47,369 nucleotides of DNA. It comes from a virus. This document shows positions 1 through 47,369 of this stretch, in pieces. The stretch lies in IMG/VR virus record IMGVR_UViG_3300031952_000030, positions 1 to 47,369 of that record. One strand, given 5' to 3'. Positions within the stretch are counted from its first letter, which is position 1, and every line of letters starts with the position of its first letter. The notes under the pieces were generated by a model. It was given only the letters and a program-made list of their open reading frames with translations, was not told the origin of the DNA and did not search any database. The position numbers and the translations under genes were made by a program.

Positions 1-1032
1 TTGCAGAAGAACCGATCAGATTCTGTTCCGCAGTTCGATCCAAGTAATCCAATGGTCCGTTCGGATGTTCTTCAGATGCTTCGTCGGAAGAAGAGCGGAG
101 TTACTTCTGAGGATATTGCTGGAAAACTCTGTACCACGGTTAACAATGCCAAGGAGGTCGTATCACATCTTACTCATCACGATGGATACAATATCACTCC
201 CGGACCTGGTGGAGTTTACTGTCTTTCGGAAGTTCTTCCTCCTGTTGAACCTCTGAGCATCAAAGTTCTACGGGGACGGGAAATTCAGTTTGGACTATTA
301 AGTGATACTCACATCTGTAACGAGCACGAACGTCTGGACGTCCTTGAAGCAGCATATGACATATACGCTAAGCAAGGAATTAAACAGGTCTACCATGCTG
401 GAAATATCATTGATGGTGAGTTCAAATTCAATCGGTATGAGTTGAGGGCTCATGGTGTCCAAGACCAATGTAACTACCTGGCGGATCACTATCCTCAACG
501 AAGTGGTATCAAAACATACTTCATCTCTGCAGAATGCCATGAGGGCTGGTGGCAGAAGGATACAGGACTTCGGATTGGCTGGTATATTCAGAACTGGTGT
601 GAAGAGAAGGGTCGTAAGGATCTGATACACATTGGTCACTTGGAGCAGGATGTTGTATTTCAGGCCGAGTATGGTAGCTTCCGTATGCGCATTATGCACC
701 CCGGCGATGGAACTCCATACGCCATTAGCTACCCTTCTCAGAAGATGGTCGAGTCCTTCCAAGGAGGTGAGAAGCCCCAAGTGCTGGTACTAGGTCACTA
801 TCACAAGTTTGATATGTCCTACCCACGTGAGGTTCTCACCATCATGCCAGGATGCGTAGAAGATCAAACACCTTTTATGCGGAAGAGGAAGATCGGCGCT
901 CATGTTGGATTCTGCATCTGTACACTAGGTGTTCGTCAGGACGGAACTCTCGGACGGTTTGGTTGTGAGTGGATCCCATTCTATGACCGTGAGTATCATC
1001 AGCGTTTGAATGGATATCCGGCACAAGAGTAG
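1..1032 (+). CDS. Calcineurin-like metallophosphoesterase with N-terminal winged-helix segment (left end probably cut)
   Basis: The protein has the spaced motifs of a metal-dependent phosphoesterase: SDTH near residue 101, HAGN near 132 where GD is usual, SAECHE near 176 where GNHE is usual, MHPGDG near 232 and GHYH near 265. About 85 residues before them look like a winged-helix segment, suggesting DNA or RNA binding. The family cleaves phosphodiesters or phosphomonoesters; the substrate here is unknown. The frame is open at base 1 with a TTG codon, so the true start may lie upstream of the window; an internal ATG sits at 52. Two metal-ligand motifs are altered, so activity is not certain. 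The next gene follows after 23 bases. Confidence 0.75.
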   Translation: MQKNRSDSVPQFDPSNPMVRSDVLQMLRRKKSGVTSEDIAGKLCTTVNNAKEVVSHLTHHDGYNITPGPGGVYCLSEVLPPVEPLSIKVLRGREIQFGLLSDTHICNEHERLDVLEAAYDIYAKQGIKQVYHAGNIIDGEFKFNRYELRAHGVQDQCNYLADHYPQRSGIKTYFISAECHEGWWQKDTGLRIGWYIQNWCEEKGRKDLIHIGHLEQDVVFQAEYGSFRMRIMHPGDGTPYAISYPSQKMVESFQGGEKPQVLVLGHYHKFDMSYPREVLTIMPGCVEDQTPFMRKRKIGAHVGFCICTLGVRQDGTLGRFGCEWIPFYDREYHQRLNGYPAQE

Positions 1033-1055
1033 AACAGCTCATTAGGAGAGAAGAG

Positions 1056-1436
1056 ATGTATAAAGTTAACAAGTCTGTATTCACAGCATTATTAGCCAAC
1101 ATGTCCGAACTATTCACCAGTATAACTGGTCTTACACTGAACCCATCTGAAATCGATCATCATGGTACGAGCCTAGAGATCGAGGTGGACCGGATCAACC
1201 TCTGGCTGCTGGCCGCAAACCAAGCGCTGGCCGAGCAGAAGCCGAGTCCACCCAAGATCATTGGGAGTCTGAAGGAGTTAATTACGAAGAAGAAAGAGGG
1301 AACAACAAACACAGTAGATTCTTCCCCGGTAGTTGTCAATGTTGATGGCAACTACGTTTCGAAAGGAAGTGATCAGGACGACCGATGGGGACCAGGAGGA
1401 ACAGAAGTCACGAAGAAGAAACGGAAGCGAAACTAA
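1056..1436 (+). CDS. Hypothetical protein, basic C-terminus
   Basis: This 126-residue protein is not recognised. The ATG follows a purine-rich AGGAGAGAAGAG Shine-Dalgarno sequence. The first 60 residues look helical; the rest is low in hydrophobic residues and ends in a lysine/arginine-rich tail (KKKRKRN), which could contact nucleic acid. A hairpin terminator lies just downstream, so this gene ends the transcript entering from the left. No function can be assigned. Confidence 0.6.
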   Translation: MYKVNKSVFTALLANMSELFTSITGLTLNPSEIDHHGTSLEIEVDRINLWLLAANQALAEQKPSPPKIIGSLKELITKKKEGTTNTVDSSPVVVNVDGNYVSKGSDQDDRWGPGGTEVTKKKRKRN

Positions 1437-1457
1437 CAAGACTTCTCTCTTGGCGCG

Positions 1458-1482
1458 GGTGGGGCCTTCCCCACCTGTTTTT
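1458..1482 (+). terminator. Rho-independent terminator
   Basis: A perfect 7-bp stem GGTGGGG/CCCCACC with a CCTT loop is followed by TGTTTTTA. It lies after the plus-strand gene ending at 1436 and before the minus-strand block whose last stop is at 1494. The T-run is only on the plus-strand side, so it should stop plus-strand transcription only. Confidence 0.85.
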
Positions 1483-1493
1483 ATGTCCGGAAA

Positions 1494-1697
1494 CTACTCC
1501 GCCCATTTCGATTTGGTGTAGTTAACAAGTTGGGTTGATCTTTCTACGAAGGTACTACAGCAGATCTGTAGTTTCTTCTTGAAATCCGGAGGTACGGCCT
1601 TCGAAGTCGGATCACAGGATAGGTACACTGCTGCGATTATGCCCCCGAAGAATGCAATCAACTGGAATATGATGAGTGTTGTAAATCGTATCTTCAT
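1494..1697 (-). CDS. Small single-pass membrane protein, 67 aa
   Basis: The ATG at 1697 overlaps the stop of the upstream gene as ATGA, which decides this start over a longer frame. Residues about 5-27 form one strongly hydrophobic segment (TLIIFQLIAFFGGIIAAVYL) after a basic N-terminus, giving a signal-anchor or N-in topology. The short C-terminal part holds three cysteines. There is no good lipobox. It is the last gene of the leftmost minus-strand operon. A lysis or superinfection role is possible for such a protein, but nothing shows it. Confidence 0.65.
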   Translation of the reverse strand: MKIRFTTLIIFQLIAFFGGIIAAVYLSCDPTSKAVPPDFKKKLQICCSTFVERSTQLVNYTKSKWAE

Positions 1698-2215
1698 GCT
1701 GTCCTCTTTCTTCTCTTTTTGGGTTTCAGTTTGCCTAGGCCAATCCTTAGCCACGTATCGAATTGACGATATCCTAATTTATCAGCTTTGGTGATATGAA
1801 ACACATCTACCATCTTGTGGTAGTTCCCAATTCCGATTAGAAGACTAGTAGGACACATGCCAGCAAAGACGAAGCTCACACCATTATGACCTGTTAGGCC
1901 ATTCCACCGATCTACCACTCGAGCTTCCTTGTGAACCGAGCACACAACCTTCTCGATAGCTCTAATGACCTGATTGTGATGCTCCGCCGGGTAACCGATC
2001 TGAAGATCATTCTTATACAGATTCTTCTCTCGATAGATCATAACCAAGAGATTGTTACCTTGTTTTGATAGACTGACCCGGTCTCCACCCGCCCAGCGAG
2101 TCACTCCGAGATGGGAGCAGATGCCATCTGTTGGACATCGGGGTCTGTTGAGAGCTGTAAAGAGCTTGGCGAAAACTTCTACGATCTTGTCGATCTGTGG
2201 ATTGGATTTACTCAT
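1694..2215 (-). CDS. Hypothetical protein, 173 aa
   Basis: The start is the ATG at 2215, with GGAG about 8 bases upstream and an ATGA overlap with the preceding stop; an in-frame GTG three codons earlier is less likely. The protein looks globular, with several cysteines and histidines and a very basic C-terminus (KPKKRRKRT). It sits in a tightly overlapping operon with a putative HNH nuclease upstream and a small membrane protein downstream. I do not recognise a family. Confidence 0.65.
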   Translation of the reverse strand: MSKSNPQIDKIVEVFAKLFTALNRPRCPTDGICSHLGVTRWAGGDRVSLSKQGNNLLVMIYREKNLYKNDLQIGYPAEHHNQVIRAIEKVVCSVHKEARVVDRWNGLTGHNGVSFVFAGMCPTSLLIGIGNYHKMVDVFHITKADKLGYRQFDTWLRIGLGKLKPKKRRKRTA

Positions 2216-2562
2216 ATTGGACACTCCTTCTCGAACTCAGGAATATAAGCCTTCGGATGACCCCGATGCAACTCGGGAAGAATCTCTTCCAAGTTCTTTT
2301 TTTGGTTGATGAGAGTGTTCTGGTTTTTGTGGTGAATGTCCATGCCCGGCCGAGCATTCATTACTAAACGGTGGATCCGGATCGTATGAACCTTCCCGTT
2401 GATTTTCTTGCTTGTTACCACATAAACAGTATTGGTCCGTTTGTCTTTTTTCAACCGCCAGGTGAATCTTGCGACCAGAAGGTAGTCCTCTTCATCAATG
2501 ATTGCTTTTAGCAAAGAGTTGGAAAGACGGATCTCTACCGATGGCTTCTCTTTACACCTCAT
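2212..2562 (-). CDS. HNH-type endonuclease (homing-endonuclease-like)
   Basis: Residues about 60-95 match the HNH_3-type pattern: IHRLVMNA, then IHHKN, then an asparagine-rich NTLINQKKNLEEI helix, corresponding to the usual HRLV...vDHiNgn..dNr..NL. Such proteins in phages are usually free-standing homing endonucleases that nick DNA near their own locus. The N-terminal 55 residues resemble the small beta-rich domain found before HNH_3 modules. No strong ribosome site is visible before the ATG at 2562, and 39 bases separate it from the upstream gene. The metal-binding histidine pair IHH is present. Confidence 0.7.
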   Translation of the reverse strand: MRCKEKPSVEIRLSNSLLKAIIDEEDYLLVARFTWRLKKDKRTNTVYVVTSKKINGKVHTIRIHRLVMNARPGMDIHHKNQNTLINQKKNLEEILPELHRGHPKAYIPEFEKECPI

Positions 2563-2601
2563 GTTCTATTCTACTTATTCAGCTTCAAAGATTTCCCGAA
2601 A

Positions 2602-2976
2602 TCAAACTTTCTGAGTCCTTCGTTGGTTCCCACGAGCCGATTTCTTCCAGTTCTTTTCGAACAGATCCAATAAATCATCCCAGCATGTTAGGACAGTATT
2701 GAGAACAAGATGGGTCGGACAGTACTGATTTACATGGATTCGGACACTCTGAAGTGCAGTGTTCAGAGCCAGCTTCTGAAGTGTTTTTACACCCCCTAGG
2801 AGGACCAACAGCTCCTCGACTCTGCCCCAGAAGATGAATTGAGGGGCATCCCTCTCATACCCGTGTATGAAGAGTTTGCACAAGACTACCTTGTGTCCGT
2901 GGTGCTTTTCCTGGTTCTTGAACACGAAGCTGACGTGGATATCAGATCCGTTCGTTGTAATCTTGTGGAGCGCCAT
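2602..2976 (-). CDS. Hypothetical protein, 124 aa
   Basis: The start is the ATG at 2976, preceded by GTAGGAG with 6-8 bases of spacing; the longer frame from 3027 would begin inside the upstream gene without a ribosome site. The protein has an N-terminal beta-like half, a leucine-rich helical middle and a basic C-terminus (KKSARGNQRRTQKV). No family is recognised. It belongs to the operon read from the promoter near 3520. Confidence 0.65.
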   Translation of the reverse strand: MALHKITTNGSDIHVSFVFKNQEKHHGHKVVLCKLFIHGYERDAPQFIFWGRVEELLVLLGGVKTLQKLALNTALQSVRIHVNQYCPTHLVLNTVLTCWDDLLDLFEKNWKKSARGNQRRTQKV

Positions 2977-2984
2977 GTGATCTC

Positions 2985-3482
2985 CTACTTGACTAAGTAG
3001 CACTCGTAGCTGTGCTGCTTCGCACAATCATCGCCGATGGGATGCAGGCCGCCGTTGTTTTCAGGAGCGAACCGAGCATCAATTACCTCCCCCATTGCCG
3101 AATCGAGCATGATCCAGGGGTGGGTCTCAGGCTTCAACTCTTTGCCGCAGATGATGCACGGATTCTTACCTGAGTAGCTTTTTCGGTTGGGACTGATGTG
3201 AAGCTCCACATCCAGGAGAGGATCTTCAGGAATGTACCGCTTGAGCAGGTCCTCGGCACTGATCAACTTGATGTTCTCTTTCCATTTAGGCGTGTCGACC
3301 TTATGGAGTGTGATCTCGACCATCTCCTCGTCCGGTTCCTGGACATTCAACGTTCTGCAATGGATCTCCATGGTTTCCCACCGAACTAAGCTTTTTCGAC
3401 CCCGGACGACCCAGATCTGGCCTCGTCTGATCTTCAGTGTTTGGTTGTTTCTATCTTCGTATGCGAGTGTCATCTGATACAT
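2985..3482 (-). CDS. Hypothetical protein with possible zinc site, 165 aa
   Basis: This is the first gene after the promoter at 3493-3541 on the minus strand. The C-terminal third contains CIICGKEL, and later GDDCAKQHSYECY, which could form a four-ligand zinc site. The N-terminal 100 residues look like a beta-rich domain (an RGQIWVVRGRKSLVRW segment). The start could be the ATG at 3482 or the one at 3473. No family is recognised. The next gene begins 8 bases after the stop. Confidence 0.65.
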   Translation of the reverse strand: MYQMTLAYEDRNNQTLKIRRGQIWVVRGRKSLVRWETMEIHCRTLNVQEPDEEMVEITLHKVDTPKWKENIKLISAEDLLKRYIPEDPLLDVELHISPNRKSYSGKNPCIICGKELKPETHPWIMLDSAMGEVIDARFAPENNGGLHPIGDDCAKQHSYECYLVK

Positions 3483-3492
3483 CCCTAAATAA

Positions 3493-3541
3493 GTTGACTG
3501 TCTAACATGTATAGTATAATGTCAACTCGGTCGAAAACCAA
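3493..3541 (-). promoter_or_regulatory. Sigma70-like promoter with palindromic operator
   Basis: On the minus strand, -35 TTGGTT is followed by 17 bases and -10 TATACT. A palindrome with arms GTTGAC and GTCAAC (3493-3526) covers the -10 and start region. The same arrangement recurs at seven other places in this window. It should drive the minus-strand operon 3482 to 1494. Confidence 0.75.
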
Positions 3542-3560
3542 CTGGAGAGGCAGATTTTCT

Positions 3561-3893
3561 TTAGATTTCTTTTCCGTCGAGAAGGGCCTTCAGAACGTAG
3601 TTCTCCCTCTCAATCTCAGCCACTTCTTGGAGATGCTTGGTCCATTTACGATGGCGTCGCGACCACGATACGGAGCTGAGAACAACCCATCCCCCGAAAA
3701 CTATCAGAGTCAAGATTCCTGTTCCAAACCAGGTGGGTCCCAGATCCTTGAAGAGAGGGTCATCGTGATACTTGTACTCCAGATTCGCCAGATGGCACAG
3801 TCCGCTGATCCAAAAGAAGAGGATCAAAAGAACTGTGATACCCCAACGGGCTACCCTCCAGAACAATGACAGCGGCTCAGATTGAATGCTCAT
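3561..3893 (-). CDS. Two-pass membrane protein, 110 aa
   Basis: The ATG at 3893 overlaps the upstream stop as ATGA and has GGAGAGG about 5 bases upstream. Two hydrophobic segments are clear, at about residues 14-32 (VARWGITVLLILFFWISGL) and about 53-73 (WFGTGILTLIVFGGWVVLS), with a charged helical C-terminus of about 35 residues. The loop between them is short and acidic or histidine-rich. It looks like a small inner-membrane protein with a cytoplasmic coiled tail. A holin-like or host-membrane-modifying role cannot be distinguished. Confidence 0.65.
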   Translation of the reverse strand: MSIQSEPLSLFWRVARWGITVLLILFFWISGLCHLANLEYKYHDDPLFKDLGPTWFGTGILTLIVFGGWVVLSSVSWSRRHRKWTKHLQEVAEIERENYVLKALLDGKEI

Positions 3894-4267
3894 ATGCCTC
3901 TCCAAGAAAGAAACTTTCGAGCTGTCTCGATGTTACCGATCAGCTCTAGATAGTGCGGGGAACTTCTGAGAAATCTGGTGAATCGTAGGGCAAACTTCTT
4001 ACCAGGACACCAGAAGTAGTAAATGTCCCGGACGTGATCCCCCTTCCGTCCGTATCGGACAACATTCTCCAGGATTAGAAGATCTCCTTGTACGGCGTTA
4101 CGAAGTCGTGTCTCGACCTCACTAATACGGCTGTAGCCGATTGAGAATTTTATGATCCACCAGGAGTACTGATTGGGGTCAGGAATGAGATTGGGGCTGA
4201 TCAGTTTTTTCTCCTGACGGTTGTGTGCACTGTTGATCATGCTAAAATGTGTCTTCTTCGCTCTCAT
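3890..4267 (-). CDS. Hypothetical protein, 125 aa
   Basis: The ATG at 4267 follows GTGAGGAC. The protein is basic and rich in aromatic residues, with a central FSIGYSRISEVETRLRNAV segment and a YYFWCPGKKFALRF segment. No recognised family. It is translationally coupled (ATGA) to the downstream two-pass membrane protein. Upstream lies a 106-base gap holding a long inverted repeat and no obvious promoter of the common type. Confidence 0.6.
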   Translation of the reverse strand: MRAKKTHFSMINSAHNRQEKKLISPNLIPDPNQYSWWIIKFSIGYSRISEVETRLRNAVQGDLLILENVVRYGRKGDHVRDIYYFWCPGKKFALRFTRFLRSSPHYLELIGNIETARKFLSWRGI

Positions 4268-4296
4268 GTCCTCACCACAAAGCTAATGTTGCGTAG

Positions 4297-4364
4297 ATGA
4301 AGAGAAGGAACCACCATGGATTCCAGAAATCTCTCACACACTCGGGAAGGATTCTTCTCTTCAT
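4297..4364. repeat. Imperfect 16-bp inverted repeat between two minus-strand genes
   Basis: ATGAAGAGAAGGAACC (4297-4312) is repeated in inverted orientation at 4349-4364 with two mismatches, separated by 36 bases. It fills most of the gap between the genes starting at 4267 and ending at 4374. It has no T-run, so it is not a simple terminator. It could be an RNA processing or stability hairpin, or a protein-binding site. Confidence 0.55.
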
Positions 4365-4373
4365 AGATTCTAC

Positions 4374-4784
4374 TCAGTCACTACTATCAACCACGTTCTC
4401 CGAACCACACTTTGAACAGACGCTTGCGTGTATGCACCTTCCAAATACGACACTTCTTTCTCTCAGCTCGTTTTTGGTCATCTGCCGCCACTGATGATGA
4501 CAACCGATTCTGAAGTACCGAGTTCCGTGCTTCCCCTCCGGATGTACCATTGCGATGGCTGTATCCGAGAAGTAAAAGATGTGGACATCTTTGATACCCT
4601 CATTCTCTTCATTGGGAAGTTGAATTTGACGGAACTCTAAGAATTCCGGACTGTGTGCCCTGAAAATGTCCTGGAACACGGCCTCCTCAACCTCAGTGGA
4701 CGGCCTTGGAAGATTGTTGAATGTCCCCATATCGTCAATCCAACTTGGTGTGATGCCGATTCCCGATGGTACCAATCTGTCCAT
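4374..4784 (-). CDS. Hypothetical protein with C-terminal CxxC, 136 aa
   Basis: The start at the ATG at 4784 is chosen because the longer frame from 4832 would begin upstream of the expected transcription start of the promoter at 4820-4848, and because AAGGGG precedes this ATG. The C-terminus carries VCSKCGSE, and a GCHHQW segment precedes it, so a single zinc ribbon is possible. The rest is acidic and unrecognised. It is the first gene after its own promoter. Confidence 0.6.
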   Translation of the reverse strand: MDRLVPSGIGITPSWIDDMGTFNNLPRPSTEVEEAVFQDIFRAHSPEFLEFRQIQLPNEENEGIKDVHIFYFSDTAIAMVHPEGKHGTRYFRIGCHHQWRQMTKNELRERSVVFGRCIHASVCSKCGSENVVDSSD

Positions 4785-4809
4785 TTGTGTGTCCCCTTCT
4801 ACAGGTTTC

Positions 4810-4848
4810 TTATACATAAAGTATAAGGTCAATCTCAGGATATCAAAC
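4810..4848 (-). promoter_or_regulatory. Sigma70-like promoter (shared phage class, weak operator)
   Basis: On the minus strand -10 TATACT lies at 4820-4825 and a weak -35 GTTTGA lies exactly 17 bases upstream. The TTGACC just before the -10 matches the left operator arm of the class, but the right arm is degenerate. It drives the gene starting at 4784. Confidence 0.6.
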
Positions 4849-4864
4849 TGAGGAGGATATTTTT

Positions 4865-5434
4865 CTATGCTTTCTGAACCTGAGATGTTAACTTTTCTTC
4901 GATGGAATTTCGCACTTTTAGCTCCGCGTCCTCGGAAAGTCCAAGTGCCTTACGAACTTCTGCTCGAGTGGGCATCTTGTGAGTCTCTTTCGGAGTCAGA
5001 AGTGTGGTGATGTATTGAAGCTCTTGTTCCGATAGACGACCAATCGTTTCTTTGAAGCTCACCATCTCGATTGGATTTAGAGCAGTGTTGCGGGAGGCAA
5101 CTTGAGGATCAGATACAACCTCTTCCTTAATAGAATCGGTACACCAGTGACTTGTTGGGTAGGACTCGGTGGCATCCCGGAAGGATAGATGTACCAAATC
5201 GGCGAAACGATTCCTCAGGCCTCCTGTGATGAAGGTCTTGAGTGAAGCGCCTCTCTCAGGATGAAACCATCTCTGGACCCACTCAGTGCATACGATGTAC
5301 CCCTCCTGACACAAATCTTCAAGTGTGTAGGGAGAAGGCTTTCGCATCTTGGTGAGAGCGACGTAGGCCATCGACTCTACCAGATCTTTGAACTCTACTA
5401 CGATCTTGTTGTAATCCAAGGGTTCGGGTATCAT
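4865..5434 (-). CDS. RNA polymerase sigma-like factor
   Basis: Residues about 36-85 resemble sigma70 region 2: YTLEDLCQEGYIVCTEWVQR matches the DLxQEGxxxL helix, followed by SLKTFITGGLRNRFAD, the position of the SFxTYxxxxIRN -10-recognition helix. The C-terminal half (SEQELQYITTLL, then ARAEVRKALGLSEDAEL-like spacing) is compatible with a region-4-type helix-turn-helix but is weaker. At 189 residues it is the size of a small alternative sigma factor. It is read from its own promoter at 5455-5492. It could redirect host RNA polymerase to the second promoter class seen in this window, which is inference only. Confidence 0.65.
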   Translation of the reverse strand: MIPEPLDYNKIVVEFKDLVESMAYVALTKMRKPSPYTLEDLCQEGYIVCTEWVQRWFHPERGASLKTFITGGLRNRFADLVHLSFRDATESYPTSHWCTDSIKEEVVSDPQVASRNTALNPIEMVSFKETIGRLSEQELQYITTLLTPKETHKMPTRAEVRKALGLSEDAELKVRNSIEEKLTSQVQKA

Positions 5435-5454
5435 GTTTCCTTTCTTGATTCGAC

Positions 5455-5492
5455 CTCATATATAGTATAAGGTCTGTCTGAAGAAAGTCAAA
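5455..5492 (-). promoter_or_regulatory. Promoter of the sigma-like gene
   Basis: On the minus strand TATACT lies at 5464-5469, with TTTGAC 17 bases upstream (or TTGACT at 16). It belongs to the common class but has only a remnant of the operator palindrome. The 5' leader is short, about 20 bases. Confidence 0.65.
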
Positions 5493-5565
5493 ATGAATTC
5501 TTTCAATATCTGCAGAATTCTACTTGAATCAGATCAAACTTAACACGAGAATTTTCAGAAGGTCA

Positions 5566-5663
5566 CTAGTATAATATACGTATCTTGAGTTGGAAGTTCA
5601 ACAGATGTGAACTACAACAATTAGATCTAAGGAGGTAGGCCATGACACGCATTAGACGCTAAC
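5566..5663 (+). promoter_or_regulatory. TAGTATAAT element and strong Shine-Dalgarno before a six-codon ORF
   Basis: TATAAT at 5570-5575 has no recognisable -35 box. Downstream, TAAGGAGGTAGGCC, an almost perfect ribosome site, precedes an ATG at 5642 that encodes only MTRIRR before a stop (5642-5662). Such a strong site on so short a frame suggests a leader peptide or a ribosome-binding RNA element. Confidence 0.5.
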
Positions 5664-5666
5664 GAC

Positions 5667-5745
5667 GTCGGGGATGGATGCAGCCGTAGGCCGAGGCTGA
5701 GCTGAGCAATATCGGCCCGTAGATAAGCTCATTAGCATCCGACCC
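5667..5745 (+). ncRNA. Candidate structured RNA with possible pseudoknot
   Basis: GGATGC (5676-5681) pairs with GCATCC (5735-5740) and encloses two interleaved 6-bp pairings: GGCCGA (5689) with TCGGCC (5712), and TGAGCT (5698) with AGCTCA (5726). Their order is that of an H-type pseudoknot. It lies between the six-codon ORF and the initiator tRNA, in a stretch with no convincing gene. The 5746-5829 segment after it holds only a small AGCG/CGCT hairpin. The fold was found by eye. Confidence 0.4.
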
Positions 5746-5829
5746 AACCTGGTATCCTTACATACAGCGTTGAATCGCTCAAACACGGAAGAAGGATTAT
5801 CAGGGACTATCATGGAGGATGGTGGCATT

Positions 5830-5903
5830 CGCAGGAAGGTGCTGTCTGGTGGCACACTGGGCTCATACCCCAGAGGTCGGAGGTTCGAATTCTTCTCCTG
5901 CTG
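5830..5903 (+). tRNA. tRNA-fMet (CAU), initiator type
   Basis: The anticodon loop is CTCATAC, giving CAU. The anticodon stem CTGGG/CCCAG has the three consecutive G-C pairs typical of bacterial initiator tRNAs, and the first acceptor position is a C facing U, a mismatch like the C1-A72 mismatch of initiators. The D stem is GTGC/GCAC and the T loop is TTCGAAT. No CCA is encoded. Confidence 0.85.
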
Positions 5904-5921
5904 TTAGAAAGGAGAACAAAG

Positions 5922-6092
5922 ATGATAACAGTAGAGAGAGCAGATCATTTTTTCAATTCGGATGAAGCAGCAAATATCAAGGACGTGAACAATTATCATG
6001 AAGTCTACGCAGCAGCATCAGAGTTCCTCGCACGAACTGGAATTAGTATTGATGCTGATGAACTGGCCAGAGACTTTCAGCGACGTGTTTAA
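5922..6092 (+). CDS. Small hypothetical protein, 56 aa
   Basis: An ATG follows GAAAGGAG with 7 bases of spacing and opens a 56-codon frame ending in TAA just before tRNA-Pro. The product begins MITVERADHFFNSDEAANIK and ends LARDFQRRV; it is acidic and probably helical. It lies between the initiator tRNA and tRNA-Pro. No family is recognised. Confidence 0.6.
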   Translation: MITVERADHFFNSDEAANIKDVNNYHEVYAAASEFLARTGISIDADELARDFQRRV

Positions 6093-6101
6093 TGCTGGTT
6101 C

Positions 6102-6178
6102 TCCGAGTGTAGCTCAGTTTGGTTAGAGCGCTTGGCCTGGGACCAAGAGGCCGCCAGTTCGAATCTGGCCATTCGGAT
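6102..6178 (+). tRNA. tRNA-Pro (UGG)
   Basis: The acceptor stem is TCCGAGT/ATTCGGA, the T arm GCCAG-TTCGAAT-CTGGC, and the anticodon arm CTTGG-CCTGGGA-CCAAG, so the anticodon is UGG. Position 33 is C instead of the nearly universal U. The 3' end lies one base before the ATG of the next gene. Confidence 0.85.
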
Positions 6179-6179
6179 T

Positions 6180-6431
6180 ATGCCGGAAACACCTCAACAA
6201 TTCGTTCTGACGGCTCCGTTCTTTATCGGTGAAGAGGTCTATGACGATCTAACTGGTAAGAACCACAAGGTTATTGGTATCCAATACGAACTAGGCCATT
6301 GTAACCCTGATCATCCTAACATCTCGTCTGTTGGTTGTTGGGGGATCTGGATCGATTCAAAGCATTTGGATGGTGGTCGCCATCCCTGGGAAGTTACTAA
6401 GTTCTCTGAGATTCTTTCCCATGGTGGATAA
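6180..6431 (+). CDS. Hypothetical protein, 83 aa, start abuts tRNA-Pro
   Basis: The frame continues upstream through the tRNA, so the first sensible start is the ATG at 6180, one base after the tRNA. No Shine-Dalgarno sequence is possible outside the tRNA itself. The protein (FIGEEVYDDLTGKNHKVIGI, then a GCWGIWIDSKHLDGGRHPWEVT segment) looks like a small beta-barrel or KOW/SH3-like fold of a kind common in phages. No function can be assigned. Confidence 0.6.
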   Translation: MPETPQQFVLTAPFFIGEEVYDDLTGKNHKVIGIQYELGHCNPDHPNISSVGCWGIWIDSKHLDGGRHPWEVTKFSEILSHGG

Positions 6432-6448
6432 AGTTTCTATTTTTTCAG

Positions 6449-6495
6449 TTGGCTTTTGATCAAGTTGATATTATACTATATGTATAGTAGTCAAC
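6449..6495 (+). promoter_or_regulatory. Sigma70-like promoter with palindromic operator
   Basis: -35 TTGGCT (6449-6454), 17-base spacer, -10 TATACT (6472-6477). A palindrome with arms GTTGAT and GTCAAC spans 6464-6495 and covers the -10 and the start site. It drives the gene at 6515 and probably the one at 6984. Confidence 0.8.
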
Positions 6496-6514
6496 TTATT
6501 TGGAGGTGTACCAA

Positions 6515-6982
6515 ATGTTACAAGGTGTCGATGTAATAGAGGCCCGGATGACCGGGGCTGATGAATACGGTGTCTACCGACAGTACCGAGTTGAGGCGGA
6601 CAATGTCCAAGTGTTCTTGTTGATCGCTTGTACCGCCAAGTCGGAGGCCTTGACTTTCGGATCTGGTATTGCTAGTGTCCTTGGTGTTCCGTTCAGGAAC
6701 ACGATTCCAAGTTCGGTTCCTGAAACTCGTGAGGTCGTGAAGGATGGTTTAGGTTCCACAGCAAAAGTTGGATCAGTCTCTACTGGTCCGAAGAATAAGG
6801 TCATGGGAATTGGTGCTCAGATCAGATCATTCTTGGCCCAAGGCCTTATTGATTCCGATATTGTTGAGAAGCTCATTCCGATGTATACAGCGGCTGGTAA
6901 GACTGAGACAATAGCTCGCAACCTTCTCAAGCCGTACGTCGCAGAGATCCGGAAGCTGGAGGCCAAGAAGAGGAATCCGTAA
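6515..6982 (+). CDS. Hypothetical protein, 155 aa
   Basis: The ATG at 6515 has GGAGGTG with 6-8 bases of spacing; the longer frame begins at a TTG within the ribosome site. The N-terminal half (TGADEYGVYRQYRVEADNVQ) looks like a small beta domain. The C-terminal half is helical and contains a repeated alternation (IRSFLAQGLIDSDIVEKLIP) reminiscent of a helix-turn-helix, ending in a basic tail. It is followed one base later by another small gene. A DNA-binding role is possible but not shown. Confidence 0.6.
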   Translation: MLQGVDVIEARMTGADEYGVYRQYRVEADNVQVFLLIACTAKSEALTFGSGIASVLGVPFRNTIPSSVPETREVVKDGLGSTAKVGSVSTGPKNKVMGIGAQIRSFLAQGLIDSDIVEKLIPMYTAAGKTETIARNLLKPYVAEIRKLEAKKRNP

Positions 6983-6983
6983 T

Positions 6984-7208
6984 ATGTCCAATGTGAATGC
7001 CAAGTACTACACCCCTCCTGGATCATATGATGGTCTAGTTCGTCTCTTCTCTGGTTGGGCTCGTGTTACAGAGTTGAACCGTATTGATAAGACCGGCTGG
7101 ATTCGTTGGCAAGGTCCTCCTTCCGAGGCGATGCGTCAAGCTCTTCGGATGGACCGTTTCATGCGAGCCCCAGAACGATTTCCTGAGCGCTTGGTCAAAG
7201 AATTTTGA
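6984..7208 (+). CDS. Hypothetical protein, 74 aa
   Basis: The ATG begins one base after the upstream stop, so the two are probably co-translated. The protein is small and basic (WARVTELNRIDKTGWIRWQG then a MRQALRMDRFMRAPERFPERL helix). No family is recognised. Confidence 0.55.
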   Translation: MSNVNAKYYTPPGSYDGLVRLFSGWARVTELNRIDKTGWIRWQGPPSEAMRQALRMDRFMRAPERFPERLVKEF

Positions 7209-7235
7209 AGAAATTTTCAGTGAGCTGTCTTCGAT

Positions 7236-7256
7236 GTACAGTATAATCTACTGTAC
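7236..7256 (+). promoter_or_regulatory. CAGTATAAT element inside an 8-bp inverted repeat
   Basis: CAGTATAAT (7239-7247) lies within GTACAGTA/TACTGTAC arms separated by TAATC. No -35 box is found 16-18 bases upstream. The element precedes the well-translated gene at 7298, so it may be a promoter of the second class with an operator over its -10. Confidence 0.5.
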
Positions 7257-7297
7257 GAAAGAACCAAAATCAATCAGTTTTAGTAGGAGGTCATTTG

Positions 7298-7675
7298 ATG
7301 AACGAGAACACCAACACCAACACCAACGCCAACACCGATGCCGGAGCCGTTCAGGATCCGCCAGTTGCTGCTCCTGTTGAGCAGGCCGTCGTGCCCGGGA
7401 AGATCCGAGCCGCTGGCGTGAAAGGCGTCACCAAGGCCGCCAAAGACTTGAAGGCCGCCGGGAAGACCCGTGCCGAAGTGGCCGCGGCCGTTATCGGGCT
7501 GTACAAGGCCGCCGGTAAAGATGAGAAGGCTGCCAAGAACGCTGCTTCCGTCATCGTGTACAACATCTTCGGAGCCGTGAAGCCCCATGCGACGCCGACG
7601 ACGCCGAGTACCAATGCGATGCCGACGACGCCGAGTACCAATGCGATGCCGACGACGCCGAGTACCAATGCCTAA
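7298..7675 (+). CDS. Ala/Lys-rich low-complexity protein with tandem repeats, 125 aa
   Basis: The ATG at 7298 follows TAGGAGG. The N-terminus is a run of alternating Asn/Thr and Asn/Ala. The middle (about residues 30-90) is an alanine- and lysine-rich helical core (KAAKDLKAAGKTRAEVAAAV, then GLYKAAGKDEKAAKN) reminiscent of histone-H1-like or HU-tail sequences. The C-terminus is three PTTPSTNAM repeats. Base use is distinctly richer in GCC, AAG and GGC codons than in its neighbours, suggesting strong expression or a different origin. A nucleoid-binding or linker role is inference. A structured RNA and a terminator follow directly. Confidence 0.65.
   Translation: MNENTNTNTNANTDAGAVQDPPVAAPVEQAVVPGKIRAAGVKGVTKAAKDLKAAGKTRAEVAAAVIGLYKAAGKDEKAAKNAASVIVYNIFGAVKPHATPTTPSTNAMPTTPSTNAMPTTPSTNA
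7595..7671 (+). repeat. Three 27-base tandem repeats within the coding region
   Basis: Units start at 7595, 7622 and 7649; the third is complete to the end of the gene. They are identical in sequence and in frame, encoding PTTPSTNAM. Exact identity at DNA level points to recent expansion. Confidence 0.9.
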
Positions 7676-7926
7676 ACTCTACCAATCGTAGGCGCTGGTC
7701 GGAGGCTGTCGATCCAGGACGAGGTTACACACCGACCTGTTATTGGTCTCGAATCTATTGACAGCCTCCATCCAGAATCTAAATAGTATGGAGACCCATC
7801 CAGGTCGCTGCGTACTGCTGATGGGACCCTCGAGGAAGGTACAAGTGGAGATGCATCCCCGATCGACATCTCCAGTGAAAAGGGACGTGCTGCCGTAGAC
7901 GACCTACACCTCTACCTTCAACATAT
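7676..7926 (+). ncRNA. Candidate structured RNA, about 275 nt with its terminator
   Basis: No convincing gene lies between the stop at 7675 and the terminator at 7927. The stretch is full of complementary segments: GGAGGCTGTC with GACAGCCTCC (10 bp), GAAGGTA with TACCTTC (7 bp) enclosing TGGAGATG/CATCTCCA (8 bp), AGGTCG with CGACCT, and CCCATC with GATGGG. GGTCGG/CCGACC competes with the first stem. This is far more pairing than a spacer should have and suggests a 3' UTR-derived or independent small RNA. It does not match tmRNA, RNase P RNA or 6S RNA by eye. Confidence 0.5.
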
Positions 7927-7956
7927 AGCCGGGGCCTTAATCCCGGCTTTTCTTTT
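7927..7956 (+). terminator. Rho-independent terminator
   Basis: Stem AGCCGGG/CCCGGCT with an 8-base loop is followed by TTTCTTTT. It ends the transcript carrying the Ala/Lys-rich gene and the structured RNA, just before the next promoter. Confidence 0.9.
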
Positions 7957-7976
7957 GATAAAATCTGCTTTTCTAG

Positions 7977-8023
7977 TTGGCTTTCGACCAAGTTGACTTT
8001 ATACTATATGTATAGTAGTCAAC
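7977..8023 (+). promoter_or_regulatory. Sigma70-like promoter with palindromic operator
   Basis: -35 TTGGCT (7977-7982), 17-base spacer, -10 TATACT (8000-8005). The operator palindrome GTTGAC...GTCAAC (7992-8023) is the best copy in the window. It drives the small-gene operon 8041-9624 and possibly the tRNA cluster. Confidence 0.85.
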
Positions 8024-8040
8024 TTAATAGGAGAAGAGAA

Positions 8041-8334
8041 TTGTCTACCGCTTGTGATCATGTTTGCTCGACATGTAGTCCGTATGCCATTCTATGTTGT
8101 TATCTCCTAGGTGAGGAGAAGATGAATCTGGATACTTTGGAGGGTGCGGATGAGCAGAAGACGAAGGAGTTTCTCTTGACTCTGAAGCAATCTCAGTTGG
8201 TTGAGTTCTGCAGGGAGTACAAGATACATGTTCCTGTGGACCAGAGAAAAGCTCATCTGTTAGAGCACATCATGTTCAAGCTATTCGATTTTCGTAAGCA
8301 GCGTGAAATCATCCGCGATTTCAAGGAGATCTGA
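8041..8334 (+). CDS. Small protein with SAP/HeH-like helical motif, 97 aa
   Basis: AGGAG lies 7 bases before a TTG at 8041, which I take as the start; an ATG at 8122 preceded by GTGAGG is the alternative and would give 71 residues. The upstream frame would begin inside the promoter. The N-terminus has a cysteine cluster (CDHVCSTC). The C-terminal part, LKQSQLVEFCREYKIHVPVD then KAHLLEHIM, resembles the SAP/Rho-N helix-extended-helix pattern that binds DNA or RNA. This is a pattern-level match only. Confidence 0.5.
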   Translation: MSTACDHVCSTCSPYAILCCYLLGEEKMNLDTLEGADEQKTKEFLLTLKQSQLVEFCREYKIHVPVDQRKAHLLEHIMFKLFDFRKQREIIRDFKEI

Positions 8335-8576
8335 TGGCAACCGTTATGATTTTGGATTCCAAAGGAAACTTGTGCTTCAGGCACGCGGTTCTCATTGTTC
8401 AGGATGGTGGAGGTAAGGACATAACACTATCTGCTGAAGAATCTTCCCATGGTGATTTCAACGACACAGGATGGTCTCCTAGTCCTTGTCGTATCTGCTC
8501 AGAGGAGTGGGAGAAAGAGTACGAACTCAAACGTGATGAGGTTGATGAAATTGATTCTGATGAGGAGGACAAATGA
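8334..8576 (+). CDS. Hypothetical acidic protein, 80 aa
   Basis: The ATG overlaps the upstream TGA by one base. The protein has a CRIC motif in the middle and a very acidic C-terminus (DEVDEIDSDEEDK). No family is recognised. Its stop overlaps the next start as ATGA. Confidence 0.55.
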   Translation: MATVMILDSKGNLCFRHAVLIVQDGGGKDITLSAEESSHGDFNDTGWSPSPCRICSEEWEKEYELKRDEVDEIDSDEEDK

Positions 8577-9109
8577 CCAGTGCACATTTCGTCAAGAAAG
8601 CCAGAAAGGACTACCCCGACTTTGGGATCAAGAAAGGTGATTCTTACTGGTACTGGGAGTTCGCGTTTGGTCCGACCTACAAAAGCAAGACCCGACCCAA
8701 GCCCAGCCAGCTCACTCGAAGTGAGTTCTTGAGCACCTATCTCTCAATCGGTGAGACGCTGGATGGGGCTCTTCAAGCCGCTACCTGCAGTGATGACATC
8801 CAGTCTGCTATCAATGAGGCGAAGGACTCGATCGAGGGACTCAGAGATGACACCCAGAGTAAGCTGGATAACATGCCTCAGCAACTTCAGGACGCAGACA
8901 CTGGTCAACTGATGCAGGAACGTATTGATCAGCTGGACGAGTGGTCGGCGGGCCTGGACAGCGTTGATCTGAGCACTCTTCAAGATCTGGAGTCCGAAGA
9001 GAAAGATGAGATCAAGGATAAGAAGGCTGAGGATACGAGTGATGATGTTGAGGAGGTTCTTACAACCGTGAAGGACGAGATCTTCGGTGTGGATCCTGGA
9101 ATCAGTTGA
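8573..9109 (+). CDS. Hypothetical protein, 178 aa
   Basis: The start overlaps the previous stop as ATGA. The N-terminal 45 residues (VKKARKDYPDFGIKKGDSYW, then FGPTYKSKTRPKPSQLTRSE) are basic and aromatic, a pattern I have seen in conserved phage proteins of unknown function. The rest is an acidic, coiled-coil-like region (residues about 70-165). The Tyr/Trp-rich N-terminus followed by an acidic helical part suggests a nucleic-acid or protein-binding adaptor, but the role is unknown. Confidence 0.6.
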   Translation: MTSAHFVKKARKDYPDFGIKKGDSYWYWEFAFGPTYKSKTRPKPSQLTRSEFLSTYLSIGETLDGALQAATCSDDIQSAINEAKDSIEGLRDDTQSKLDNMPQQLQDADTGQLMQERIDQLDEWSAGLDSVDLSTLQDLESEEKDEIKDKKAEDTSDDVEEVLTTVKDEIFGVDPGIS

Positions 9110-9123
9110 GGAGGAGGAGTAAG

Positions 9124-9480
9124 ATGAGTGCTCTCGATCAAGTACCTGAGGTGGATGCTCAGGCTCTGGGTCTGAACGTAGTGTACCCAGCTGATGATGA
9201 GCTGCTCTTGGACATCGATAGCAACGCAGATGCAGAGTGGCTCGTTCAGATGTTGGACGTGCTTCGTGAGAATGATGAATCGGTAGAGGTTGAGAAGACC
9301 ACAACAAGCAAAAGCGGAAATTTACATGTCTACATCAAGATGGATCGCAAGCTGAGTTCTATTGAGCGTGTGGCTCTCCAAGCATGCCTCGGATCTGATC
9401 GGAAACGTGAGCTGCTGTCAGTACTTCGAATCTGGTACACGGACAGGGCTCCAACAGTGCTCTTTGAGAAGCCAAGTTGA
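9124..9480 (+). CDS. Small conserved phage protein resembling a minimal AEP primase active site, 118 aa
   Basis: The ATG at 9124 follows GGAGGAGGAGTAAG. The sequence has LLLDIDSNADAEWLV near residues 27-41, then TTSKSGNLHVYIKM near 62-75, then a conserved helix ERVALQACLGSDRKRELLSV. The DID and SxSGNxHVY spacing recalls motifs I and II of archaeo-eukaryotic primases (DxD and sGRGxHxY). Similar short proteins occur in many phages, without a known role to me. The AEP link is inference; the third catalytic aspartate is not obvious. Confidence 0.55.
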   Translation: MSALDQVPEVDAQALGLNVVYPADDELLLDIDSNADAEWLVQMLDVLRENDESVEVEKTTTSKSGNLHVYIKMDRKLSSIERVALQACLGSDRKRELLSVLRIWYTDRAPTVLFEKPS

Positions 9481-9489
9481 GGAGGTAAC

Positions 9490-9624
9490 ATGAGCGGAGT
9501 GAACATGCCGAAGTGGTTCGCGGTGTTAGTCCTGATCATTGGATGTGCGTGGACAATCGTGACGAGTGAGTGGTTCTGGATAGCTTTGGTTGGTATTTTC
9601 GGAGCGTATTGCTTCTGGAGTTGA
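9490..9624 (+). CDS. Small membrane protein, 44 aa
   Basis: GGAGG precedes the ATG at 9490 by a few bases and the frame has 44 codons. After MSGVNMPKW come two hydrophobic stretches (FAVLVLIIGCAWTIV and WFWIALVGIFGAYCFW) split by a short TSEW turn, which fits a hairpin in the membrane. It ends 6 bases before tRNA-Ser. Role unknown. Confidence 0.6.
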   Translation: MSGVNMPKWFAVLVLIIGCAWTIVTSEWFWIALVGIFGAYCFWS

Positions 9625-9630
9625 GTTTTT

Positions 9631-9715
9631 GGAGCAGTGCCCGAGTGGTTTAAGGTGGCGGTCTTGAAAACCGCTGTACCGAAAGGTACCGAGGGTTCGA
9701 ATCCTTCCTGCTCCG
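9631..9715 (+). tRNA. tRNA-Ser (UGA)
   Basis: Class II tRNA with a long variable arm. Acceptor GGAGCAG/CTGCTCC, anticodon loop CTTGAAA giving UGA, variable hairpin GTACCGAAAGGTAC, T loop TTCGAAT. Confidence 0.9.
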
Positions 9716-9804
9716 ATTAGTTGAATGAAGTGGTGGTTATATGCTTCACTTTGGAGATCGCGACCAAGATCCTATCGTATTATGGTTGACTACTTTATTC
9801 ACAT

Positions 9805-9877
9805 GGGCCTGTAGCTCAATTGGTAGAGCGCACGCTTGATAAGCGTGAGATCGGTAGTTCGATTCTACCCGGGCCCA
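9805..9877 (+). tRNA. tRNA-Ile (GAU)
   Basis: Acceptor GGGCCTG/CGGGCCC, anticodon loop TTGATAA giving GAU, T arm GGTAG-TTCGATT-CTACC. It starts a dense run of seven tRNAs. The 89 bases before it contain no supported gene. Confidence 0.9.
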
Positions 9878-9888
9878 CTATCCTTGTC

Positions 9889-9961
9889 GGGTCTGTAGCT
9901 CAACAGGCAGAGCACCGAGCTTTTAACTCGAAGGTCGAAGGTTCGACTCCTTCCAGACCCA
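9889..9961 (+). tRNA. tRNA-Lys (UUU)
   Basis: Acceptor GGGTCTG/CAGACCC, anticodon loop CTTTTAA giving UUU, T arm GAAGG-TTCGACT-CCTTC. The outermost anticodon-stem pair is a C-A mismatch. Confidence 0.88.
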
Positions 9962-9963
9962 CT

Positions 9964-10036
9964 AGACCCATAGCTCAATTGGTAGAGCAACAGGCCTTGG
10001 ACCTGTTGGTTGTAGGTTCGAATCCTACTGGGTCTG
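9964..10036 (+). tRNA. tRNA-Gln (UUG)
   Basis: Acceptor AGACCCA/TGGGTCT, anticodon arm ACAGG-CCTTGGA-CCTGT giving UUG. Position 33 is C instead of U, as in the tRNA-Pro of this window. It begins two bases after tRNA-Lys. Confidence 0.8.
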
Positions 10037-10039
10037 CTC

Positions 10040-10123
10040 GGCCGGGTGATGAAATAGGCAGACTTGCTGGTCTCAAAAGCCAGTGCTCGAAAGAGCGTGT
10101 GGGTTCGACCCCCACCCCGGCTA
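10040..10123 (+). tRNA. tRNA-Leu (CAA)
   Basis: Class II. Acceptor GGCCGGG/CCCGGCT, anticodon loop CTCAAAA giving CAA, long variable arm GCTCGAAAGAGC, T arm GTGGG-TTCGACC-CCCAC. Confidence 0.87.
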
Positions 10124-10126
10124 CTC

Positions 10127-10210
10127 GACCCGGTGGCGGAATCGGCAGACGCATCAGCCTTAAACGCTGCTATCTTTCAAGATGTGTGGGTTCAACTCCC
10201 ACCCGGGTCA
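10127..10210 (+). tRNA. tRNA-Leu (UAA)
   Basis: Class II. Acceptor GACCCGG/CCGGGTC, anticodon loop CTTAAAC giving UAA, variable arm ATCTTTCAAGAT, T arm GTGGG-TTCAACT-CCCAC. Confidence 0.87.
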
Positions 10211-10211
10211 T

Positions 10212-10220
10212 CAGTATAAT
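10212..10220 (+). promoter_or_regulatory. CAGTATAAT element between tRNAs
   Basis: CAGTATAAT begins two bases after tRNA-Leu and precedes tRNA-Asn. It has no -35 box. It is identical to the elements at 7239, 12487, 21478 and 35106. Confidence 0.4.
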
Positions 10221-10228
10221 GTAATGAT

Positions 10229-10301
10229 TCCAGAGTAGCTCAATTGGTAGAGCACCCGGCTGTTAATCGGGTTGCTGCAGGTTCAAGTCCTGCCTCTGGA
10301 G
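10229..10301 (+). tRNA. tRNA-Asn (GUU)
   Basis: Acceptor TCCAGAG/CTCTGGA, anticodon arm CCCGG-CTGTTAA-TCGGG giving GUU, T loop TTCAAGT. GUU is one of the four anticodon types that queuosine modifies. Confidence 0.9.
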
Positions 10302-10303
10302 TT

Positions 10304-10374
10304 GTGGCCGTGGTGTAGTGGCAGCACACGAGGCTGTGGTCCTCGGAGGATAGGTTCGAGTCCTATCGGTCACC
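10304..10374 (+). tRNA. tRNA-His (GUG)
   Basis: Acceptor GTGGCCG/CGGTCAC, anticodon arm CGAGG-CTGTGGT-CCTCG giving GUG, T arm ATAGG-TTCGAGT-CCTAT. The ATG of the following HNH gene begins two bases after its end. GUG is a queuosine-type anticodon. Confidence 0.88.
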
Positions 10375-10376
10375 TT

Positions 10377-10871
10377 ATGTTGATACGACATATCAGAGGT
10401 CGAACCCTCAAACAGAGGATCAAGTACTTTCGGAAGTACTGTTCTAAGAGAGATTGGCACTGGTACCACTGGTATCGATTTCTACTCTCAGCACCAAGTG
10501 AGGTCTTCAAGAAGAGAGTCCGACAAAGATCCAAAGGCATGTGTGGTCTGTGCGGTTGTTTGATACAAGGTGAACCTGGCCAGATCCACCATACTCACTC
10601 CCAACGTAGGTATCCTCATCTGAGGTTTGTTTCTAGTAACGGAGTTCTTCTTCACGCCAGATGCCACAGGTTCGCGGATCAGATGAATGATCTTCTGGAG
10701 GTTCGAAAAAATGATTTATCATTGCTACAAGAATCACCGGTTCCAGGATTCATCGATTCAGGTGATCGCACAAGCCCGTGCGATTATTCTGAAGTATGTG
10801 GAGGAGGGGTACGACCTGACCCTTCGCCAGCTGTACTATCGGTTTGTTGCACTGGATCTGTTCCCAGATGA
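10377..10871 (+). CDS. HNH endonuclease with out-of-frame tail overlapping the next gene
   Basis: From the ATG at 10377, just after tRNA-His, the protein has a basic N-terminus and an HNH core: CGLCG near residue 56, IHH at 70-72, N88, LLHARCH at 91-97, the usual CxxC...HH...N...CH layout of a zinc-stabilised HNH nuclease. The recognisable domain ends near residue 110. The last 50 or so residues come from bases 10711-10871, which the next gene uses in another frame, so this C-terminus is probably not conserved. It looks like a homing-type nuclease dropped between the tRNA cluster and the TOPRIM gene, with its own stop lost. No ribosome site outside the tRNA is visible. Confidence 0.65.
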   Translation: MLIRHIRGRTLKQRIKYFRKYCSKRDWHWYHWYRFLLSAPSEVFKKRVRQRSKGMCGLCGCLIQGEPGQIHHTHSQRRYPHLRFVSSNGVLLHARCHRFADQMNDLLEVRKNDLSLLQESPVPGFIDSGDRTSPCDYSEVCGGGVRPDPSPAVLSVCCTGSVPR

Positions 10872-11682
10872 TCGTACGTGGACCAAGCTTTCTTCTGGTC
10901 GATGGGTTCGTGACCCGAACGGTACGAAGAACGCAGATCCGAACTACGATTGGCTCGGAATGATTCTGAACGATGCTCGCCTGGCCGGACTTCTTCCTTG
11001 GGACACCATTGTTGATCGAACTCGGGAGATGCTCCAGAACTCTCACTGGGACAGTCCTGATCAGATCATTCAATCCGCTGCTCAGAGTTTTCGAGTTAAT
11101 ACAAGAGACACCCAAGAGAACTACATCGAAGTCTGGGTTGAGAAGGAAGCACTTGTTGGTGTTCTTGAACGAGTGTGCCAGGACCAGGATGTTCCGTACA
11201 TGGCCTGCCGTGGCTATGTGAGTCAGAGTACTATGTGGCAAGCATCCCTTAGATTTATCAAAGCTGAGGATGAAGGGAAGACCTGTCACATCTTACATCT
11301 AGGTGACCATGACCCTAGTGGAATTGATATGACAAGAGATATCCAGGATCGCCTGGACATGTTTAATTCCTGTGTCATAGTTCGTCGTATCGCCCTGACG
11401 ATGGACCAGATTGAGCAGTACAGTCCCCCACCGAACCCTGCCAAAATCACCGATAGTCGATCAGATTCCTATATAGCTGAGTATGGAGGGCAGTCATGGG
11501 AACTTGATTCCTTGGAGCCTCAGACCATACATGAACTCATCACCGAGGAGGTGAATAATCTAACCGATCTGGATGCTCGGGAGAGTAGAATAAGTGAGCA
11601 GTTATTCGGGACCAAGATGCTTAATAGTGTATCTCGGAATTGGAGTAAGATCGTGAAGATGCTTCAGAAGAGACACGAATGA
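10711..11682 (+). CDS. TOPRIM protein related to Spo11/topoisomerase VI subunit A (phage type)
   Basis: The ATG at 10711 has TGGAGG about 9 bases upstream. The N-terminal part, LTLRQLYYRFVA, resembles the tyrosine-bearing winged-helix segment of Spo11/TopVI-A. IEVWVEKEALVGVL gives the TOPRIM glutamate, and LGDHDPSGIDMTRD (near residue 198) gives the DxD motif. RIALTMDQI and PNPAKITDSR follow in the order seen in conserved phage and prophage proteins of this family. It may bind or cut DNA, but no B subunit is present, so a type IIB topoisomerase activity is not supported. Length 323 residues. The start lies inside the HNH frame by 161 bases. Confidence 0.75.
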   Translation: MIYHCYKNHRFQDSSIQVIAQARAIILKYVEEGYDLTLRQLYYRFVALDLFPDDRTWTKLSSGRWVRDPNGTKNADPNYDWLGMILNDARLAGLLPWDTIVDRTREMLQNSHWDSPDQIIQSAAQSFRVNTRDTQENYIEVWVEKEALVGVLERVCQDQDVPYMACRGYVSQSTMWQASLRFIKAEDEGKTCHILHLGDHDPSGIDMTRDIQDRLDMFNSCVIVRRIALTMDQIEQYSPPPNPAKITDSRSDSYIAEYGGQSWELDSLEPQTIHELITEEVNNLTDLDARESRISEQLFGTKMLNSVSRNWSKIVKMLQKRHE

Positions 11683-11903
11683 TTACACATCAACAAGGTA
11701 AGGATCAAGAAATTGATTTCCTTCGAGGAGCAATCGTGGTCGGTCATGCGTTCAACACAGGAACCAAGAAAAAGATTCAGCTACAGGTCTATACAGCGGA
11801 CTATGGGAAGCACGTACAAGTCAGTAGGTATGAAGATGCTGATGCTTGGATCCTTGAACAGCTTCAGGGAGGTAGCTTAGTTGGTAGAGCATCGGACTCT
11901 TAA
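11679..11903 (+). CDS. Hypothetical protein, 74 aa, 3' end inside a tRNA
   Basis: The ATG overlaps the TOPRIM stop as ATGA. The product is a small, beta-rich protein (GAIVVGHAFNTGTKKKIQLQ). Its last 12 codons and stop lie within the tRNA-Lys-like sequence at 11867-11931, so the coding frame and the RNA share bases. No family is recognised. Confidence 0.55.
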   Translation: MITHQQGKDQEIDFLRGAIVVGHAFNTGTKKKIQLQVYTADYGKHVQVSRYEDADAWILEQLQGGSLVGRASDS

Positions 11904-11931
11904 TCCGACGGTTTAAGTCCCACCGCTCCCA
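11867..11931 (+). tRNA. tRNA-Lys (CUU)-like, only 65 nt, compressed T arm
   Basis: The D arm and the anticodon arm TCGGA-CTCTTAA-TCCGA (anticodon CUU) are normal. The acceptor pairs GGGAG/CTCCC for only five base pairs, and there are about eight bases fewer than expected. The variable loop is nearly absent and the T arm reduces to CGGT/ACCG with a 9-base loop TTAAGTCCC lacking TTC. It is either a decayed tRNA or a minimal tRNA. The stop of the upstream gene lies inside it. Confidence 0.55.
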
Positions 11932-11962
11932 ATAAAAACTTCGAAAAATCTTTCTTTTCCAG

Positions 11963-12008
11963 TTGCATTTCTGGCGAGTAGACATTATACTATATGTATA
12001 ACGTCAAC
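11963..12008 (+). promoter_or_regulatory. Sigma70-like promoter with partial operator
   Basis: -35 TTGCAT (11963-11968), 17-base spacer, -10 TATACT (11986-11991). The left operator arm is degenerate (GTAGAC), the right arm GTCAAC is intact. It drives the gene at 12031. Confidence 0.78.
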
Positions 12009-12030
12009 TTAGTTAAAGTAGAGGGTGTTC

Positions 12031-12399
12031 ATGAAAAAACAGCCGTTCAAGAAGGTGCCTCCGGAAGAGTCGAAGCAGCGGAACATCACAGACCGTAAGG
12101 TGGTTCGTGGAGAGAGCGACTTCAGTATCCTGGCTGATGGTATCATGCGCTTAGGTGATGAGCGACATCAGCAGGAAGAGGAGTTCATGAAGAAGCTTGG
12201 GGAACCGGATCTGTTCGTTCCGTTCCAGGACATTGAAAAGGGTGATCTGTCCGGGATGGGATATTGGCGAGTCGAAGGCGGAGTGATTGCGTACCGCCGA
12301 TGGCCGAAAGGGAAGTACGACTTTCACAGCCGGCAAGAGTACGAGGACAACTTCATTCAACAGCTTTATACCCTCCTGACACGACCTGCCCGGAAGTAA
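12031..12399 (+). CDS. Hypothetical protein, 122 aa
   Basis: The ATG at 12031 is the first in frame after the promoter; the preceding ribosome site AGAGGGTG is modest. The protein is basic at the N-terminus (MKKQPFKKVPP), charged throughout, and has a small C-terminal domain (GYWRVEGGVIAYRRWPKGKY). tRNA-Gly follows 5 bases after its stop. No family is recognised. Confidence 0.6.
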   Translation: MKKQPFKKVPPEESKQRNITDRKVVRGESDFSILADGIMRLGDERHQQEEEFMKKLGEPDLFVPFQDIEKGDLSGMGYWRVEGGVIAYRRWPKGKYDFHSRQEYEDNFIQQLYTLLTRPARK

Positions 12400-12404
12400 T
12401 AGCT

Positions 12405-12477
12405 GGAGGTGTAGCTCAATTGGTAGAGCGTCTGCCTTCCACGCAGGCCGTTGTGGGTTCGAGTCCCATCACCTCCT
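12405..12477 (+). tRNA. tRNA-Gly (UCC)
   Basis: Acceptor GGAGGTG/CACCTCC, anticodon loop CTTCCAC giving UCC, T arm GTGGG-TTCGAGT-CCCAT. It is the last tRNA of the region. Confidence 0.9.
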
Positions 12478-12486
12478 TCCTTCCAA

Positions 12487-12495
12487 CAGTATAAT
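12487..12495 (+). promoter_or_regulatory. CAGTATAAT element
   Basis: CAGTATAAT lies 9 bases after tRNA-Gly and 15 bases before the next gene, without a -35 box. If it is a promoter, its leader would be very short. Confidence 0.4.
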
Positions 12496-12510
12496 AATCC
12501 GTACATCCGG

Positions 12511-12795
12511 ATGTCCGTATACTGTTCATATTCAAAGGAACATTTCGTGACCAAAGACCAACTACAGGCGAAGTATCCAAAGTTTCTTATCAAGAGTGAT
12601 CCTGCCCCAAGTTGTCCAGTCTGTCGAGGATCTGGAGAGTTCGTAAACGGAGTTAAACAGACGCACATCTGTATGTGTGCTTGTTTGTCCGGGGAAGAGA
12701 AGATCCGGGCCAAACTTGTTGAGATGTTCCAACAATTTATCCATTCAAAGCTCACTGAAATGCAAACCCAATCTAGAAAGGCCAGGAGTAGATGA
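12511..12795 (+). CDS. Small zinc-binding protein with DnaJ-type CxxCxGxG, 94 aa
   Basis: The frame begins inside tRNA-Gly, so the first reasonable start is the ATG at 12511, though its ribosome site is poor. The centre holds CPVCRGSGEF and then HICMCAC, the cysteine spacing of a DnaJ-like zinc module. The C-terminal 35 residues are a charged helix (KIRAKLVEMFQQFIHSKL). Its stop overlaps the next start as ATGA. Function unknown; it may be a partner of the salvage hydrolase that follows. Confidence 0.55.
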   Translation: MSVYCSYSKEHFVTKDQLQAKYPKFLIKSDPAPSCPVCRGSGEFVNGVKQTHICMCACLSGEEKIRAKLVEMFQQFIHSKLTEMQTQSRKARSR

Positions 12796-13697
12796 TTCCA
12801 CAAACAGAAGTTCAGCCTCTCAAGATCATGTGGGAAACAGCTGAGACCATTCTATCCAGTGCTCAGTATGTTCATCTTGACCTTCCTCAGACATTTGATG
12901 ACATTGTCAAAAACATCAAGAAATTCTACAGAACCTGGATACCTCTTGTGTGGCCGGTAGGTGTGAACTCGCATGAGAAGCTCATCATATATTTTCTGAT
13001 CCGAGACAGCGTGAATTTCTGCTACTGGTATGGAAAACCGTCCTGCCGTCCGAATGGTTCGCAATCAGGCAAGCTTGCCGCTGTTCTTTCGGAGTGTTTC
13101 CTACATACTACGCCAGGACGCCTCTTCTACGATAGGGTCATTACTAAGTTCGCGGACCGATTGTGTGAAGAGCGGTTTACCTTGATTGATGAACGGCTCG
13201 CTTGTCTCCAGGAGCTACACAACTGTACCCAGAGAGAGGATGTACTAAAAGCTGTGCTCATCTCACCATCGTCAGCCCTACAACAGATGATTCATCACTT
13301 TCCGCGGTACACCTCAGATGTATTCCTCAAACGGGCGTCCCTTTTCATTGGGGAGATCTATAAGACCTGTGGATTCTCTGGTCGTACAACCGATGTGGGC
13401 ACATGGGAGACTGAGATCTGGGACTTCCCGGTTCCTGCCGACTATCATCTGCCCAATGTTCTTAGAGGACTTGGTCTTATTATCTACAACGAAGAGCTGG
13501 CTCATGTTGTGGATACCGGTCAACTGATTCCGAAAGGGTCGGGGATGGAGGCAGAGATTCGGGCAACTACCGTGACCATGTGCTTGGTCTTATCACGGAT
13601 GTCTCAGTGTCCTCCTCCTATTATCGATGATTATCTCTTTGGACGTCGTCATGAGTTCAAAACACCATTTCATCTAACTATCACTACCGACTACTAG
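12792..13697 (+). CDS. Queuosine-salvage glycosidase homologue (Qng1/DUF2419-like)
   Basis: Several family signatures occur in order: RDSVNFCYW near residue 71, a long helical middle with FLKRASLFIGEIYKTC, FPVPADYHLPNVLRGLGLII near 214, GSGMEAEIRATTV near 249, and PFHLTITTDY at the end. They parallel NFCFW, KRAQI, FADYRVPQxL, GSxxExEIRAxTI and PxHRTRTxxY in queuosine 5'-phosphate N-glycosylases (C9orf64/Qng1). Those enzymes release queuine from queuosine nucleotide. At 301 residues it is close to family size. In a phage that also has FolE, QueC/D/E/F and DpdA, it could free 7-deazaguanine bases from nucleotides for reuse. The family call is fairly strong; the substrate is inference. Confidence 0.72.
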   Translation: MIPQTEVQPLKIMWETAETILSSAQYVHLDLPQTFDDIVKNIKKFYRTWIPLVWPVGVNSHEKLIIYFLIRDSVNFCYWYGKPSCRPNGSQSGKLAAVLSECFLHTTPGRLFYDRVITKFADRLCEERFTLIDERLACLQELHNCTQREDVLKAVLISPSSALQQMIHHFPRYTSDVFLKRASLFIGEIYKTCGFSGRTTDVGTWETEIWDFPVPADYHLPNVLRGLGLIIYNEELAHVVDTGQLIPKGSGMEAEIRATTVTMCLVLSRMSQCPPPIIDDYLFGRRHEFKTPFHLTITTDY

Positions 13698-13698
13698 A

Positions 13699-13741
13699 GT
13701 TGATCAGAGTATAATCAATTGATACTAAACCAAAGATCAAC
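13699..13741 (+). promoter_or_regulatory. AGTATAAT element flanked by GTTGATC/GATCAAC arms
   Basis: TATAAT (13710-13715) lies between inverted 7-bp arms GTTGATC (13699) and GATCAAC (13735). The arms resemble those of the main promoter class, but there is no -35 box at the right place. It precedes the gene at 13759. Confidence 0.5.
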
Positions 13742-13758
13742 TTAGTGGAGATACAAAG

Positions 13759-14100
13759 ATGAATCTCGGCGGATTGAAGAAGCTGGCAGCGACAATTGGA
13801 GAGAAGATCCTTAACACAGCACGTAATCCTTATCACAGTGAGGATCGTTTCGATGGAATGTCGAAGGCCATGAAGGAAGCATACAGTACTGGAACATTGG
13901 TCCCCGAGTCTAACCACGAGATCGACCGGACAGTTCTAGTTGTCAAGGAGAAGAAGAATTCGGTCCAGATCAAGTGCTGGACTTGCAGCCACCTGGTCTG
14001 GGTCAAGAAAGGCACTCGTTGCCACAATATCGGCCTCTGCGGTACGTGCATCGAGACCTTTGATGAGAAGTCCAACACCACTCTTGTCAAGGCAAAGTGA
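13759..14100 (+). CDS. Hypothetical zinc-ribbon protein, 113 aa
   Basis: AGTGGAG precedes the ATG. The C-terminal part has CWTC, then RCHNIGLCGTC, a plausible four-cysteine zinc ribbon. The N-terminal 60 residues are helical and basic. It starts an operon of four coupled genes leading to the replication initiator. Function unknown. Confidence 0.6.
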   Translation: MNLGGLKKLAATIGEKILNTARNPYHSEDRFDGMSKAMKEAYSTGTLVPESNHEIDRTVLVVKEKKNSVQIKCWTCSHLVWVKKGTRCHNIGLCGTCIETFDEKSNTTLVKAK

Positions 14101-14276
14101 TGAAGCTCTTCCAAAAACTTGTCATCTCCTGCTGGACCTGTCCTTTATTTGATAGGGACAGGCAGATATGTAAGAAGACTGGAAAACACATTTGGAACAA
14201 GATCTTGGACGAAGAAACAATCTCGGAGGACTGTACCCTTCCGGATATTGATCAAAAGGACTGGCATCCAATATGA
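14100..14276 (+). CDS. Small cysteine-rich protein, 58 aa
   Basis: The ATG overlaps the previous TGA by one base (TGATG), and its own stop overlaps the next ATG as ATGA, so three genes are coupled. The product has CWTC, CKK and DCT, four cysteines in all, suggesting a small metal-binding protein. It repeats the CWTC motif of the gene before it, which could reflect a related zinc ribbon. Confidence 0.6.
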   Translation: MKLFQKLVISCWTCPLFDRDRQICKKTGKHIWNKILDEETISEDCTLPDIDQKDWHPI

Positions 14277-14755
14277 ATCTGTTCGACGAATACGCTCACA
14301 TCGCATTCGCCACTGAACCAGGAAACAAAAATCCTGAAAGGCCTGTTAGAACTTTGCAGGAACTCGAGCAGGCTTCTAATGATATTGGTGAACTGATCAG
14401 ATTGTCTGTTGATGATTTCTGCTGGCAGCATATCCATTTCGAACGTTTATACAATGGCGAGATCACGTCTGAACAACTATTTCATGAGGACACACATCCC
14501 CCCATTTCTCGATTCAAAGAGAGACGCAAGAAGTTTCAAGGTCTCTTCAACATTGGCGTTTTCTCACTAGCACTCACAGTAGAAAAAGATACGATTCTTA
14601 TCTACATGTGTGTCTGGAACGGACAGAGCTATCAACATGTTTCTGAAGTTCTTCAAACAATCATCTCACCTCAGAATACCAGCTCCGGCCTTGAGCCTCC
14701 GCCACAAGAGTACAATCCATTAGAAGGTATGAGCCCAGGTGAGGACATGCCGTGA
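14273..14755 (+). CDS. Hypothetical protein, 160 aa
   Basis: Coupled to its neighbours by ATGA and GTGA overlaps. The middle third has a compact hydrophobic core (FQGLFNIGVFSLALTVEKDT, then a LIYMCVWNGQ segment). The C-terminus is proline-rich and acidic. No family is recognised. Its place before the replication initiator suggests a replication-module accessory. Confidence 0.55.
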   Translation: MNLFDEYAHIAFATEPGNKNPERPVRTLQELEQASNDIGELIRLSVDDFCWQHIHFERLYNGEITSEQLFHEDTHPPISRFKERRKKFQGLFNIGVFSLALTVEKDTILIYMCVWNGQSYQHVSEVLQTIISPQNTSSGLEPPPQEYNPLEGMSPGEDMP

Positions 14756-16068
14756 GGCCTGACCCCTCCCAGGATGGTAACCCACCCCAGGACGCCGAGC
14801 TCTCGGCGATCGGCAGCCAAACTCACCAGACTACACATCAAGAGGATCACATGGCGATTATCAGGACGATCCTGAAACGTGATTACGTACAGATCAGCAA
14901 CAAGGTCGCACAAGATCCGTCACTTTCTTACGAAGCCAAAGGCTTATTAGTAGAGTTGTTATCCCATGACGAGGACTGGAAGATCATTCGGAAACAGCTC
15001 CTACGCGATCATTGTAAGGACGTGATGTTGAAAAGAATCATGGATGAGTTGAGAAATCGAGGATTCTTGTTCCTGACTCGATGTGTTCGGAAATCAGGCA
15101 CGTTCTTTTGTGTTTGGATGGTATCAGATTCGCCATTGAGCGATGAGCAGTTCCGCAATTCGCGTAAGTTCCAGGAAATTCTTGCTAAAGAAATCTGCAC
15201 AAGTTTCACTGTAGAATCTGAAGCAAATGATCATGATGAGGACGCGACCCATCCTGGAAACCCAGATGAGCCCATCCTGGAAACCAGGATACATAATAAA
15301 TACAGTACGTTAGCTAACACTAACGTACTGCAACGAGAGGAAGAGACAAATACAGAACAAAGAACGTCGGAGGTTCCATCGGAAGGCCTCCAGCCCTCCT
15401 CAGAACTCTCCGAGGATCTCGATAAACCTAAGAAGATCTTCGATCACAGCAGCGATCCTTATATCTTCGCATCTTACCTTCTGGACATGGTCGAAAAAGG
15501 GCCTCGTCCGAATACGCACACCAAAGACACTGATACGCCGAAGAAACGAGAACTACTCTTACAGAAACAGGCCAAGCATTTCGATCTGCTGTTCAGAAGG
15601 GACAAGGTCAATCCTGTTGATGCACTGAAGGTCTTGGAATGGAGCCAGCAGCATACGTTCTGGTCGAGACAGATCCAATCCGGAGAGAAGTTCAGAACTA
15701 GGTATCTACAGTTGAAAGATATCATGAACGATGAGCAGGGAAACGCTCCTACCGTGAAGGAAGACCCCAACCCCAACCTTACGAAAGAGATGCTCACCAC
15801 ATTCCGCAGGCTCATCAACAATCCTGGCTTCAAGCCGAACTCAGAACAGGCCAACAAGTTGATTGAAGCCTCGGCCAAGTGCGAGAGGTTCTTCAGGCGA
15901 AAGGACTTACTCAGGACTACCTGGGCCGACCTTCTTTTGAGTTGCTTGGATTCGAACTACTGCAACAAAGGCGAAACGATCCAGGTCGGACACATGTGCG
16001 GCGATCACACCTGGACAATCCTAATGCCCCAATACCTTGTCCAGTGCGGTTTGGTTGGTGAAGTATAA
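14752..16068 (+). CDS. Replication initiation protein (winged-helix, O/DnaD-like)
   Basis: Residues about 35-110 (from ILKRDYVQISNKVA) form a winged-helix module of the replisome-organiser type: LSYEAKGLLVELLSHDEDWK followed by MKRIMDELRNRGF-like spacing. The centre is a long acidic linker. The C-terminal part has LEWSQQHTFWSRQIQSGEKF, close to the (D)xFWxxxIxSxxKFR pattern of phage O-like proteins. It likely binds the phage origin and loads the DnaB-like helicase two genes on. The GTG at 14752 overlaps the upstream stop and has GGTGAGG before it; an ATG at 14851 with GAGG is the alternative. Confidence 0.7.
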   Translation: MRPDPSQDGNPPQDAELSAIGSQTHQTTHQEDHMAIIRTILKRDYVQISNKVAQDPSLSYEAKGLLVELLSHDEDWKIIRKQLLRDHCKDVMLKRIMDELRNRGFLFLTRCVRKSGTFFCVWMVSDSPLSDEQFRNSRKFQEILAKEICTSFTVESEANDHDEDATHPGNPDEPILETRIHNKYSTLANTNVLQREEETNTEQRTSEVPSEGLQPSSELSEDLDKPKKIFDHSSDPYIFASYLLDMVEKGPRPNTHTKDTDTPKKRELLLQKQAKHFDLLFRRDKVNPVDALKVLEWSQQHTFWSRQIQSGEKFRTRYLQLKDIMNDEQGNAPTVKEDPNPNLTKEMLTTFRRLINNPGFKPNSEQANKLIEASAKCERFFRRKDLLRTTWADLLLSCLDSNYCNKGETIQVGHMCGDHTWTILMPQYLVQCGLVGEV

Positions 16069-16069
16069 T
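16062..16069 (+). promoter_or_regulatory. AGTATAAT element over a stop codon
   Basis: AGTATAAT overlaps the last codon and stop of the replication initiator. It matches the CAGTATAAT class except for its first base and precedes the gene at 16128. It could be chance. Confidence 0.3.
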
Positions 16070-16127
16070 CACTTGGTAGAACAGAGTTGGAAACAAAATC
16101 GAGTATTTTGTGGAGGTCAAGAAGAAC

Positions 16128-16766
16128 ATGTCAAACAAGTCCAAGAACGGTAACACTGACCTGGCGAAAGATCTTCGTCGGATAAAGAAACAGGCGAAGA
16201 TTGATGTTGCAAATCTTCAGGCGAAGTTGAACAACACGACTGTTCAATTGCAAGATTCCGAAAGAAATCTTGCCGATTCCGCCACCATTTTTCAGTCTCG
16301 GAATGCTTTTGCTCTCAATCTGATCGGTCGACTGGGCAGTGCATCTCGTTTGATGTTCGATATGCAGAATAAGCTGATCGATTCTGACACTCGTAACAAA
16401 GCCATCCTTGACATCATCGCAAAGGTTGCCTCCACCAAAGTTACGATTCCGAGGATGATCCAGATCCTGACTCGTCTTGGAACTACAGCTCCGAACGAGC
16501 TTATCGAAGCCTTCAGTGCTACTATCCCTCCAGAACAGCAGCCGGACTTGGCTCCGTGTGTTTCAAATGATCTGGATAAGGAAGCCCTTATCCGGCTGCT
16601 CGGAGGCTTAGACGACAAAACCGGTGAAACAATTGTTTGGTACTTGGCCCAAGGTCTGAAGATCAAGGCTATCATAGAACTGCGACGCAGTACCCAGTGT
16701 TCGATTCAGGATGGAAAGCATGCTATTGAGTTGATGCAGGACACCTTGAGAAACTTGAATAGATGA
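16128..16766 (+). CDS. Protein with coiled coil and L7/L12-like C-terminal segment, 212 aa
   Basis: The ATG at 16128 lies 11 bases after GTGGAGG; a GTG at 16110 is the alternative. Residues about 15-55 are a coiled coil. The last 35 residues (GLKIKAIIELRRSTQCSIQD, then KHAIELMQ) resemble the C-terminal domain of ribosomal protein L7/L12, which reads KIxxIKxVRxxTGxxLxEAKxxVE. In L7/L12 that surface recruits translation factors. The similarity is by eye and covers only the helical hairpin. Function unknown. A strong hairpin follows. Confidence 0.5.
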   Translation: MSNKSKNGNTDLAKDLRRIKKQAKIDVANLQAKLNNTTVQLQDSERNLADSATIFQSRNAFALNLIGRLGSASRLMFDMQNKLIDSDTRNKAILDIIAKVASTKVTIPRMIQILTRLGTTAPNELIEAFSATIPPEQQPDLAPCVSNDLDKEALIRLLGGLDDKTGETIVWYLAQGLKIKAIIELRRSTQCSIQDGKHAIELMQDTLRNLNR

Positions 16767-16817
16767 TTGTGGTGGTGTCTGATTCACAATAACGATCCGA
16801 AGTAACTGAATTGTAAA

Positions 16818-16860
16818 GGACGGGTCTAATGTCGCCAGACCCGTCCGTTAATCTGTTTGT
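16818..16860 (+). terminator. Strong hairpin, probable terminator
   Basis: A perfect 10-bp stem GGACGGGTCT/AGACCCGTCC with a 9-base loop lies between genes. The following GTTAATCTGTTTGT is only moderately T-rich, so termination may be partial. It separates the initiator block from the helicase block. Confidence 0.65.
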
Positions 16861-16884
16861 ACTCTCAAGCAAGGATTGTATCTT

Positions 16885-18300
16885 ATGGCAGAGAGTGTTG
16901 TATCACAAGGCATCCAGGACTCTTTTGTACTCCTAGCAATCCAAGATACGAAGTTTCTCCAGGCCGCCCGTCCCGTAGTCAAGACCACGTACTTTTCCTC
17001 TGAAATCACATCAAATCTAGTGCAGCTGTGCTACAACTTCTTTGACCAGTTCAAGGTGGCTCCGTGTGGACACTTCAAGGATGTGGTCCTGCATTTTCTC
17101 GATGGTAAGGATCCTGAGAAGCAGAAACTGTACCTGGCGTACTTCGACAAAGTGCAGTCTATTGAGAGGCCTAATGTTCCGTATGTCATTGCAAGGATTA
17201 ACAAGTTCGTCCAAGCTCGAGCATTCGAGAAAGGCACTATTCAGGTTGTACAACTGGCTAAAGATGGGAAGTTCGAGGAAGCTCGCAATGTGATGCAGGC
17301 GATGCTCAGGGCTGGTATTCACAAGGAGGAAGTTGGTCTCAAGTACTTCGAAGAAGGAATCCCATCCTATCTACAACCGCATGCATCAAACGAAAGACTG
17401 ATGGGGACAGGTCTCTGGCCGATAGATAACAGACTTTCTAGAGGGCTGTGCCGGACTGACCTCGTGTGCATTCTTGGGGGTTTCAAAGGGAAGAAGTCCT
17501 GGGCTTGTATTCATCTGGGCTGTGTAGCACTGAAGGCCGGACTTAGAGTTCTCCACATCACACACGAGCTATCTCTTGAGGACACTGATAAACGATACGA
17601 TATGGCACTAGGTGGCTTCGCAGGATCCATAGAGTTTTCAACAGAGGATATCAGGATAGAGGATGTTGATGATCAAGGTGTGACTACAGCAATATCAACT
17701 GTGCCCCGCCCTACGGTCTACAATGTGGACCAAGTTCAAACAGTTCGAAGAACTGTTAGGAGATTTGGAGGAGACCTGATCATCCGCAAGTATCCGATGG
17801 GGTCTTGCACAATAGACGAAATCATTCGATATCTAGATTACCTTGAAACCTTCGAAGGATTCATTCCGGACGTGGTGATCAATGATTACATCGAGAAGAT
17901 GAAACTCCCAGTGACGGATCGACCTAACTACATCAACCAGATGTATATGGATAGTAAAGGTATTGCGGATGAGCGTAAGTTGTTGATGGTTACCGTTAGC
18001 CAGTGCAATCGTGAAGGCCTTCGAAAACGAAAACTGGATCAAAAGGACTTTGCTGAGGATATTCGAAAACTAGGCAATGTTGATATGGTGTTCGCCATTT
18101 CACAGACGGAGAAGGAAGCACAGCAGAACAGAATGCTCTGGTGGGTCATGGCGAACAGGCATCAAGTTCAGGACTACGGTGCATGTTTCCTGCAGAACTT
18201 AGATATTGGTCAGTTCTGTATGAAGTGTTGGCCGTATGTATCAGCCACCTCTCGTGCTACTACTCAACAAGAAGAATCAGAAGAACAAACGGATAGGTGA
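16885..18300 (+). CDS. DnaB-like replicative helicase (SF4)
   Basis: The ATG at 16885 follows AAGGA. The C-terminal RecA-like domain opens with MGTGLWPIDNRLSRGLCRTD, the usual GxxxLD...GGxxxGxL pattern. Walker A is GGFKGKKS, a variant of GxxGxGKS. HITHELS and VVINDYIEKM match motifs H2 (Walker B-like, D/E preceded by hydrophobics) of the family. The N-terminal 150 residues fit the helical primase-interaction domain. It unwinds the fork and moves 5' to 3'. At 471 residues it has the usual DnaB length. The Walker A lacks the second glycine. Confidence 0.8.
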   Translation: MAESVVSQGIQDSFVLLAIQDTKFLQAARPVVKTTYFSSEITSNLVQLCYNFFDQFKVAPCGHFKDVVLHFLDGKDPEKQKLYLAYFDKVQSIERPNVPYVIARINKFVQARAFEKGTIQVVQLAKDGKFEEARNVMQAMLRAGIHKEEVGLKYFEEGIPSYLQPHASNERLMGTGLWPIDNRLSRGLCRTDLVCILGGFKGKKSWACIHLGCVALKAGLRVLHITHELSLEDTDKRYDMALGGFAGSIEFSTEDIRIEDVDDQGVTTAISTVPRPTVYNVDQVQTVRRTVRRFGGDLIIRKYPMGSCTIDEIIRYLDYLETFEGFIPDVVINDYIEKMKLPVTDRPNYINQMYMDSKGIADERKLLMVTVSQCNREGLRKRKLDQKDFAEDIRKLGNVDMVFAISQTEKEAQQNRMLWWVMANRHQVQDYGACFLQNLDIGQFCMKCWPYVSATSRATTQQEESEEQTDR

Positions 18301-18303
18301 GAA

Positions 18304-19164
18304 ATGGGCACAGTGTATGTGATCGATGGTAACTACTACCTCTACGCAGCATGCTTTGCTCCAATGATGAAGCTCACCTCCCCCGCTGGTGAGCCCACAA
18401 CAGGAACGTATCTTTTCACAGGAGAAATACTGAATCTACTGGCTCAGAAGCGACCAGAGTGGATAGTTGTAGCTTTCGATTCACATGACAAGCCAACATT
18501 CCGAAAGGAGATCTACGAGAGCTACAAAGGTACCAGGGGTGAACGGCCCGATGATGTCGATGTACAAATCCACCGTTCCACAGAGATCCTGGATGCTCTT
18601 GGTGTAAAGGTGATTTCTACCCCAGGATATGAAGCTGATGACATCATTGGAACAGTGGCTACGATGGGAGAGCAAGCTGGTCACCAGGTCGTTATTTGTA
18701 CTCGGGACAAAGATATCGTACAGTTGATCACTCCGAATGTGAAGATCTGGGAGATGAAATCAGGTGAGTGGACAGATGTCCAAGGTGTGAAGGAGAAGTG
18801 GGGTTTTGAGCCGATCCAGATGATTGATTTTCTTGCCCTTCAGGGCGATTCATCAGATAACATTCCTGGGGTCCGCGGAGTCGGTCCGAAGAAGGCACTC
18901 GACCTAATCAAGAAGTTCAGATGTATTGAACGCATCTACGATGGACTCAATACTATTCCTGGCAAGCTTCAAGAGACGCTTCTCAAAGGCAAGGACATGG
19001 CATTTCTTAGTAAGAAACTAACAACCATACTTCGAGATGCTCCAATAGGTGCTACACTAGAGGATATGAAGTGGCTCGGACTGCTGATGTCGAAGGTCAC
19101 ATCTTTGTTCACAGAAATAGGATTCAGGAAACATCTATCTATGGTTCAAGGGAATTGGCGATGA
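18304..19164 (+). CDS. 5'-3' exonuclease (PolA N-terminal/FEN type)
   Basis: The sequence shows the metal ligands of the family in order: VIDGN near residue 6, AFDSHDKPTFRKE, YEADDIIGT, CTRDKDIVQL, and GDSSDNIPGVRGVGPKKA, the helix-hairpin-helix after the last aspartates. It removes RNA primers and flaps and, as a stand-alone protein, complements the PolA-type polymerase encoded farther right that lacks this domain. The length of 286 residues is typical. The next gene is coupled by ATGA. Confidence 0.92.
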   Translation: MGTVYVIDGNYYLYAACFAPMMKLTSPAGEPTTGTYLFTGEILNLLAQKRPEWIVVAFDSHDKPTFRKEIYESYKGTRGERPDDVDVQIHRSTEILDALGVKVISTPGYEADDIIGTVATMGEQAGHQVVICTRDKDIVQLITPNVKIWEMKSGEWTDVQGVKEKWGFEPIQMIDFLALQGDSSDNIPGVRGVGPKKALDLIKKFRCIERIYDGLNTIPGKLQETLLKGKDMAFLSKKLTTILRDAPIGATLEDMKWLGLLMSKVTSLFTEIGFRKHLSMVQGNWR

Positions 19165-19418
19165 CAGAAGTACAGTGGAGAATGATGCTTTCGAGAGAAG
19201 GTGTACAAGTTCGTGGAGGTCTTTGTGCTCTGTGGAAACGTCTCTGTAGTAAGATCAGGAGAAGCATCCGAGAGAACATTGAGTGTCTAGGATTCGATGT
19301 TATCAGGAGTGGTAAGGGTGAGTACCGTATTGTTGATGGAACAACACAAGTACCAATGACCAAGTGGCACGTGAGATACGACAAAGCACTTGAGGAACTG
19401 AAGAGCTGTGTATTGTGA
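19161..19418 (+). CDS. Hypothetical protein, 85 aa
   Basis: The ATG overlaps the exonuclease stop. The basic N-terminal half (LWKRLCSKIRRSIRE) is followed by a small beta-like segment (SGKGEYRIVDGTTQVPMTKW). No family is recognised. It sits between the exonuclease and the SNF2-type helicase, with overlaps on both sides, so it probably belongs to the replication or repair module. Confidence 0.6.
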   Translation: MTEVQWRMMLSREGVQVRGGLCALWKRLCSKIRRSIRENIECLGFDVIRSGKGEYRIVDGTTQVPMTKWHVRYDKALEELKSCVL

Positions 19419-20914
19419 GAGGTGAACCTGATTTCAATTGGAAGGGGCTCAAGTTTGAAGGTCTGAAGTGGGCTTTCGAGCACATGAATTTCAAACGTCC
19501 ACCTCGTTGGCATCAACTTGTTAGCCTCGCATTTGCTACAGACAAACAAAGAGTAGGCTTCTGGCATGATGTAGGTACCGGGAAAACTCTAGCGGCCTAC
19601 TGGACAGCCCAGATGTGGAGCTGTAAAAAGATCCTGGTTGTTTGTCCTGGTGCAGCTCTGGGCTCATGGATGGGGGACTCAAAATGGACAGACTATAAAG
19701 CCCATATCATTTCGGGTACGACCCCCGAACGCAAGCTCAACATTGGTACCGCGGATGTATCTATTGTGCAATATGAGTGGTTAAAAACTATCTATGCACG
19801 ACTTTCTCCTCGAATCCGAGATGGACAGGAGATCGGAAATTCAAAGGAGTGGGCTATCAATCTAGGAGCTTTTGGACAGAACTTTGATTGTGTGGTGTTC
19901 GATGAGATCCATCGTTGCAATAACGAACGTTCGCTTCAATCAAAGATCTGCTTGGAGTTAAGTAAGAGAACAAATCACGTTATTGGACTCAGTGGCACAC
20001 CTGTAGATAAGAACCTTCTCGAGTTGTTTCACATTCACAAGGTTCTTGATCTTGGTTCAACCTTTGGATGGAACTTCTGGAGGTTCCGATTCGATAACTT
20101 CCACCAAGACGATTTCGAGTGGGTACCTCGGAAAGGAATGGAGCAGGCCATACTGAAGAAGTGGGCAAGAGTGTCCCTTAGTTTCAAACGAGAGGAATGC
20201 TTTGATCTACCTGAGTGCCAAGAGGAGGTGGTCAAGGTTCCTCAATCAGATGAATTCGCCGTACTGGAACACCGAGTTATTAACAACTATGCTATCAAAG
20301 TAGGCGGAAGTAATCTTATCTTCAATCTTCCTTCTGTCCGAGCTAACAAACTTAAACAGCTTACTGATGGGTTTATCTACCTTGCCCAGGAGGAGGGTGG
20401 AAGAGAAGTATACAGGTTGAAGGAGAACCCTAAGCTCGAAGCCTTGATGGAGATACTTGATAGCGGAATCAAGACTCTTGTATTCCATGAATACGAAGCA
20501 GCAGGGGACATCATGGAAGATGCGCTGAAAGAGAAAGAAATCAAGTTCGTTCGTTTCAGAGGAGGCATTACACCAGAGGAGCGTCTTAGCTACGAGAACT
20601 TATTCCAGACAAATTCTTCAGTACAAGTAGCAATTGTTCAGATTAGTGCTGGTGGTGAGGGATGGAATGGATTCGCCGCCCGAATGGTCGTATTCTATGA
20701 TATCGTAGCATCCCCCAAAGTCCGTAAACAGTGCATAGGTCGTATGTTACGAAGTGGTCAAGTGAACAAGACCTTGGTGATCGAGCTTGTTATGGAGTAC
20801 AGTATCAACGAAACAACTAAGTTGAATCAATTCGAACGTAGATCCGCTGTTGATGACTACATGGATTTCGTTCGAAGTTACAAGAGAAGACATGAGGAGC
20901 GAACTGATGGATAA
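19415..20914 (+). CDS. SNF2-type superfamily 2 DNA helicase/translocase
   Basis: The GTG at 19415 overlaps the upstream stop as GTGA. Motifs are in order: Q-like PPRWHQLVSLAFA, Walker A DVGTGKT near residue 52, ILVVCPGAALGSW (motif Ia), VVFDEIHRCNN (DExH-like, with DEIH), LSGTPVDKN (motif III), VAIVQISAGGEGWN (motif V) and QCIGRMLRSGQ (motif VI). This is the layout of the SNF2 and phage UvsW-like proteins, which remodel or branch-migrate DNA. Length 499 residues. FolE begins within its last codons. Confidence 0.85.
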   Translation: MRGEPDFNWKGLKFEGLKWAFEHMNFKRPPRWHQLVSLAFATDKQRVGFWHDVGTGKTLAAYWTAQMWSCKKILVVCPGAALGSWMGDSKWTDYKAHIISGTTPERKLNIGTADVSIVQYEWLKTIYARLSPRIRDGQEIGNSKEWAINLGAFGQNFDCVVFDEIHRCNNERSLQSKICLELSKRTNHVIGLSGTPVDKNLLELFHIHKVLDLGSTFGWNFWRFRFDNFHQDDFEWVPRKGMEQAILKKWARVSLSFKREECFDLPECQEEVVKVPQSDEFAVLEHRVINNYAIKVGGSNLIFNLPSVRANKLKQLTDGFIYLAQEEGGREVYRLKENPKLEALMEILDSGIKTLVFHEYEAAGDIMEDALKEKEIKFVRFRGGITPEERLSYENLFQTNSSVQVAIVQISAGGEGWNGFAARMVVFYDIVASPKVRKQCIGRMLRSGQVNKTLVIELVMEYSINETTKLNQFERRSAVDDYMDFVRSYKRRHEERTDG

Positions 20915-21476
20915 GGAGAGAATGGAGCAAGGTGTGAAGATGTTCTTGGAAGGTCTTGGACTGGATGCTACTGATCAACATCTTAGACGGACACCTGAAC
21001 GTGTGGTGAAGGCCTGGATGGAAGAGTTCGGCAATGGATACTTACTGACTCCGGACAAGGTTCTGACTGTGGAGTTTAGTGAACCCGACTCCACAGATGG
21101 TTTGGTGATTGTGCGAAATATCCCGTTCTACTCGCACTGTGCCCATCATCTGGTCATGTTTGACGGAACAGCTGATGTGGGCTATCTTCCGAAGAAAGGT
21201 CGGATTACAGGGATCTCGAAGCTGGCCCGAATAGTGGATATGTATTCTCACCGGCTCCAAGTTCAGGAGCGCTTGACCTTCCAGGTGGCTAAGTGCTTGT
21301 ATGATGGTCTGGATGCACGAGGTGTTGGTGTGATCATGCGGGCTCAGCATGCATGTATGACCTGTAGAGGAGCAAAGAAACCAGGATCCGAAACAGTGAC
21401 CAGCACATTGCTGGGTGAGATTCGGGATGATCCTCAGCTTCGTAATGAATTCTTGACCCTTTGTACAACGGAGTAA
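20907..21476 (+). CDS. folE: GTP cyclohydrolase I (FolE)
   Basis: The ATG at 20907 has AGGAG with 7 bases of spacing and overlaps the helicase stop. The zinc site is visible: SHCAHH near residues 76-81 and HACMTCRG near 153. HLRRTPERVVKAWMEEF and the RITGISKLARIVDMYSHRLQ stretch, with QVQERLT after it, are family hallmarks. The enzyme converts GTP to 7,8-dihydroneopterin triphosphate, the first step of 7-deazaguanine synthesis as well as of folate. With QueD, QueE and QueC elsewhere in the window the deazaguanine role is the likely one. 189 residues. Confidence 0.93.
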   Translation: MDKERMEQGVKMFLEGLGLDATDQHLRRTPERVVKAWMEEFGNGYLLTPDKVLTVEFSEPDSTDGLVIVRNIPFYSHCAHHLVMFDGTADVGYLPKKGRITGISKLARIVDMYSHRLQVQERLTFQVAKCLYDGLDARGVGVIMRAQHACMTCRGAKKPGSETVTSTLLGEIRDDPQLRNEFLTLCTTE

Positions 21477-21477
21477 C

Positions 21478-21486
21478 CAGTATAAT
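21478..21486 (+). promoter_or_regulatory. CAGTATAAT element
   Basis: CAGTATAAT lies directly after the FolE stop and 21 bases before the next ATG, with no -35 box. It is one of five exact copies. Confidence 0.45.
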
Positions 21487-21507
21487 AATTTGGAAAGGAC
21501 CAGTGAT

Positions 21508-22137
21508 ATGCCGTATATCAAAGATGCAGATAGGCAGAAGATCCTTCAACACGGAGCTCTTCTTCAAATATGCGAGAAGGTTGAGACCGAAACTGATCTG
21601 GGTTTCATAGCTGCACGATTGACTCGTTCATTTATTCAGAAAGTCCTCACTCTTGATGTCAATGTCCATGAGAATGTTCGGGCTGTTGAAGGAAAAATCA
21701 TCGAGAGAACATCCTACAGATGTGTTTTCTATCTTAACAGTGATGTAGAAAACTTGTGTGCTCTTCTCGGAGTTACTGTGGGTGAGTACAACTACTGCAT
21801 CACGGTCATCCTTCACTGGTACCTTCGAACCAAAGGCGTCTCATATGCACGGATCAATCGGATTATTGGCGTTCTTGATAGGGTCAAGTTCGAAGTAGAG
21901 TCCGGGATTGCAACTATGCGGGGCTTTCCTGATCAACTAGCTGTGTTTGATGATGCTGTTGGTATTCTTGGTTGTGTGATGCTTGAGCTGTACCGGATGA
22001 TCGCTTCCCCGTACGAGAATCTGAAAGTTATAGAGAATGGAGCTGTTTCAGTTCTTGATGCTGCACATGAACTTGATCTGAAGACCACCGGGCATCTATG
22101 TCAGATCTGGAGAACAACCAATGAGCTCAAAAAATAA
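21508..22137 (+). CDS. Conserved phage protein (DUF6899-like), 209 aa
   Basis: The ATG at 21508 follows AAAGGA. The N-terminus MPYIKDADRQKI, the middle GEYNYCITVILHWYL and the SYARINRIIGVLDRVKFEVE segment, and the late ELYRMIASPYENLKVIENG are the pattern of a small conserved phage protein I know as DUF6899. Typical members are about 100-130 residues; this one carries an extra helical segment (about residues 20-75) and is longer. Biochemical role unknown. Confidence 0.55.
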   Translation: MPYIKDADRQKILQHGALLQICEKVETETDLGFIAARLTRSFIQKVLTLDVNVHENVRAVEGKIIERTSYRCVFYLNSDVENLCALLGVTVGEYNYCITVILHWYLRTKGVSYARINRIIGVLDRVKFEVESGIATMRGFPDQLAVFDDAVGILGCVMLELYRMIASPYENLKVIENGAVSVLDAAHELDLKTTGHLCQIWRTTNELKK

Positions 22138-22354
22138 GAAAGTTACCGGCGGGGGTCCCCGACATCGAAGTCCGTTGAGCCGAGCCCAGTTGTTTCCCAA
22201 AAAAGTGTTTAGAGAGCTAATGACTTGGGACATCCAGACGGCCGTAGCTCGGAAGCAGATCTGGGAAGCGTTTCCTGATCCAGCTGAGAGACTCAAGTAC
22301 TTGAACTCCTTGATAGAAGTCATAGATGAACCGTCAAAAGAGATTTTAGGGTGA
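22121..22354 (+). CDS. Hypothetical basic protein, 77 aa
   Basis: The start overlaps the upstream gene by 17 bases. The N-terminus is basic and glycine-rich (SSKNKKVTGGGPRHRSPLSR); the rest is helical. No family is recognised. Confidence 0.5.
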   Translation: MSSKNKKVTGGGPRHRSPLSRAQLFPKKVFRELMTWDIQTAVARKQIWEAFPDPAERLKYLNSLIEVIDEPSKEILG

Positions 22355-22357
22355 TCT

Positions 22358-22567
22358 GTGGAGATTAGGGATCCAGATACTGGTCTTCTACGAAACTTAA
22401 ACAGCAGGATTCGAGTCTTCATCTGCTCAGATAGAAAGTGCTCAGGAAGAGTAACAACCCGTCAACTGGGTGAAAGAATACTCATGTGTCCACAGTGTGT
22501 TTGTCATGGTATCAAAACCGAGATGGTTGAGGTGTTCAAGAATGCTTACCAAAGCGGAAACAAATAA
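22358..22567 (+). CDS. Hypothetical zinc-ribbon-like protein, 69 aa
   Basis: GTG start three bases after the upstream stop, with AGGGTGAT before it. Cysteines are spaced as CSDRKCSG and CPQCVC, so a zinc ribbon is plausible. Its end overlaps the RNA-ligase start by 26 bases. Function unknown. Confidence 0.5.
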   Translation: MEIRDPDTGLLRNLNSRIRVFICSDRKCSGRVTTRQLGERILMCPQCVCHGIKTEMVEVFKNAYQSGNK

Positions 22568-23762
22568 TGCTATTGTTGTGCGACTGACCAATGTCAGGAA
22601 GCATCCGAACGCTGACCGACTGAAGCTGGCAACAGTACTTGGAACTCAGGTCGTGGTCGGACTGGATGCTGTAGAGGGTCAGCTGGTTGTATATTTTGAC
22701 TCTAATCTACAGTTGTTGCATGATTATTTGCATTGCAACAACTTGTACTCAAACGAATCGTTGAACGCCGATACGACCACACGAGGGTATTTTGGAATGA
22801 ATGGTCGTGTTAAAGCACAGCGCCTTCGAGGTGAGATATCGAACGGATACGTAGCTAAGATTGATACACTAAGATTGCCTGGAATCAACCCGTCCTTAGT
22901 GGACGAGTTGAATGAAGGAGATGAATTCACACATATTGGTGGTATCGAGATCTGCCACAAGTACATCACTGTTAAAGGGGCTCCTGGCTCTCATGCTGGT
23001 AACAAATGTATGCCTTGTCTAGCAGAGAATTTCTGGCGTCACTGGGAAACCCATCACTTGATGCGGGAGACGAATACCATTCCTATAGGACCTGTTCGCT
23101 TGGAAGAGAAGATCCATGGCACATCTGGCCGAACAGGGAACCTTCTCTGCTGCACAGGCAAGCGCTGGTGGCAGTTCTGGCGTCCTGCAAAGGAGTACAG
23201 GATCGTTAGTGGTACTCGACGGGTTGATCATATTCAAGGTCACATTCCTGAAGTCCGACGCCGTATCGAAGAACAAGTAGCTCCGAAGCTCCATCAAGGT
23301 GAAGAACTTTATTATGAAATCTATGGGTACGACATAATTGGGAAACGGATCCAAAAGTTGTCTGATTACGGTGTTCCAGCTGGTGAGTTCAGGGTTCTGT
23401 TGTACCGTGTGACGATCACCACACCAGATGGTCAATGTTACGATTTGTCCCGAAAAGAGGTTGACAAGCGGGCTGAGGAGCTGGGTTGGGAGAAGCCAAC
23501 TGTACTCTGGGAAGGCTGGTATGGAATACAAAACACACCATACGGTGGACATCCGGAGATGGGGGCTGAGATAGCAGATCTTCTTCACTTCGCAGATAGA
23601 AAGTCTGCTCTTGATTTGAATACCCTTCGAGAAGGGTTCGTATTTTGGTTCCAGAGGCCGGATGGGTCCTGGACCTGTCTCAAGCACAAGTCTGCTGAGT
23701 TTCTGGCGGCCGAGAGTGCATTGAAGGACGAGGGTGGTGGGGACGTTGAAGATGCTCTGTAA
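22542..23762 (+). CDS. RNA ligase with N-terminal OB-like domain (DRB0094/Rnl5-like)
   Basis: The ATG at 22542 starts a protein whose N-terminal segment (VRLTNVRKHPNADRLKLATV) resembles an OB-fold tRNA-binding domain. The nucleotidyltransferase motif I is EEKIHGTSGR with the adenylated lysine near residue 190. LYYEIYGYDIIG (motif III/IIIa position), LREGFVFWF (motif IV) and WTCLKHKSAEF (motif V, K-x-K) follow. The layout matches the Deinococcus DraRnl type that seals nicks with a 3'-OH RNA end. In a phage with twelve tRNAs it may repair tRNAs cut by host defences. Length 406 residues. Confidence 0.75.
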   Translation: MLTKAETNNAIVVRLTNVRKHPNADRLKLATVLGTQVVVGLDAVEGQLVVYFDSNLQLLHDYLHCNNLYSNESLNADTTTRGYFGMNGRVKAQRLRGEISNGYVAKIDTLRLPGINPSLVDELNEGDEFTHIGGIEICHKYITVKGAPGSHAGNKCMPCLAENFWRHWETHHLMRETNTIPIGPVRLEEKIHGTSGRTGNLLCCTGKRWWQFWRPAKEYRIVSGTRRVDHIQGHIPEVRRRIEEQVAPKLHQGEELYYEIYGYDIIGKRIQKLSDYGVPAGEFRVLLYRVTITTPDGQCYDLSRKEVDKRAEELGWEKPTVLWEGWYGIQNTPYGGHPEMGAEIADLLHFADRKSALDLNTLREGFVFWFQRPDGSWTCLKHKSAEFLAAESALKDEGGGDVEDAL

Positions 23763-23774
23763 GGAGTTTCACTC

Positions 23775-24521
23775 ATGTTGAAAGTTCAATCAATCTTCGC
23801 AAGCATCGATGGAGAAGTAAACGCGTATGACGGAGCTGGTCAAGTTTCAACCTTTATTCGACTCCGTAGTTGCAATCTTCGATGTACATACTGTGATACA
23901 AAGTATGCACAGGACCAGTGTGAAACTCTGGGACAGACCTGGAAGAAGATGGAGATTCATGAGATCATCGATCAGATGATGAATCAAAAAGTTACACTTA
24001 CTGGGGGTGAACCACTGTTCCAAGGTGGAGAAGTAGCTTCGCTTATTGCTCTTCTTATCAGTAAAGGCCATGATGTAACAGTCGAGACCAATGGGTCTAT
24101 CCCTTTGATACGGTACGGTCTGTGTTACTATCCTCGTGATAGGGAAGGGCATCGTGGTAGTGTCCGTTTTGTTATGGACTATAAACTTCCATCCTCAGAG
24201 ATGGAGGACAGGATGTGTCTTGATAACTTCCACCTCCTCAAACCTCAGGACGTAATCAAGTTCGTCGTTTCCGATACAGCTGATTGGTTTAGAGTTCGTG
24301 ATGTAGTACACACTTACTGTTTAACATGTCTTGCCAGGATAGTTGTAAGCCCTGCGGTGTCCATCGTGGATGGACATACTAATCTTACCTGGGCTGTCAC
24401 ACTAGCTAATCTACTTGTGAAGGAACCTATGTGGGCAGGACATTCAGGTCCTGAAGCACAATACTCGTTGCAACTTCACAAGATACTATGGCCAACATCA
24501 GGTGAAAAGGACGAAAGATGA
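23775..24521 (+). CDS. queE: 7-carboxy-7-deazaguanine synthase (QueE)
   Basis: A radical-SAM protein with the CxxxCxxC cluster motif CNLRCTYC at residues 33-40. SIDGEVNAYDGAGQVSTFIR precedes it as in QueE, and LTGGEPLFQ follows. The enzyme turns 6-carboxytetrahydropterin into 7-carboxy-7-deazaguanine. At 248 residues it is of usual size. AAGGAG lies just before the ATG. The next gene is coupled by ATGA. Confidence 0.93.
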   Translation: MLKVQSIFASIDGEVNAYDGAGQVSTFIRLRSCNLRCTYCDTKYAQDQCETLGQTWKKMEIHEIIDQMMNQKVTLTGGEPLFQGGEVASLIALLISKGHDVTVETNGSIPLIRYGLCYYPRDREGHRGSVRFVMDYKLPSSEMEDRMCLDNFHLLKPQDVIKFVVSDTADWFRVRDVVHTYCLTCLARIVVSPAVSIVDGHTNLTWAVTLANLLVKEPMWAGHSGPEAQYSLQLHKILWPTSGEKDER

Positions 24522-24820
24522 GGACCGATGGACTCTTCGATTACTCAAAATCAGTGTGTGTAGATTGTCAGGAGCCCAAGCAAATTGTTGATCATCTCCG
24601 AGCTCTTCTCGACCTGCATGACCTTTTAGAAAAAGGATACGATGCTGAGCTACAAGATTTTCTTGTCAAGCTCAGAGTGGTTGGATGGGGATCTGTCCAG
24701 ATAGCTGGTTTCATACTGCAATCAAGTTTTCATACTCGGTGGGAAGGTCTTATTGATCCCCCAATTTCTTCCCAAGGTAATTCTTTCGAGTTTGAAAACA
24801 ATAAGTATAGGACGCACTGA
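24518..24820 (+). CDS. Hypothetical protein, 100 aa
   Basis: Coupled to QueE by ATGA. It begins [20 protein letters not shown] and continues as a helical protein ([20 protein letters not shown], then [10 protein letters not shown]). One CxxC is present. It lies between QueE and QueF, so a link with deazaguanine synthesis is possible but not shown. Confidence 0.55.
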
Positions 24821-24828
24821 GGTGTACC

Positions 24829-25383
24829 ATGCAAGATGATGAATTGATTAGTGATGCTGAGTTACATGAACGCGAACGGCGATACTTGGAGAATCATCCA
24901 AATCCCCTTTCTGATGATGCCACAAAAGATCTTCAACAACTCGGGTCTGGAAACACGAAGTATCCTCAACGTCCCGAGGACGCTGTTCTTGAAACCTTCG
25001 AAAATCGCTGGGTGCATAACGACTATGTAGTTGAGTTAGAGTGTCCTGAGTTCACAAGTTTGTGTCCCAAGACAGGCCAGCCTGACTTTGCCACATTCAA
25101 GATTCTCTACATTCCGGACAAGAGGTTGATCGAGAGTAAGGCTCTGAAGTTGTATTTGTTCTCCTTCCGGAACCATGGGGAGTTTCACGAGAGTGTTACC
25201 AACCGAATCGCACATGATTTATACGAAGTGATGCATCCGAAAATTATCTTGGTTCGAGGAGATTTCTTCCCTCGGGGTGGTATCTCAATCAATCCGACCG
25301 TGATTCTCCCGAACGATGTTTCTCCTGTTCTTGAGAAACGACTCATGAGCGCTTGGAGAGAGGACTGTGCCGGACAACAGTAA
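24829..25383 (+). CDS. queF: preQ0 reductase (QueF), unimodular
   Basis: [12 protein letters not shown] near residues 76-87 contains the nucleophilic cysteine (79) and acid (86) of Que[21 protein letters not shown] further on is the NADPH/dimer signature. The enzyme reduces the nitrile of preQ0 to the aminomethyl group of preQ1. It is the unimodular form at 184 residues. AGGTGTACC precedes the ATG. Its presence implies that the base made by this phage is preQ1 rather than only preQ0. In other phages QueF-like paralogues have changed function, so the product needs testing. Confidence 0.88.
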
Positions 25384-26317
25384 GACCATTGTCATCCTTC
25401 TTGAGAAGTACAACATTGAGTACTGGACGGAGGGGAAGAATGTCTCTCCGGGCTCAACTAACATCCAGTGCCCGTTCTGTGATGACCACTCGAATCACTG
25501 CGGTATCTTCTATAACGATCTAGGATATCACTGCTGGCGATGTGATACCTCAGGCTCATTTGACTACTTACTGGCCCGTGTTACAGGCCAGGACATGGTA
25601 AAGATCAAGGAGGAGATATCCGACCTTGGATTCTCATTCGAGGTCGACACAGAGACTCAAATTCAAGATCTTTGGCGGGAGGGTGAGTCTCAGCCGGAGC
25701 CAAAACAAGAGGCTCCAAACGGCCCTCTTGCCCTCCCACCGTACTTCGATCTGATCACGATGAACATGAACTTTCCTCTGTTGGATTGGTATCTCAACCT
25801 AAGAGGTTATACAAGAGACGTATCTATCCAGTACGGGTGTGGTGTATGTACCGTAGGACCTTGGATGAATCGCATGATCATCCCAGTCATGTTCAAAGGA
25901 GAACTTGTTAGTTATCAAGGAGCTGATCTTACCAGACGAGCCCAGGTCAAGTACAAGACCGCTCTAGGGGAGATTAACAATTATCTCTATCGCTGGGACA
26001 TGATTGATTGGTTCAAGGGGTACATTGTTCTGATGGAAGGTATTCTCGATGCATGGCGCTTCGGGGATAATGCTTTGTGCACCTTTGGAACGCACCTTAC
26101 TGATCGGCAGAAAAATCTTATCATCGGATCGAATGTGAGGAAAGTCATTATGGCGTGGGATGGTGATGCCTTCTTCCACTCAATGGAACAAGCAGAAGAG
26201 CTCAATACGTTTGTTCCAGAGGTTTCGGTAGTTTGTTTTCCGACAGAGCATGATCCGGACTCTTATGGTAAGGTCTACGGGATTGATGCTCTTCGTAACC
26301 TGGTTCTGGAGTCCTAA
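25367..26317 (+). CDS. DNA primase (DnaG type)
   Basis: GTG start, overlapping QueF by 17 bases. N-terminal zinc ribbon: [20 protein letters not shown] with a CWRC pair near residues 55-58. The TOPRIM core is visible as [13 protein letters not shown] and [10 protein letters not shown], providing the glutamate and DxD metal ligands, and [10 protein letters not shown] near the end. It makes RNA primers for lagging-strand synthesis. At 316 residues it is a short, phage-type primase without the DnaB-binding tail of DnaG. Confidence 0.85.
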
Positions 26318-26318
26318 G

Positions 26319-26846
26319 ATGAGCTGCTCCCTACGAAAATGGTTCTGTGATCTTTCCTGGATGCAACAGGGTGTATTGATGTCTGCATTTCGTAATGTGG
26401 ATGGTGCACATCAGGAGGGGCCATACAAGATTCTGGTCCGTGGTGTTCGAGCAGCATGTATAAAATCTGCTCGTTCTGAAGGGTCTTTTAATGCACGACG
26501 TCCAGATCACAAGAAGCTCCTTGAAGCAGCTTCTGATTTCGTGAACTATGGAAACCAGCTTCCTCTTCACTTCGTAACGCATCTGGTACATGCTGCTGAG
26601 GTGATTGGATATACCCACCCCGATAAAGTAACCTCATTTGTTTGGGAAAACATATACATAACCCTTGTTCATTCTATGCATCTAAACACAGAAACCAAAG
26701 ATCAGTTTCTTAGAAGATTGAAAGATGATCCGGAGCAGGTTTCTAGGGAAGAAGTGTTTGATGATGCTTGTTACCTCACCTCTCGATATGGGGACGGAAC
26801 AGGAACAGTAAATGAACAACTCAATTTGAAATCATTAACAACCTAG
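26319..26846 (+). CDS. Conserved phage protein of unknown function, 175 aa
   Basis: The ATG at 26319 follows the primase stop by one base. The sequence LSWMQQGVLMSAFRNVDG, then LVRGVRAACIKSA, LPLHFVTHLVHAAEVIGY and FVWENIYITLVHSMHLNTET is a pattern I recall in many phage proteins of unknown role (WMQQxVLxxAxRGPDG...HFxxHLxHAAEIxGYxHPD). All-helical. Histidines in the middle could bind metal. No biochemical function is known to me. Confidence 0.6.
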   Translation: MSCSLRKWFCDLSWMQQGVLMSAFRNVDGAHQEGPYKILVRGVRAACIKSARSEGSFNARRPDHKKLLEAASDFVNYGNQLPLHFVTHLVHAAEVIGYTHPDKVTSFVWENIYITLVHSMHLNTETKDQFLRRLKDDPEQVSREEVFDDACYLTSRYGDGTGTVNEQLNLKSLTT

Positions 26847-26863
26847 CAACAGGAGAATCAAGT

Positions 26864-27667
26864 ATGAGTAAAGTGGTTGCAATTGTGTCGGGTGGAATGG
26901 ACTCAGTGACATTGTTGAAGAAACTTCTGGTGGACGGGTATGAAATTCTGGTTCTAAACTTCAGTTACGGATCGAAGCACAATTTCATGGAGCGGAGAGC
27001 TTTGCTGGATGTGTGCGATCATCTGCATGTGAAAGCGTACTTGTATGATCTGCCTACGACAGCGGATCAGTACATTCCGAGTATTCATAATGCATTCCAG
27101 GCGGTGCCTTTACTGGAGTCGGGGCTTCTGAAGACGGGCGGAGAGATCCCCGAGGGTCACTACGCTGAGCCCACGATGAAAGAAACAGTAGTTCCATTTC
27201 GGAATGGGATTATGTTAGCTATCGCTGTTGGGTTTGCCGAAAGTCATGGAGCCACAGCAGTATACTATGGTAACCATGCAGGCGATCATGCTGTCTATCC
27301 GGATTGCCGCGGAGAGTTCGTACTAAGTATGAGTCAAGCAGCATTAAAAGGAACATATGAAGGAATTCAGATTTTCTCGCCTTTTGCCGGGATGACCAAA
27401 GCTGAGATCGTTAAACTAGGTCTTGAGATTGATGCCCCTCTGCATCTGACTTGGTCGTGTTACAAAGGAGGTAATCGACCATGTCTGGTCTGTTCAACTT
27501 GTGTCGAGAGGATCCAGGCGTTCTACGATACAGGTTGTATTGATCCTTCTCTGACTGGTGAGGAGTGGGCTCATGGTGTTGCGAATATGAAGAAGGTGAT
27601 TGCCCGGTTCAATGAAGAATACAAGGATGGGTTTGGACGGTCAGAAGTGTCTCTGGACAACACCTAA
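26864..27667 (+). CDS. queC: 7-cyano-7-deazaguanine synthase (QueC)
   Basis: The ATP pyrophosphatase loop SGGMDS lies at residues 9-14, and the C-terminal zinc site CYKGGNRPCLVCSTCVER near 205-222 has the four family cysteines. NFSYGSKHNFMERR follows the loop as in QueC. The enzyme converts 7-carboxy-7-deazaguanine to preQ0 using ATP and ammonia. GGAGAA precedes the ATG. 267 residues. Confidence 0.93.
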   Translation: MSKVVAIVSGGMDSVTLLKKLLVDGYEILVLNFSYGSKHNFMERRALLDVCDHLHVKAYLYDLPTTADQYIPSIHNAFQAVPLLESGLLKTGGEIPEGHYAEPTMKETVVPFRNGIMLAIAVGFAESHGATAVYYGNHAGDHAVYPDCRGEFVLSMSQAALKGTYEGIQIFSPFAGMTKAEIVKLGLEIDAPLHLTWSCYKGGNRPCLVCSTCVERIQAFYDTGCIDPSLTGEEWAHGVANMKKVIARFNEEYKDGFGRSEVSLDNT

Positions 27668-27821
27668 AGGTTTTCCAAGAAAAATAGTTGCATACGAATG
27701 GAAGGTGCGTCATATCAATTCGTACTTCTGTCCCACCAAAGAATTCATGCAGTGCGTGATGCAGGATGATATCAATGGTGCTCTGGATCATCAGCAAGAG
27801 CAGAGTGAGCTTCACGGTTGA
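27627..27821 (+). CDS. Hypothetical protein, 64 aa, overlapping queC
   Basis: The frame runs past the QueC stop and has ATGs at 27612 and 27627 inside QueC; I choose the latter, but the start is uncertain. The product (PKGFPRKIVAYEWKVRHINS, then a YFCPTKEFMQ segment) looks protein-like and ends 12 bases before DpdA. No ribosome site is convincing. Lying between QueC and DpdA, it may belong with the modification genes. Confidence 0.4.
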   Translation: MGLDGQKCLWTTPKGFPRKIVAYEWKVRHINSYFCPTKEFMQCVMQDDINGALDHQQEQSELHG

Positions 27822-27833
27822 TAAGGAATCAGA

Positions 27834-28943
27834 ATGAGTACTGAATTCATACATCGGGCGAACTTCTTGACCTCCGGACGGAAGGACATCAAGGTCATGA
27901 ACCTTGGAATCCTGAAAGAGGGACGGGCTACTACACTGGAGACCTTCTGGAAGAGCCGAGAGCTGACCAAACTCCTCGAAGCGAATCCAACAATCCAGAT
28001 CTTTCTGGACTCTGGTGCTCACTCATTGTTGAATGCCCAGGTAGGCCTCATCAACACCGGATCTACTGTGAAGACAGAGAAGACGGCTGATGAGGATGGG
28101 TGTGTAACCTTCACTGGTACTGAGTTCCAGGACCGTCTTACCCCTAACCAGAAGATCCACTACTCCAAGTGTACTAGTGGTGCTCCTCAGTTTCTAGCTG
28201 ACTTCTCGTTTAACGATAAGGCAGATGTCCGGCAGTATCTGGACAACTACGTTGAGTTCATCAAGAAGTATGCTGTTCAGTGCCCGCTGTATGTAAACCT
28301 AGACATCATCTACAATGCTGATGAGTCCTGGAAGAACCAGATGTACATGGAGTCCAAAGGTCTCCGTCCGATACCTGTGTACCACTTCGGTGAGGATATT
28401 AGGCACTGGAAGAGGATGGTGGATGAATACGACTACATTGGCATCGGTGGTGTGGCTGGTGGTGTTACCCTCAACCAGTTCGTAAACTTTGCTGATCCAG
28501 CCTTCGAGTACTTGTGGCAGAAGAAGCCCGATTGCAAAGTGCACGGATTTGCTGTTACGTCTCACCAGTTGATGACTCGGTATCCGTTCTGGTCAGTGGA
28601 CTCGACCACCTGGTTGAAACATGCAGCGTACGGAAATATCATGGCGCCGCATTGGTCCGAAGAAAAAGAGGACTTCAACTACTTCCAACCTCCGGTGATT
28701 TATTCAGTCTCGGATGTTTCACTGGTGAAGGCCACCAAGAATCCTCACTATACTCTTAGCTGTCCTCCTGCTGAAGTGGCAAGAGTGAATGAGTACTTCC
28801 GCCGTGCCAATGTTGATCCAGAGAAGTTGAAGATTGATATGCTCGAGCGATTCAGGGTCAACATTTACTACTATGAAGAACTGCTTAAGTGTCCTCAGTT
28901 GCATGAACGGAAGCCCTTCCACCGAACTAGATCTTTTTTCTAA
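27834..28943 (+). CDS. dpdA: 7-deazaguanine DNA transglycosylase (DpdA-like)
   Basis: A TGT-related barrel: IFLDSGAHS near residues 56-64 supplies the catalytic aspartate seen in tRNA-guanine transglycosylases. IPVYHFGEDIRHWKRMV and YIGIGGVAGGV form the base-binding strand-loop, and KVHGFAVTS followed by YPFWSVDSTTW supplies the second catalytic aspartate. DpdA swaps guanine in DNA for a 7-deazaguanine base. At 369 residues it fits phage DpdA. TTGATAAGGAATCAG precedes the ATG. Together with QueF it suggests preQ1 in the phage DNA. Confidence 0.85.
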   Translation: MSTEFIHRANFLTSGRKDIKVMNLGILKEGRATTLETFWKSRELTKLLEANPTIQIFLDSGAHSLLNAQVGLINTGSTVKTEKTADEDGCVTFTGTEFQDRLTPNQKIHYSKCTSGAPQFLADFSFNDKADVRQYLDNYVEFIKKYAVQCPLYVNLDIIYNADESWKNQMYMESKGLRPIPVYHFGEDIRHWKRMVDEYDYIGIGGVAGGVTLNQFVNFADPAFEYLWQKKPDCKVHGFAVTSHQLMTRYPFWSVDSTTWLKHAAYGNIMAPHWSEEKEDFNYFQPPVIYSVSDVSLVKATKNPHYTLSCPPAEVARVNEYFRRANVDPEKLKIDMLERFRVNIYYYEELLKCPQLHERKPFHRTRSFF

Positions 28944-28952
28944 TGGGGATGT

Positions 28953-29168
28953 ATGATAACAGATCTCAATCGTTTTATCAAGTTGTATAAGTCAGTTGGA
29001 ATTTCTTTGAAGCCCGAACGCGGGCAAGATGAGAATGCCATGTCTATTATCATAAGCAGCGATGATCATGAGGAAGATCAATTAGTTGGAGGATGGACCC
29101 AGTGCTATACAGAACTATTGTTTGATAGCACTGGAAAGTTCATACGACATAACAACTGGGTCCAATAG
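28953..29168 (+). CDS. Hypothetical protein, 71 aa
   Basis: The ATG lies 9 bases after the DpdA stop, with TGGGGATGT before it. The product begins MITDLNRFIKLYKSVGISLK and contains IIISSDDHEED and ELLFDSTGKFIRH, a small beta-rich fold with a helix. No family is recognised. It is followed directly by the sliding clamp. Confidence 0.55.
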   Translation: MITDLNRFIKLYKSVGISLKPERGQDENAMSIIISSDDHEEDQLVGGWTQCYTELLFDSTGKFIRHNNWVQ

Positions 29169-29181
29169 GAGCAGTAGAAAA

Positions 29182-30261
29182 ATGAAAATCAACAGATTAG
29201 CTCTCCTTCAGTCTCTCTCAACAGTGTGGCCCGTCGTAGGTAACAACCAACTCGTACCTGAGTACCAGGCCTTCACCTTCTATGGAACCCGTGTCCAGGC
29301 GACTGATGGTGCGATGTGGCTTGATGCTCCGCTACCAGCAGGTCTCGATCTGCAGTTGGCTGTTCATGCTGAACCTGTGTACCAACTGATCCAAGGTATC
29401 AAGGACGATGAGATCGAACTAGAGGTTACTGGAGATGAGCTGAAGAAGCTTGTGGTCAAAACGAAGGATATTGAGAGTGAGTTCACTTTCAGCACACCGA
29501 AACCAGCAGTTGCTCCCACCGATGGAATGACAAAGGTTGAAGTTCCTAACATAGCTGAGTTCATTCGGGGTCTGGACTTCTGTCACTACGGAGCTGCTAA
29601 GGATGAAGCTCAGGGTGTGATGTGTGGTGTGTTTGTCAATGGCAACACAATGTGGGGCTGTGATCGATTCCGTGTCCTTCAATGGACAATGGAGAAGCCG
29701 GTGAATCTATCTGCCAGTGTATCGACTAAGATGATTGAGATTCTTAGACGAATCCAAACGAAGATTAAAGAGGTCAGTTTCCGTTCCAATCCTGAAAAGT
29801 TCTCTGGTGGTACACTTCGTATCAGCCTCGAGGGCGGATCTGAGTTGTGGGGATGTACTCATGTTGGGGAGTACCGGGATCTATCGGTGTTCCTTCCAAC
29901 TACTAAGTCCGTTGTGAAGATGGAGATGTCTTCTGACTTTCCTGCTGTTCTTGACCGTCATCTGGCGTTCCTGAAAGATGTTCCTCCTGTCGATAAAGAG
30001 CTGGTGTTCAAAGTAACAGGTGAGAAGGTCGGAACGCTATCGGTAGCTAAGACCTCCTCCGGAGCCCAACCGACCCGAAGGTTGAATGAGAATACCACTG
30101 TCAAGAACAACACGAGTCCTGGTACTTTTGAGTTCAGAGTAAATCCATTTTTGCTTCTTGATGCGATGGGCAGATGTTGGTCTTTTTCATTCTTTCCATC
30201 TGCAGGTATTGTGTTGTTTGAAGGGACTCAGTTCAAGTATCTTGTTCAAACACGTTCGTAA
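29182..30261 (+). CDS. dnaN: DNA polymerase sliding clamp (DnaN/beta-like)
   Basis: The ATG at 29182 has AGGAGCAG upstream. The 359-residue length and three-part organisation fit a bacterial beta clamp. Each third carries beta strands and a helix, as in the first (FTFYGTRVQATDGAMWLDAP, then LQLAVHAEPVYQLI). A MWGCDRFRVLQ segment in the second domain corresponds to the conserved (A)TDxxRL stretch. It tethers the polymerase to DNA. The clamp loader (36193) is encoded 6 kb away. Sequence similarity is low, so the call rests on overall layout. Confidence 0.7.
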   Translation: MKINRLALLQSLSTVWPVVGNNQLVPEYQAFTFYGTRVQATDGAMWLDAPLPAGLDLQLAVHAEPVYQLIQGIKDDEIELEVTGDELKKLVVKTKDIESEFTFSTPKPAVAPTDGMTKVEVPNIAEFIRGLDFCHYGAAKDEAQGVMCGVFVNGNTMWGCDRFRVLQWTMEKPVNLSASVSTKMIEILRRIQTKIKEVSFRSNPEKFSGGTLRISLEGGSELWGCTHVGEYRDLSVFLPTTKSVVKMEMSSDFPAVLDRHLAFLKDVPPVDKELVFKVTGEKVGTLSVAKTSSGAQPTRRLNENTTVKNNTSPGTFEFRVNPFLLLDAMGRCWSFSFFPSAGIVLFEGTQFKYLVQTRS

Positions 30262-30272
30262 AGGTATTCCTA

Positions 30273-30485
30273 ATGTTTCGAAAACTAACAAGGTCGCAAG
30301 AGATGCCCTTCACTGTACACCGTGGAAGAATTCGATGGTGGATGGGAGATAATCACTCTTCCTTTGTTGATTGTAGGTTCATCGGTCGTGATGGTGATCT
30401 TGTAGGAATTATTACACCAGGAAGTGGATTTCGTGTGGTGATGATTCATGAAGTAGGACCTGTTCCTGTAAAGGAAAAGGTTTAG
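30273..30485 (+). CDS. Hypothetical protein, 70 aa
   Basis: AGGT lies 7 bases before the ATG at 30273; an ATG at 30303 is possible. The product is a small beta-rich protein (RGRIRWWMGDNHSSFVDCRF, then GDLVGIITPGSGFRVVM). It lies between the clamp and the polymerase. No family is recognised. Confidence 0.5.
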   Translation: MFRKLTRSQEMPFTVHRGRIRWWMGDNHSSFVDCRFIGRDGDLVGIITPGSGFRVVMIHEVGPVPVKEKV

Positions 30486-30505
30486 ATGGAATCTACAGAA
30501 ATCTT

Positions 30506-33241
30506 ATGGGTGAGCAGAAAGCATTTTTTCCATCAGCATTTGAGGTTTTTGAGCAGAACAATCCTGAGCGCTTCGCTCCCAAGCGAGGTCCTCGTCCTGC
30601 TGGATCCTCAAACCCTCGGAGAAGTGGCAAGAAGGTTGATGCCACACCGAAAGTGTATGATTGTGCTGAATGCGGACTGTGCAACTCATGTCGAAGTCCC
30701 CGAATCAAACGATATGGTGAGGGTCAGAAGAAGATCTTGTTCATTGGCCTCTGTCCTGGAAAGGATGAAGATCAAATTGGATTGCCTTTCGTTGGACCAT
30801 CAGGTGAGCTACTAAGGCGTCATTGTTCTTACGTTGGTCTAGATCTGGATAAGGACTGTGTCCGAACCAACATTGCTAGGTGCTACTCTACTAAAGATCC
30901 AACAGCTGTTCAGATCTTGTGCTGTCGTCAGAATCTTCTGAAGGACATTGAAGAGGTGAAGCCCGAGCTGATCATCTGTTTAGGTGATCTGGCCATCAAT
31001 GCAGTTCTCGAGAAGCCGAAAGGTATCAAGTCCAAGACCTTTTCCAGGTTTTCAGCAGCGATGATGCATGGAATGGTCGTGTACAGCAGGAAGTTCAACT
31101 GCTGGGTTGCATCTTCTTATCATCCAGCATTCTTCCTTCGTCGTAAGAACAGGACCGATGTGCCGGACGATGAAAATCTCTTCGTATTCGACATAGCACG
31201 GGCCTTGAACTATCTGGACAAGAAACCGATTGAGCCGTTGACAGAAGATGGCAACGTGATGCTCTCGAATCCTGATGGGGCGATTCGAATCATCAACCAG
31301 ATGTGCGAATCAGTCGATCCAGTTGGTTACGACTACGAAACATTCCAGCTAACTCCTTTCCAACCAGAGGCTGAGCTTCTGTCCATCGCCTTCACTAACA
31401 AAGTGGAATCAGGTTACTTTATTCCTTTTGGTCTTATCAATCCAGCCACAGGTCAGAAGTACTTCAACTTAGTAGAGCAAGGTTTCATACTAGAGGCGTG
31501 GAAACGTTTTCTGGCCAGTAAGGCTCCCAAGGTCGTGCAGAACTTGAATATGGAGGAGCTCTGGAACCGAGAGTACCTCCATCAGTCCATGTCGAACTTT
31601 ATTCATGACACGATGCTGGCTCAGCACATCCTCCACTGCAATACCAACACAACTTCACTGGCGTTTCAGGTCTTCGAAATGTGTGGCCATGATTACAAGG
31701 AAATGGTCAACACAAAAGACCTTCGTGGGGAAGACCCACTAAAGATCTTCCATTACAATTGCTGGGATGCTCGCTACACGTTGATGTCGTATTACCAGCA
31801 GATGCCCCGACTTAAGAGAGAAGGACGCTTATCTGAATTCAATGATCTACTTCAGAAGGGTGAGATGGTATTGGTGGAGATGCGGAGAAGGGGTGTTCTT
31901 ATCGACATCAATGTTCTGAAGAGTCTTGAAGACGAATACGACCAAGAACGGGAGCAGCGATTTGTGGGGATGCAGAACTCCCCAGGTGTGGTACAGTACG
32001 TTAACGATAACAAAGATACTAAGGGCTTCAAAGGTTTCAATCCCAAATCAACTTCGCAGATGGGGCGAATCCTCTATGGAGTGTACCAAGTACCCCTCTA
32101 TAGAAAGACCAAGACACAGAAAGGCAAGTCCGATGTAGATGCCCTGGAAGAAATTCAGAAGAAGACTGATAACCAGAATGTCAAGACCTTGATCGATGAT
32201 TTGTTCCGATATCGGAAGTGCGGAAGTCTTCTTACAAGAGCTGCTAATTATCGAAGATTGATGGACGTAGCATGCCTGGTTCATCCTATTTTCAATCTGC
32301 ACATCGCAGATACATATCGATCATCGGCGGACAGTCCTAACATCCAGAACGTCTTCAAACACGACAAGGAACTGAAGAAGTTCCGTCGTATTATCATCCC
32401 AACACCTGGTAACATCCTCCTCGAAGCAGACTACAGTGGTCTGGAAGTTCGAGTGATTGCGATGGCGTCCAAGGATGAGGAACTGACCCGACAGATCATC
32501 CAAGGAGTTGATACTCACAAGAGGTGGGCGTCTGAGATTTACCGTAAGCCCCTTGGCCAGATCTCGAGTGATGAGAGATTTGAGTGTAAGAACAGTTTCA
32601 TCTTTGCATCTTTCTACGGAGCCACAGCGGATTCGATCGCCCGTAAATTTCCCTCTGCACCTGAAGGTCATATTGCTTTTGTCCAGGATAAGTTCTGGAA
32701 TGAGTTCTACAGTGTTAGGACTTGGCAGCGTCGAACGATTGAGCAGTATCGGGACTGTGGGTATGTAGAGGGCATGTCCGGTTTCCGTCGGTATGGTCCT
32801 CTTACCATTAACAAGCTCTACAACACTCCTATTCAAGGACCAGCGTTTCATCTGATGGTAGGCGCTTTGATCCAGATTGAGATCGCGTTCGCTGAGCGTG
32901 GACTCCGGTCACGACCCATCTTCGAAATCCACGATAGTGTTACTATCGACACAGTGCCAAGTGAGGCTGAAGAGGTTGTAAAGATTGTGACGGAGATTAT
33001 GATCGCCAAACGATTTGAATGGCAGGGCATTGTTCCTCTTGGAGTTGAGTTTGAGATCGGAATTACCAACTGGTATGATCTTACACACCTGGAGTTTGGA
33101 GACTGCGAGTTCTGTCATGTCCACGGACCGATGGGACACTCGAAGGACAAGAAAGATCTGCCTGATGGCCACAAGCAAATTACTCACTTGTTACAGTGTG
33201 GAACATGCCGGCAGGTCAAGCAGCGGGTTGAGGTGAAGTAG
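30506..33241 (+). CDS. DNA polymerase I-type polymerase with N-terminal uracil-DNA-glycosylase-like domain
   Basis: Residues about 50-225 resemble family 4/5 uracil-DNA glycosylase: cysteines at 53, 56, 59 and 62, GLCPGKDEDQIGLPFVGPSG at 81-100 and SYHPAFFLRR near 209. A DEDD exonuclease follows (YDYETF near 276, QNLNMEEL, YNCWDARYT). The family A polymerase core is clear: LLEADYSGLEVRVIA near 640 (motif A), CKNSFIFASFYGAT near 694 (motif B) and EIHDSVTID near 810 (motif C). The tail adds a CEFCHVHG...CGTC zinc module. It is the replicative polymerase. A UDG-PolA fusion is also known in SPO1. Whether the glycosylase domain is active is unclear. No strong ribosome site precedes the ATG. Confidence 0.9.
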   Translation: MGEQKAFFPSAFEVFEQNNPERFAPKRGPRPAGSSNPRRSGKKVDATPKVYDCAECGLCNSCRSPRIKRYGEGQKKILFIGLCPGKDEDQIGLPFVGPSGELLRRHCSYVGLDLDKDCVRTNIARCYSTKDPTAVQILCCRQNLLKDIEEVKPELIICLGDLAINAVLEKPKGIKSKTFSRFSAAMMHGMVVYSRKFNCWVASSYHPAFFLRRKNRTDVPDDENLFVFDIARALNYLDKKPIEPLTEDGNVMLSNPDGAIRIINQMCESVDPVGYDYETFQLTPFQPEAELLSIAFTNKVESGYFIPFGLINPATGQKYFNLVEQGFILEAWKRFLASKAPKVVQNLNMEELWNREYLHQSMSNFIHDTMLAQHILHCNTNTTSLAFQVFEMCGHDYKEMVNTKDLRGEDPLKIFHYNCWDARYTLMSYYQQMPRLKREGRLSEFNDLLQKGEMVLVEMRRRGVLIDINVLKSLEDEYDQEREQRFVGMQNSPGVVQYVNDNKDTKGFKGFNPKSTSQMGRILYGVYQVPLYRKTKTQKGKSDVDALEEIQKKTDNQNVKTLIDDLFRYRKCGSLLTRAANYRRLMDVACLVHPIFNLHIADTYRSSADSPNIQNVFKHDKELKKFRRIIIPTPGNILLEADYSGLEVRVIAMASKDEELTRQIIQGVDTHKRWASEIYRKPLGQISSDERFECKNSFIFASFYGATADSIARKFPSAPEGHIAFVQDKFWNEFYSVRTWQRRTIEQYRDCGYVEGMSGFRRYGPLTINKLYNTPIQGPAFHLMVGALIQIEIAFAERGLRSRPIFEIHDSVTIDTVPSEAEEVVKIVTEIMIAKRFEWQGIVPLGVEFEIGITNWYDLTHLEFGDCEFCHVHGPMGHSKDKKDLPDGHKQITHLLQCGTCRQVKQRVEVK

Positions 33242-34094
33242 CTTCTTCGACCCTCTCCAAGATTTGGGCTTTTCGAGGTCTCTTGAAAAACCCGAACGAT
33301 GGGTCATCTGTGCTTTTCTCGATGTTGGCGATGAAGGTGATCTTGTCACCATGGGCTTCACATCCATCGATCTTGGATGGGATGGTTCCCCATACCCGGA
33401 AGCCTCGGTCGTCTTCGACGAGCATCTTGTGCTCGTATCCGTACATGCCCTCGATTACTTTGGTGGAGATGATGATACCGGTGATGGTGATGCCATCGCC
33501 CTCGACCACATCCACCTTCGGCTTCTCGATCTTCGGTGTGTTGAGTTCCGTGACGATCTTGTGAGCCAGTTCCACCTGCTTGTCTGTGAGATGGCCCCAC
33601 TGGAAGAGATTGCGCTTTAGATCGGCCAGGATGTAGTGGGTTGGTTGAGCTTCCTCGCCCAGAACTGAGATCAGATCCTGGTGCTCATTCAACCACTCGC
33701 GGGCGGCTTTGATGATGGCGTTTCGGCGCTCGTTCGTTTCTTTCTGACGACGAACCTGCTCCTGGATCCAAGTAGATCTGGACTCGAGATGAAACCGACT
33801 GGCACAGATGTGGCCGACTACGATGATCTGCCGAGTGGGACGATGAAGGTAAACATTGCCCCAGTGGAACCGAGCACCGCAGTGGTCGCAAGTGTGGGTC
33901 ACTTTGTAGTGGCCATCGAAGAGACGCTTGCTCTTGAGAACCTTCTCAGGATCGATTTCGGTCGGATCGTTGTGAAAGGCACCGTGAATCGCTTCCAGGA
34001 CCTCTTCGCTGTGGCCCTGATAGATCCATCCGACGTACTTGTAGGTGGCCGGGTCCAATTCTGCGGGTCGATGGCAATCGGTTCTTTCTGGCAC
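33216..34094 (-). CDS. Zinc-finger and OB-fold-like protein, 292 aa
   Basis: Read from the promoter at 34113-34158. The first part has CDHCGARFHWGNVYLHRPTR followed by HICASR, a treble-clef-like zinc site. The C-terminal 100 residues (GITITGIIISTKVIEGMYGY, then KMLVEDDRGFRVWGTIPS and GDKITFIANIEKS) have an OB-fold pattern. A single-stranded nucleic-acid-binding role is plausible. Its last 26 bases overlap the end of the polymerase gene, convergent. No named family is recognised. Confidence 0.65.
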   Translation of the reverse strand: MPERTDCHRPAELDPATYKYVGWIYQGHSEEVLEAIHGAFHNDPTEIDPEKVLKSKRLFDGHYKVTHTCDHCGARFHWGNVYLHRPTRQIIVVGHICASRFHLESRSTWIQEQVRRQKETNERRNAIIKAAREWLNEHQDLISVLGEEAQPTHYILADLKRNLFQWGHLTDKQVELAHKIVTELNTPKIEKPKVDVVEGDGITITGIIISTKVIEGMYGYEHKMLVEDDRGFRVWGTIPSKIDGCEAHGDKITFIANIEKSTDDPSFGFFKRPRKAQILERVEEATSPQPAA

Positions 34095-34112
34095 TCTCGT
34101 CCTTTCGGTTTA

Positions 34113-34158
34113 GTTGATTGTCTATGTATAGTATAAAGTCTACTAAGGCGAAAGCCAA
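34113..34158 (-). promoter_or_regulatory. Sigma70-like promoter with partial operator
   Basis: On the minus strand -35 TTGGCT (34153-34158), 17-base spacer, -10 TATACT (34130-34135). The operator arms are GTAGAC and ATCAAC. It drives the gene starting at 34094. The near-palindrome could also affect the divergent gene at 34177. Confidence 0.75.
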
Positions 34159-34176
34159 CTGAAAAAAGAGAATTTT

Positions 34177-34644
34177 ATGTCATTCTCAAAAGCTCAACTG
34201 GTGATTGATCTGAGTGTCCGAAATCTGTGCTATCATCCGTACCCCAACCATCTGCATGGCTGTCCGAACTACGGAAAGAAGAAGGGTTGTCCCCCAAACT
34301 GTGCGAAGATTACAGAGGTTCTGGACTTGAGTAAGCCCACATGGGTGATCTGGAATGTGTTTGACTTCGGAGCCCATGTGAGAAGGATGGCGTTAGCTCA
34401 TCCGGACTGGTCAGATAGGCAGAAGGCATGCTGTCTGTACTGGCAACCAGTAGCTCGGAGAGCCCTCAAGTTTGAAATAATGCTATTCGTAGCACAGAAG
34501 TATCCTGTGAGGGTGATGGACAATCCAGAGGCAATGGGTGTGAATGTTACAGAAACCATGCGATTGATTGGACAAGAGCTTGAATGGCCACCCAAGACAA
34601 AAACGTATCAAGTGGCTATCGCAGGAACCAGATCGTTAGGTTAG
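34177..34644 (+). CDS. Metal-binding protein with CPNYGKKKGCPP motif (DUF2284-like), 155 aa
   Basis: LCYHPYPNHLHGCPNYGKKK followed by GCPPNC gives five cysteines in the CPNYGxxxxCPP arrangement of DUF2284-type proteins, which suggests an iron-sulfur or zinc site. The rest is helical with further cysteines (KACCLYW). Start at the ATG at 34177, with only GAGAATTTT upstream, so translation may be weak. It is the lone plus-strand gene between minus-strand genes. Role unknown. Confidence 0.55.
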   Translation: MSFSKAQLVIDLSVRNLCYHPYPNHLHGCPNYGKKKGCPPNCAKITEVLDLSKPTWVIWNVFDFGAHVRRMALAHPDWSDRQKACCLYWQPVARRALKFEIMLFVAQKYPVRVMDNPEAMGVNVTETMRLIGQELEWPPKTKTYQVAIAGTRSLG

Positions 34645-34806
34645 CCCTTCAGGGTTGGTTTGGTTTGGCTCAATCGAAATAATAATTGAATCAAATGGTT
34701 TATTGTTTCTGGCCCATTCCTTTATGTCTGTTCCTTTAGGAACTTGACAAATGGTACTATGAGCCAGGCCGTCGCCGTCTTTCCACTTAATCACATACTC
34801 AATCAT
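34636..34806 (-). CDS. Small hypothetical protein, 56 aa
   Basis: The ATG at 34806 overlaps the upstream minus-strand stop as ATGA, which fixes the start. The product (MIEYVIKWKDGDGLAHSTIC, then VPKGTDIKEWARNN) is a small mixed alpha/beta protein. Its end overlaps the end of the convergent plus-strand gene by 9 bases. Confidence 0.55.
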   Translation of the reverse strand: MIEYVIKWKDGDGLAHSTICQVPKGTDIKEWARNNKPFDSIIISIEPNQTNPEGLT

Positions 34807-34997
34807 AGCCCTATGTCTTCTTTGGCAGCTCTGGCCGATGTGCCACACATGTCACGAAGGATCTGATTTTTCGCCCTCTCGGCCGCAAGTTGCTTCTGAT
34901 GCTTCACGTAACCTTCTGCCGTGCCTGTGTGTCCACACTTGCTACACTTGTTTCCGTTGCATTTCGGGCACGGTGCCATGTATGTATCATCAAGCAT
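34803..34997 (-). CDS. Small zinc-ribbon protein, 64 aa
   Basis: The ATG at 34997 has AAGGATCAGAA before it. CPKCNGNKCSKCGHTG is a DnaJ-like CxxCxGxxCxxCGxxG zinc motif, followed by a helix. It is the first gene after the promoter at 35022-35063. Role unknown. Confidence 0.6.
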   Translation of the reverse strand: MLDDTYMAPCPKCNGNKCSKCGHTGTAEGYVKHQKQLAAERAKNQILRDMCGTSARAAKEDIGL

Positions 34998-35021
34998 TTC
35001 TGATCCTTTCAATCTTGTTAG

Positions 35022-35063
35022 TTATTATACATATAGTATAAGGTCTGTTTGGTCGAAATTCAA
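35022..35063 (-). promoter_or_regulatory. Sigma70-like promoter (shared phage class)
   Basis: On the minus strand -35 TTGAAT (35058-35063), 17-base spacer, -10 TATACT (35035-35040). The spacer TTTCGACCAAACAGACCT resembles those at 3519 and 7983. The operator arms are degenerate. Confidence 0.7.
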
Positions 35064-35105
35064 CTCCGAAAAGGAATTTTCTCGAGAAATTATTGGCTGT
35101 GAGAC

Positions 35106-35114
35106 CAGTATAAT
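35106..35114 (+). promoter_or_regulatory. CAGTATAAT element before the DUF932-like gene
   Basis: CAGTATAAT lies 38 bases before the ATG at 35153 and upstream of GGAGG. It opens the plus-strand block 35153 onward. A TTGGCT occurs only 10 bases upstream of it, too close for a sigma70 -35. Confidence 0.5.
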
Positions 35115-35152
35115 CATCCATAAAACAAATCCTTTTTGGAGGTACGAACAAC

Positions 35153-36181
35153 ATGGCACAGCCAACACTCAACCTCATGTCCCGGGATCAAGTGACGAGG
35201 GTCTTAGAACCCACTGAGGGGCTCACACATGTGGATGTGGAGCTTGGATTGAAATCGGAGATCTTCTTCAAGATCGATGACAAAGGTGCCCCGATCATCA
35301 CTCTCAACAAAGAGGAACATCTGATGACGACCGAAGGCCTGCAAGAGGCCGCTCGGGGCGTCGGCATTCCTGAGTCCTACAGCAGGAAGTGCCCGACAGA
35401 CCTTCTGTTCCGAAATCTGGACCACTGGTTCCGAGGTGGAGCCAATGGCAAACTTAGGTTCTTCCTTCACAGTGGTACAGTTGTTGGCTGCAATGCCAAC
35501 CGTCCACAATACTACAACAACAGCGAACTGCTCGGAGCTACGGAGCAGATTATCGGACCTGATCACATCTTGGGCTATCATCAGGTGTTCAGTCGTTTGG
35601 ATCACTCACGCATCTCCATTGTCACCGATCGTGTGTTCGAAGCTGTTACTGGTGATGTTCTCCATGGAGGAATCGACCTTCAGAATTCAATCATCGGAGA
35701 GCACAAGATCGAGATCGCTCCGTATATCTGCCGGGCCATCTGCGTCAATGGTGCCATTGTATATGAGAACATCAGCCAGTGGTCACACCGCAGCGATAGC
35801 AACGAGCCCATTAGTCCTTGGGTCCGAAATGCTACACAAGGTTCGCTGGGAGCTCTTGATGGGGAGTTTGGACGTATCAAGCATTTGACCGAGGTTGGAG
35901 TTGAGGGTCATGTTCCTGATACACTGGCCAGCTTGTTCCGCAAGTTTGGCATCCCGGTTCGTACACAGCAAGAAATCGTTGCTGAGGCTGCTACCCAGAA
36001 TGGTGGGGGCGGCCCTAAGACAATGTATGATATCTGGAACGCAATCACCCGAGTTGGGACCTACTCATCAAAACTGTCCACTTCCGGTGCCCGTGCTCTC
36101 CAGAGTGTCGCCGGCGGAGTCACTCATGAGTATAATCTGTGCCCGCACTGTCACCAGTTGGTGAAGCAGGCGAAGGCATAA
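35153..36181 (+). CDS. DUF932-like phage/plasmid protein, 342 aa
   Basis: GGAGGTACGAACAAC precedes the ATG. The order of segments, a beta-rich N-terminal half, RFFLHSGTVVGCNANRPQYY, then ISIVTDRVFEAVTGDVLHGG and an asparagine- or serine-rich middle (QWSHRSDSNEPISPWVRN) resembles DUF932/TIGR03299 proteins of phages and plasmids. Their biochemical role is unknown. A CPHCHQL zinc-type pair sits near the C-terminus. It is the first gene of the clamp-loader/recombination block and, judged by its ribosome site, is probably well expressed. Confidence 0.5.
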   Translation: MAQPTLNLMSRDQVTRVLEPTEGLTHVDVELGLKSEIFFKIDDKGAPIITLNKEEHLMTTEGLQEAARGVGIPESYSRKCPTDLLFRNLDHWFRGGANGKLRFFLHSGTVVGCNANRPQYYNNSELLGATEQIIGPDHILGYHQVFSRLDHSRISIVTDRVFEAVTGDVLHGGIDLQNSIIGEHKIEIAPYICRAICVNGAIVYENISQWSHRSDSNEPISPWVRNATQGSLGALDGEFGRIKHLTEVGVEGHVPDTLASLFRKFGIPVRTQQEIVAEAATQNGGGGPKTMYDIWNAITRVGTYSSKLSTSGARALQSVAGGVTHEYNLCPHCHQLVKQAKA

Positions 36182-36192
36182 GGAGAAAACGC

Positions 36193-37191
36193 GTGTCGAT
36201 AGGACTGTATCAAGAACTTCGTCCGATCTGTCTTGCTGAGATGGTCGGGAATGAAACGACTGTTGGGGCTCTTGCAAAGATGCTCAAGAGCCCCACTCGG
36301 CCCCACGCTATTCTCTTCTTCGGACCTTCTGGATGTGGAAAGACCACTCTCGGACGAATACTGGCCCATGAGTTTGGTTCGGATGAGAATAGCATCTTCG
36401 AGTACAACGCGGCTAATACTCGAGGTATCGATACCGTGAGGGAGATCAGTGCCCAGGCCGGATTGTCTTCCCTGGGAGGCAAGCCCAAGACATACATTAT
36501 CGATGAGTGCCATGAACTGACCAAGGCCGCTCAAGAAGCTTTTCTGAAGGTGCTCGAGGAGCCTCCTGTTCATTGCTATTTTGTTCTCTGTACCACCGAT
36601 CCAAATAGTCTTATCCTCACTGTCCGGAATCGGTGTACACCGTATGAGGTCTCGAGGTTGGGTGAGTCGAAGATCATTGCTCTTCTGGATGGAGCCTGTC
36701 AGAAGAAGGGGTTCAAGGTAGATCCTCAGATTGTTCAAGGCATCGCATGCACTTGTGAAGGTTCACCGAGAGCAGCACTGGTTGCTCTGGAGACGGTCAA
36801 GGATATCACTAACGTAGATGAAGCCTTTCAGATGTTGGTGAAGGGCACAGAGAAGGATGTTCAGGTCATTGAACTCTGTAAACTGCTGTACGCCAATCCA
36901 GATGTTCGTCAGCAGAAGTGGCAGCAGATTATTGGAACCTTTGACAAGATCGCAGAAGAGCCTGAGACCATTAGAAAGTCTATCCTGACCTACCTTTACA
37001 AAAAGTTGGTTACTGCTGCTAATGCGAAGGAAGCTCTTGACCTGGCACATTTGATACGAATCTTCAGTACCAGTGTTTTCTACGGAAGTAAGGCACAGTT
37101 AGGATCTCTTGTGGCCCAAGCGTGCTTCTCCGAGAATACATACCTTCCTCCGTACTCACATTCAGAATTACACTGGAACAAAGTTGTCTAG
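36193..37191 (+). CDS. Clamp loader ATPase (DnaX/gamma or gp44-like)
   Basis: GTG start at 36193 with AAGGAG upstream. AAA+ motifs: Walker A GPSGCGKTT near residues 44-52, Walker B YIIDECHEL near 98, sensor 1 VLCTTDPNSL, and a TVRNRC segment at the place of the SRC arginine-finger motif. The C-terminal 140 residues form the helical collar. It loads the sliding clamp onto primed DNA. Only one clamp-loader subunit was found in this window; the family normally needs a second subunit. Confidence 0.88.
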   Translation: MSIGLYQELRPICLAEMVGNETTVGALAKMLKSPTRPHAILFFGPSGCGKTTLGRILAHEFGSDENSIFEYNAANTRGIDTVREISAQAGLSSLGGKPKTYIIDECHELTKAAQEAFLKVLEEPPVHCYFVLCTTDPNSLILTVRNRCTPYEVSRLGESKIIALLDGACQKKGFKVDPQIVQGIACTCEGSPRAALVALETVKDITNVDEAFQMLVKGTEKDVQVIELCKLLYANPDVRQQKWQQIIGTFDKIAEEPETIRKSILTYLYKKLVTAANAKEALDLAHLIRIFSTSVFYGSKAQLGSLVAQACFSENTYLPPYSHSELHWNKVV

Positions 37192-37220
37192 TAACAATCA
37201 ATTTTTAGGAGGTCCTCACA

Positions 37221-38234
37221 ATGGGACGAGCGGAATCAATTGCTGATGAACAGAGAAAGACTCGAGAAGGTACTTCAGGCAAGTACAACTACACTGATGT
37301 CCGAGCATTGGAACGGGCGGGAATCACTCAGTACAAGAGCCAGCCCGGATCCAATTTCATGCGGGTTATTGACCTGCACTTTTCTCAGTATACCAAAGAG
37401 AAGAAACCGTTCTATGGGAAAGCAGTCTACGTTCACAACCATGTCGGCGCCGATGATCGTACCTTCCTTTGTATGAAGAAGATGTATGGTCTACCTTGTG
37501 CCATGTGTGATCTGTCCGAAAAGCTGAAGTCGGTTGATCCGAATGATGCCCGGATCAAAGAGTTGTGGCCAAGCTCCCGCTACTTGTTTTTCGTTTTTGA
37601 CACACGCAGTGCTGATACTGAGAGAAAAGGACTTCAGTGGTACGATGCTCCAGCGGCCATCAAAGACGGCATTGTCTCATTGTCCACTGATCCGAGAACC
37701 AATCGAACTATTGATATCAGCTCTCGTGATGAGGGAATGGATGTCGTGTTTGATCGTGTTGGTTCAGGTATCAATACGAAGTACATAGCTTTCAGATTGA
37801 TACCTGGTGAGAAGCCCCCCGAGTCATGGTATAAGAATGCTCCTGATGACTTCGAAGAATTCCTTCTGAAGCCAGAGTATTCTGAGGTGGCCACGGAGCT
37901 TGCTCAACTTCCAGCCCCTACTGTTGAGTCCCGGGGTGGTGAAGCCCGAGGTGATTCGAGAAGTCAAGGTGGGGTCAATCCTGGTGTTGTCCAGGATCCA
38001 ACTCCTGAGGTCAGACAACCTGTTCAAGTGCCACAGATGTCAGCTCCTGCTCCGATACCGGTTCCAGTTCCTGTTCCGGCTCCTGTGCCAGCCCCCACAG
38101 CACCTGAAGTTCGTTCACGAGGTGAGGTTCCTGCTGGTGCTGAGTCTCGAGTGCGGGGTGAGGTCACTCCCGCTAATGGGGTGAGTCCTGAGGTTCGTGA
38201 TCGTATTGCTCAACTGAAACAGCAAGGGGGTTGA
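37221..38234 (+). CDS. Single-stranded DNA-binding protein (gp32-like)
   Basis: AGGAGG precedes the ATG. The core (residues about 45-220) has FMRVIDLHFSQYTKEKKPFY, then CMKKMYGLPCAMC, a zinc-type site, and HNHVG, as in T4 gp32-like proteins with their H...C...C ligand set. The C-terminal 110 residues are disordered: proline/valine alternations (PIPVPVPVPAPVPAP) and an acidic stretch that probably contacts other replication proteins. It coats single strands at forks and recombination sites. Confidence 0.75.
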   Translation: MGRAESIADEQRKTREGTSGKYNYTDVRALERAGITQYKSQPGSNFMRVIDLHFSQYTKEKKPFYGKAVYVHNHVGADDRTFLCMKKMYGLPCAMCDLSEKLKSVDPNDARIKELWPSSRYLFFVFDTRSADTERKGLQWYDAPAAIKDGIVSLSTDPRTNRTIDISSRDEGMDVVFDRVGSGINTKYIAFRLIPGEKPPESWYKNAPDDFEEFLLKPEYSEVATELAQLPAPTVESRGGEARGDSRSQGGVNPGVVQDPTPEVRQPVQVPQMSAPAPIPVPVPVPAPVPAPTAPEVRSRGEVPAGAESRVRGEVTPANGVSPEVRDRIAQLKQQGG

Positions 38235-38239
38235 TACCA

Positions 38240-38791
38240 ATGTCTGCATTGCAAGACCGACTTCGTGAGTTGAAGGCCAGATTGCCAATTGACCGAACCC
38301 GGTTAGGTGAAGAGTGTGCAGGTCAAGCAGTTCTATTCGGCGAGATCGGGGAATTCGTATCAGAGCTCAAGAGAGATGCCCGAACTGCCAAGGATTTCTT
38401 AGATTTGGAACGCTCTCGAGTGAGAAAAGGAATCCGTGAGAATCCTGGTGGTGCTGGGATTTCCAAACTCACGGAGTCGGCCCTGGAAGATGCAGTTATC
38501 ACTCATGATGACTACCGGAAAGCTCTCACAGCATACACTGAAGCACAGTATCTGGCCGATTGTGCTAATGTGTTGATAACTGCTGCTGAAGAGCGAAAAT
38601 CAATGATCAAGGATGCAGTGACCTTGTACGTTCATGAGTGGTACTCTACTAAGGATGACCTTGCTCCTCAGAAGGTTGATCTGAACAAAGTAACAGAGGA
38701 TCGAATTAACGATCTTCGTCGATCGTCGGCCGCACAGCGTGAACAAGAAAGCCAGGGAGAAGAAAACACAGGAGTAGGTACTAATGAGTGA
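38240..38791 (+). CDS. Helical protein upstream of the recombinase, possible mediator, 183 aa
   Basis: Start at the ATG at 38240, with GGGGGTT upstream; an in-frame TTG at 38231 is less likely. The protein is almost all helix and strongly charged (ELKRDARTAKDFLDLERSRV, then LADCANVLITAAEERKSMIK). It lies between the SSB and the RecA-like gene and overlaps the latter by 8 bases. A recombination mediator of UvsY type would sit in such a place, but sequence similarity is not evident. Confidence 0.5.
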   Translation: MSALQDRLRELKARLPIDRTRLGEECAGQAVLFGEIGEFVSELKRDARTAKDFLDLERSRVRKGIRENPGGAGISKLTESALEDAVITHDDYRKALTAYTEAQYLADCANVLITAAEERKSMIKDAVTLYVHEWYSTKDDLAPQKVDLNKVTEDRINDLRRSSAAQREQESQGEENTGVGTNE

Positions 38792-39929
38792 GAAACTCAC
38801 AGTAGATGAAATCAAAGATGCGGCGGATGCTGTTAATATCATTGATCTTCCTGAGGTCACCGATTGGTGCTCTTCAGGATGTTTGGTTCTGGACCTGGCA
38901 GTTTCGAATCGGTATCCCGGAGGCTTTCCCATCGGGAGAATCGTACAAGCCTATGGTGGAGCTAGTACTGCCAAGACAGTGATTGCTACAACAGCTATGG
39001 GGTATGCTCTACGATCAGGCAAGCATGCGTTCCTAGCTGATGTTGAGCACACACTTGATCCAACCTTCGCCAAGATCTACGGACTAGACTGTCAGCACGC
39101 GAATTTCTACTATGGGTATGCGGCTGATGGTGGTAAGGGCGAGAAGAAGTACAAGAAAGGAGATCAACCAATTACTCTCGAAGAGTTGTTTGATCAATGG
39201 CTTGGAGGCATCCTAGGTCTTCCAACTCGCAAGCCGAAGTTCGGAGTTATTGATACACTCACTGTTCTTCCAGCTGTTATCGAAATCGAGAAGGGCATGG
39301 ATGAGAAGGGCTTTGGTGCTTACCGTGCCAAGCAGATCTCTTTGGGACTTCGTAAGTATCTCCACGAGATAGCTCGAAAAGGAATGACCCTTCTTATTGT
39401 TGATCAGACCCGGGATGATGTTGGATCCCCATTCGGAGGAGAAACTACTACAGGTGGTCGAGGATTGGAGTTCTACTCTTCAGTTCGATTGTACCTGAAG
39501 CATGACAAGAAGGTCACCAACTCTTCTGGTCGGGAGATTGGTATTTGGGTGAAGTTCAAGATTGCAAAGAACAAGGTTGCCCCTCCGTTCCGTTCGGGCA
39601 AGTTCAAAATTCTCTTTGATTATGGCCTGGATGATATTACCACTAACCTCTCTTTTCTGGCCGAGATCGAAAAAGGTATCGAAGACTCTTACAAGATGAC
39701 CACCGCTGTGAAGCTTCCGGTGTGCGTTGACTGCGGAGCTATCTGCTTGCAGGAAGGTCCTTGTACATGCCAGGGCAAGGGCGGTGGTGCTGTTACGATC
39801 TCCAAGCGTATGATGGAGTGGGTTCCGTATATTGAAGAGAAGAGTCAAGAGGAAGGTCTTCGTCAGTACGTTGTGAAGGTGTGGGAAAAAGTGTACCGAG
39901 CGGAGCCGAGAAAGACTAGGGTGTTCTGA
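38784..39929 (+). CDS. RecA/UvsX-like recombinase with zinc insertion
   Basis: The RecA core follows the usual order: LPEVTDWCSSGCLVLDLAVS, Walker A GGASTAKT at residues 58-65, FLADVEHTLDPTFAK, FGVIDTLTVLPA (Walker B), LLIVDQTRDDVGSPFGGE (L1/L2 border) and TTTGGRGLEFYSS. The Walker A has alanine at the glycine before the lysine, an unusual change. Near residues 314-327 a CVDCGAICLQEGPCTC insertion forms a zinc-type knuckle in the C-terminal part. It pairs strands in recombination and repair. Length 381 residues. The next gene begins at the last base of its stop. Confidence 0.85.
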   Translation: MSEKLTVDEIKDAADAVNIIDLPEVTDWCSSGCLVLDLAVSNRYPGGFPIGRIVQAYGGASTAKTVIATTAMGYALRSGKHAFLADVEHTLDPTFAKIYGLDCQHANFYYGYAADGGKGEKKYKKGDQPITLEELFDQWLGGILGLPTRKPKFGVIDTLTVLPAVIEIEKGMDEKGFGAYRAKQISLGLRKYLHEIARKGMTLLIVDQTRDDVGSPFGGETTTGGRGLEFYSSVRLYLKHDKKVTNSSGREIGIWVKFKIAKNKVAPPFRSGKFKILFDYGLDDITTNLSFLAEIEKGIEDSYKMTTAVKLPVCVDCGAICLQEGPCTCQGKGGGAVTISKRMMEWVPYIEEKSQEEGLRQYVVKVWEKVYRAEPRKTRVF

Positions 39930-40660
39930 TGCGAATTTTTGGGTTGGATATTTCGTTGAGGCATTTCGGATTCGTCGAACTTGATGATTCTGGATCTGTG
40001 ATGAACTACTTCTACATGACAGATGTGAAGATGTTCGCAAATGCTGATTCGGAACACTGTCTTTTTTACAAACCATCAAAAGATCTTGATCGAGAGACTG
40101 AGCAGTTCTTTCGGATCGGGCAGATTCAACAATTCCTAACTAGTAAGATCTGGCCCACAGGTGCTTTTACTGTTGCTGTTGAAGACTATGGATATGCAAG
40201 TCAATCCACCCGATTTGCTGAAATAGCGGAACAAACCGGAGTTGTAAAAAACATGTTCCTGATCGGTGGTGGTTGTTTTCGACTGTATGATCCTGATAGC
40301 GTAAAGCTGTTTGGTACAGGAAATGGGCACGCCTTAAAGAGGGACATGGTTTATGCTCTTCTTAGGAATACACCTAATCCAGGAGGTGGAGGGTTCTTTC
40401 CCGAGGCCTTGATCAAGAAGATCAACAAGAAGATCAAGAATGGTAAGGAAACAGTTGAAGAGTATGATGGTCCTGGTACTGACCTAGCAGATGCCTACTG
40501 GTTAGCACAACTACTGAGAACTGAGATGCTCCTTCGAAATGGAGCAGTTCTTATGAAAGATCTTCCAGAGAACCAGATTCGTGTGTTTAACAGAGTGACT
40601 AAGGCTTTTCCAGTCAACGTACTGGACAGACCTTTTGTTAGGTATGTCTCCTCATGCTAA
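39929..40660 (+). CDS. RuvC-like Holliday-junction resolvase
   Basis: RNase-H-fold motifs: IFGLDISLRHFGFVELD near residue 3, VAVEDYGYAS near 82 and GTDLADAYWLA near 202, giving the D...E...D-x-x-D carboxylates. Such proteins cut four-way junctions before packaging. The 243-residue length exceeds typical RuvC (about 170). The extra length is a middle segment (KPSKDLDRETEQFFRIGQIQ) and a C-terminal extension. It overlaps the SbcC-half gene by 7 bases. Confidence 0.75.
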   Translation: MRIFGLDISLRHFGFVELDDSGSVMNYFYMTDVKMFANADSEHCLFYKPSKDLDRETEQFFRIGQIQQFLTSKIWPTGAFTVAVEDYGYASQSTRFAEIAEQTGVVKNMFLIGGGCFRLYDPDSVKLFGTGNGHALKRDMVYALLRNTPNPGGGGFFPEALIKKINKKIKNGKETVEEYDGPGTDLADAYWLAQLLRTEMLLRNGAVLMKDLPENQIRVFNRVTKAFPVNVLDRPFVRYVSSC

Positions 40661-41769
40661 ACAGTTTACGAATTCGGAACTTCCAATCCCACCAGGACTC
40701 AGTCATTGAACTGGGCCCTGGTGTTAATGTGATTGTAGGACAGTCCAATGCGGGCAAGAGTGCTTGTGTACGTTCATTGAACTGGGCACTGACGAATCGA
40801 CCTCTGGGTGTGAACTTCATACGTACTGGTCAGGATGAAGCGGATGTTCGACTTGAAGAGACCCGATCCGATGGGACAAAAGTATCCGTCGAAAGAATAC
40901 GGAGCAAGAGTCGGAACGAGTATGTCCTCAATGGCGATACGGAGCACCCTTTCACCTCTTTCGGGAGCAATCCACCTGAGGATGTTCTTCTAGCACTAAA
41001 TCTCCGGGACTCTAACATCCAAGCCCAATTCGATCCTTACTTCTTGGTGTTTGATAGTCCAGGATCTGTAGCCCTCCAGATACGGAAGGTCACAGGAATG
41101 GAACAGATCGATAAGATCGCAGACATTATCTCTTCTAGGATACGTTCCTGTCGGGGAAGCACATCAGACAAGGAAGTAGAACTGCTTCAAATACAAGAGA
41201 AGCTCAAGGCTATCTCAGTTATTGACCTTGAAAAGCTCGAATCTCTCATTAACAAGGCTGATGCTCTGGAGGCCAGGAAGGAAGAACTTGAAAGGGCCCA
41301 CCAGAGGTTGAAGTCCTTGTACGATCAATTGGTCTCCGTGGAAAAGTTGAGGATCAACCTACCGGAAGCTCGTATCAAGCAGATCAATGAATCCGTGACA
41401 CAAATGTCTGAAAATCTACTTCGGCTTCGATCCTTTTATAGTACCTTACAAGAAATAATCAAGAACTTGAAAGCTACAGCTGCTAACCAGATGGTTTTTC
41501 CTGCTAATCTCAGTGGAGTTCTTGGTAAAGGAGCAACACTAGTACAACAGTATAATTCATTGTGTGCAAACCTTCAGAATCTATACAAGATCGTAGAGGC
41601 TCTTGGCAAGTGCACGGTTGAAGGTCAAGGGGCGGTTGAGAAGTTGAATCAACTTGAGAAAGAGAAAGGAGATCTGATGTCTCAACTAAAGACCTGCCCC
41701 TGGTGTAGCAGTGAACTAACAGGGAAAACGCAAAAGCACCTATTGGAGCACACCAATGAACGGAAATGA
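40654..41769 (+). CDS. N-terminal half of a split SbcC/Rad50 (to the zinc hook)
   Basis: The protein starts with an ABC ATPase head: FQSHQDSVIELGPGVNVIVG leading to the Walker A GQSNAGKS at residues 29-36. A Q-loop region FDPYFLVFDSPGSVALQIRK follows and then about 190 residues of coiled coil. It ends with CPWCSSEL near 348, the CxxC zinc hook at the apex of Rad50. There is no Walker B or signature motif; these are on the gene at 43556. Sum of both halves is about 575 residues, close to T4 gp46 (560). It should form the DNA-end-processing complex with SbcD. Confidence 0.8.
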   Translation: MLNSLRIRNFQSHQDSVIELGPGVNVIVGQSNAGKSACVRSLNWALTNRPLGVNFIRTGQDEADVRLEETRSDGTKVSVERIRSKSRNEYVLNGDTEHPFTSFGSNPPEDVLLALNLRDSNIQAQFDPYFLVFDSPGSVALQIRKVTGMEQIDKIADIISSRIRSCRGSTSDKEVELLQIQEKLKAISVIDLEKLESLINKADALEARKEELERAHQRLKSLYDQLVSVEKLRINLPEARIKQINESVTQMSENLLRLRSFYSTLQEIIKNLKATAANQMVFPANLSGVLGKGATLVQQYNSLCANLQNLYKIVEALGKCTVEGQGAVEKLNQLEKEKGDLMSQLKTCPWCSSELTGKTQKHLLEHTNERK

Positions 41770-42127
41770 GAATCCTGTTAACAATCCAGTGAAGACCTCG
41801 AAAATCACTCCTCCCACCTCCTGGAATACTCAGCAAGCTCGTGATGCAGATCAGTGCTTCTTTGCCTGTCAGAAACAGCAGTGCGGTCTTACGTATGCTC
41901 AGTATGCTATTCTGATATATGGTGAGGGTGTTGTTGATTTGGCGTGGGTTCGTTCCGAAACAGTGGATCTGTTCAAGAAGGTCAAAGACGACCAGGAAAA
42001 GGTTGGAAGTGCTAATGATAAGCACGAATTGATCCTCTACCAGATGATGTTAGAGGAATCGTACATGCTGTTTGTGCATGCTCTTGATGAGGATCTAAAG
42101 CAGTGGAACCATTCACGATCGGTATAA
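41756..42127 (+). CDS. Hypothetical protein between SbcC half and SbcD, 123 aa
   Basis: The start lies 14 bases before the SbcC-half stop, and the end overlaps the SbcD start by 25. The product is helical (QARDADQCFFACQKQQCGLT, then ELILYQMMLEESYMLFVHAL) with a disordered N-terminus. It separates two subunits of one complex, so it may act with them. No family is recognised. Confidence 0.55.
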   Translation: MNGNENPVNNPVKTSKITPPTSWNTQQARDADQCFFACQKQQCGLTYAQYAILIYGEGVVDLAWVRSETVDLFKKVKDDQEKVGSANDKHELILYQMMLEESYMLFVHALDEDLKQWNHSRSV

Positions 42128-43017
42128 TAGGTGATACACACTTCACCAATGTAGCACCGAAGCGCCGCAAAGACAACTACTTTGCTGCCCAGATGAACAA
42201 ACTGGGCCAAGCATACGAAATCTTCGAGAAGGAGAACTGTCAAGCTGTTCTTCAGGCAGGAGATTTCTTCGACGCACCTACGGTAGCTAATCGGGTGAAG
42301 GCATCCTTGATTGAGTATCTCCGAACCAAGAAACGAATACTTGGTGTTTGGGGACAACATGATGTGACAGGACATTCGGTCAACACTTTGCCGAACAGCC
42401 CTATACGAGTGCTAGAGGCCGCTGGTGTACTGCAGATTCTCAATCATCAGGCTACAGAGATCGTTTCTGGTGTTTGTGTTTATGGAGCCTCATTTGGTGA
42501 AGAGATTCCGAAGGTGCGGAATTCAAATGACTTCAACATCCTAGTAACCCATCGTATGATTGGAAATCGACCGTTGTTCCCCGGACAGGTTCTTGAAGAA
42601 CCAAGAGCTTTTCTTCGAGCGTACGAGGACTACAAAGTAACCCTGGTCGGGGACTATCACTACCCATTCACGGATCGATGGAATGGTCGAATGATTATCA
42701 ACGTAGGAGCCATCATTAGACAGACGATGACCGACCTGAAGTTTGAACTGAAGCCATCAGTATGCGTTGTTAGTATTCCAGATCTTCAGGTCAAAACATA
42801 CGAGCTTCAAGTTGATCCATCTGAATCCGTATTTGATCTGGAATCACCTGAGATAAAGAATACGGGTGTTCTTGAGAGATTTATAAAGAAGATGCTCAAC
42901 TCAAAAGGAACATCTGAAGGTTGGAAGAGCACCTTGATTCGTGTTATGGCCGAAATGAACGCTAATCAGGCCGTGAAAGATGAACTTGATAGTGCACTCG
43001 AGGAGGCCGCCAAGTGA
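42103..43017 (+). CDS. sbcD: SbcD/Mre11-like nuclease
   Basis: GTG start with GAGGAT upstream. Calcineurin-like motifs: IIGDTHF near residue 8, LQAGDFFD near 50, GVWGQHD near 80 (Q replaces the usual N of GNHD), VTHRM near 149 and GDYHYPF near 183. These match SbcD/Mre11/gp47, which cuts DNA ends together with SbcC/Rad50. The Q for N change at the catalytic metal motif is notable because that asparagine is nearly invariant. Length 304 residues. GTGA overlap with the next gene. Confidence 0.82.
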   Translation: MEPFTIGIIGDTHFTNVAPKRRKDNYFAAQMNKLGQAYEIFEKENCQAVLQAGDFFDAPTVANRVKASLIEYLRTKKRILGVWGQHDVTGHSVNTLPNSPIRVLEAAGVLQILNHQATEIVSGVCVYGASFGEEIPKVRNSNDFNILVTHRMIGNRPLFPGQVLEEPRAFLRAYEDYKVTLVGDYHYPFTDRWNGRMIINVGAIIRQTMTDLKFELKPSVCVVSIPDLQVKTYELQVDPSESVFDLESPEIKNTGVLERFIKKMLNSKGTSEGWKSTLIRVMAEMNANQAVKDELDSALEEAAK

Positions 43018-43301
43018 GCGATGTATTGATTGAGCTTCGTCGTAAGGAACAGCAGATACAGGATCTCCAAGCCCGTGAGCAACGACGCCAGGGACAGGAG
43101 GACACTCTCAAGAAGCAGCTACAGGAAGGATTTGGATTAGATACCACTGATGCTGCTACTAAAAAGCTTACTTCTATCAGTGGGGAGATTGCCCAGATCG
43201 AAACTGATCTCCAGTCCATTGATCAAGAGCTAGAGAAGATTATAGAAGCAGCTGTTTCGGTAAGTGCTGGAGGAGCAGATGGATCAGAAGACAGAAGGTA
43301 A
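43014..43301 (+). CDS. Coiled-coil protein, 95 aa, within the SbcCD cluster
   Basis: GTG start overlapping the SbcD stop. Residues about 5-80 are a continuous heptad-like coiled coil (LIELRRKEQQIQDLQAREQR, then LTSISGEIAQIETDLQSIDQ). It could replace part of the missing descending coil of the split Rad50. That is inference from position and composition. Confidence 0.6.
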   Translation: MSDVLIELRRKEQQIQDLQAREQRRQGQEDTLKKQLQEGFGLDTTDAATKKLTSISGEIAQIETDLQSIDQELEKIIEAAVSVSAGGADGSEDRR

Positions 43302-43647
43302 CAGTCCACAGTCACAACCCCTCGAAGCCAAGCACGAGGTGAGTACTGGGCCAGTTCAGCCAAGCAAAACCCAGCTTATGCTAGCAGGTTATGCTGTTCT
43401 AGGAAAAGATGATATTACGGGATTCAAGATGTGGAAGACCTTCGATGGACAAGGCAGCGACCATGTTAACATGTCTCCTGCCCAACCATTGGTGTTTCCT
43501 GTGGCGAAGCTTCCGATTGGTACTCGAGTTGATCTTTTCATCCCGGTGACTGCAGATGACAACACTCAAGAGATACAAGTCGTTCCTGGCGGAGACCAGA
43601 GCCAAAAAACAACTACTGACCAGCCAAGTGTCGACAGTCCAAAATGA
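43279..43647 (+). CDS. Hypothetical protein, 122 aa
   Basis: The ATG at 43279 has GGAGGAG just upstream. A disordered N-terminal 35 residues precede a small beta domain (TQLMLAGYAVLGKDDITGFK, then FPVAKLPIGTRVDLFIPV). It overlaps the gene before it by 23 bases and the gene after it by 92. No family is recognised. Confidence 0.5.
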   Translation: MDQKTEGNSPQSQPLEAKHEVSTGPVQPSKTQLMLAGYAVLGKDDITGFKMWKTFDGQGSDHVNMSPAQPLVFPVAKLPIGTRVDLFIPVTADDNTQEIQVVPGGDQSQKTTTDQPSVDSPK

Positions 43648-44170
43648 ACTTCTTCAACTGAAAGAGAAGTTCACTAATCTACTGTCAGCACAGGACATCA
43701 TCAACGCTGTTAGTATCCTGGTTCAGTCAGAGTTTAATGGTGTGGTTGAAGGTCTGGTCACTGAAGCCCTTCAATATGTCTTCGGGGGTGGCTACTCCTT
43801 TGAGATTGAAAACACAGTAAGCCGCAGCCAGGCCGAAGCCCAGATGTGGGTCGTTATTGATGGAACTCAACACTCACTGAAGGACGAATTAGGAGGCGGG
43901 GTGGTGGATGTGGTCTCCTTTGTTCTCAAGGTGACCTTCTGGGCTCTGCAAATCAACAGAACTGAGCCGGTACTTATCTTCGACGAACCACTGAAGAATG
44001 TAGATTCGGGACGTCTCGAAGCAATTGGCATGATGATACGAAGTCTCTCAGAGCGTCTCGGACTGCAATTTCTCATTGTTACTCACGAGCACGAGTTGGC
44101 TGAGGTTGCTGATGTGTCCTGGCGTGTAGTTATCACTGATGGTGTAAGTTTAGTGGAGAAGATCAAATGA
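43556..44170 (+). CDS. C-terminal half of a split SbcC/Rad50
   Basis: After a short coil (about residues 10-45) come ELGGGVVDVVSFVLK at 111-125, the place of the LSGG signature, VLIFDEPLKNVD at 139-150 (Walker B and D-loop) and IVTHEHEL near 174 (H-loop). No Walker A and no CxxC are present, so it complements the gene at 40654. The start chosen lies 92 bases inside the preceding gene; no good ribosome site is visible, and a GTG near 43628 is possible. It is followed by an ATGA overlap. Confidence 0.8.
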   Translation: MTTLKRYKSFLAETRAKKQLLTSQVSTVQNELLQLKEKFTNLLSAQDIINAVSILVQSEFNGVVEGLVTEALQYVFGGGYSFEIENTVSRSQAEAQMWVVIDGTQHSLKDELGGGVVDVVSFVLKVTFWALQINRTEPVLIFDEPLKNVDSGRLEAIGMMIRSLSERLGLQFLIVTHEHELAEVADVSWRVVITDGVSLVEKIK

Positions 44171-44727
44171 CTCCCAAAGGCTGGACCATTCTCTTTGATC
44201 ATGATGAAGTGCATGAAGCGATCCGTCGAATTCGTTTGAGTATTATTAAGAAGGACGAGCCAAAGAAACTGGTTCTCATCGCCATACTTAAAGGTGGTCT
44301 CTGGACGGCGTACCAAATTCTTCGCCACATGAGCAATTACGTTGAGGACGTCCGGATTGGGCACATGGGGATCTCCTCCTATGGAAACGGACGACGACCT
44401 GACCAGATGAAGATCACCTCGACACTTGACCTTTCAATTGAGGATGTCAAAGATGAGAATGTTTGGGTTATCGATGATATTTGGGACACAGGTGCAACGA
44501 TGAAGAAAGCTCAGGAGATCATCGGACTGATGAATCCATCTCATCTTCGGACAGCAACTCTAGTTCACAAGGTCAATACGAATTCCTGTGGTGAGGAACT
44601 TTCCGGTCCTGATGTAACAGGGTTTAGGTATATAGGAAACGGATTTCTGGCCGGATGCGGAATGGGTTGTGGAGAACTGTATCGTCACTACGATGAGATC
44701 TACGAAGTGCCGGATGAACCAATCTAG
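44167..44727 (+). CDS. Purine-type phosphoribosyltransferase (HPRT-like)
   Basis: Coupled to the preceding gene by ATGA. LIAILKGGLWTAYQIL near residues 37-52 corresponds to the LKGG loop, and VWVIDDIWDTGATMKK near 99-114 is the PRPP-binding motif of type I phosphoribosyltransferases. The family joins a base to phosphoribosyl pyrophosphate. QueD begins 82 bases downstream, so the base could be a purine or a 7-deazapurine. A C-terminal cysteine-rich loop (GCGMGCGELY) is unlike most HPRTs. Length 186 residues. Confidence 0.75.
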   Translation: MTPKGWTILFDHDEVHEAIRRIRLSIIKKDEPKKLVLIAILKGGLWTAYQILRHMSNYVEDVRIGHMGISSYGNGRRPDQMKITSTLDLSIEDVKDENVWVIDDIWDTGATMKKAQEIIGLMNPSHLRTATLVHKVNTNSCGEELSGPDVTGFRYIGNGFLAGCGMGCGELYRHYDEIYEVPDEPI

Positions 44728-44809
44728 GATGAGAATGCTGCACTTGATTTGCAGAGAGCCCATCTCAAGGATCTTGAATCTCAACCACGACCAGAGTAGG
44801 AGAGAAGAG

Positions 44810-45148
44810 ATGTTTCGTATTCAGAAACGGATCGAGATCGCAGGAGCACACCACCTAAATTTGCCTTATGAAAGCAAGTGTCGAAACGTTCATGGCCATT
44901 CTTGGATTTTAACTATTTACTGTCAGGCCTCTGATGAAGCGGTGGAGGCTAACAATGGTATGGTGATTGATTTTACGAACATCAAAGAGGTTGTAATGAG
45001 GTTAGATCACAGCGATCTGAATCAAATTCTTGAAGAGAACCCGACAGCAGAGAACATTGCCCGATGGATCTGCTTGCACACCCCATACTGCTACCAAGTT
45101 GATGTTCAGGAATCAGAAGGAAACATAGCTACTTATGTAGTTGATTGA
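44810..45148 (+). CDS. queD: 6-carboxytetrahydropterin synthase (QueD)
   Basis: AGTAGGAGAGAAGAG precedes the ATG at 44810. AGAHHLNLPYESKCRNVHGH at residues 11-30 gives the catalytic cysteine (24) and the zinc histidines of the PTPS/QueD family. DFTNIKEVVMRLDHSDLNQI follows with the aspartate and histidine expected, and the ENPTAENIARWI helix with the glutamate. It converts dihydroneopterin triphosphate to 6-carboxytetrahydropterin. The same frame is open upstream to the previous gene, but 44810 matches the family N-terminus. Confidence 0.9.
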   Translation: MFRIQKRIEIAGAHHLNLPYESKCRNVHGHSWILTIYCQASDEAVEANNGMVIDFTNIKEVVMRLDHSDLNQILEENPTAENIARWICLHTPYCYQVDVQESEGNIATYVVD

Positions 45149-45158
45149 AGGAAGTCTC

Positions 45159-45524
45159 ATGAAGCGCTTGTCACCATTTCACGTTCGAGGTAAGGTGAGG
45201 TTTCCCTGGAGGCCTACAGCCGATCGAGTTTTCATCTTTCCGTGTCCGCCCCCCACACACTATATTCCTGATGGCCTTCTTGAGATTCCTGAGAAGTTTC
45301 AGGCGGAGTACGTCCAAGGCATTGGTATCCTTCTGGCGATAGGACCGGGCTTCTTCGACGATAAAGGGAAGTGGCATGGAGTTCCGAAGGAACTTGTTCC
45401 TGGTGTGTACGTGAAGTACGACCAAGAAGTTCCATGGCGTCACATCGAAACTGGTGCTGATAAGAAGAAACACGCGATCATTTTCTGTGGTGCATCAGAC
45501 ATCAGTGGACTGGTGGAGTTCTGA
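45159..45524 (+). CDS. GroES-like co-chaperonin
   Basis: AAGGAAG precedes the ATG at 45159. RVFIFPCPPPTHYIPDGLLE corresponds to the RVIV...GGIVLP start of GroES, VQGIGILLAIGPGF to the GxVLAVGxG strand, LVPGVYVKYDQEVPW to the VKVGDxVxF strand and the ending IFCGASDISGLVEF to IMxESDILAIVE. At 121 residues it is longer than GroES (97) and near T4 gp31 (111). It may adapt the host GroEL for folding the capsid protein. The mobile-loop region is proline-rich. Confidence 0.7.
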   Translation: MKRLSPFHVRGKVRFPWRPTADRVFIFPCPPPTHYIPDGLLEIPEKFQAEYVQGIGILLAIGPGFFDDKGKWHGVPKELVPGVYVKYDQEVPWRHIETGADKKKHAIIFCGASDISGLVEF

Positions 45525-46279
45525 TGGGAAGCATCCAAAAACTTAACTACGAAGATCAAGTCCGGTTCCTTATACTGAGGTATCCTCATGATGCTCGGAA
45601 GGTTGCTGAAGAAGCGACCAAAATGTTGAATTGTGAGATCACCACAGAAGAGGTCATTCGGATACAGCAGAAGTTCAAGAGGACTCTGGACAAAGATATC
45701 GCTGCTCGAGTTGCTGCCAATTTGGCACAGCAGATCGTTCAGGGCTCAATGGAACGATGTGCTAAGCTCGAAGCTATGTTTCAGATGTGGGATGGCAAGG
45801 ACGAAGCACTTGAGTCCGTCTGTTGCTCGGCACCTGTTGAAGAGCACGGACTAAGTGGAAACATCTACCACATCTGCTTGAAGTGTAACACCAACTGCGG
45901 AGTACGAGTTGTGCGTGATGAGGCCTTGCAGAAGTTGAAGATCAAACTTCTCCAAGAGATGCGAGCAGAATCTGAGCACTTAATTACCTTTGCTAAGCAG
46001 ATGGGCTTCACTGTTCCTCAGGAACCAGCCCCCATCATCAATCAGAAAACCAACTTCTTGATTGTTGGTCAGCAGCAGAATACTCAAGTGAATGGTCCAG
46101 TGAAGATTGATGCAGGGGTGGCCAAAAAGGTCGAAGATATGACTCCTGTAGAACGTGAGCATCTAATTCATGATCTACAGAAGATGGCGGATCGAGCAAC
46201 ACAAGTAACAGACGTAACATTCGAACCACCAGGAAAGGAAGCATCATCTGATGGACGGACACTCGAATCAGGGAAGTAA
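45524..46279 (+). CDS. Candidate terminase small subunit, 251 aa
   Basis: It starts one base into the previous stop and overlaps the large terminase start by 29 bases, the usual place for a small subunit. Residues about 10-55 (YPHDARKVAEEATKMLNCEI, then EVIRIQQKFKRTL) look like a DNA-binding helix-turn-helix. A central CCSAPVEEHGLSGNIYHICL followed by KCNTNC gives a possible zinc site. The C-terminal part is a helical and disordered tail. The family assignment rests on position. Confidence 0.45.
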   Translation: MGSIQKLNYEDQVRFLILRYPHDARKVAEEATKMLNCEITTEEVIRIQQKFKRTLDKDIAARVAANLAQQIVQGSMERCAKLEAMFQMWDGKDEALESVCCSAPVEEHGLSGNIYHICLKCNTNCGVRVVRDEALQKLKIKLLQEMRAESEHLITFAKQMGFTVPQEPAPIINQKTNFLIVGQQQNTQVNGPVKIDAGVAKKVEDMTPVEREHLIHDLQKMADRATQVTDVTFEPPGKEASSDGRTLESGK

Positions 46280-47369
46280 ACAGGAGATTCAGAACTACCT
46301 TGACTACGTAATGGCTCAAAACTATAAAGAGAAACCTCCAACTATGGAGCAGTTTCTCAACGATCCGCAGTATCTAGGAAGCCTTACAGGAAATGGCAAG
46401 GTAGTCTATCAATGCTGGAAGGACGCTCTGGACATCGTAGCTTCTGAAGATAGCAAGTATCTTCATGTCTACACGGGCGCTATCGGAACAGGCAAGACAC
46501 GAGCGGCTGTCTACGGAGGTCTCTACACGTTGTGTCGGATTCTATGTTTGAAGGATCCTTGGGGCCACTTCGGACTGACGGCCGGTGGGCAGATGTCCAT
46601 CGTCTTCTTCAACCTCACCAAGAACGAAAGCGAAAGTCGAACCTACGCACTATTCCAGAGCCACCTACTCGCATCTCCCTGGTTCCGTGCCCATGGACAT
46701 GTTGTGGGTTCGGAACTTAATCCTCGAGTTGAGTTTCCTCTTATCAAGTATACATTTGCCTCACCGTTCGTACAAGGCTTTGGTTCTCAGGGCGAGGACG
46801 TTATTATCGCTTTGATGGACGAAGTAGATTCTCCTGCCGCATCTAACATTCAACGTCAAAAAGTGATTCAGGCCTATGAGAATGCTCGACGTCGTCTTGA
46901 GTCCCGATTTGTTATTCGAGGTGAGACTGTTGGTCGATTTTTTATGGTAGCATCAAAACAAGACCGCTTAGCATTTCTCAACGCATTCATTGTCAAGTAC
47001 AAAACCACTAAAAATGTACACATCGTTGATATACCTTTGTGGGAGGCCAAGCCGGTCAGTCACTACTGTGGCAGAAAGTTCAAGCTCAGTGTTGGTGATG
47101 TTCACAATCCACCGAAGATACTAGATGTCGAGGTAGACCTTCTCAAAGCAGTCCAGAATGGATTCCTCATCATTGAAGTTCCTGTTGAGTATTACGATGC
47201 TTTTTCAAAGGACGTAGTGGGATGCTTGAGGGATATTGCTGGAATCTCAACTTCGAGCATCCGCAGGACGAAGTTGTTCCCATCTGAGAGTGTTCTGGCT
47301 AAGTGCTACACAGACAGTCCTAATCCTGTCAAGCAGATGACGATTGAGGTAGGACTAAACGATGAAGTG
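46251..47369 (+). CDS. terL: Terminase large subunit, C-terminus beyond the window
   Basis: AGGAAAGGAAG precedes the ATG at 46251, and the frame is open to the last base (373 codons). Walker A is TGAIGTGKTRA near residue 76, with KYLHVY before it. MSIVFFNLTKNESESRTYAL is the segment after it. VIIALMDEVDSPAAS near 186 is the Walker B with its catalytic acid. These mark the packaging ATPase. The nuclease domain must lie to the right of the window. It cuts concatemers and drives DNA into the prohead. Confidence 0.8.
   Translation, partial: MDGHSNQGSKQEIQNYLDYVMAQNYKEKPPTMEQFLNDPQYLGSLTGNGKVVYQCWKDALDIVASEDSKYLHVYTGAIGTGKTRAAVYGGLYTLCRILCLKDPWGHFGLTAGGQMSIVFFNLTKNESESRTYALFQSHLLASPWFRAHGHVVGSELNPRVEFPLIKYTFASPFVQGFGSQGEDVIIALMDEVDSPAASNIQRQKVIQAYENARRRLESRFVIRGETVGRFFMVASKQDRLAFLNAFIVKYKTTKNVHIVDIPLWEAKPVSHYCGRKFKLSVGDVHNPPKILDVEVDLLKAVQNGFLIIEVPVEYYDAFSKDVVGCLRDIAGISTSSIRRTKLFPSESVLAKCYTDSPNPVKQMTIEVGLNDEV

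Follow-up and report, generated by a model that had tools for sequence, protein, structure and literature searches.

The window, meaning the whole stretch of 47,369 nucleotides analyzed here, is recorded in IMG/VR as a linear virus sequence of 47.4 kb. No structural gene was recognized among the ORFs scanned, and therefore the window is probably a fragment of a phage genome. One of its plus-strand genes (called qng-like below; Table 1) codes for a protein with the motifs NFCYW (residues 75-79), KRASLF (180-185), ADYHLPNVL (216-224), GSGMEAEIRATTV and a terminal PFHLTITTDY. An earlier note on this DNA had named these motifs as ordered signatures of the Qng1 (DUF2419) family, and each of them was found, in that order, in an open 301-aa ORF. 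A chance ORF was rejected given several stops on the minus strand across 12792-13697, the Pfam score and a codon use which, like the GC content of the gene, resembles that of the rest of the phage. The sole Pfam match of the protein was PF10343 Q_salvage (E=1.4e-16, 61.3 bits with a cut-off of 25). Chains of the Sphaerobacter Qng1 matched it at 1.3e-9 in a phmmer search of PDB sequences, while PHROGs and NCBIfam gave no match. Qng1/QNG1 is a queuosine-5'-monophosphate N-glycosidase; in humans and bacteria it frees queuine from tRNA breakdown products.

Table 1. Positions of the qng-like gene, its neighbors and the 7-deazaguanine genes in the window, with the plasmid relatives in the last row.
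Feature	Coordinates	Strand	Evidence or remark
tRNA-Asn(GTT) and tRNA-His(GTG)	10228..10374	+	among 11 tRNA genes in the window
Promoter-like motif AGTATAATAA	12488..12497	+	would drive ORF 12547 and the qng-like gene
Small CxxC-rich ORF (ORF 12547)	12547..12795	+	82 aa from GTG 12547; directly upstream of the qng-like gene
Qng1-like (PF10343) protein	12792..13697	+	301 aa, ATG to TAG; K180, D217, D279 = Sphaerobacter (St) Qng1 K199, D231, D298
Promoter-like motif AGTATAATCA	13708..13717	+	after the qng-like gene; longer TGATCAGAGTATAAT around it common to kin L012
FolE (GTP cyclohydrolase I)	20850..21476	+	PF01227, 2e-61
QueE (radical SAM, 7-carboxy-7-deazaguanine synthase)	23775..24521	+	family match
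QueF-II (preQ1 synthase)	24829..25383	+	TIGR03139, 159 bits, cut-off 86.9
QueC (preQ0 synthase)	26864..27667	+	family match
DpdA	27834..28943	+	phrog_887 (queuine tRNA-ribosyltransferase-like), 7.6e-43; motif DSGAHS at 59
QueD (PTPS)	44669..45148	+	match over 44819-45136
qng-like genes on plasmids of Azospira and Variovorax	L024 19818-20732; L025 17821-18774		

The stop codon of the small upstream ORF overlaps the qng-like start (ATGA). This ORF had no Pfam match but has a homolog in the related contig L012 (11279-11533). The motif AGTATAATNA occurs in the window at positions 12488, 13708, 16062, 21479 and 35107, that is, in five copies, all on the plus strand, with 0.21 expected; it was also seen ahead of the matching genes in L012. 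We consider it a likely phage promoter element. Since two copies bracket ORF 12547 and the qng-like gene, these two genes probably form a single transcription unit. Elsewhere in the window, positions 30506-33241 code for a DNA polymerase A with an N-terminal uracil-DNA-glycosylase domain (PF03167 and PF00476), which resembles the SPO1-like polymerase.

The AlphaFold2 model of the protein, made with 36 sequences, had a pLDDT of 91.8 and a pTM of 0.90 (a first model, A2, made with 11 sequences, had a pLDDT of only 72.8). Foldseek against the PDB gave 11 matches with E <= 0.001, all of them Qng1 chains, with a best value of 4.5e-11; against BFVD there was no match at this threshold. In VIA-align comparisons, the model was aligned to the Sphaerobacter Qng1 (7u07/7ulc) with Z of 26.8 and rmsd of 2.8 A over 275 residues, and to human Qng1 with Z of 25.4. 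The predicted fold is that of Qng1, and not the different fold that the earlier note had said would speak against its assignment; with the PF10343 score, the proposed Qng1/DUF2419-like identity was borne out.

The next best structural matches after Qng1 were AGOG 8-oxoguanine DNA glycosylases, with Z up to 15.9. AGOG and OGG1 DNA glycosylases belong to the same superfamily as Qng1. An enzyme that acts, as they do, on a base within DNA, or in a step of DNA hypermodification, would agree with the AGOG matches (Z 13-16) and with a match to the DNA hypermodification enzyme gp46 of phage PaMx11, though its Z of 6.7 falls in the range that, according to the tool, may reflect no more than a common arrangement. 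We find this quite unlikely. The Z values for Qng1 were about 11 higher, and the alignment with Qng1 ran the full length to the C-terminal Tyr, whereas the archaeal AGOG enzymes, which have a DNA substrate and about 12% identity to the window protein, did not reach the C-terminal residues. Moreover, the Qng1 residues R257, H294 and Y301 are retained.

Sphaerobacter Qng1 was crystallized with the mutations D231N (PDB 7ulc) and K199C (PDB 7u5a). The equivalent residues here are D217 and K180, and both positions are invariant in 26/26 aligned viral proteins; the catalytic acid, whose absence would have counted against the family assignment in the earlier note, is thus present as D217. Also invariant in the 26 proteins are D298, R135, R257, H294, Y301, N75 and W79, with R181 and E253 nearly invariant. 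D298 and W302 were given as active-site residues of the Sphaerobacter enzyme (PMC11592518). The former is kept in the window protein as D279; the latter corresponds to F283 here and to W in 19 of the 26 viral proteins. Overall, the residues common to the viral and canonical proteins are N75, W79, R135, K180, R181, D217, Y218, P221, Y232, E253, R257, D279, H294 and Y301. The window protein and Qng1/QNG1 (DUF2419, C9orf64; Sphaerobacter 7u07, 7u91 and 7ulc, human 7ugk) therefore have in common the PF10343 family, the fold, the catalytic Lys and Asp, the D298 equivalent and the C-terminal HxTxTxxY. Judging from the modeled fold and the invariant catalytic residues, the protein is likely to act as a glycosidase on a nucleoside or nucleotide.

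On the other hand, the viral proteins differ from canonical Qng1 at many of its near-invariant positions. The diagnostic changes are F76Y, F78Y, F215P and K219Q/H, together with the WYG (in NYCYWYG), RP (in RPNG) and FHLT motifs, the last one in place of YHRT. The residue that follows ADY is K in 28/28 cellular homologs and R in human, compared to H219 in the window protein, in which the canonical ADY[K/R] signature is absent. Among the aligned proteins, position 219 is Q in 22/26 viral ones, K in 23/24 canonical ones and R in human. Because F215P and K219Q/H flank the catalytic Asp, the alignment suggests a changed substrate.

Scans of IMG/VR with the window protein, or with alignments that included canonical Qng1s, detected no relative, and five tblastn queries against 50,697 records of cultured phages gave no match to the window protein. 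Plasmid proteins of the 'queuosine salvage family' (Azospira pAZI09 and Variovorax megaplasmids) have ADYQ and FHLT, compared to ADYH and FHLT in the window protein. A profile made of the window protein and the two plasmid copies (A3) matched 28 viral contigs in IMG/VR with E from 1e-21 to 4e-53, and a profile built from viral proteins (A6) raised the total to 41 IMG/VR contigs. These contigs span 5 to 548 kb and include very large phages. The lack of matches to the canonical and tblastn queries was therefore not absence; the idea that the gene is a unique oddity was rejected once the plasmid copies in the profile led to 41 further virus contigs, and the clade is present in at least 42 virus contigs, the window included.

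A tree was made with 25 viral proteins and the window protein, 24 cellular canonical proteins, a human fragment, the plasmid copies and divergent outgroups. In this tree, the viral proteins clustered with support of 100 (88 if L095 is included) and joined the plasmid pair with support of 100. This viral and plasmid clade was a sister to canonical Qng1, human included (canonical support 99), and the window protein was placed outside the clade of cellular and human Qng1. An earlier tree without viral relatives, where the very long branch of the window protein stood beside canonical Qng1, was superseded by the larger one. Neither the tree nor codon use supported a recent transfer of a cellular Qng1. 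Thus, the membership in Qng1 claimed by the earlier note holds for family and fold, but the protein is outside the cellular ortholog clade (22-29% identity) and has changed residues around the catalytic Asp. With a separate mobile clade and such changes, Q-5'-phosphate cannot be assumed to be the substrate. This phage family is apparently undescribed; no report of a phage Qng1-like protein was found in the literature searched, with many journals outside that coverage.

The plasmid proteins, which are sister within the mobile clade, have 25-27% identity to the window protein and NYRFW or NFQFW for NFCYW. BLAST with the window genes found no FolE, QueC or DpdA relative within about 18-20 kb at the plasmid loci; for QueE, the sole match was to an RNR activase. 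The Azospira plasmid gene comes after genes for an SNF2 helicase and a DUF4031 protein. As a side observation, divergent PF10343 proteins with cysteine-rich C-termini (L075-L079) have VDYH or ADYY for ADYK. In one of these loci, from Chloroflexota (L076 5398-7224, minus strand), a PfkB/ribokinase-like N-terminus is apparently fused, as seen by eye, to the divergent PF10343 domain, and such a fusion would couple nucleoside phosphorylation with base release.

Some close relatives of the window phage do not have the gene. The contig L012 is collinear with the window, the aligned blocks being about 71-88% identical in DNA, and carries folE and the start of queE. The qng-like gene is cleanly missing there, exactly between the homologs of both neighbors (L012 11482-11512), and when the 30-nt spacer was aligned in search of a remnant of the gene, the result was not significant (p of 0.31 and 0.08). 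It is also missing in the more distant kin L017-L019. Given the absence in close kin and the phage-like codon use and GC, the gene is accessory yet settled in the phage.

All of FolE, QueD, QueE, QueC, QueF and DpdA are present in the window, and the phage does appear, as the earlier note had it, to build preQ1 and carry DpdA. An ORF at 24518-24820 was rejected as QueD for lack of a family match, with QueD located at 44669-45148. From QueF and DpdA in the window, we predict dPreQ1 in DNA, and the window phage probably makes such DNA. This modification was shown for Streptococcus phage Dp-1 and HVTV-1 (Hutinet 2019, PMC6884629), and the window has the six genes named above for comparison with the DpdA systems of these phages; the main text of that paper makes no mention of Qng1 or DUF2419.

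The tRNA-Asn and tRNA-His of the window have the GUN anticodons in which cellular Tgt places Q. With phage tRNA-Asn and tRNA-His of this type, the enzyme might perform the canonical salvage, with host Q-5'-MP turned into queuine that a TGT-type enzyme would place in phage or host tRNA, or even in DNA. In L100, a gene next to the qng-like one codes for a TGT-like protein that has the motif DSGGFQ, in line with this idea. We regard it as distinctly improbable, since the clade lies outside canonical Qng1 with K219 and F215 changed, no TGT beyond DpdA was noticed in the window (with PF01702 searched on at most part of it) and queuine is unnecessary for a preQ1 maker.

The earlier note had proposed a check of whether the gene occurs with dpdA in other phages. 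Among the 28 first-found records, QueC (PF06508) was clear in seven (G509, G514, G516, G518, G521, G523 and G534) and weak in G513 and G528. DpdA (phrog_887) was strong in G514, and a TGT/DpdA-like protein of 462-477 aa with DSGGFQ or DSGGYQ was found in G509, G523, G526 and G534. The genes for FolE, QueE or QueD bring in G507, G513, G515, G520 and G524. Of the 13 carriers of at least 60 kb that were mostly read whole, 10 had at least one such gene; in G512, G522 and G533 (64-81 kb, mostly read) no 7-deazaguanine gene was seen. The 13 loci found later, which were read within 10 kb only, added L208, L218, L219 and L220 to the carriers with pathway genes. Therefore, at least 16/41 contigs (near-identical G513 and G514 counted once and G528 left out) have 7-deazaguanine or TGT/DpdA-like genes, and the association is frequent but not universal.

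In several loci these genes are near neighbors. In L219, a QueC-like gene lies directly upstream, and the 10 kb around the qng-like gene also hold FolE-like and QueD-like ones, all three calls being made by BLAST and home-made profiles only. Since L219 is among the most divergent members (24% identity), the linkage there looks independent of the lineage of the window. A TGT/DpdA-like gene is located 48 bp downstream of the qng-like gene in L100, and L081 and L208 have the gene order qng-SNF2-FolE ... QueE. The TGT/DpdA-like family itself (L100 9878-11266; L111, L112, L113) comes from large phages; its 462-477 aa proteins have DSGGFQ/DSGGYQ compared to DSGA[YH]S of DpdA, with a weak phrog_887 match and none in Pfam.

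With the same QueC query and comparable BLAST, 4/28 carriers had a match versus 322/50,697 cultured phages (Fisher p 3e-5), a value that is only indicative, as the carriers are interrelated, many are large and some partly read, and the cultured set is not size-matched. Huge phages were earlier reported to carry QueC/D/F (PMC7162821). The reverse association fails; none of the 180 phages with a DpdA relative among the 50,697 cultured records had a qng-like match.

From this genomic association, a 7-deazaguanine substrate is fairly probable. For the function as a whole, we tentatively favor, at a little under an even chance, a phage N-glycosidase that would free a 7-deazaguanine base for recycling via DpdA or TGT. 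By analogy with Qng1, the enzyme would bind a nucleoside or nucleoside 5'-monophosphate with a 7-deazaguanine base, derived from the breakdown of host tRNA or the turnover of modified DNA, and hydrolyze the glycosidic bond to set the base free; the phage transglycosylase (DpdA or TGT-like) would then re-insert it. The PF10343 score, the Qng1-fold model, the invariant catalytic residues, the complete preQ1 pathway with DpdA in the window and the pathway or TGT-like neighbors in L219, L100, L081 and L208 argue for it. Still, queuine, the usual Qng1 product, is no intermediate on the preQ1 route, and a de novo preQ1 maker needs salvage less. The residues adjoining the catalytic Asp are unlike those of canonical Qng1, the three carriers G512, G522 and G533 had no 7-deazaguanine gene in the DNA read, and, conversely, kin with pathway genes have no qng-like protein (L012/L016 with folE and partial queE, G007 with QueE, QueC and DpdA).

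The same carriers without pathway genes, as well as the many altered near-invariant positions, would agree with a fold kept for the release of some other base. We take this to be very improbable in view of the invariant catalytic residues and the linkage with QueC, FolE, QueD and TGT-like genes that recurs across separate lineages.

One lineage of large phages has the gene for the large subunit of ribonucleotide reductase (RNR) immediately after the qng-like gene, either overlapping it or separated from it by no more than about 40 bp. This arrangement was seen in 7/28 first-found carriers and in L216, with RNR 1 kb away in one more (L083); the loci are L083, L089-L092, L094, L097, L098 and L216. 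The RNR frame of L091 holds an intein/HNH-like stretch. RNR calls in L088 and L100 were rejected, as the matching ORFs carry inteins, one being a portal protein. In other carriers, a calcineurin-like phosphoesterase lies just upstream (L093, L101, L105 and L106; L211 is similar by eye).

The RNR adjacency ties the qng-like enzyme to nucleotide metabolism. It suits equally well a clearance of the pool, with 7-deazaguanine (deoxy)nucleotides destroyed so that they would neither undergo phosphorylation nor be built in at random by the phage polymerase, and modification would stay under the control of DpdA. Such an activity would account for de novo preQ1 makers such as the window phage, and RNR is found directly or 1 kb downstream in 8/28 first-found carriers and in L216. 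Even so, we think it unlikely: the RNR loci are highly syntenic and, as one lineage, count roughly as one event, the window itself showed no RNR, and a free base would still be produced, which makes for overlap with recycling. Recycling was put ahead of pool clearance because transglycosylase and synthesis genes adjoin the qng-like gene in some carriers.

More broadly, phages may have their own Qng1-like clade in a recycling loop with DpdA/TGT-like transglycosylases, where nucleotides would be stripped and the base returned to DNA (or tRNA), and where a carrier has an incomplete pathway, a scavenged base such as queuine could itself become a DNA base. This picture is possible, though rather doubtful.

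The phage 7-deazaguanine steps known so far are, to the extent of the literature searched, synthesis (FolE, QueD, QueE, QueC, QueF) and insertion (DpdA), with no step for recovery or removal of the base; the phage Qng1-like clade, if the reading is true, would supply it. Although searches of PHROGs, BFVD and the cultured-phage records gave no match to it, the clade is represented in at least 42 virus contigs, and it makes a defined, testable set of proteins. Because the changed residues adjoin the catalytic Asp, the clade is also a natural comparison for the substrate choice of human QNG1.
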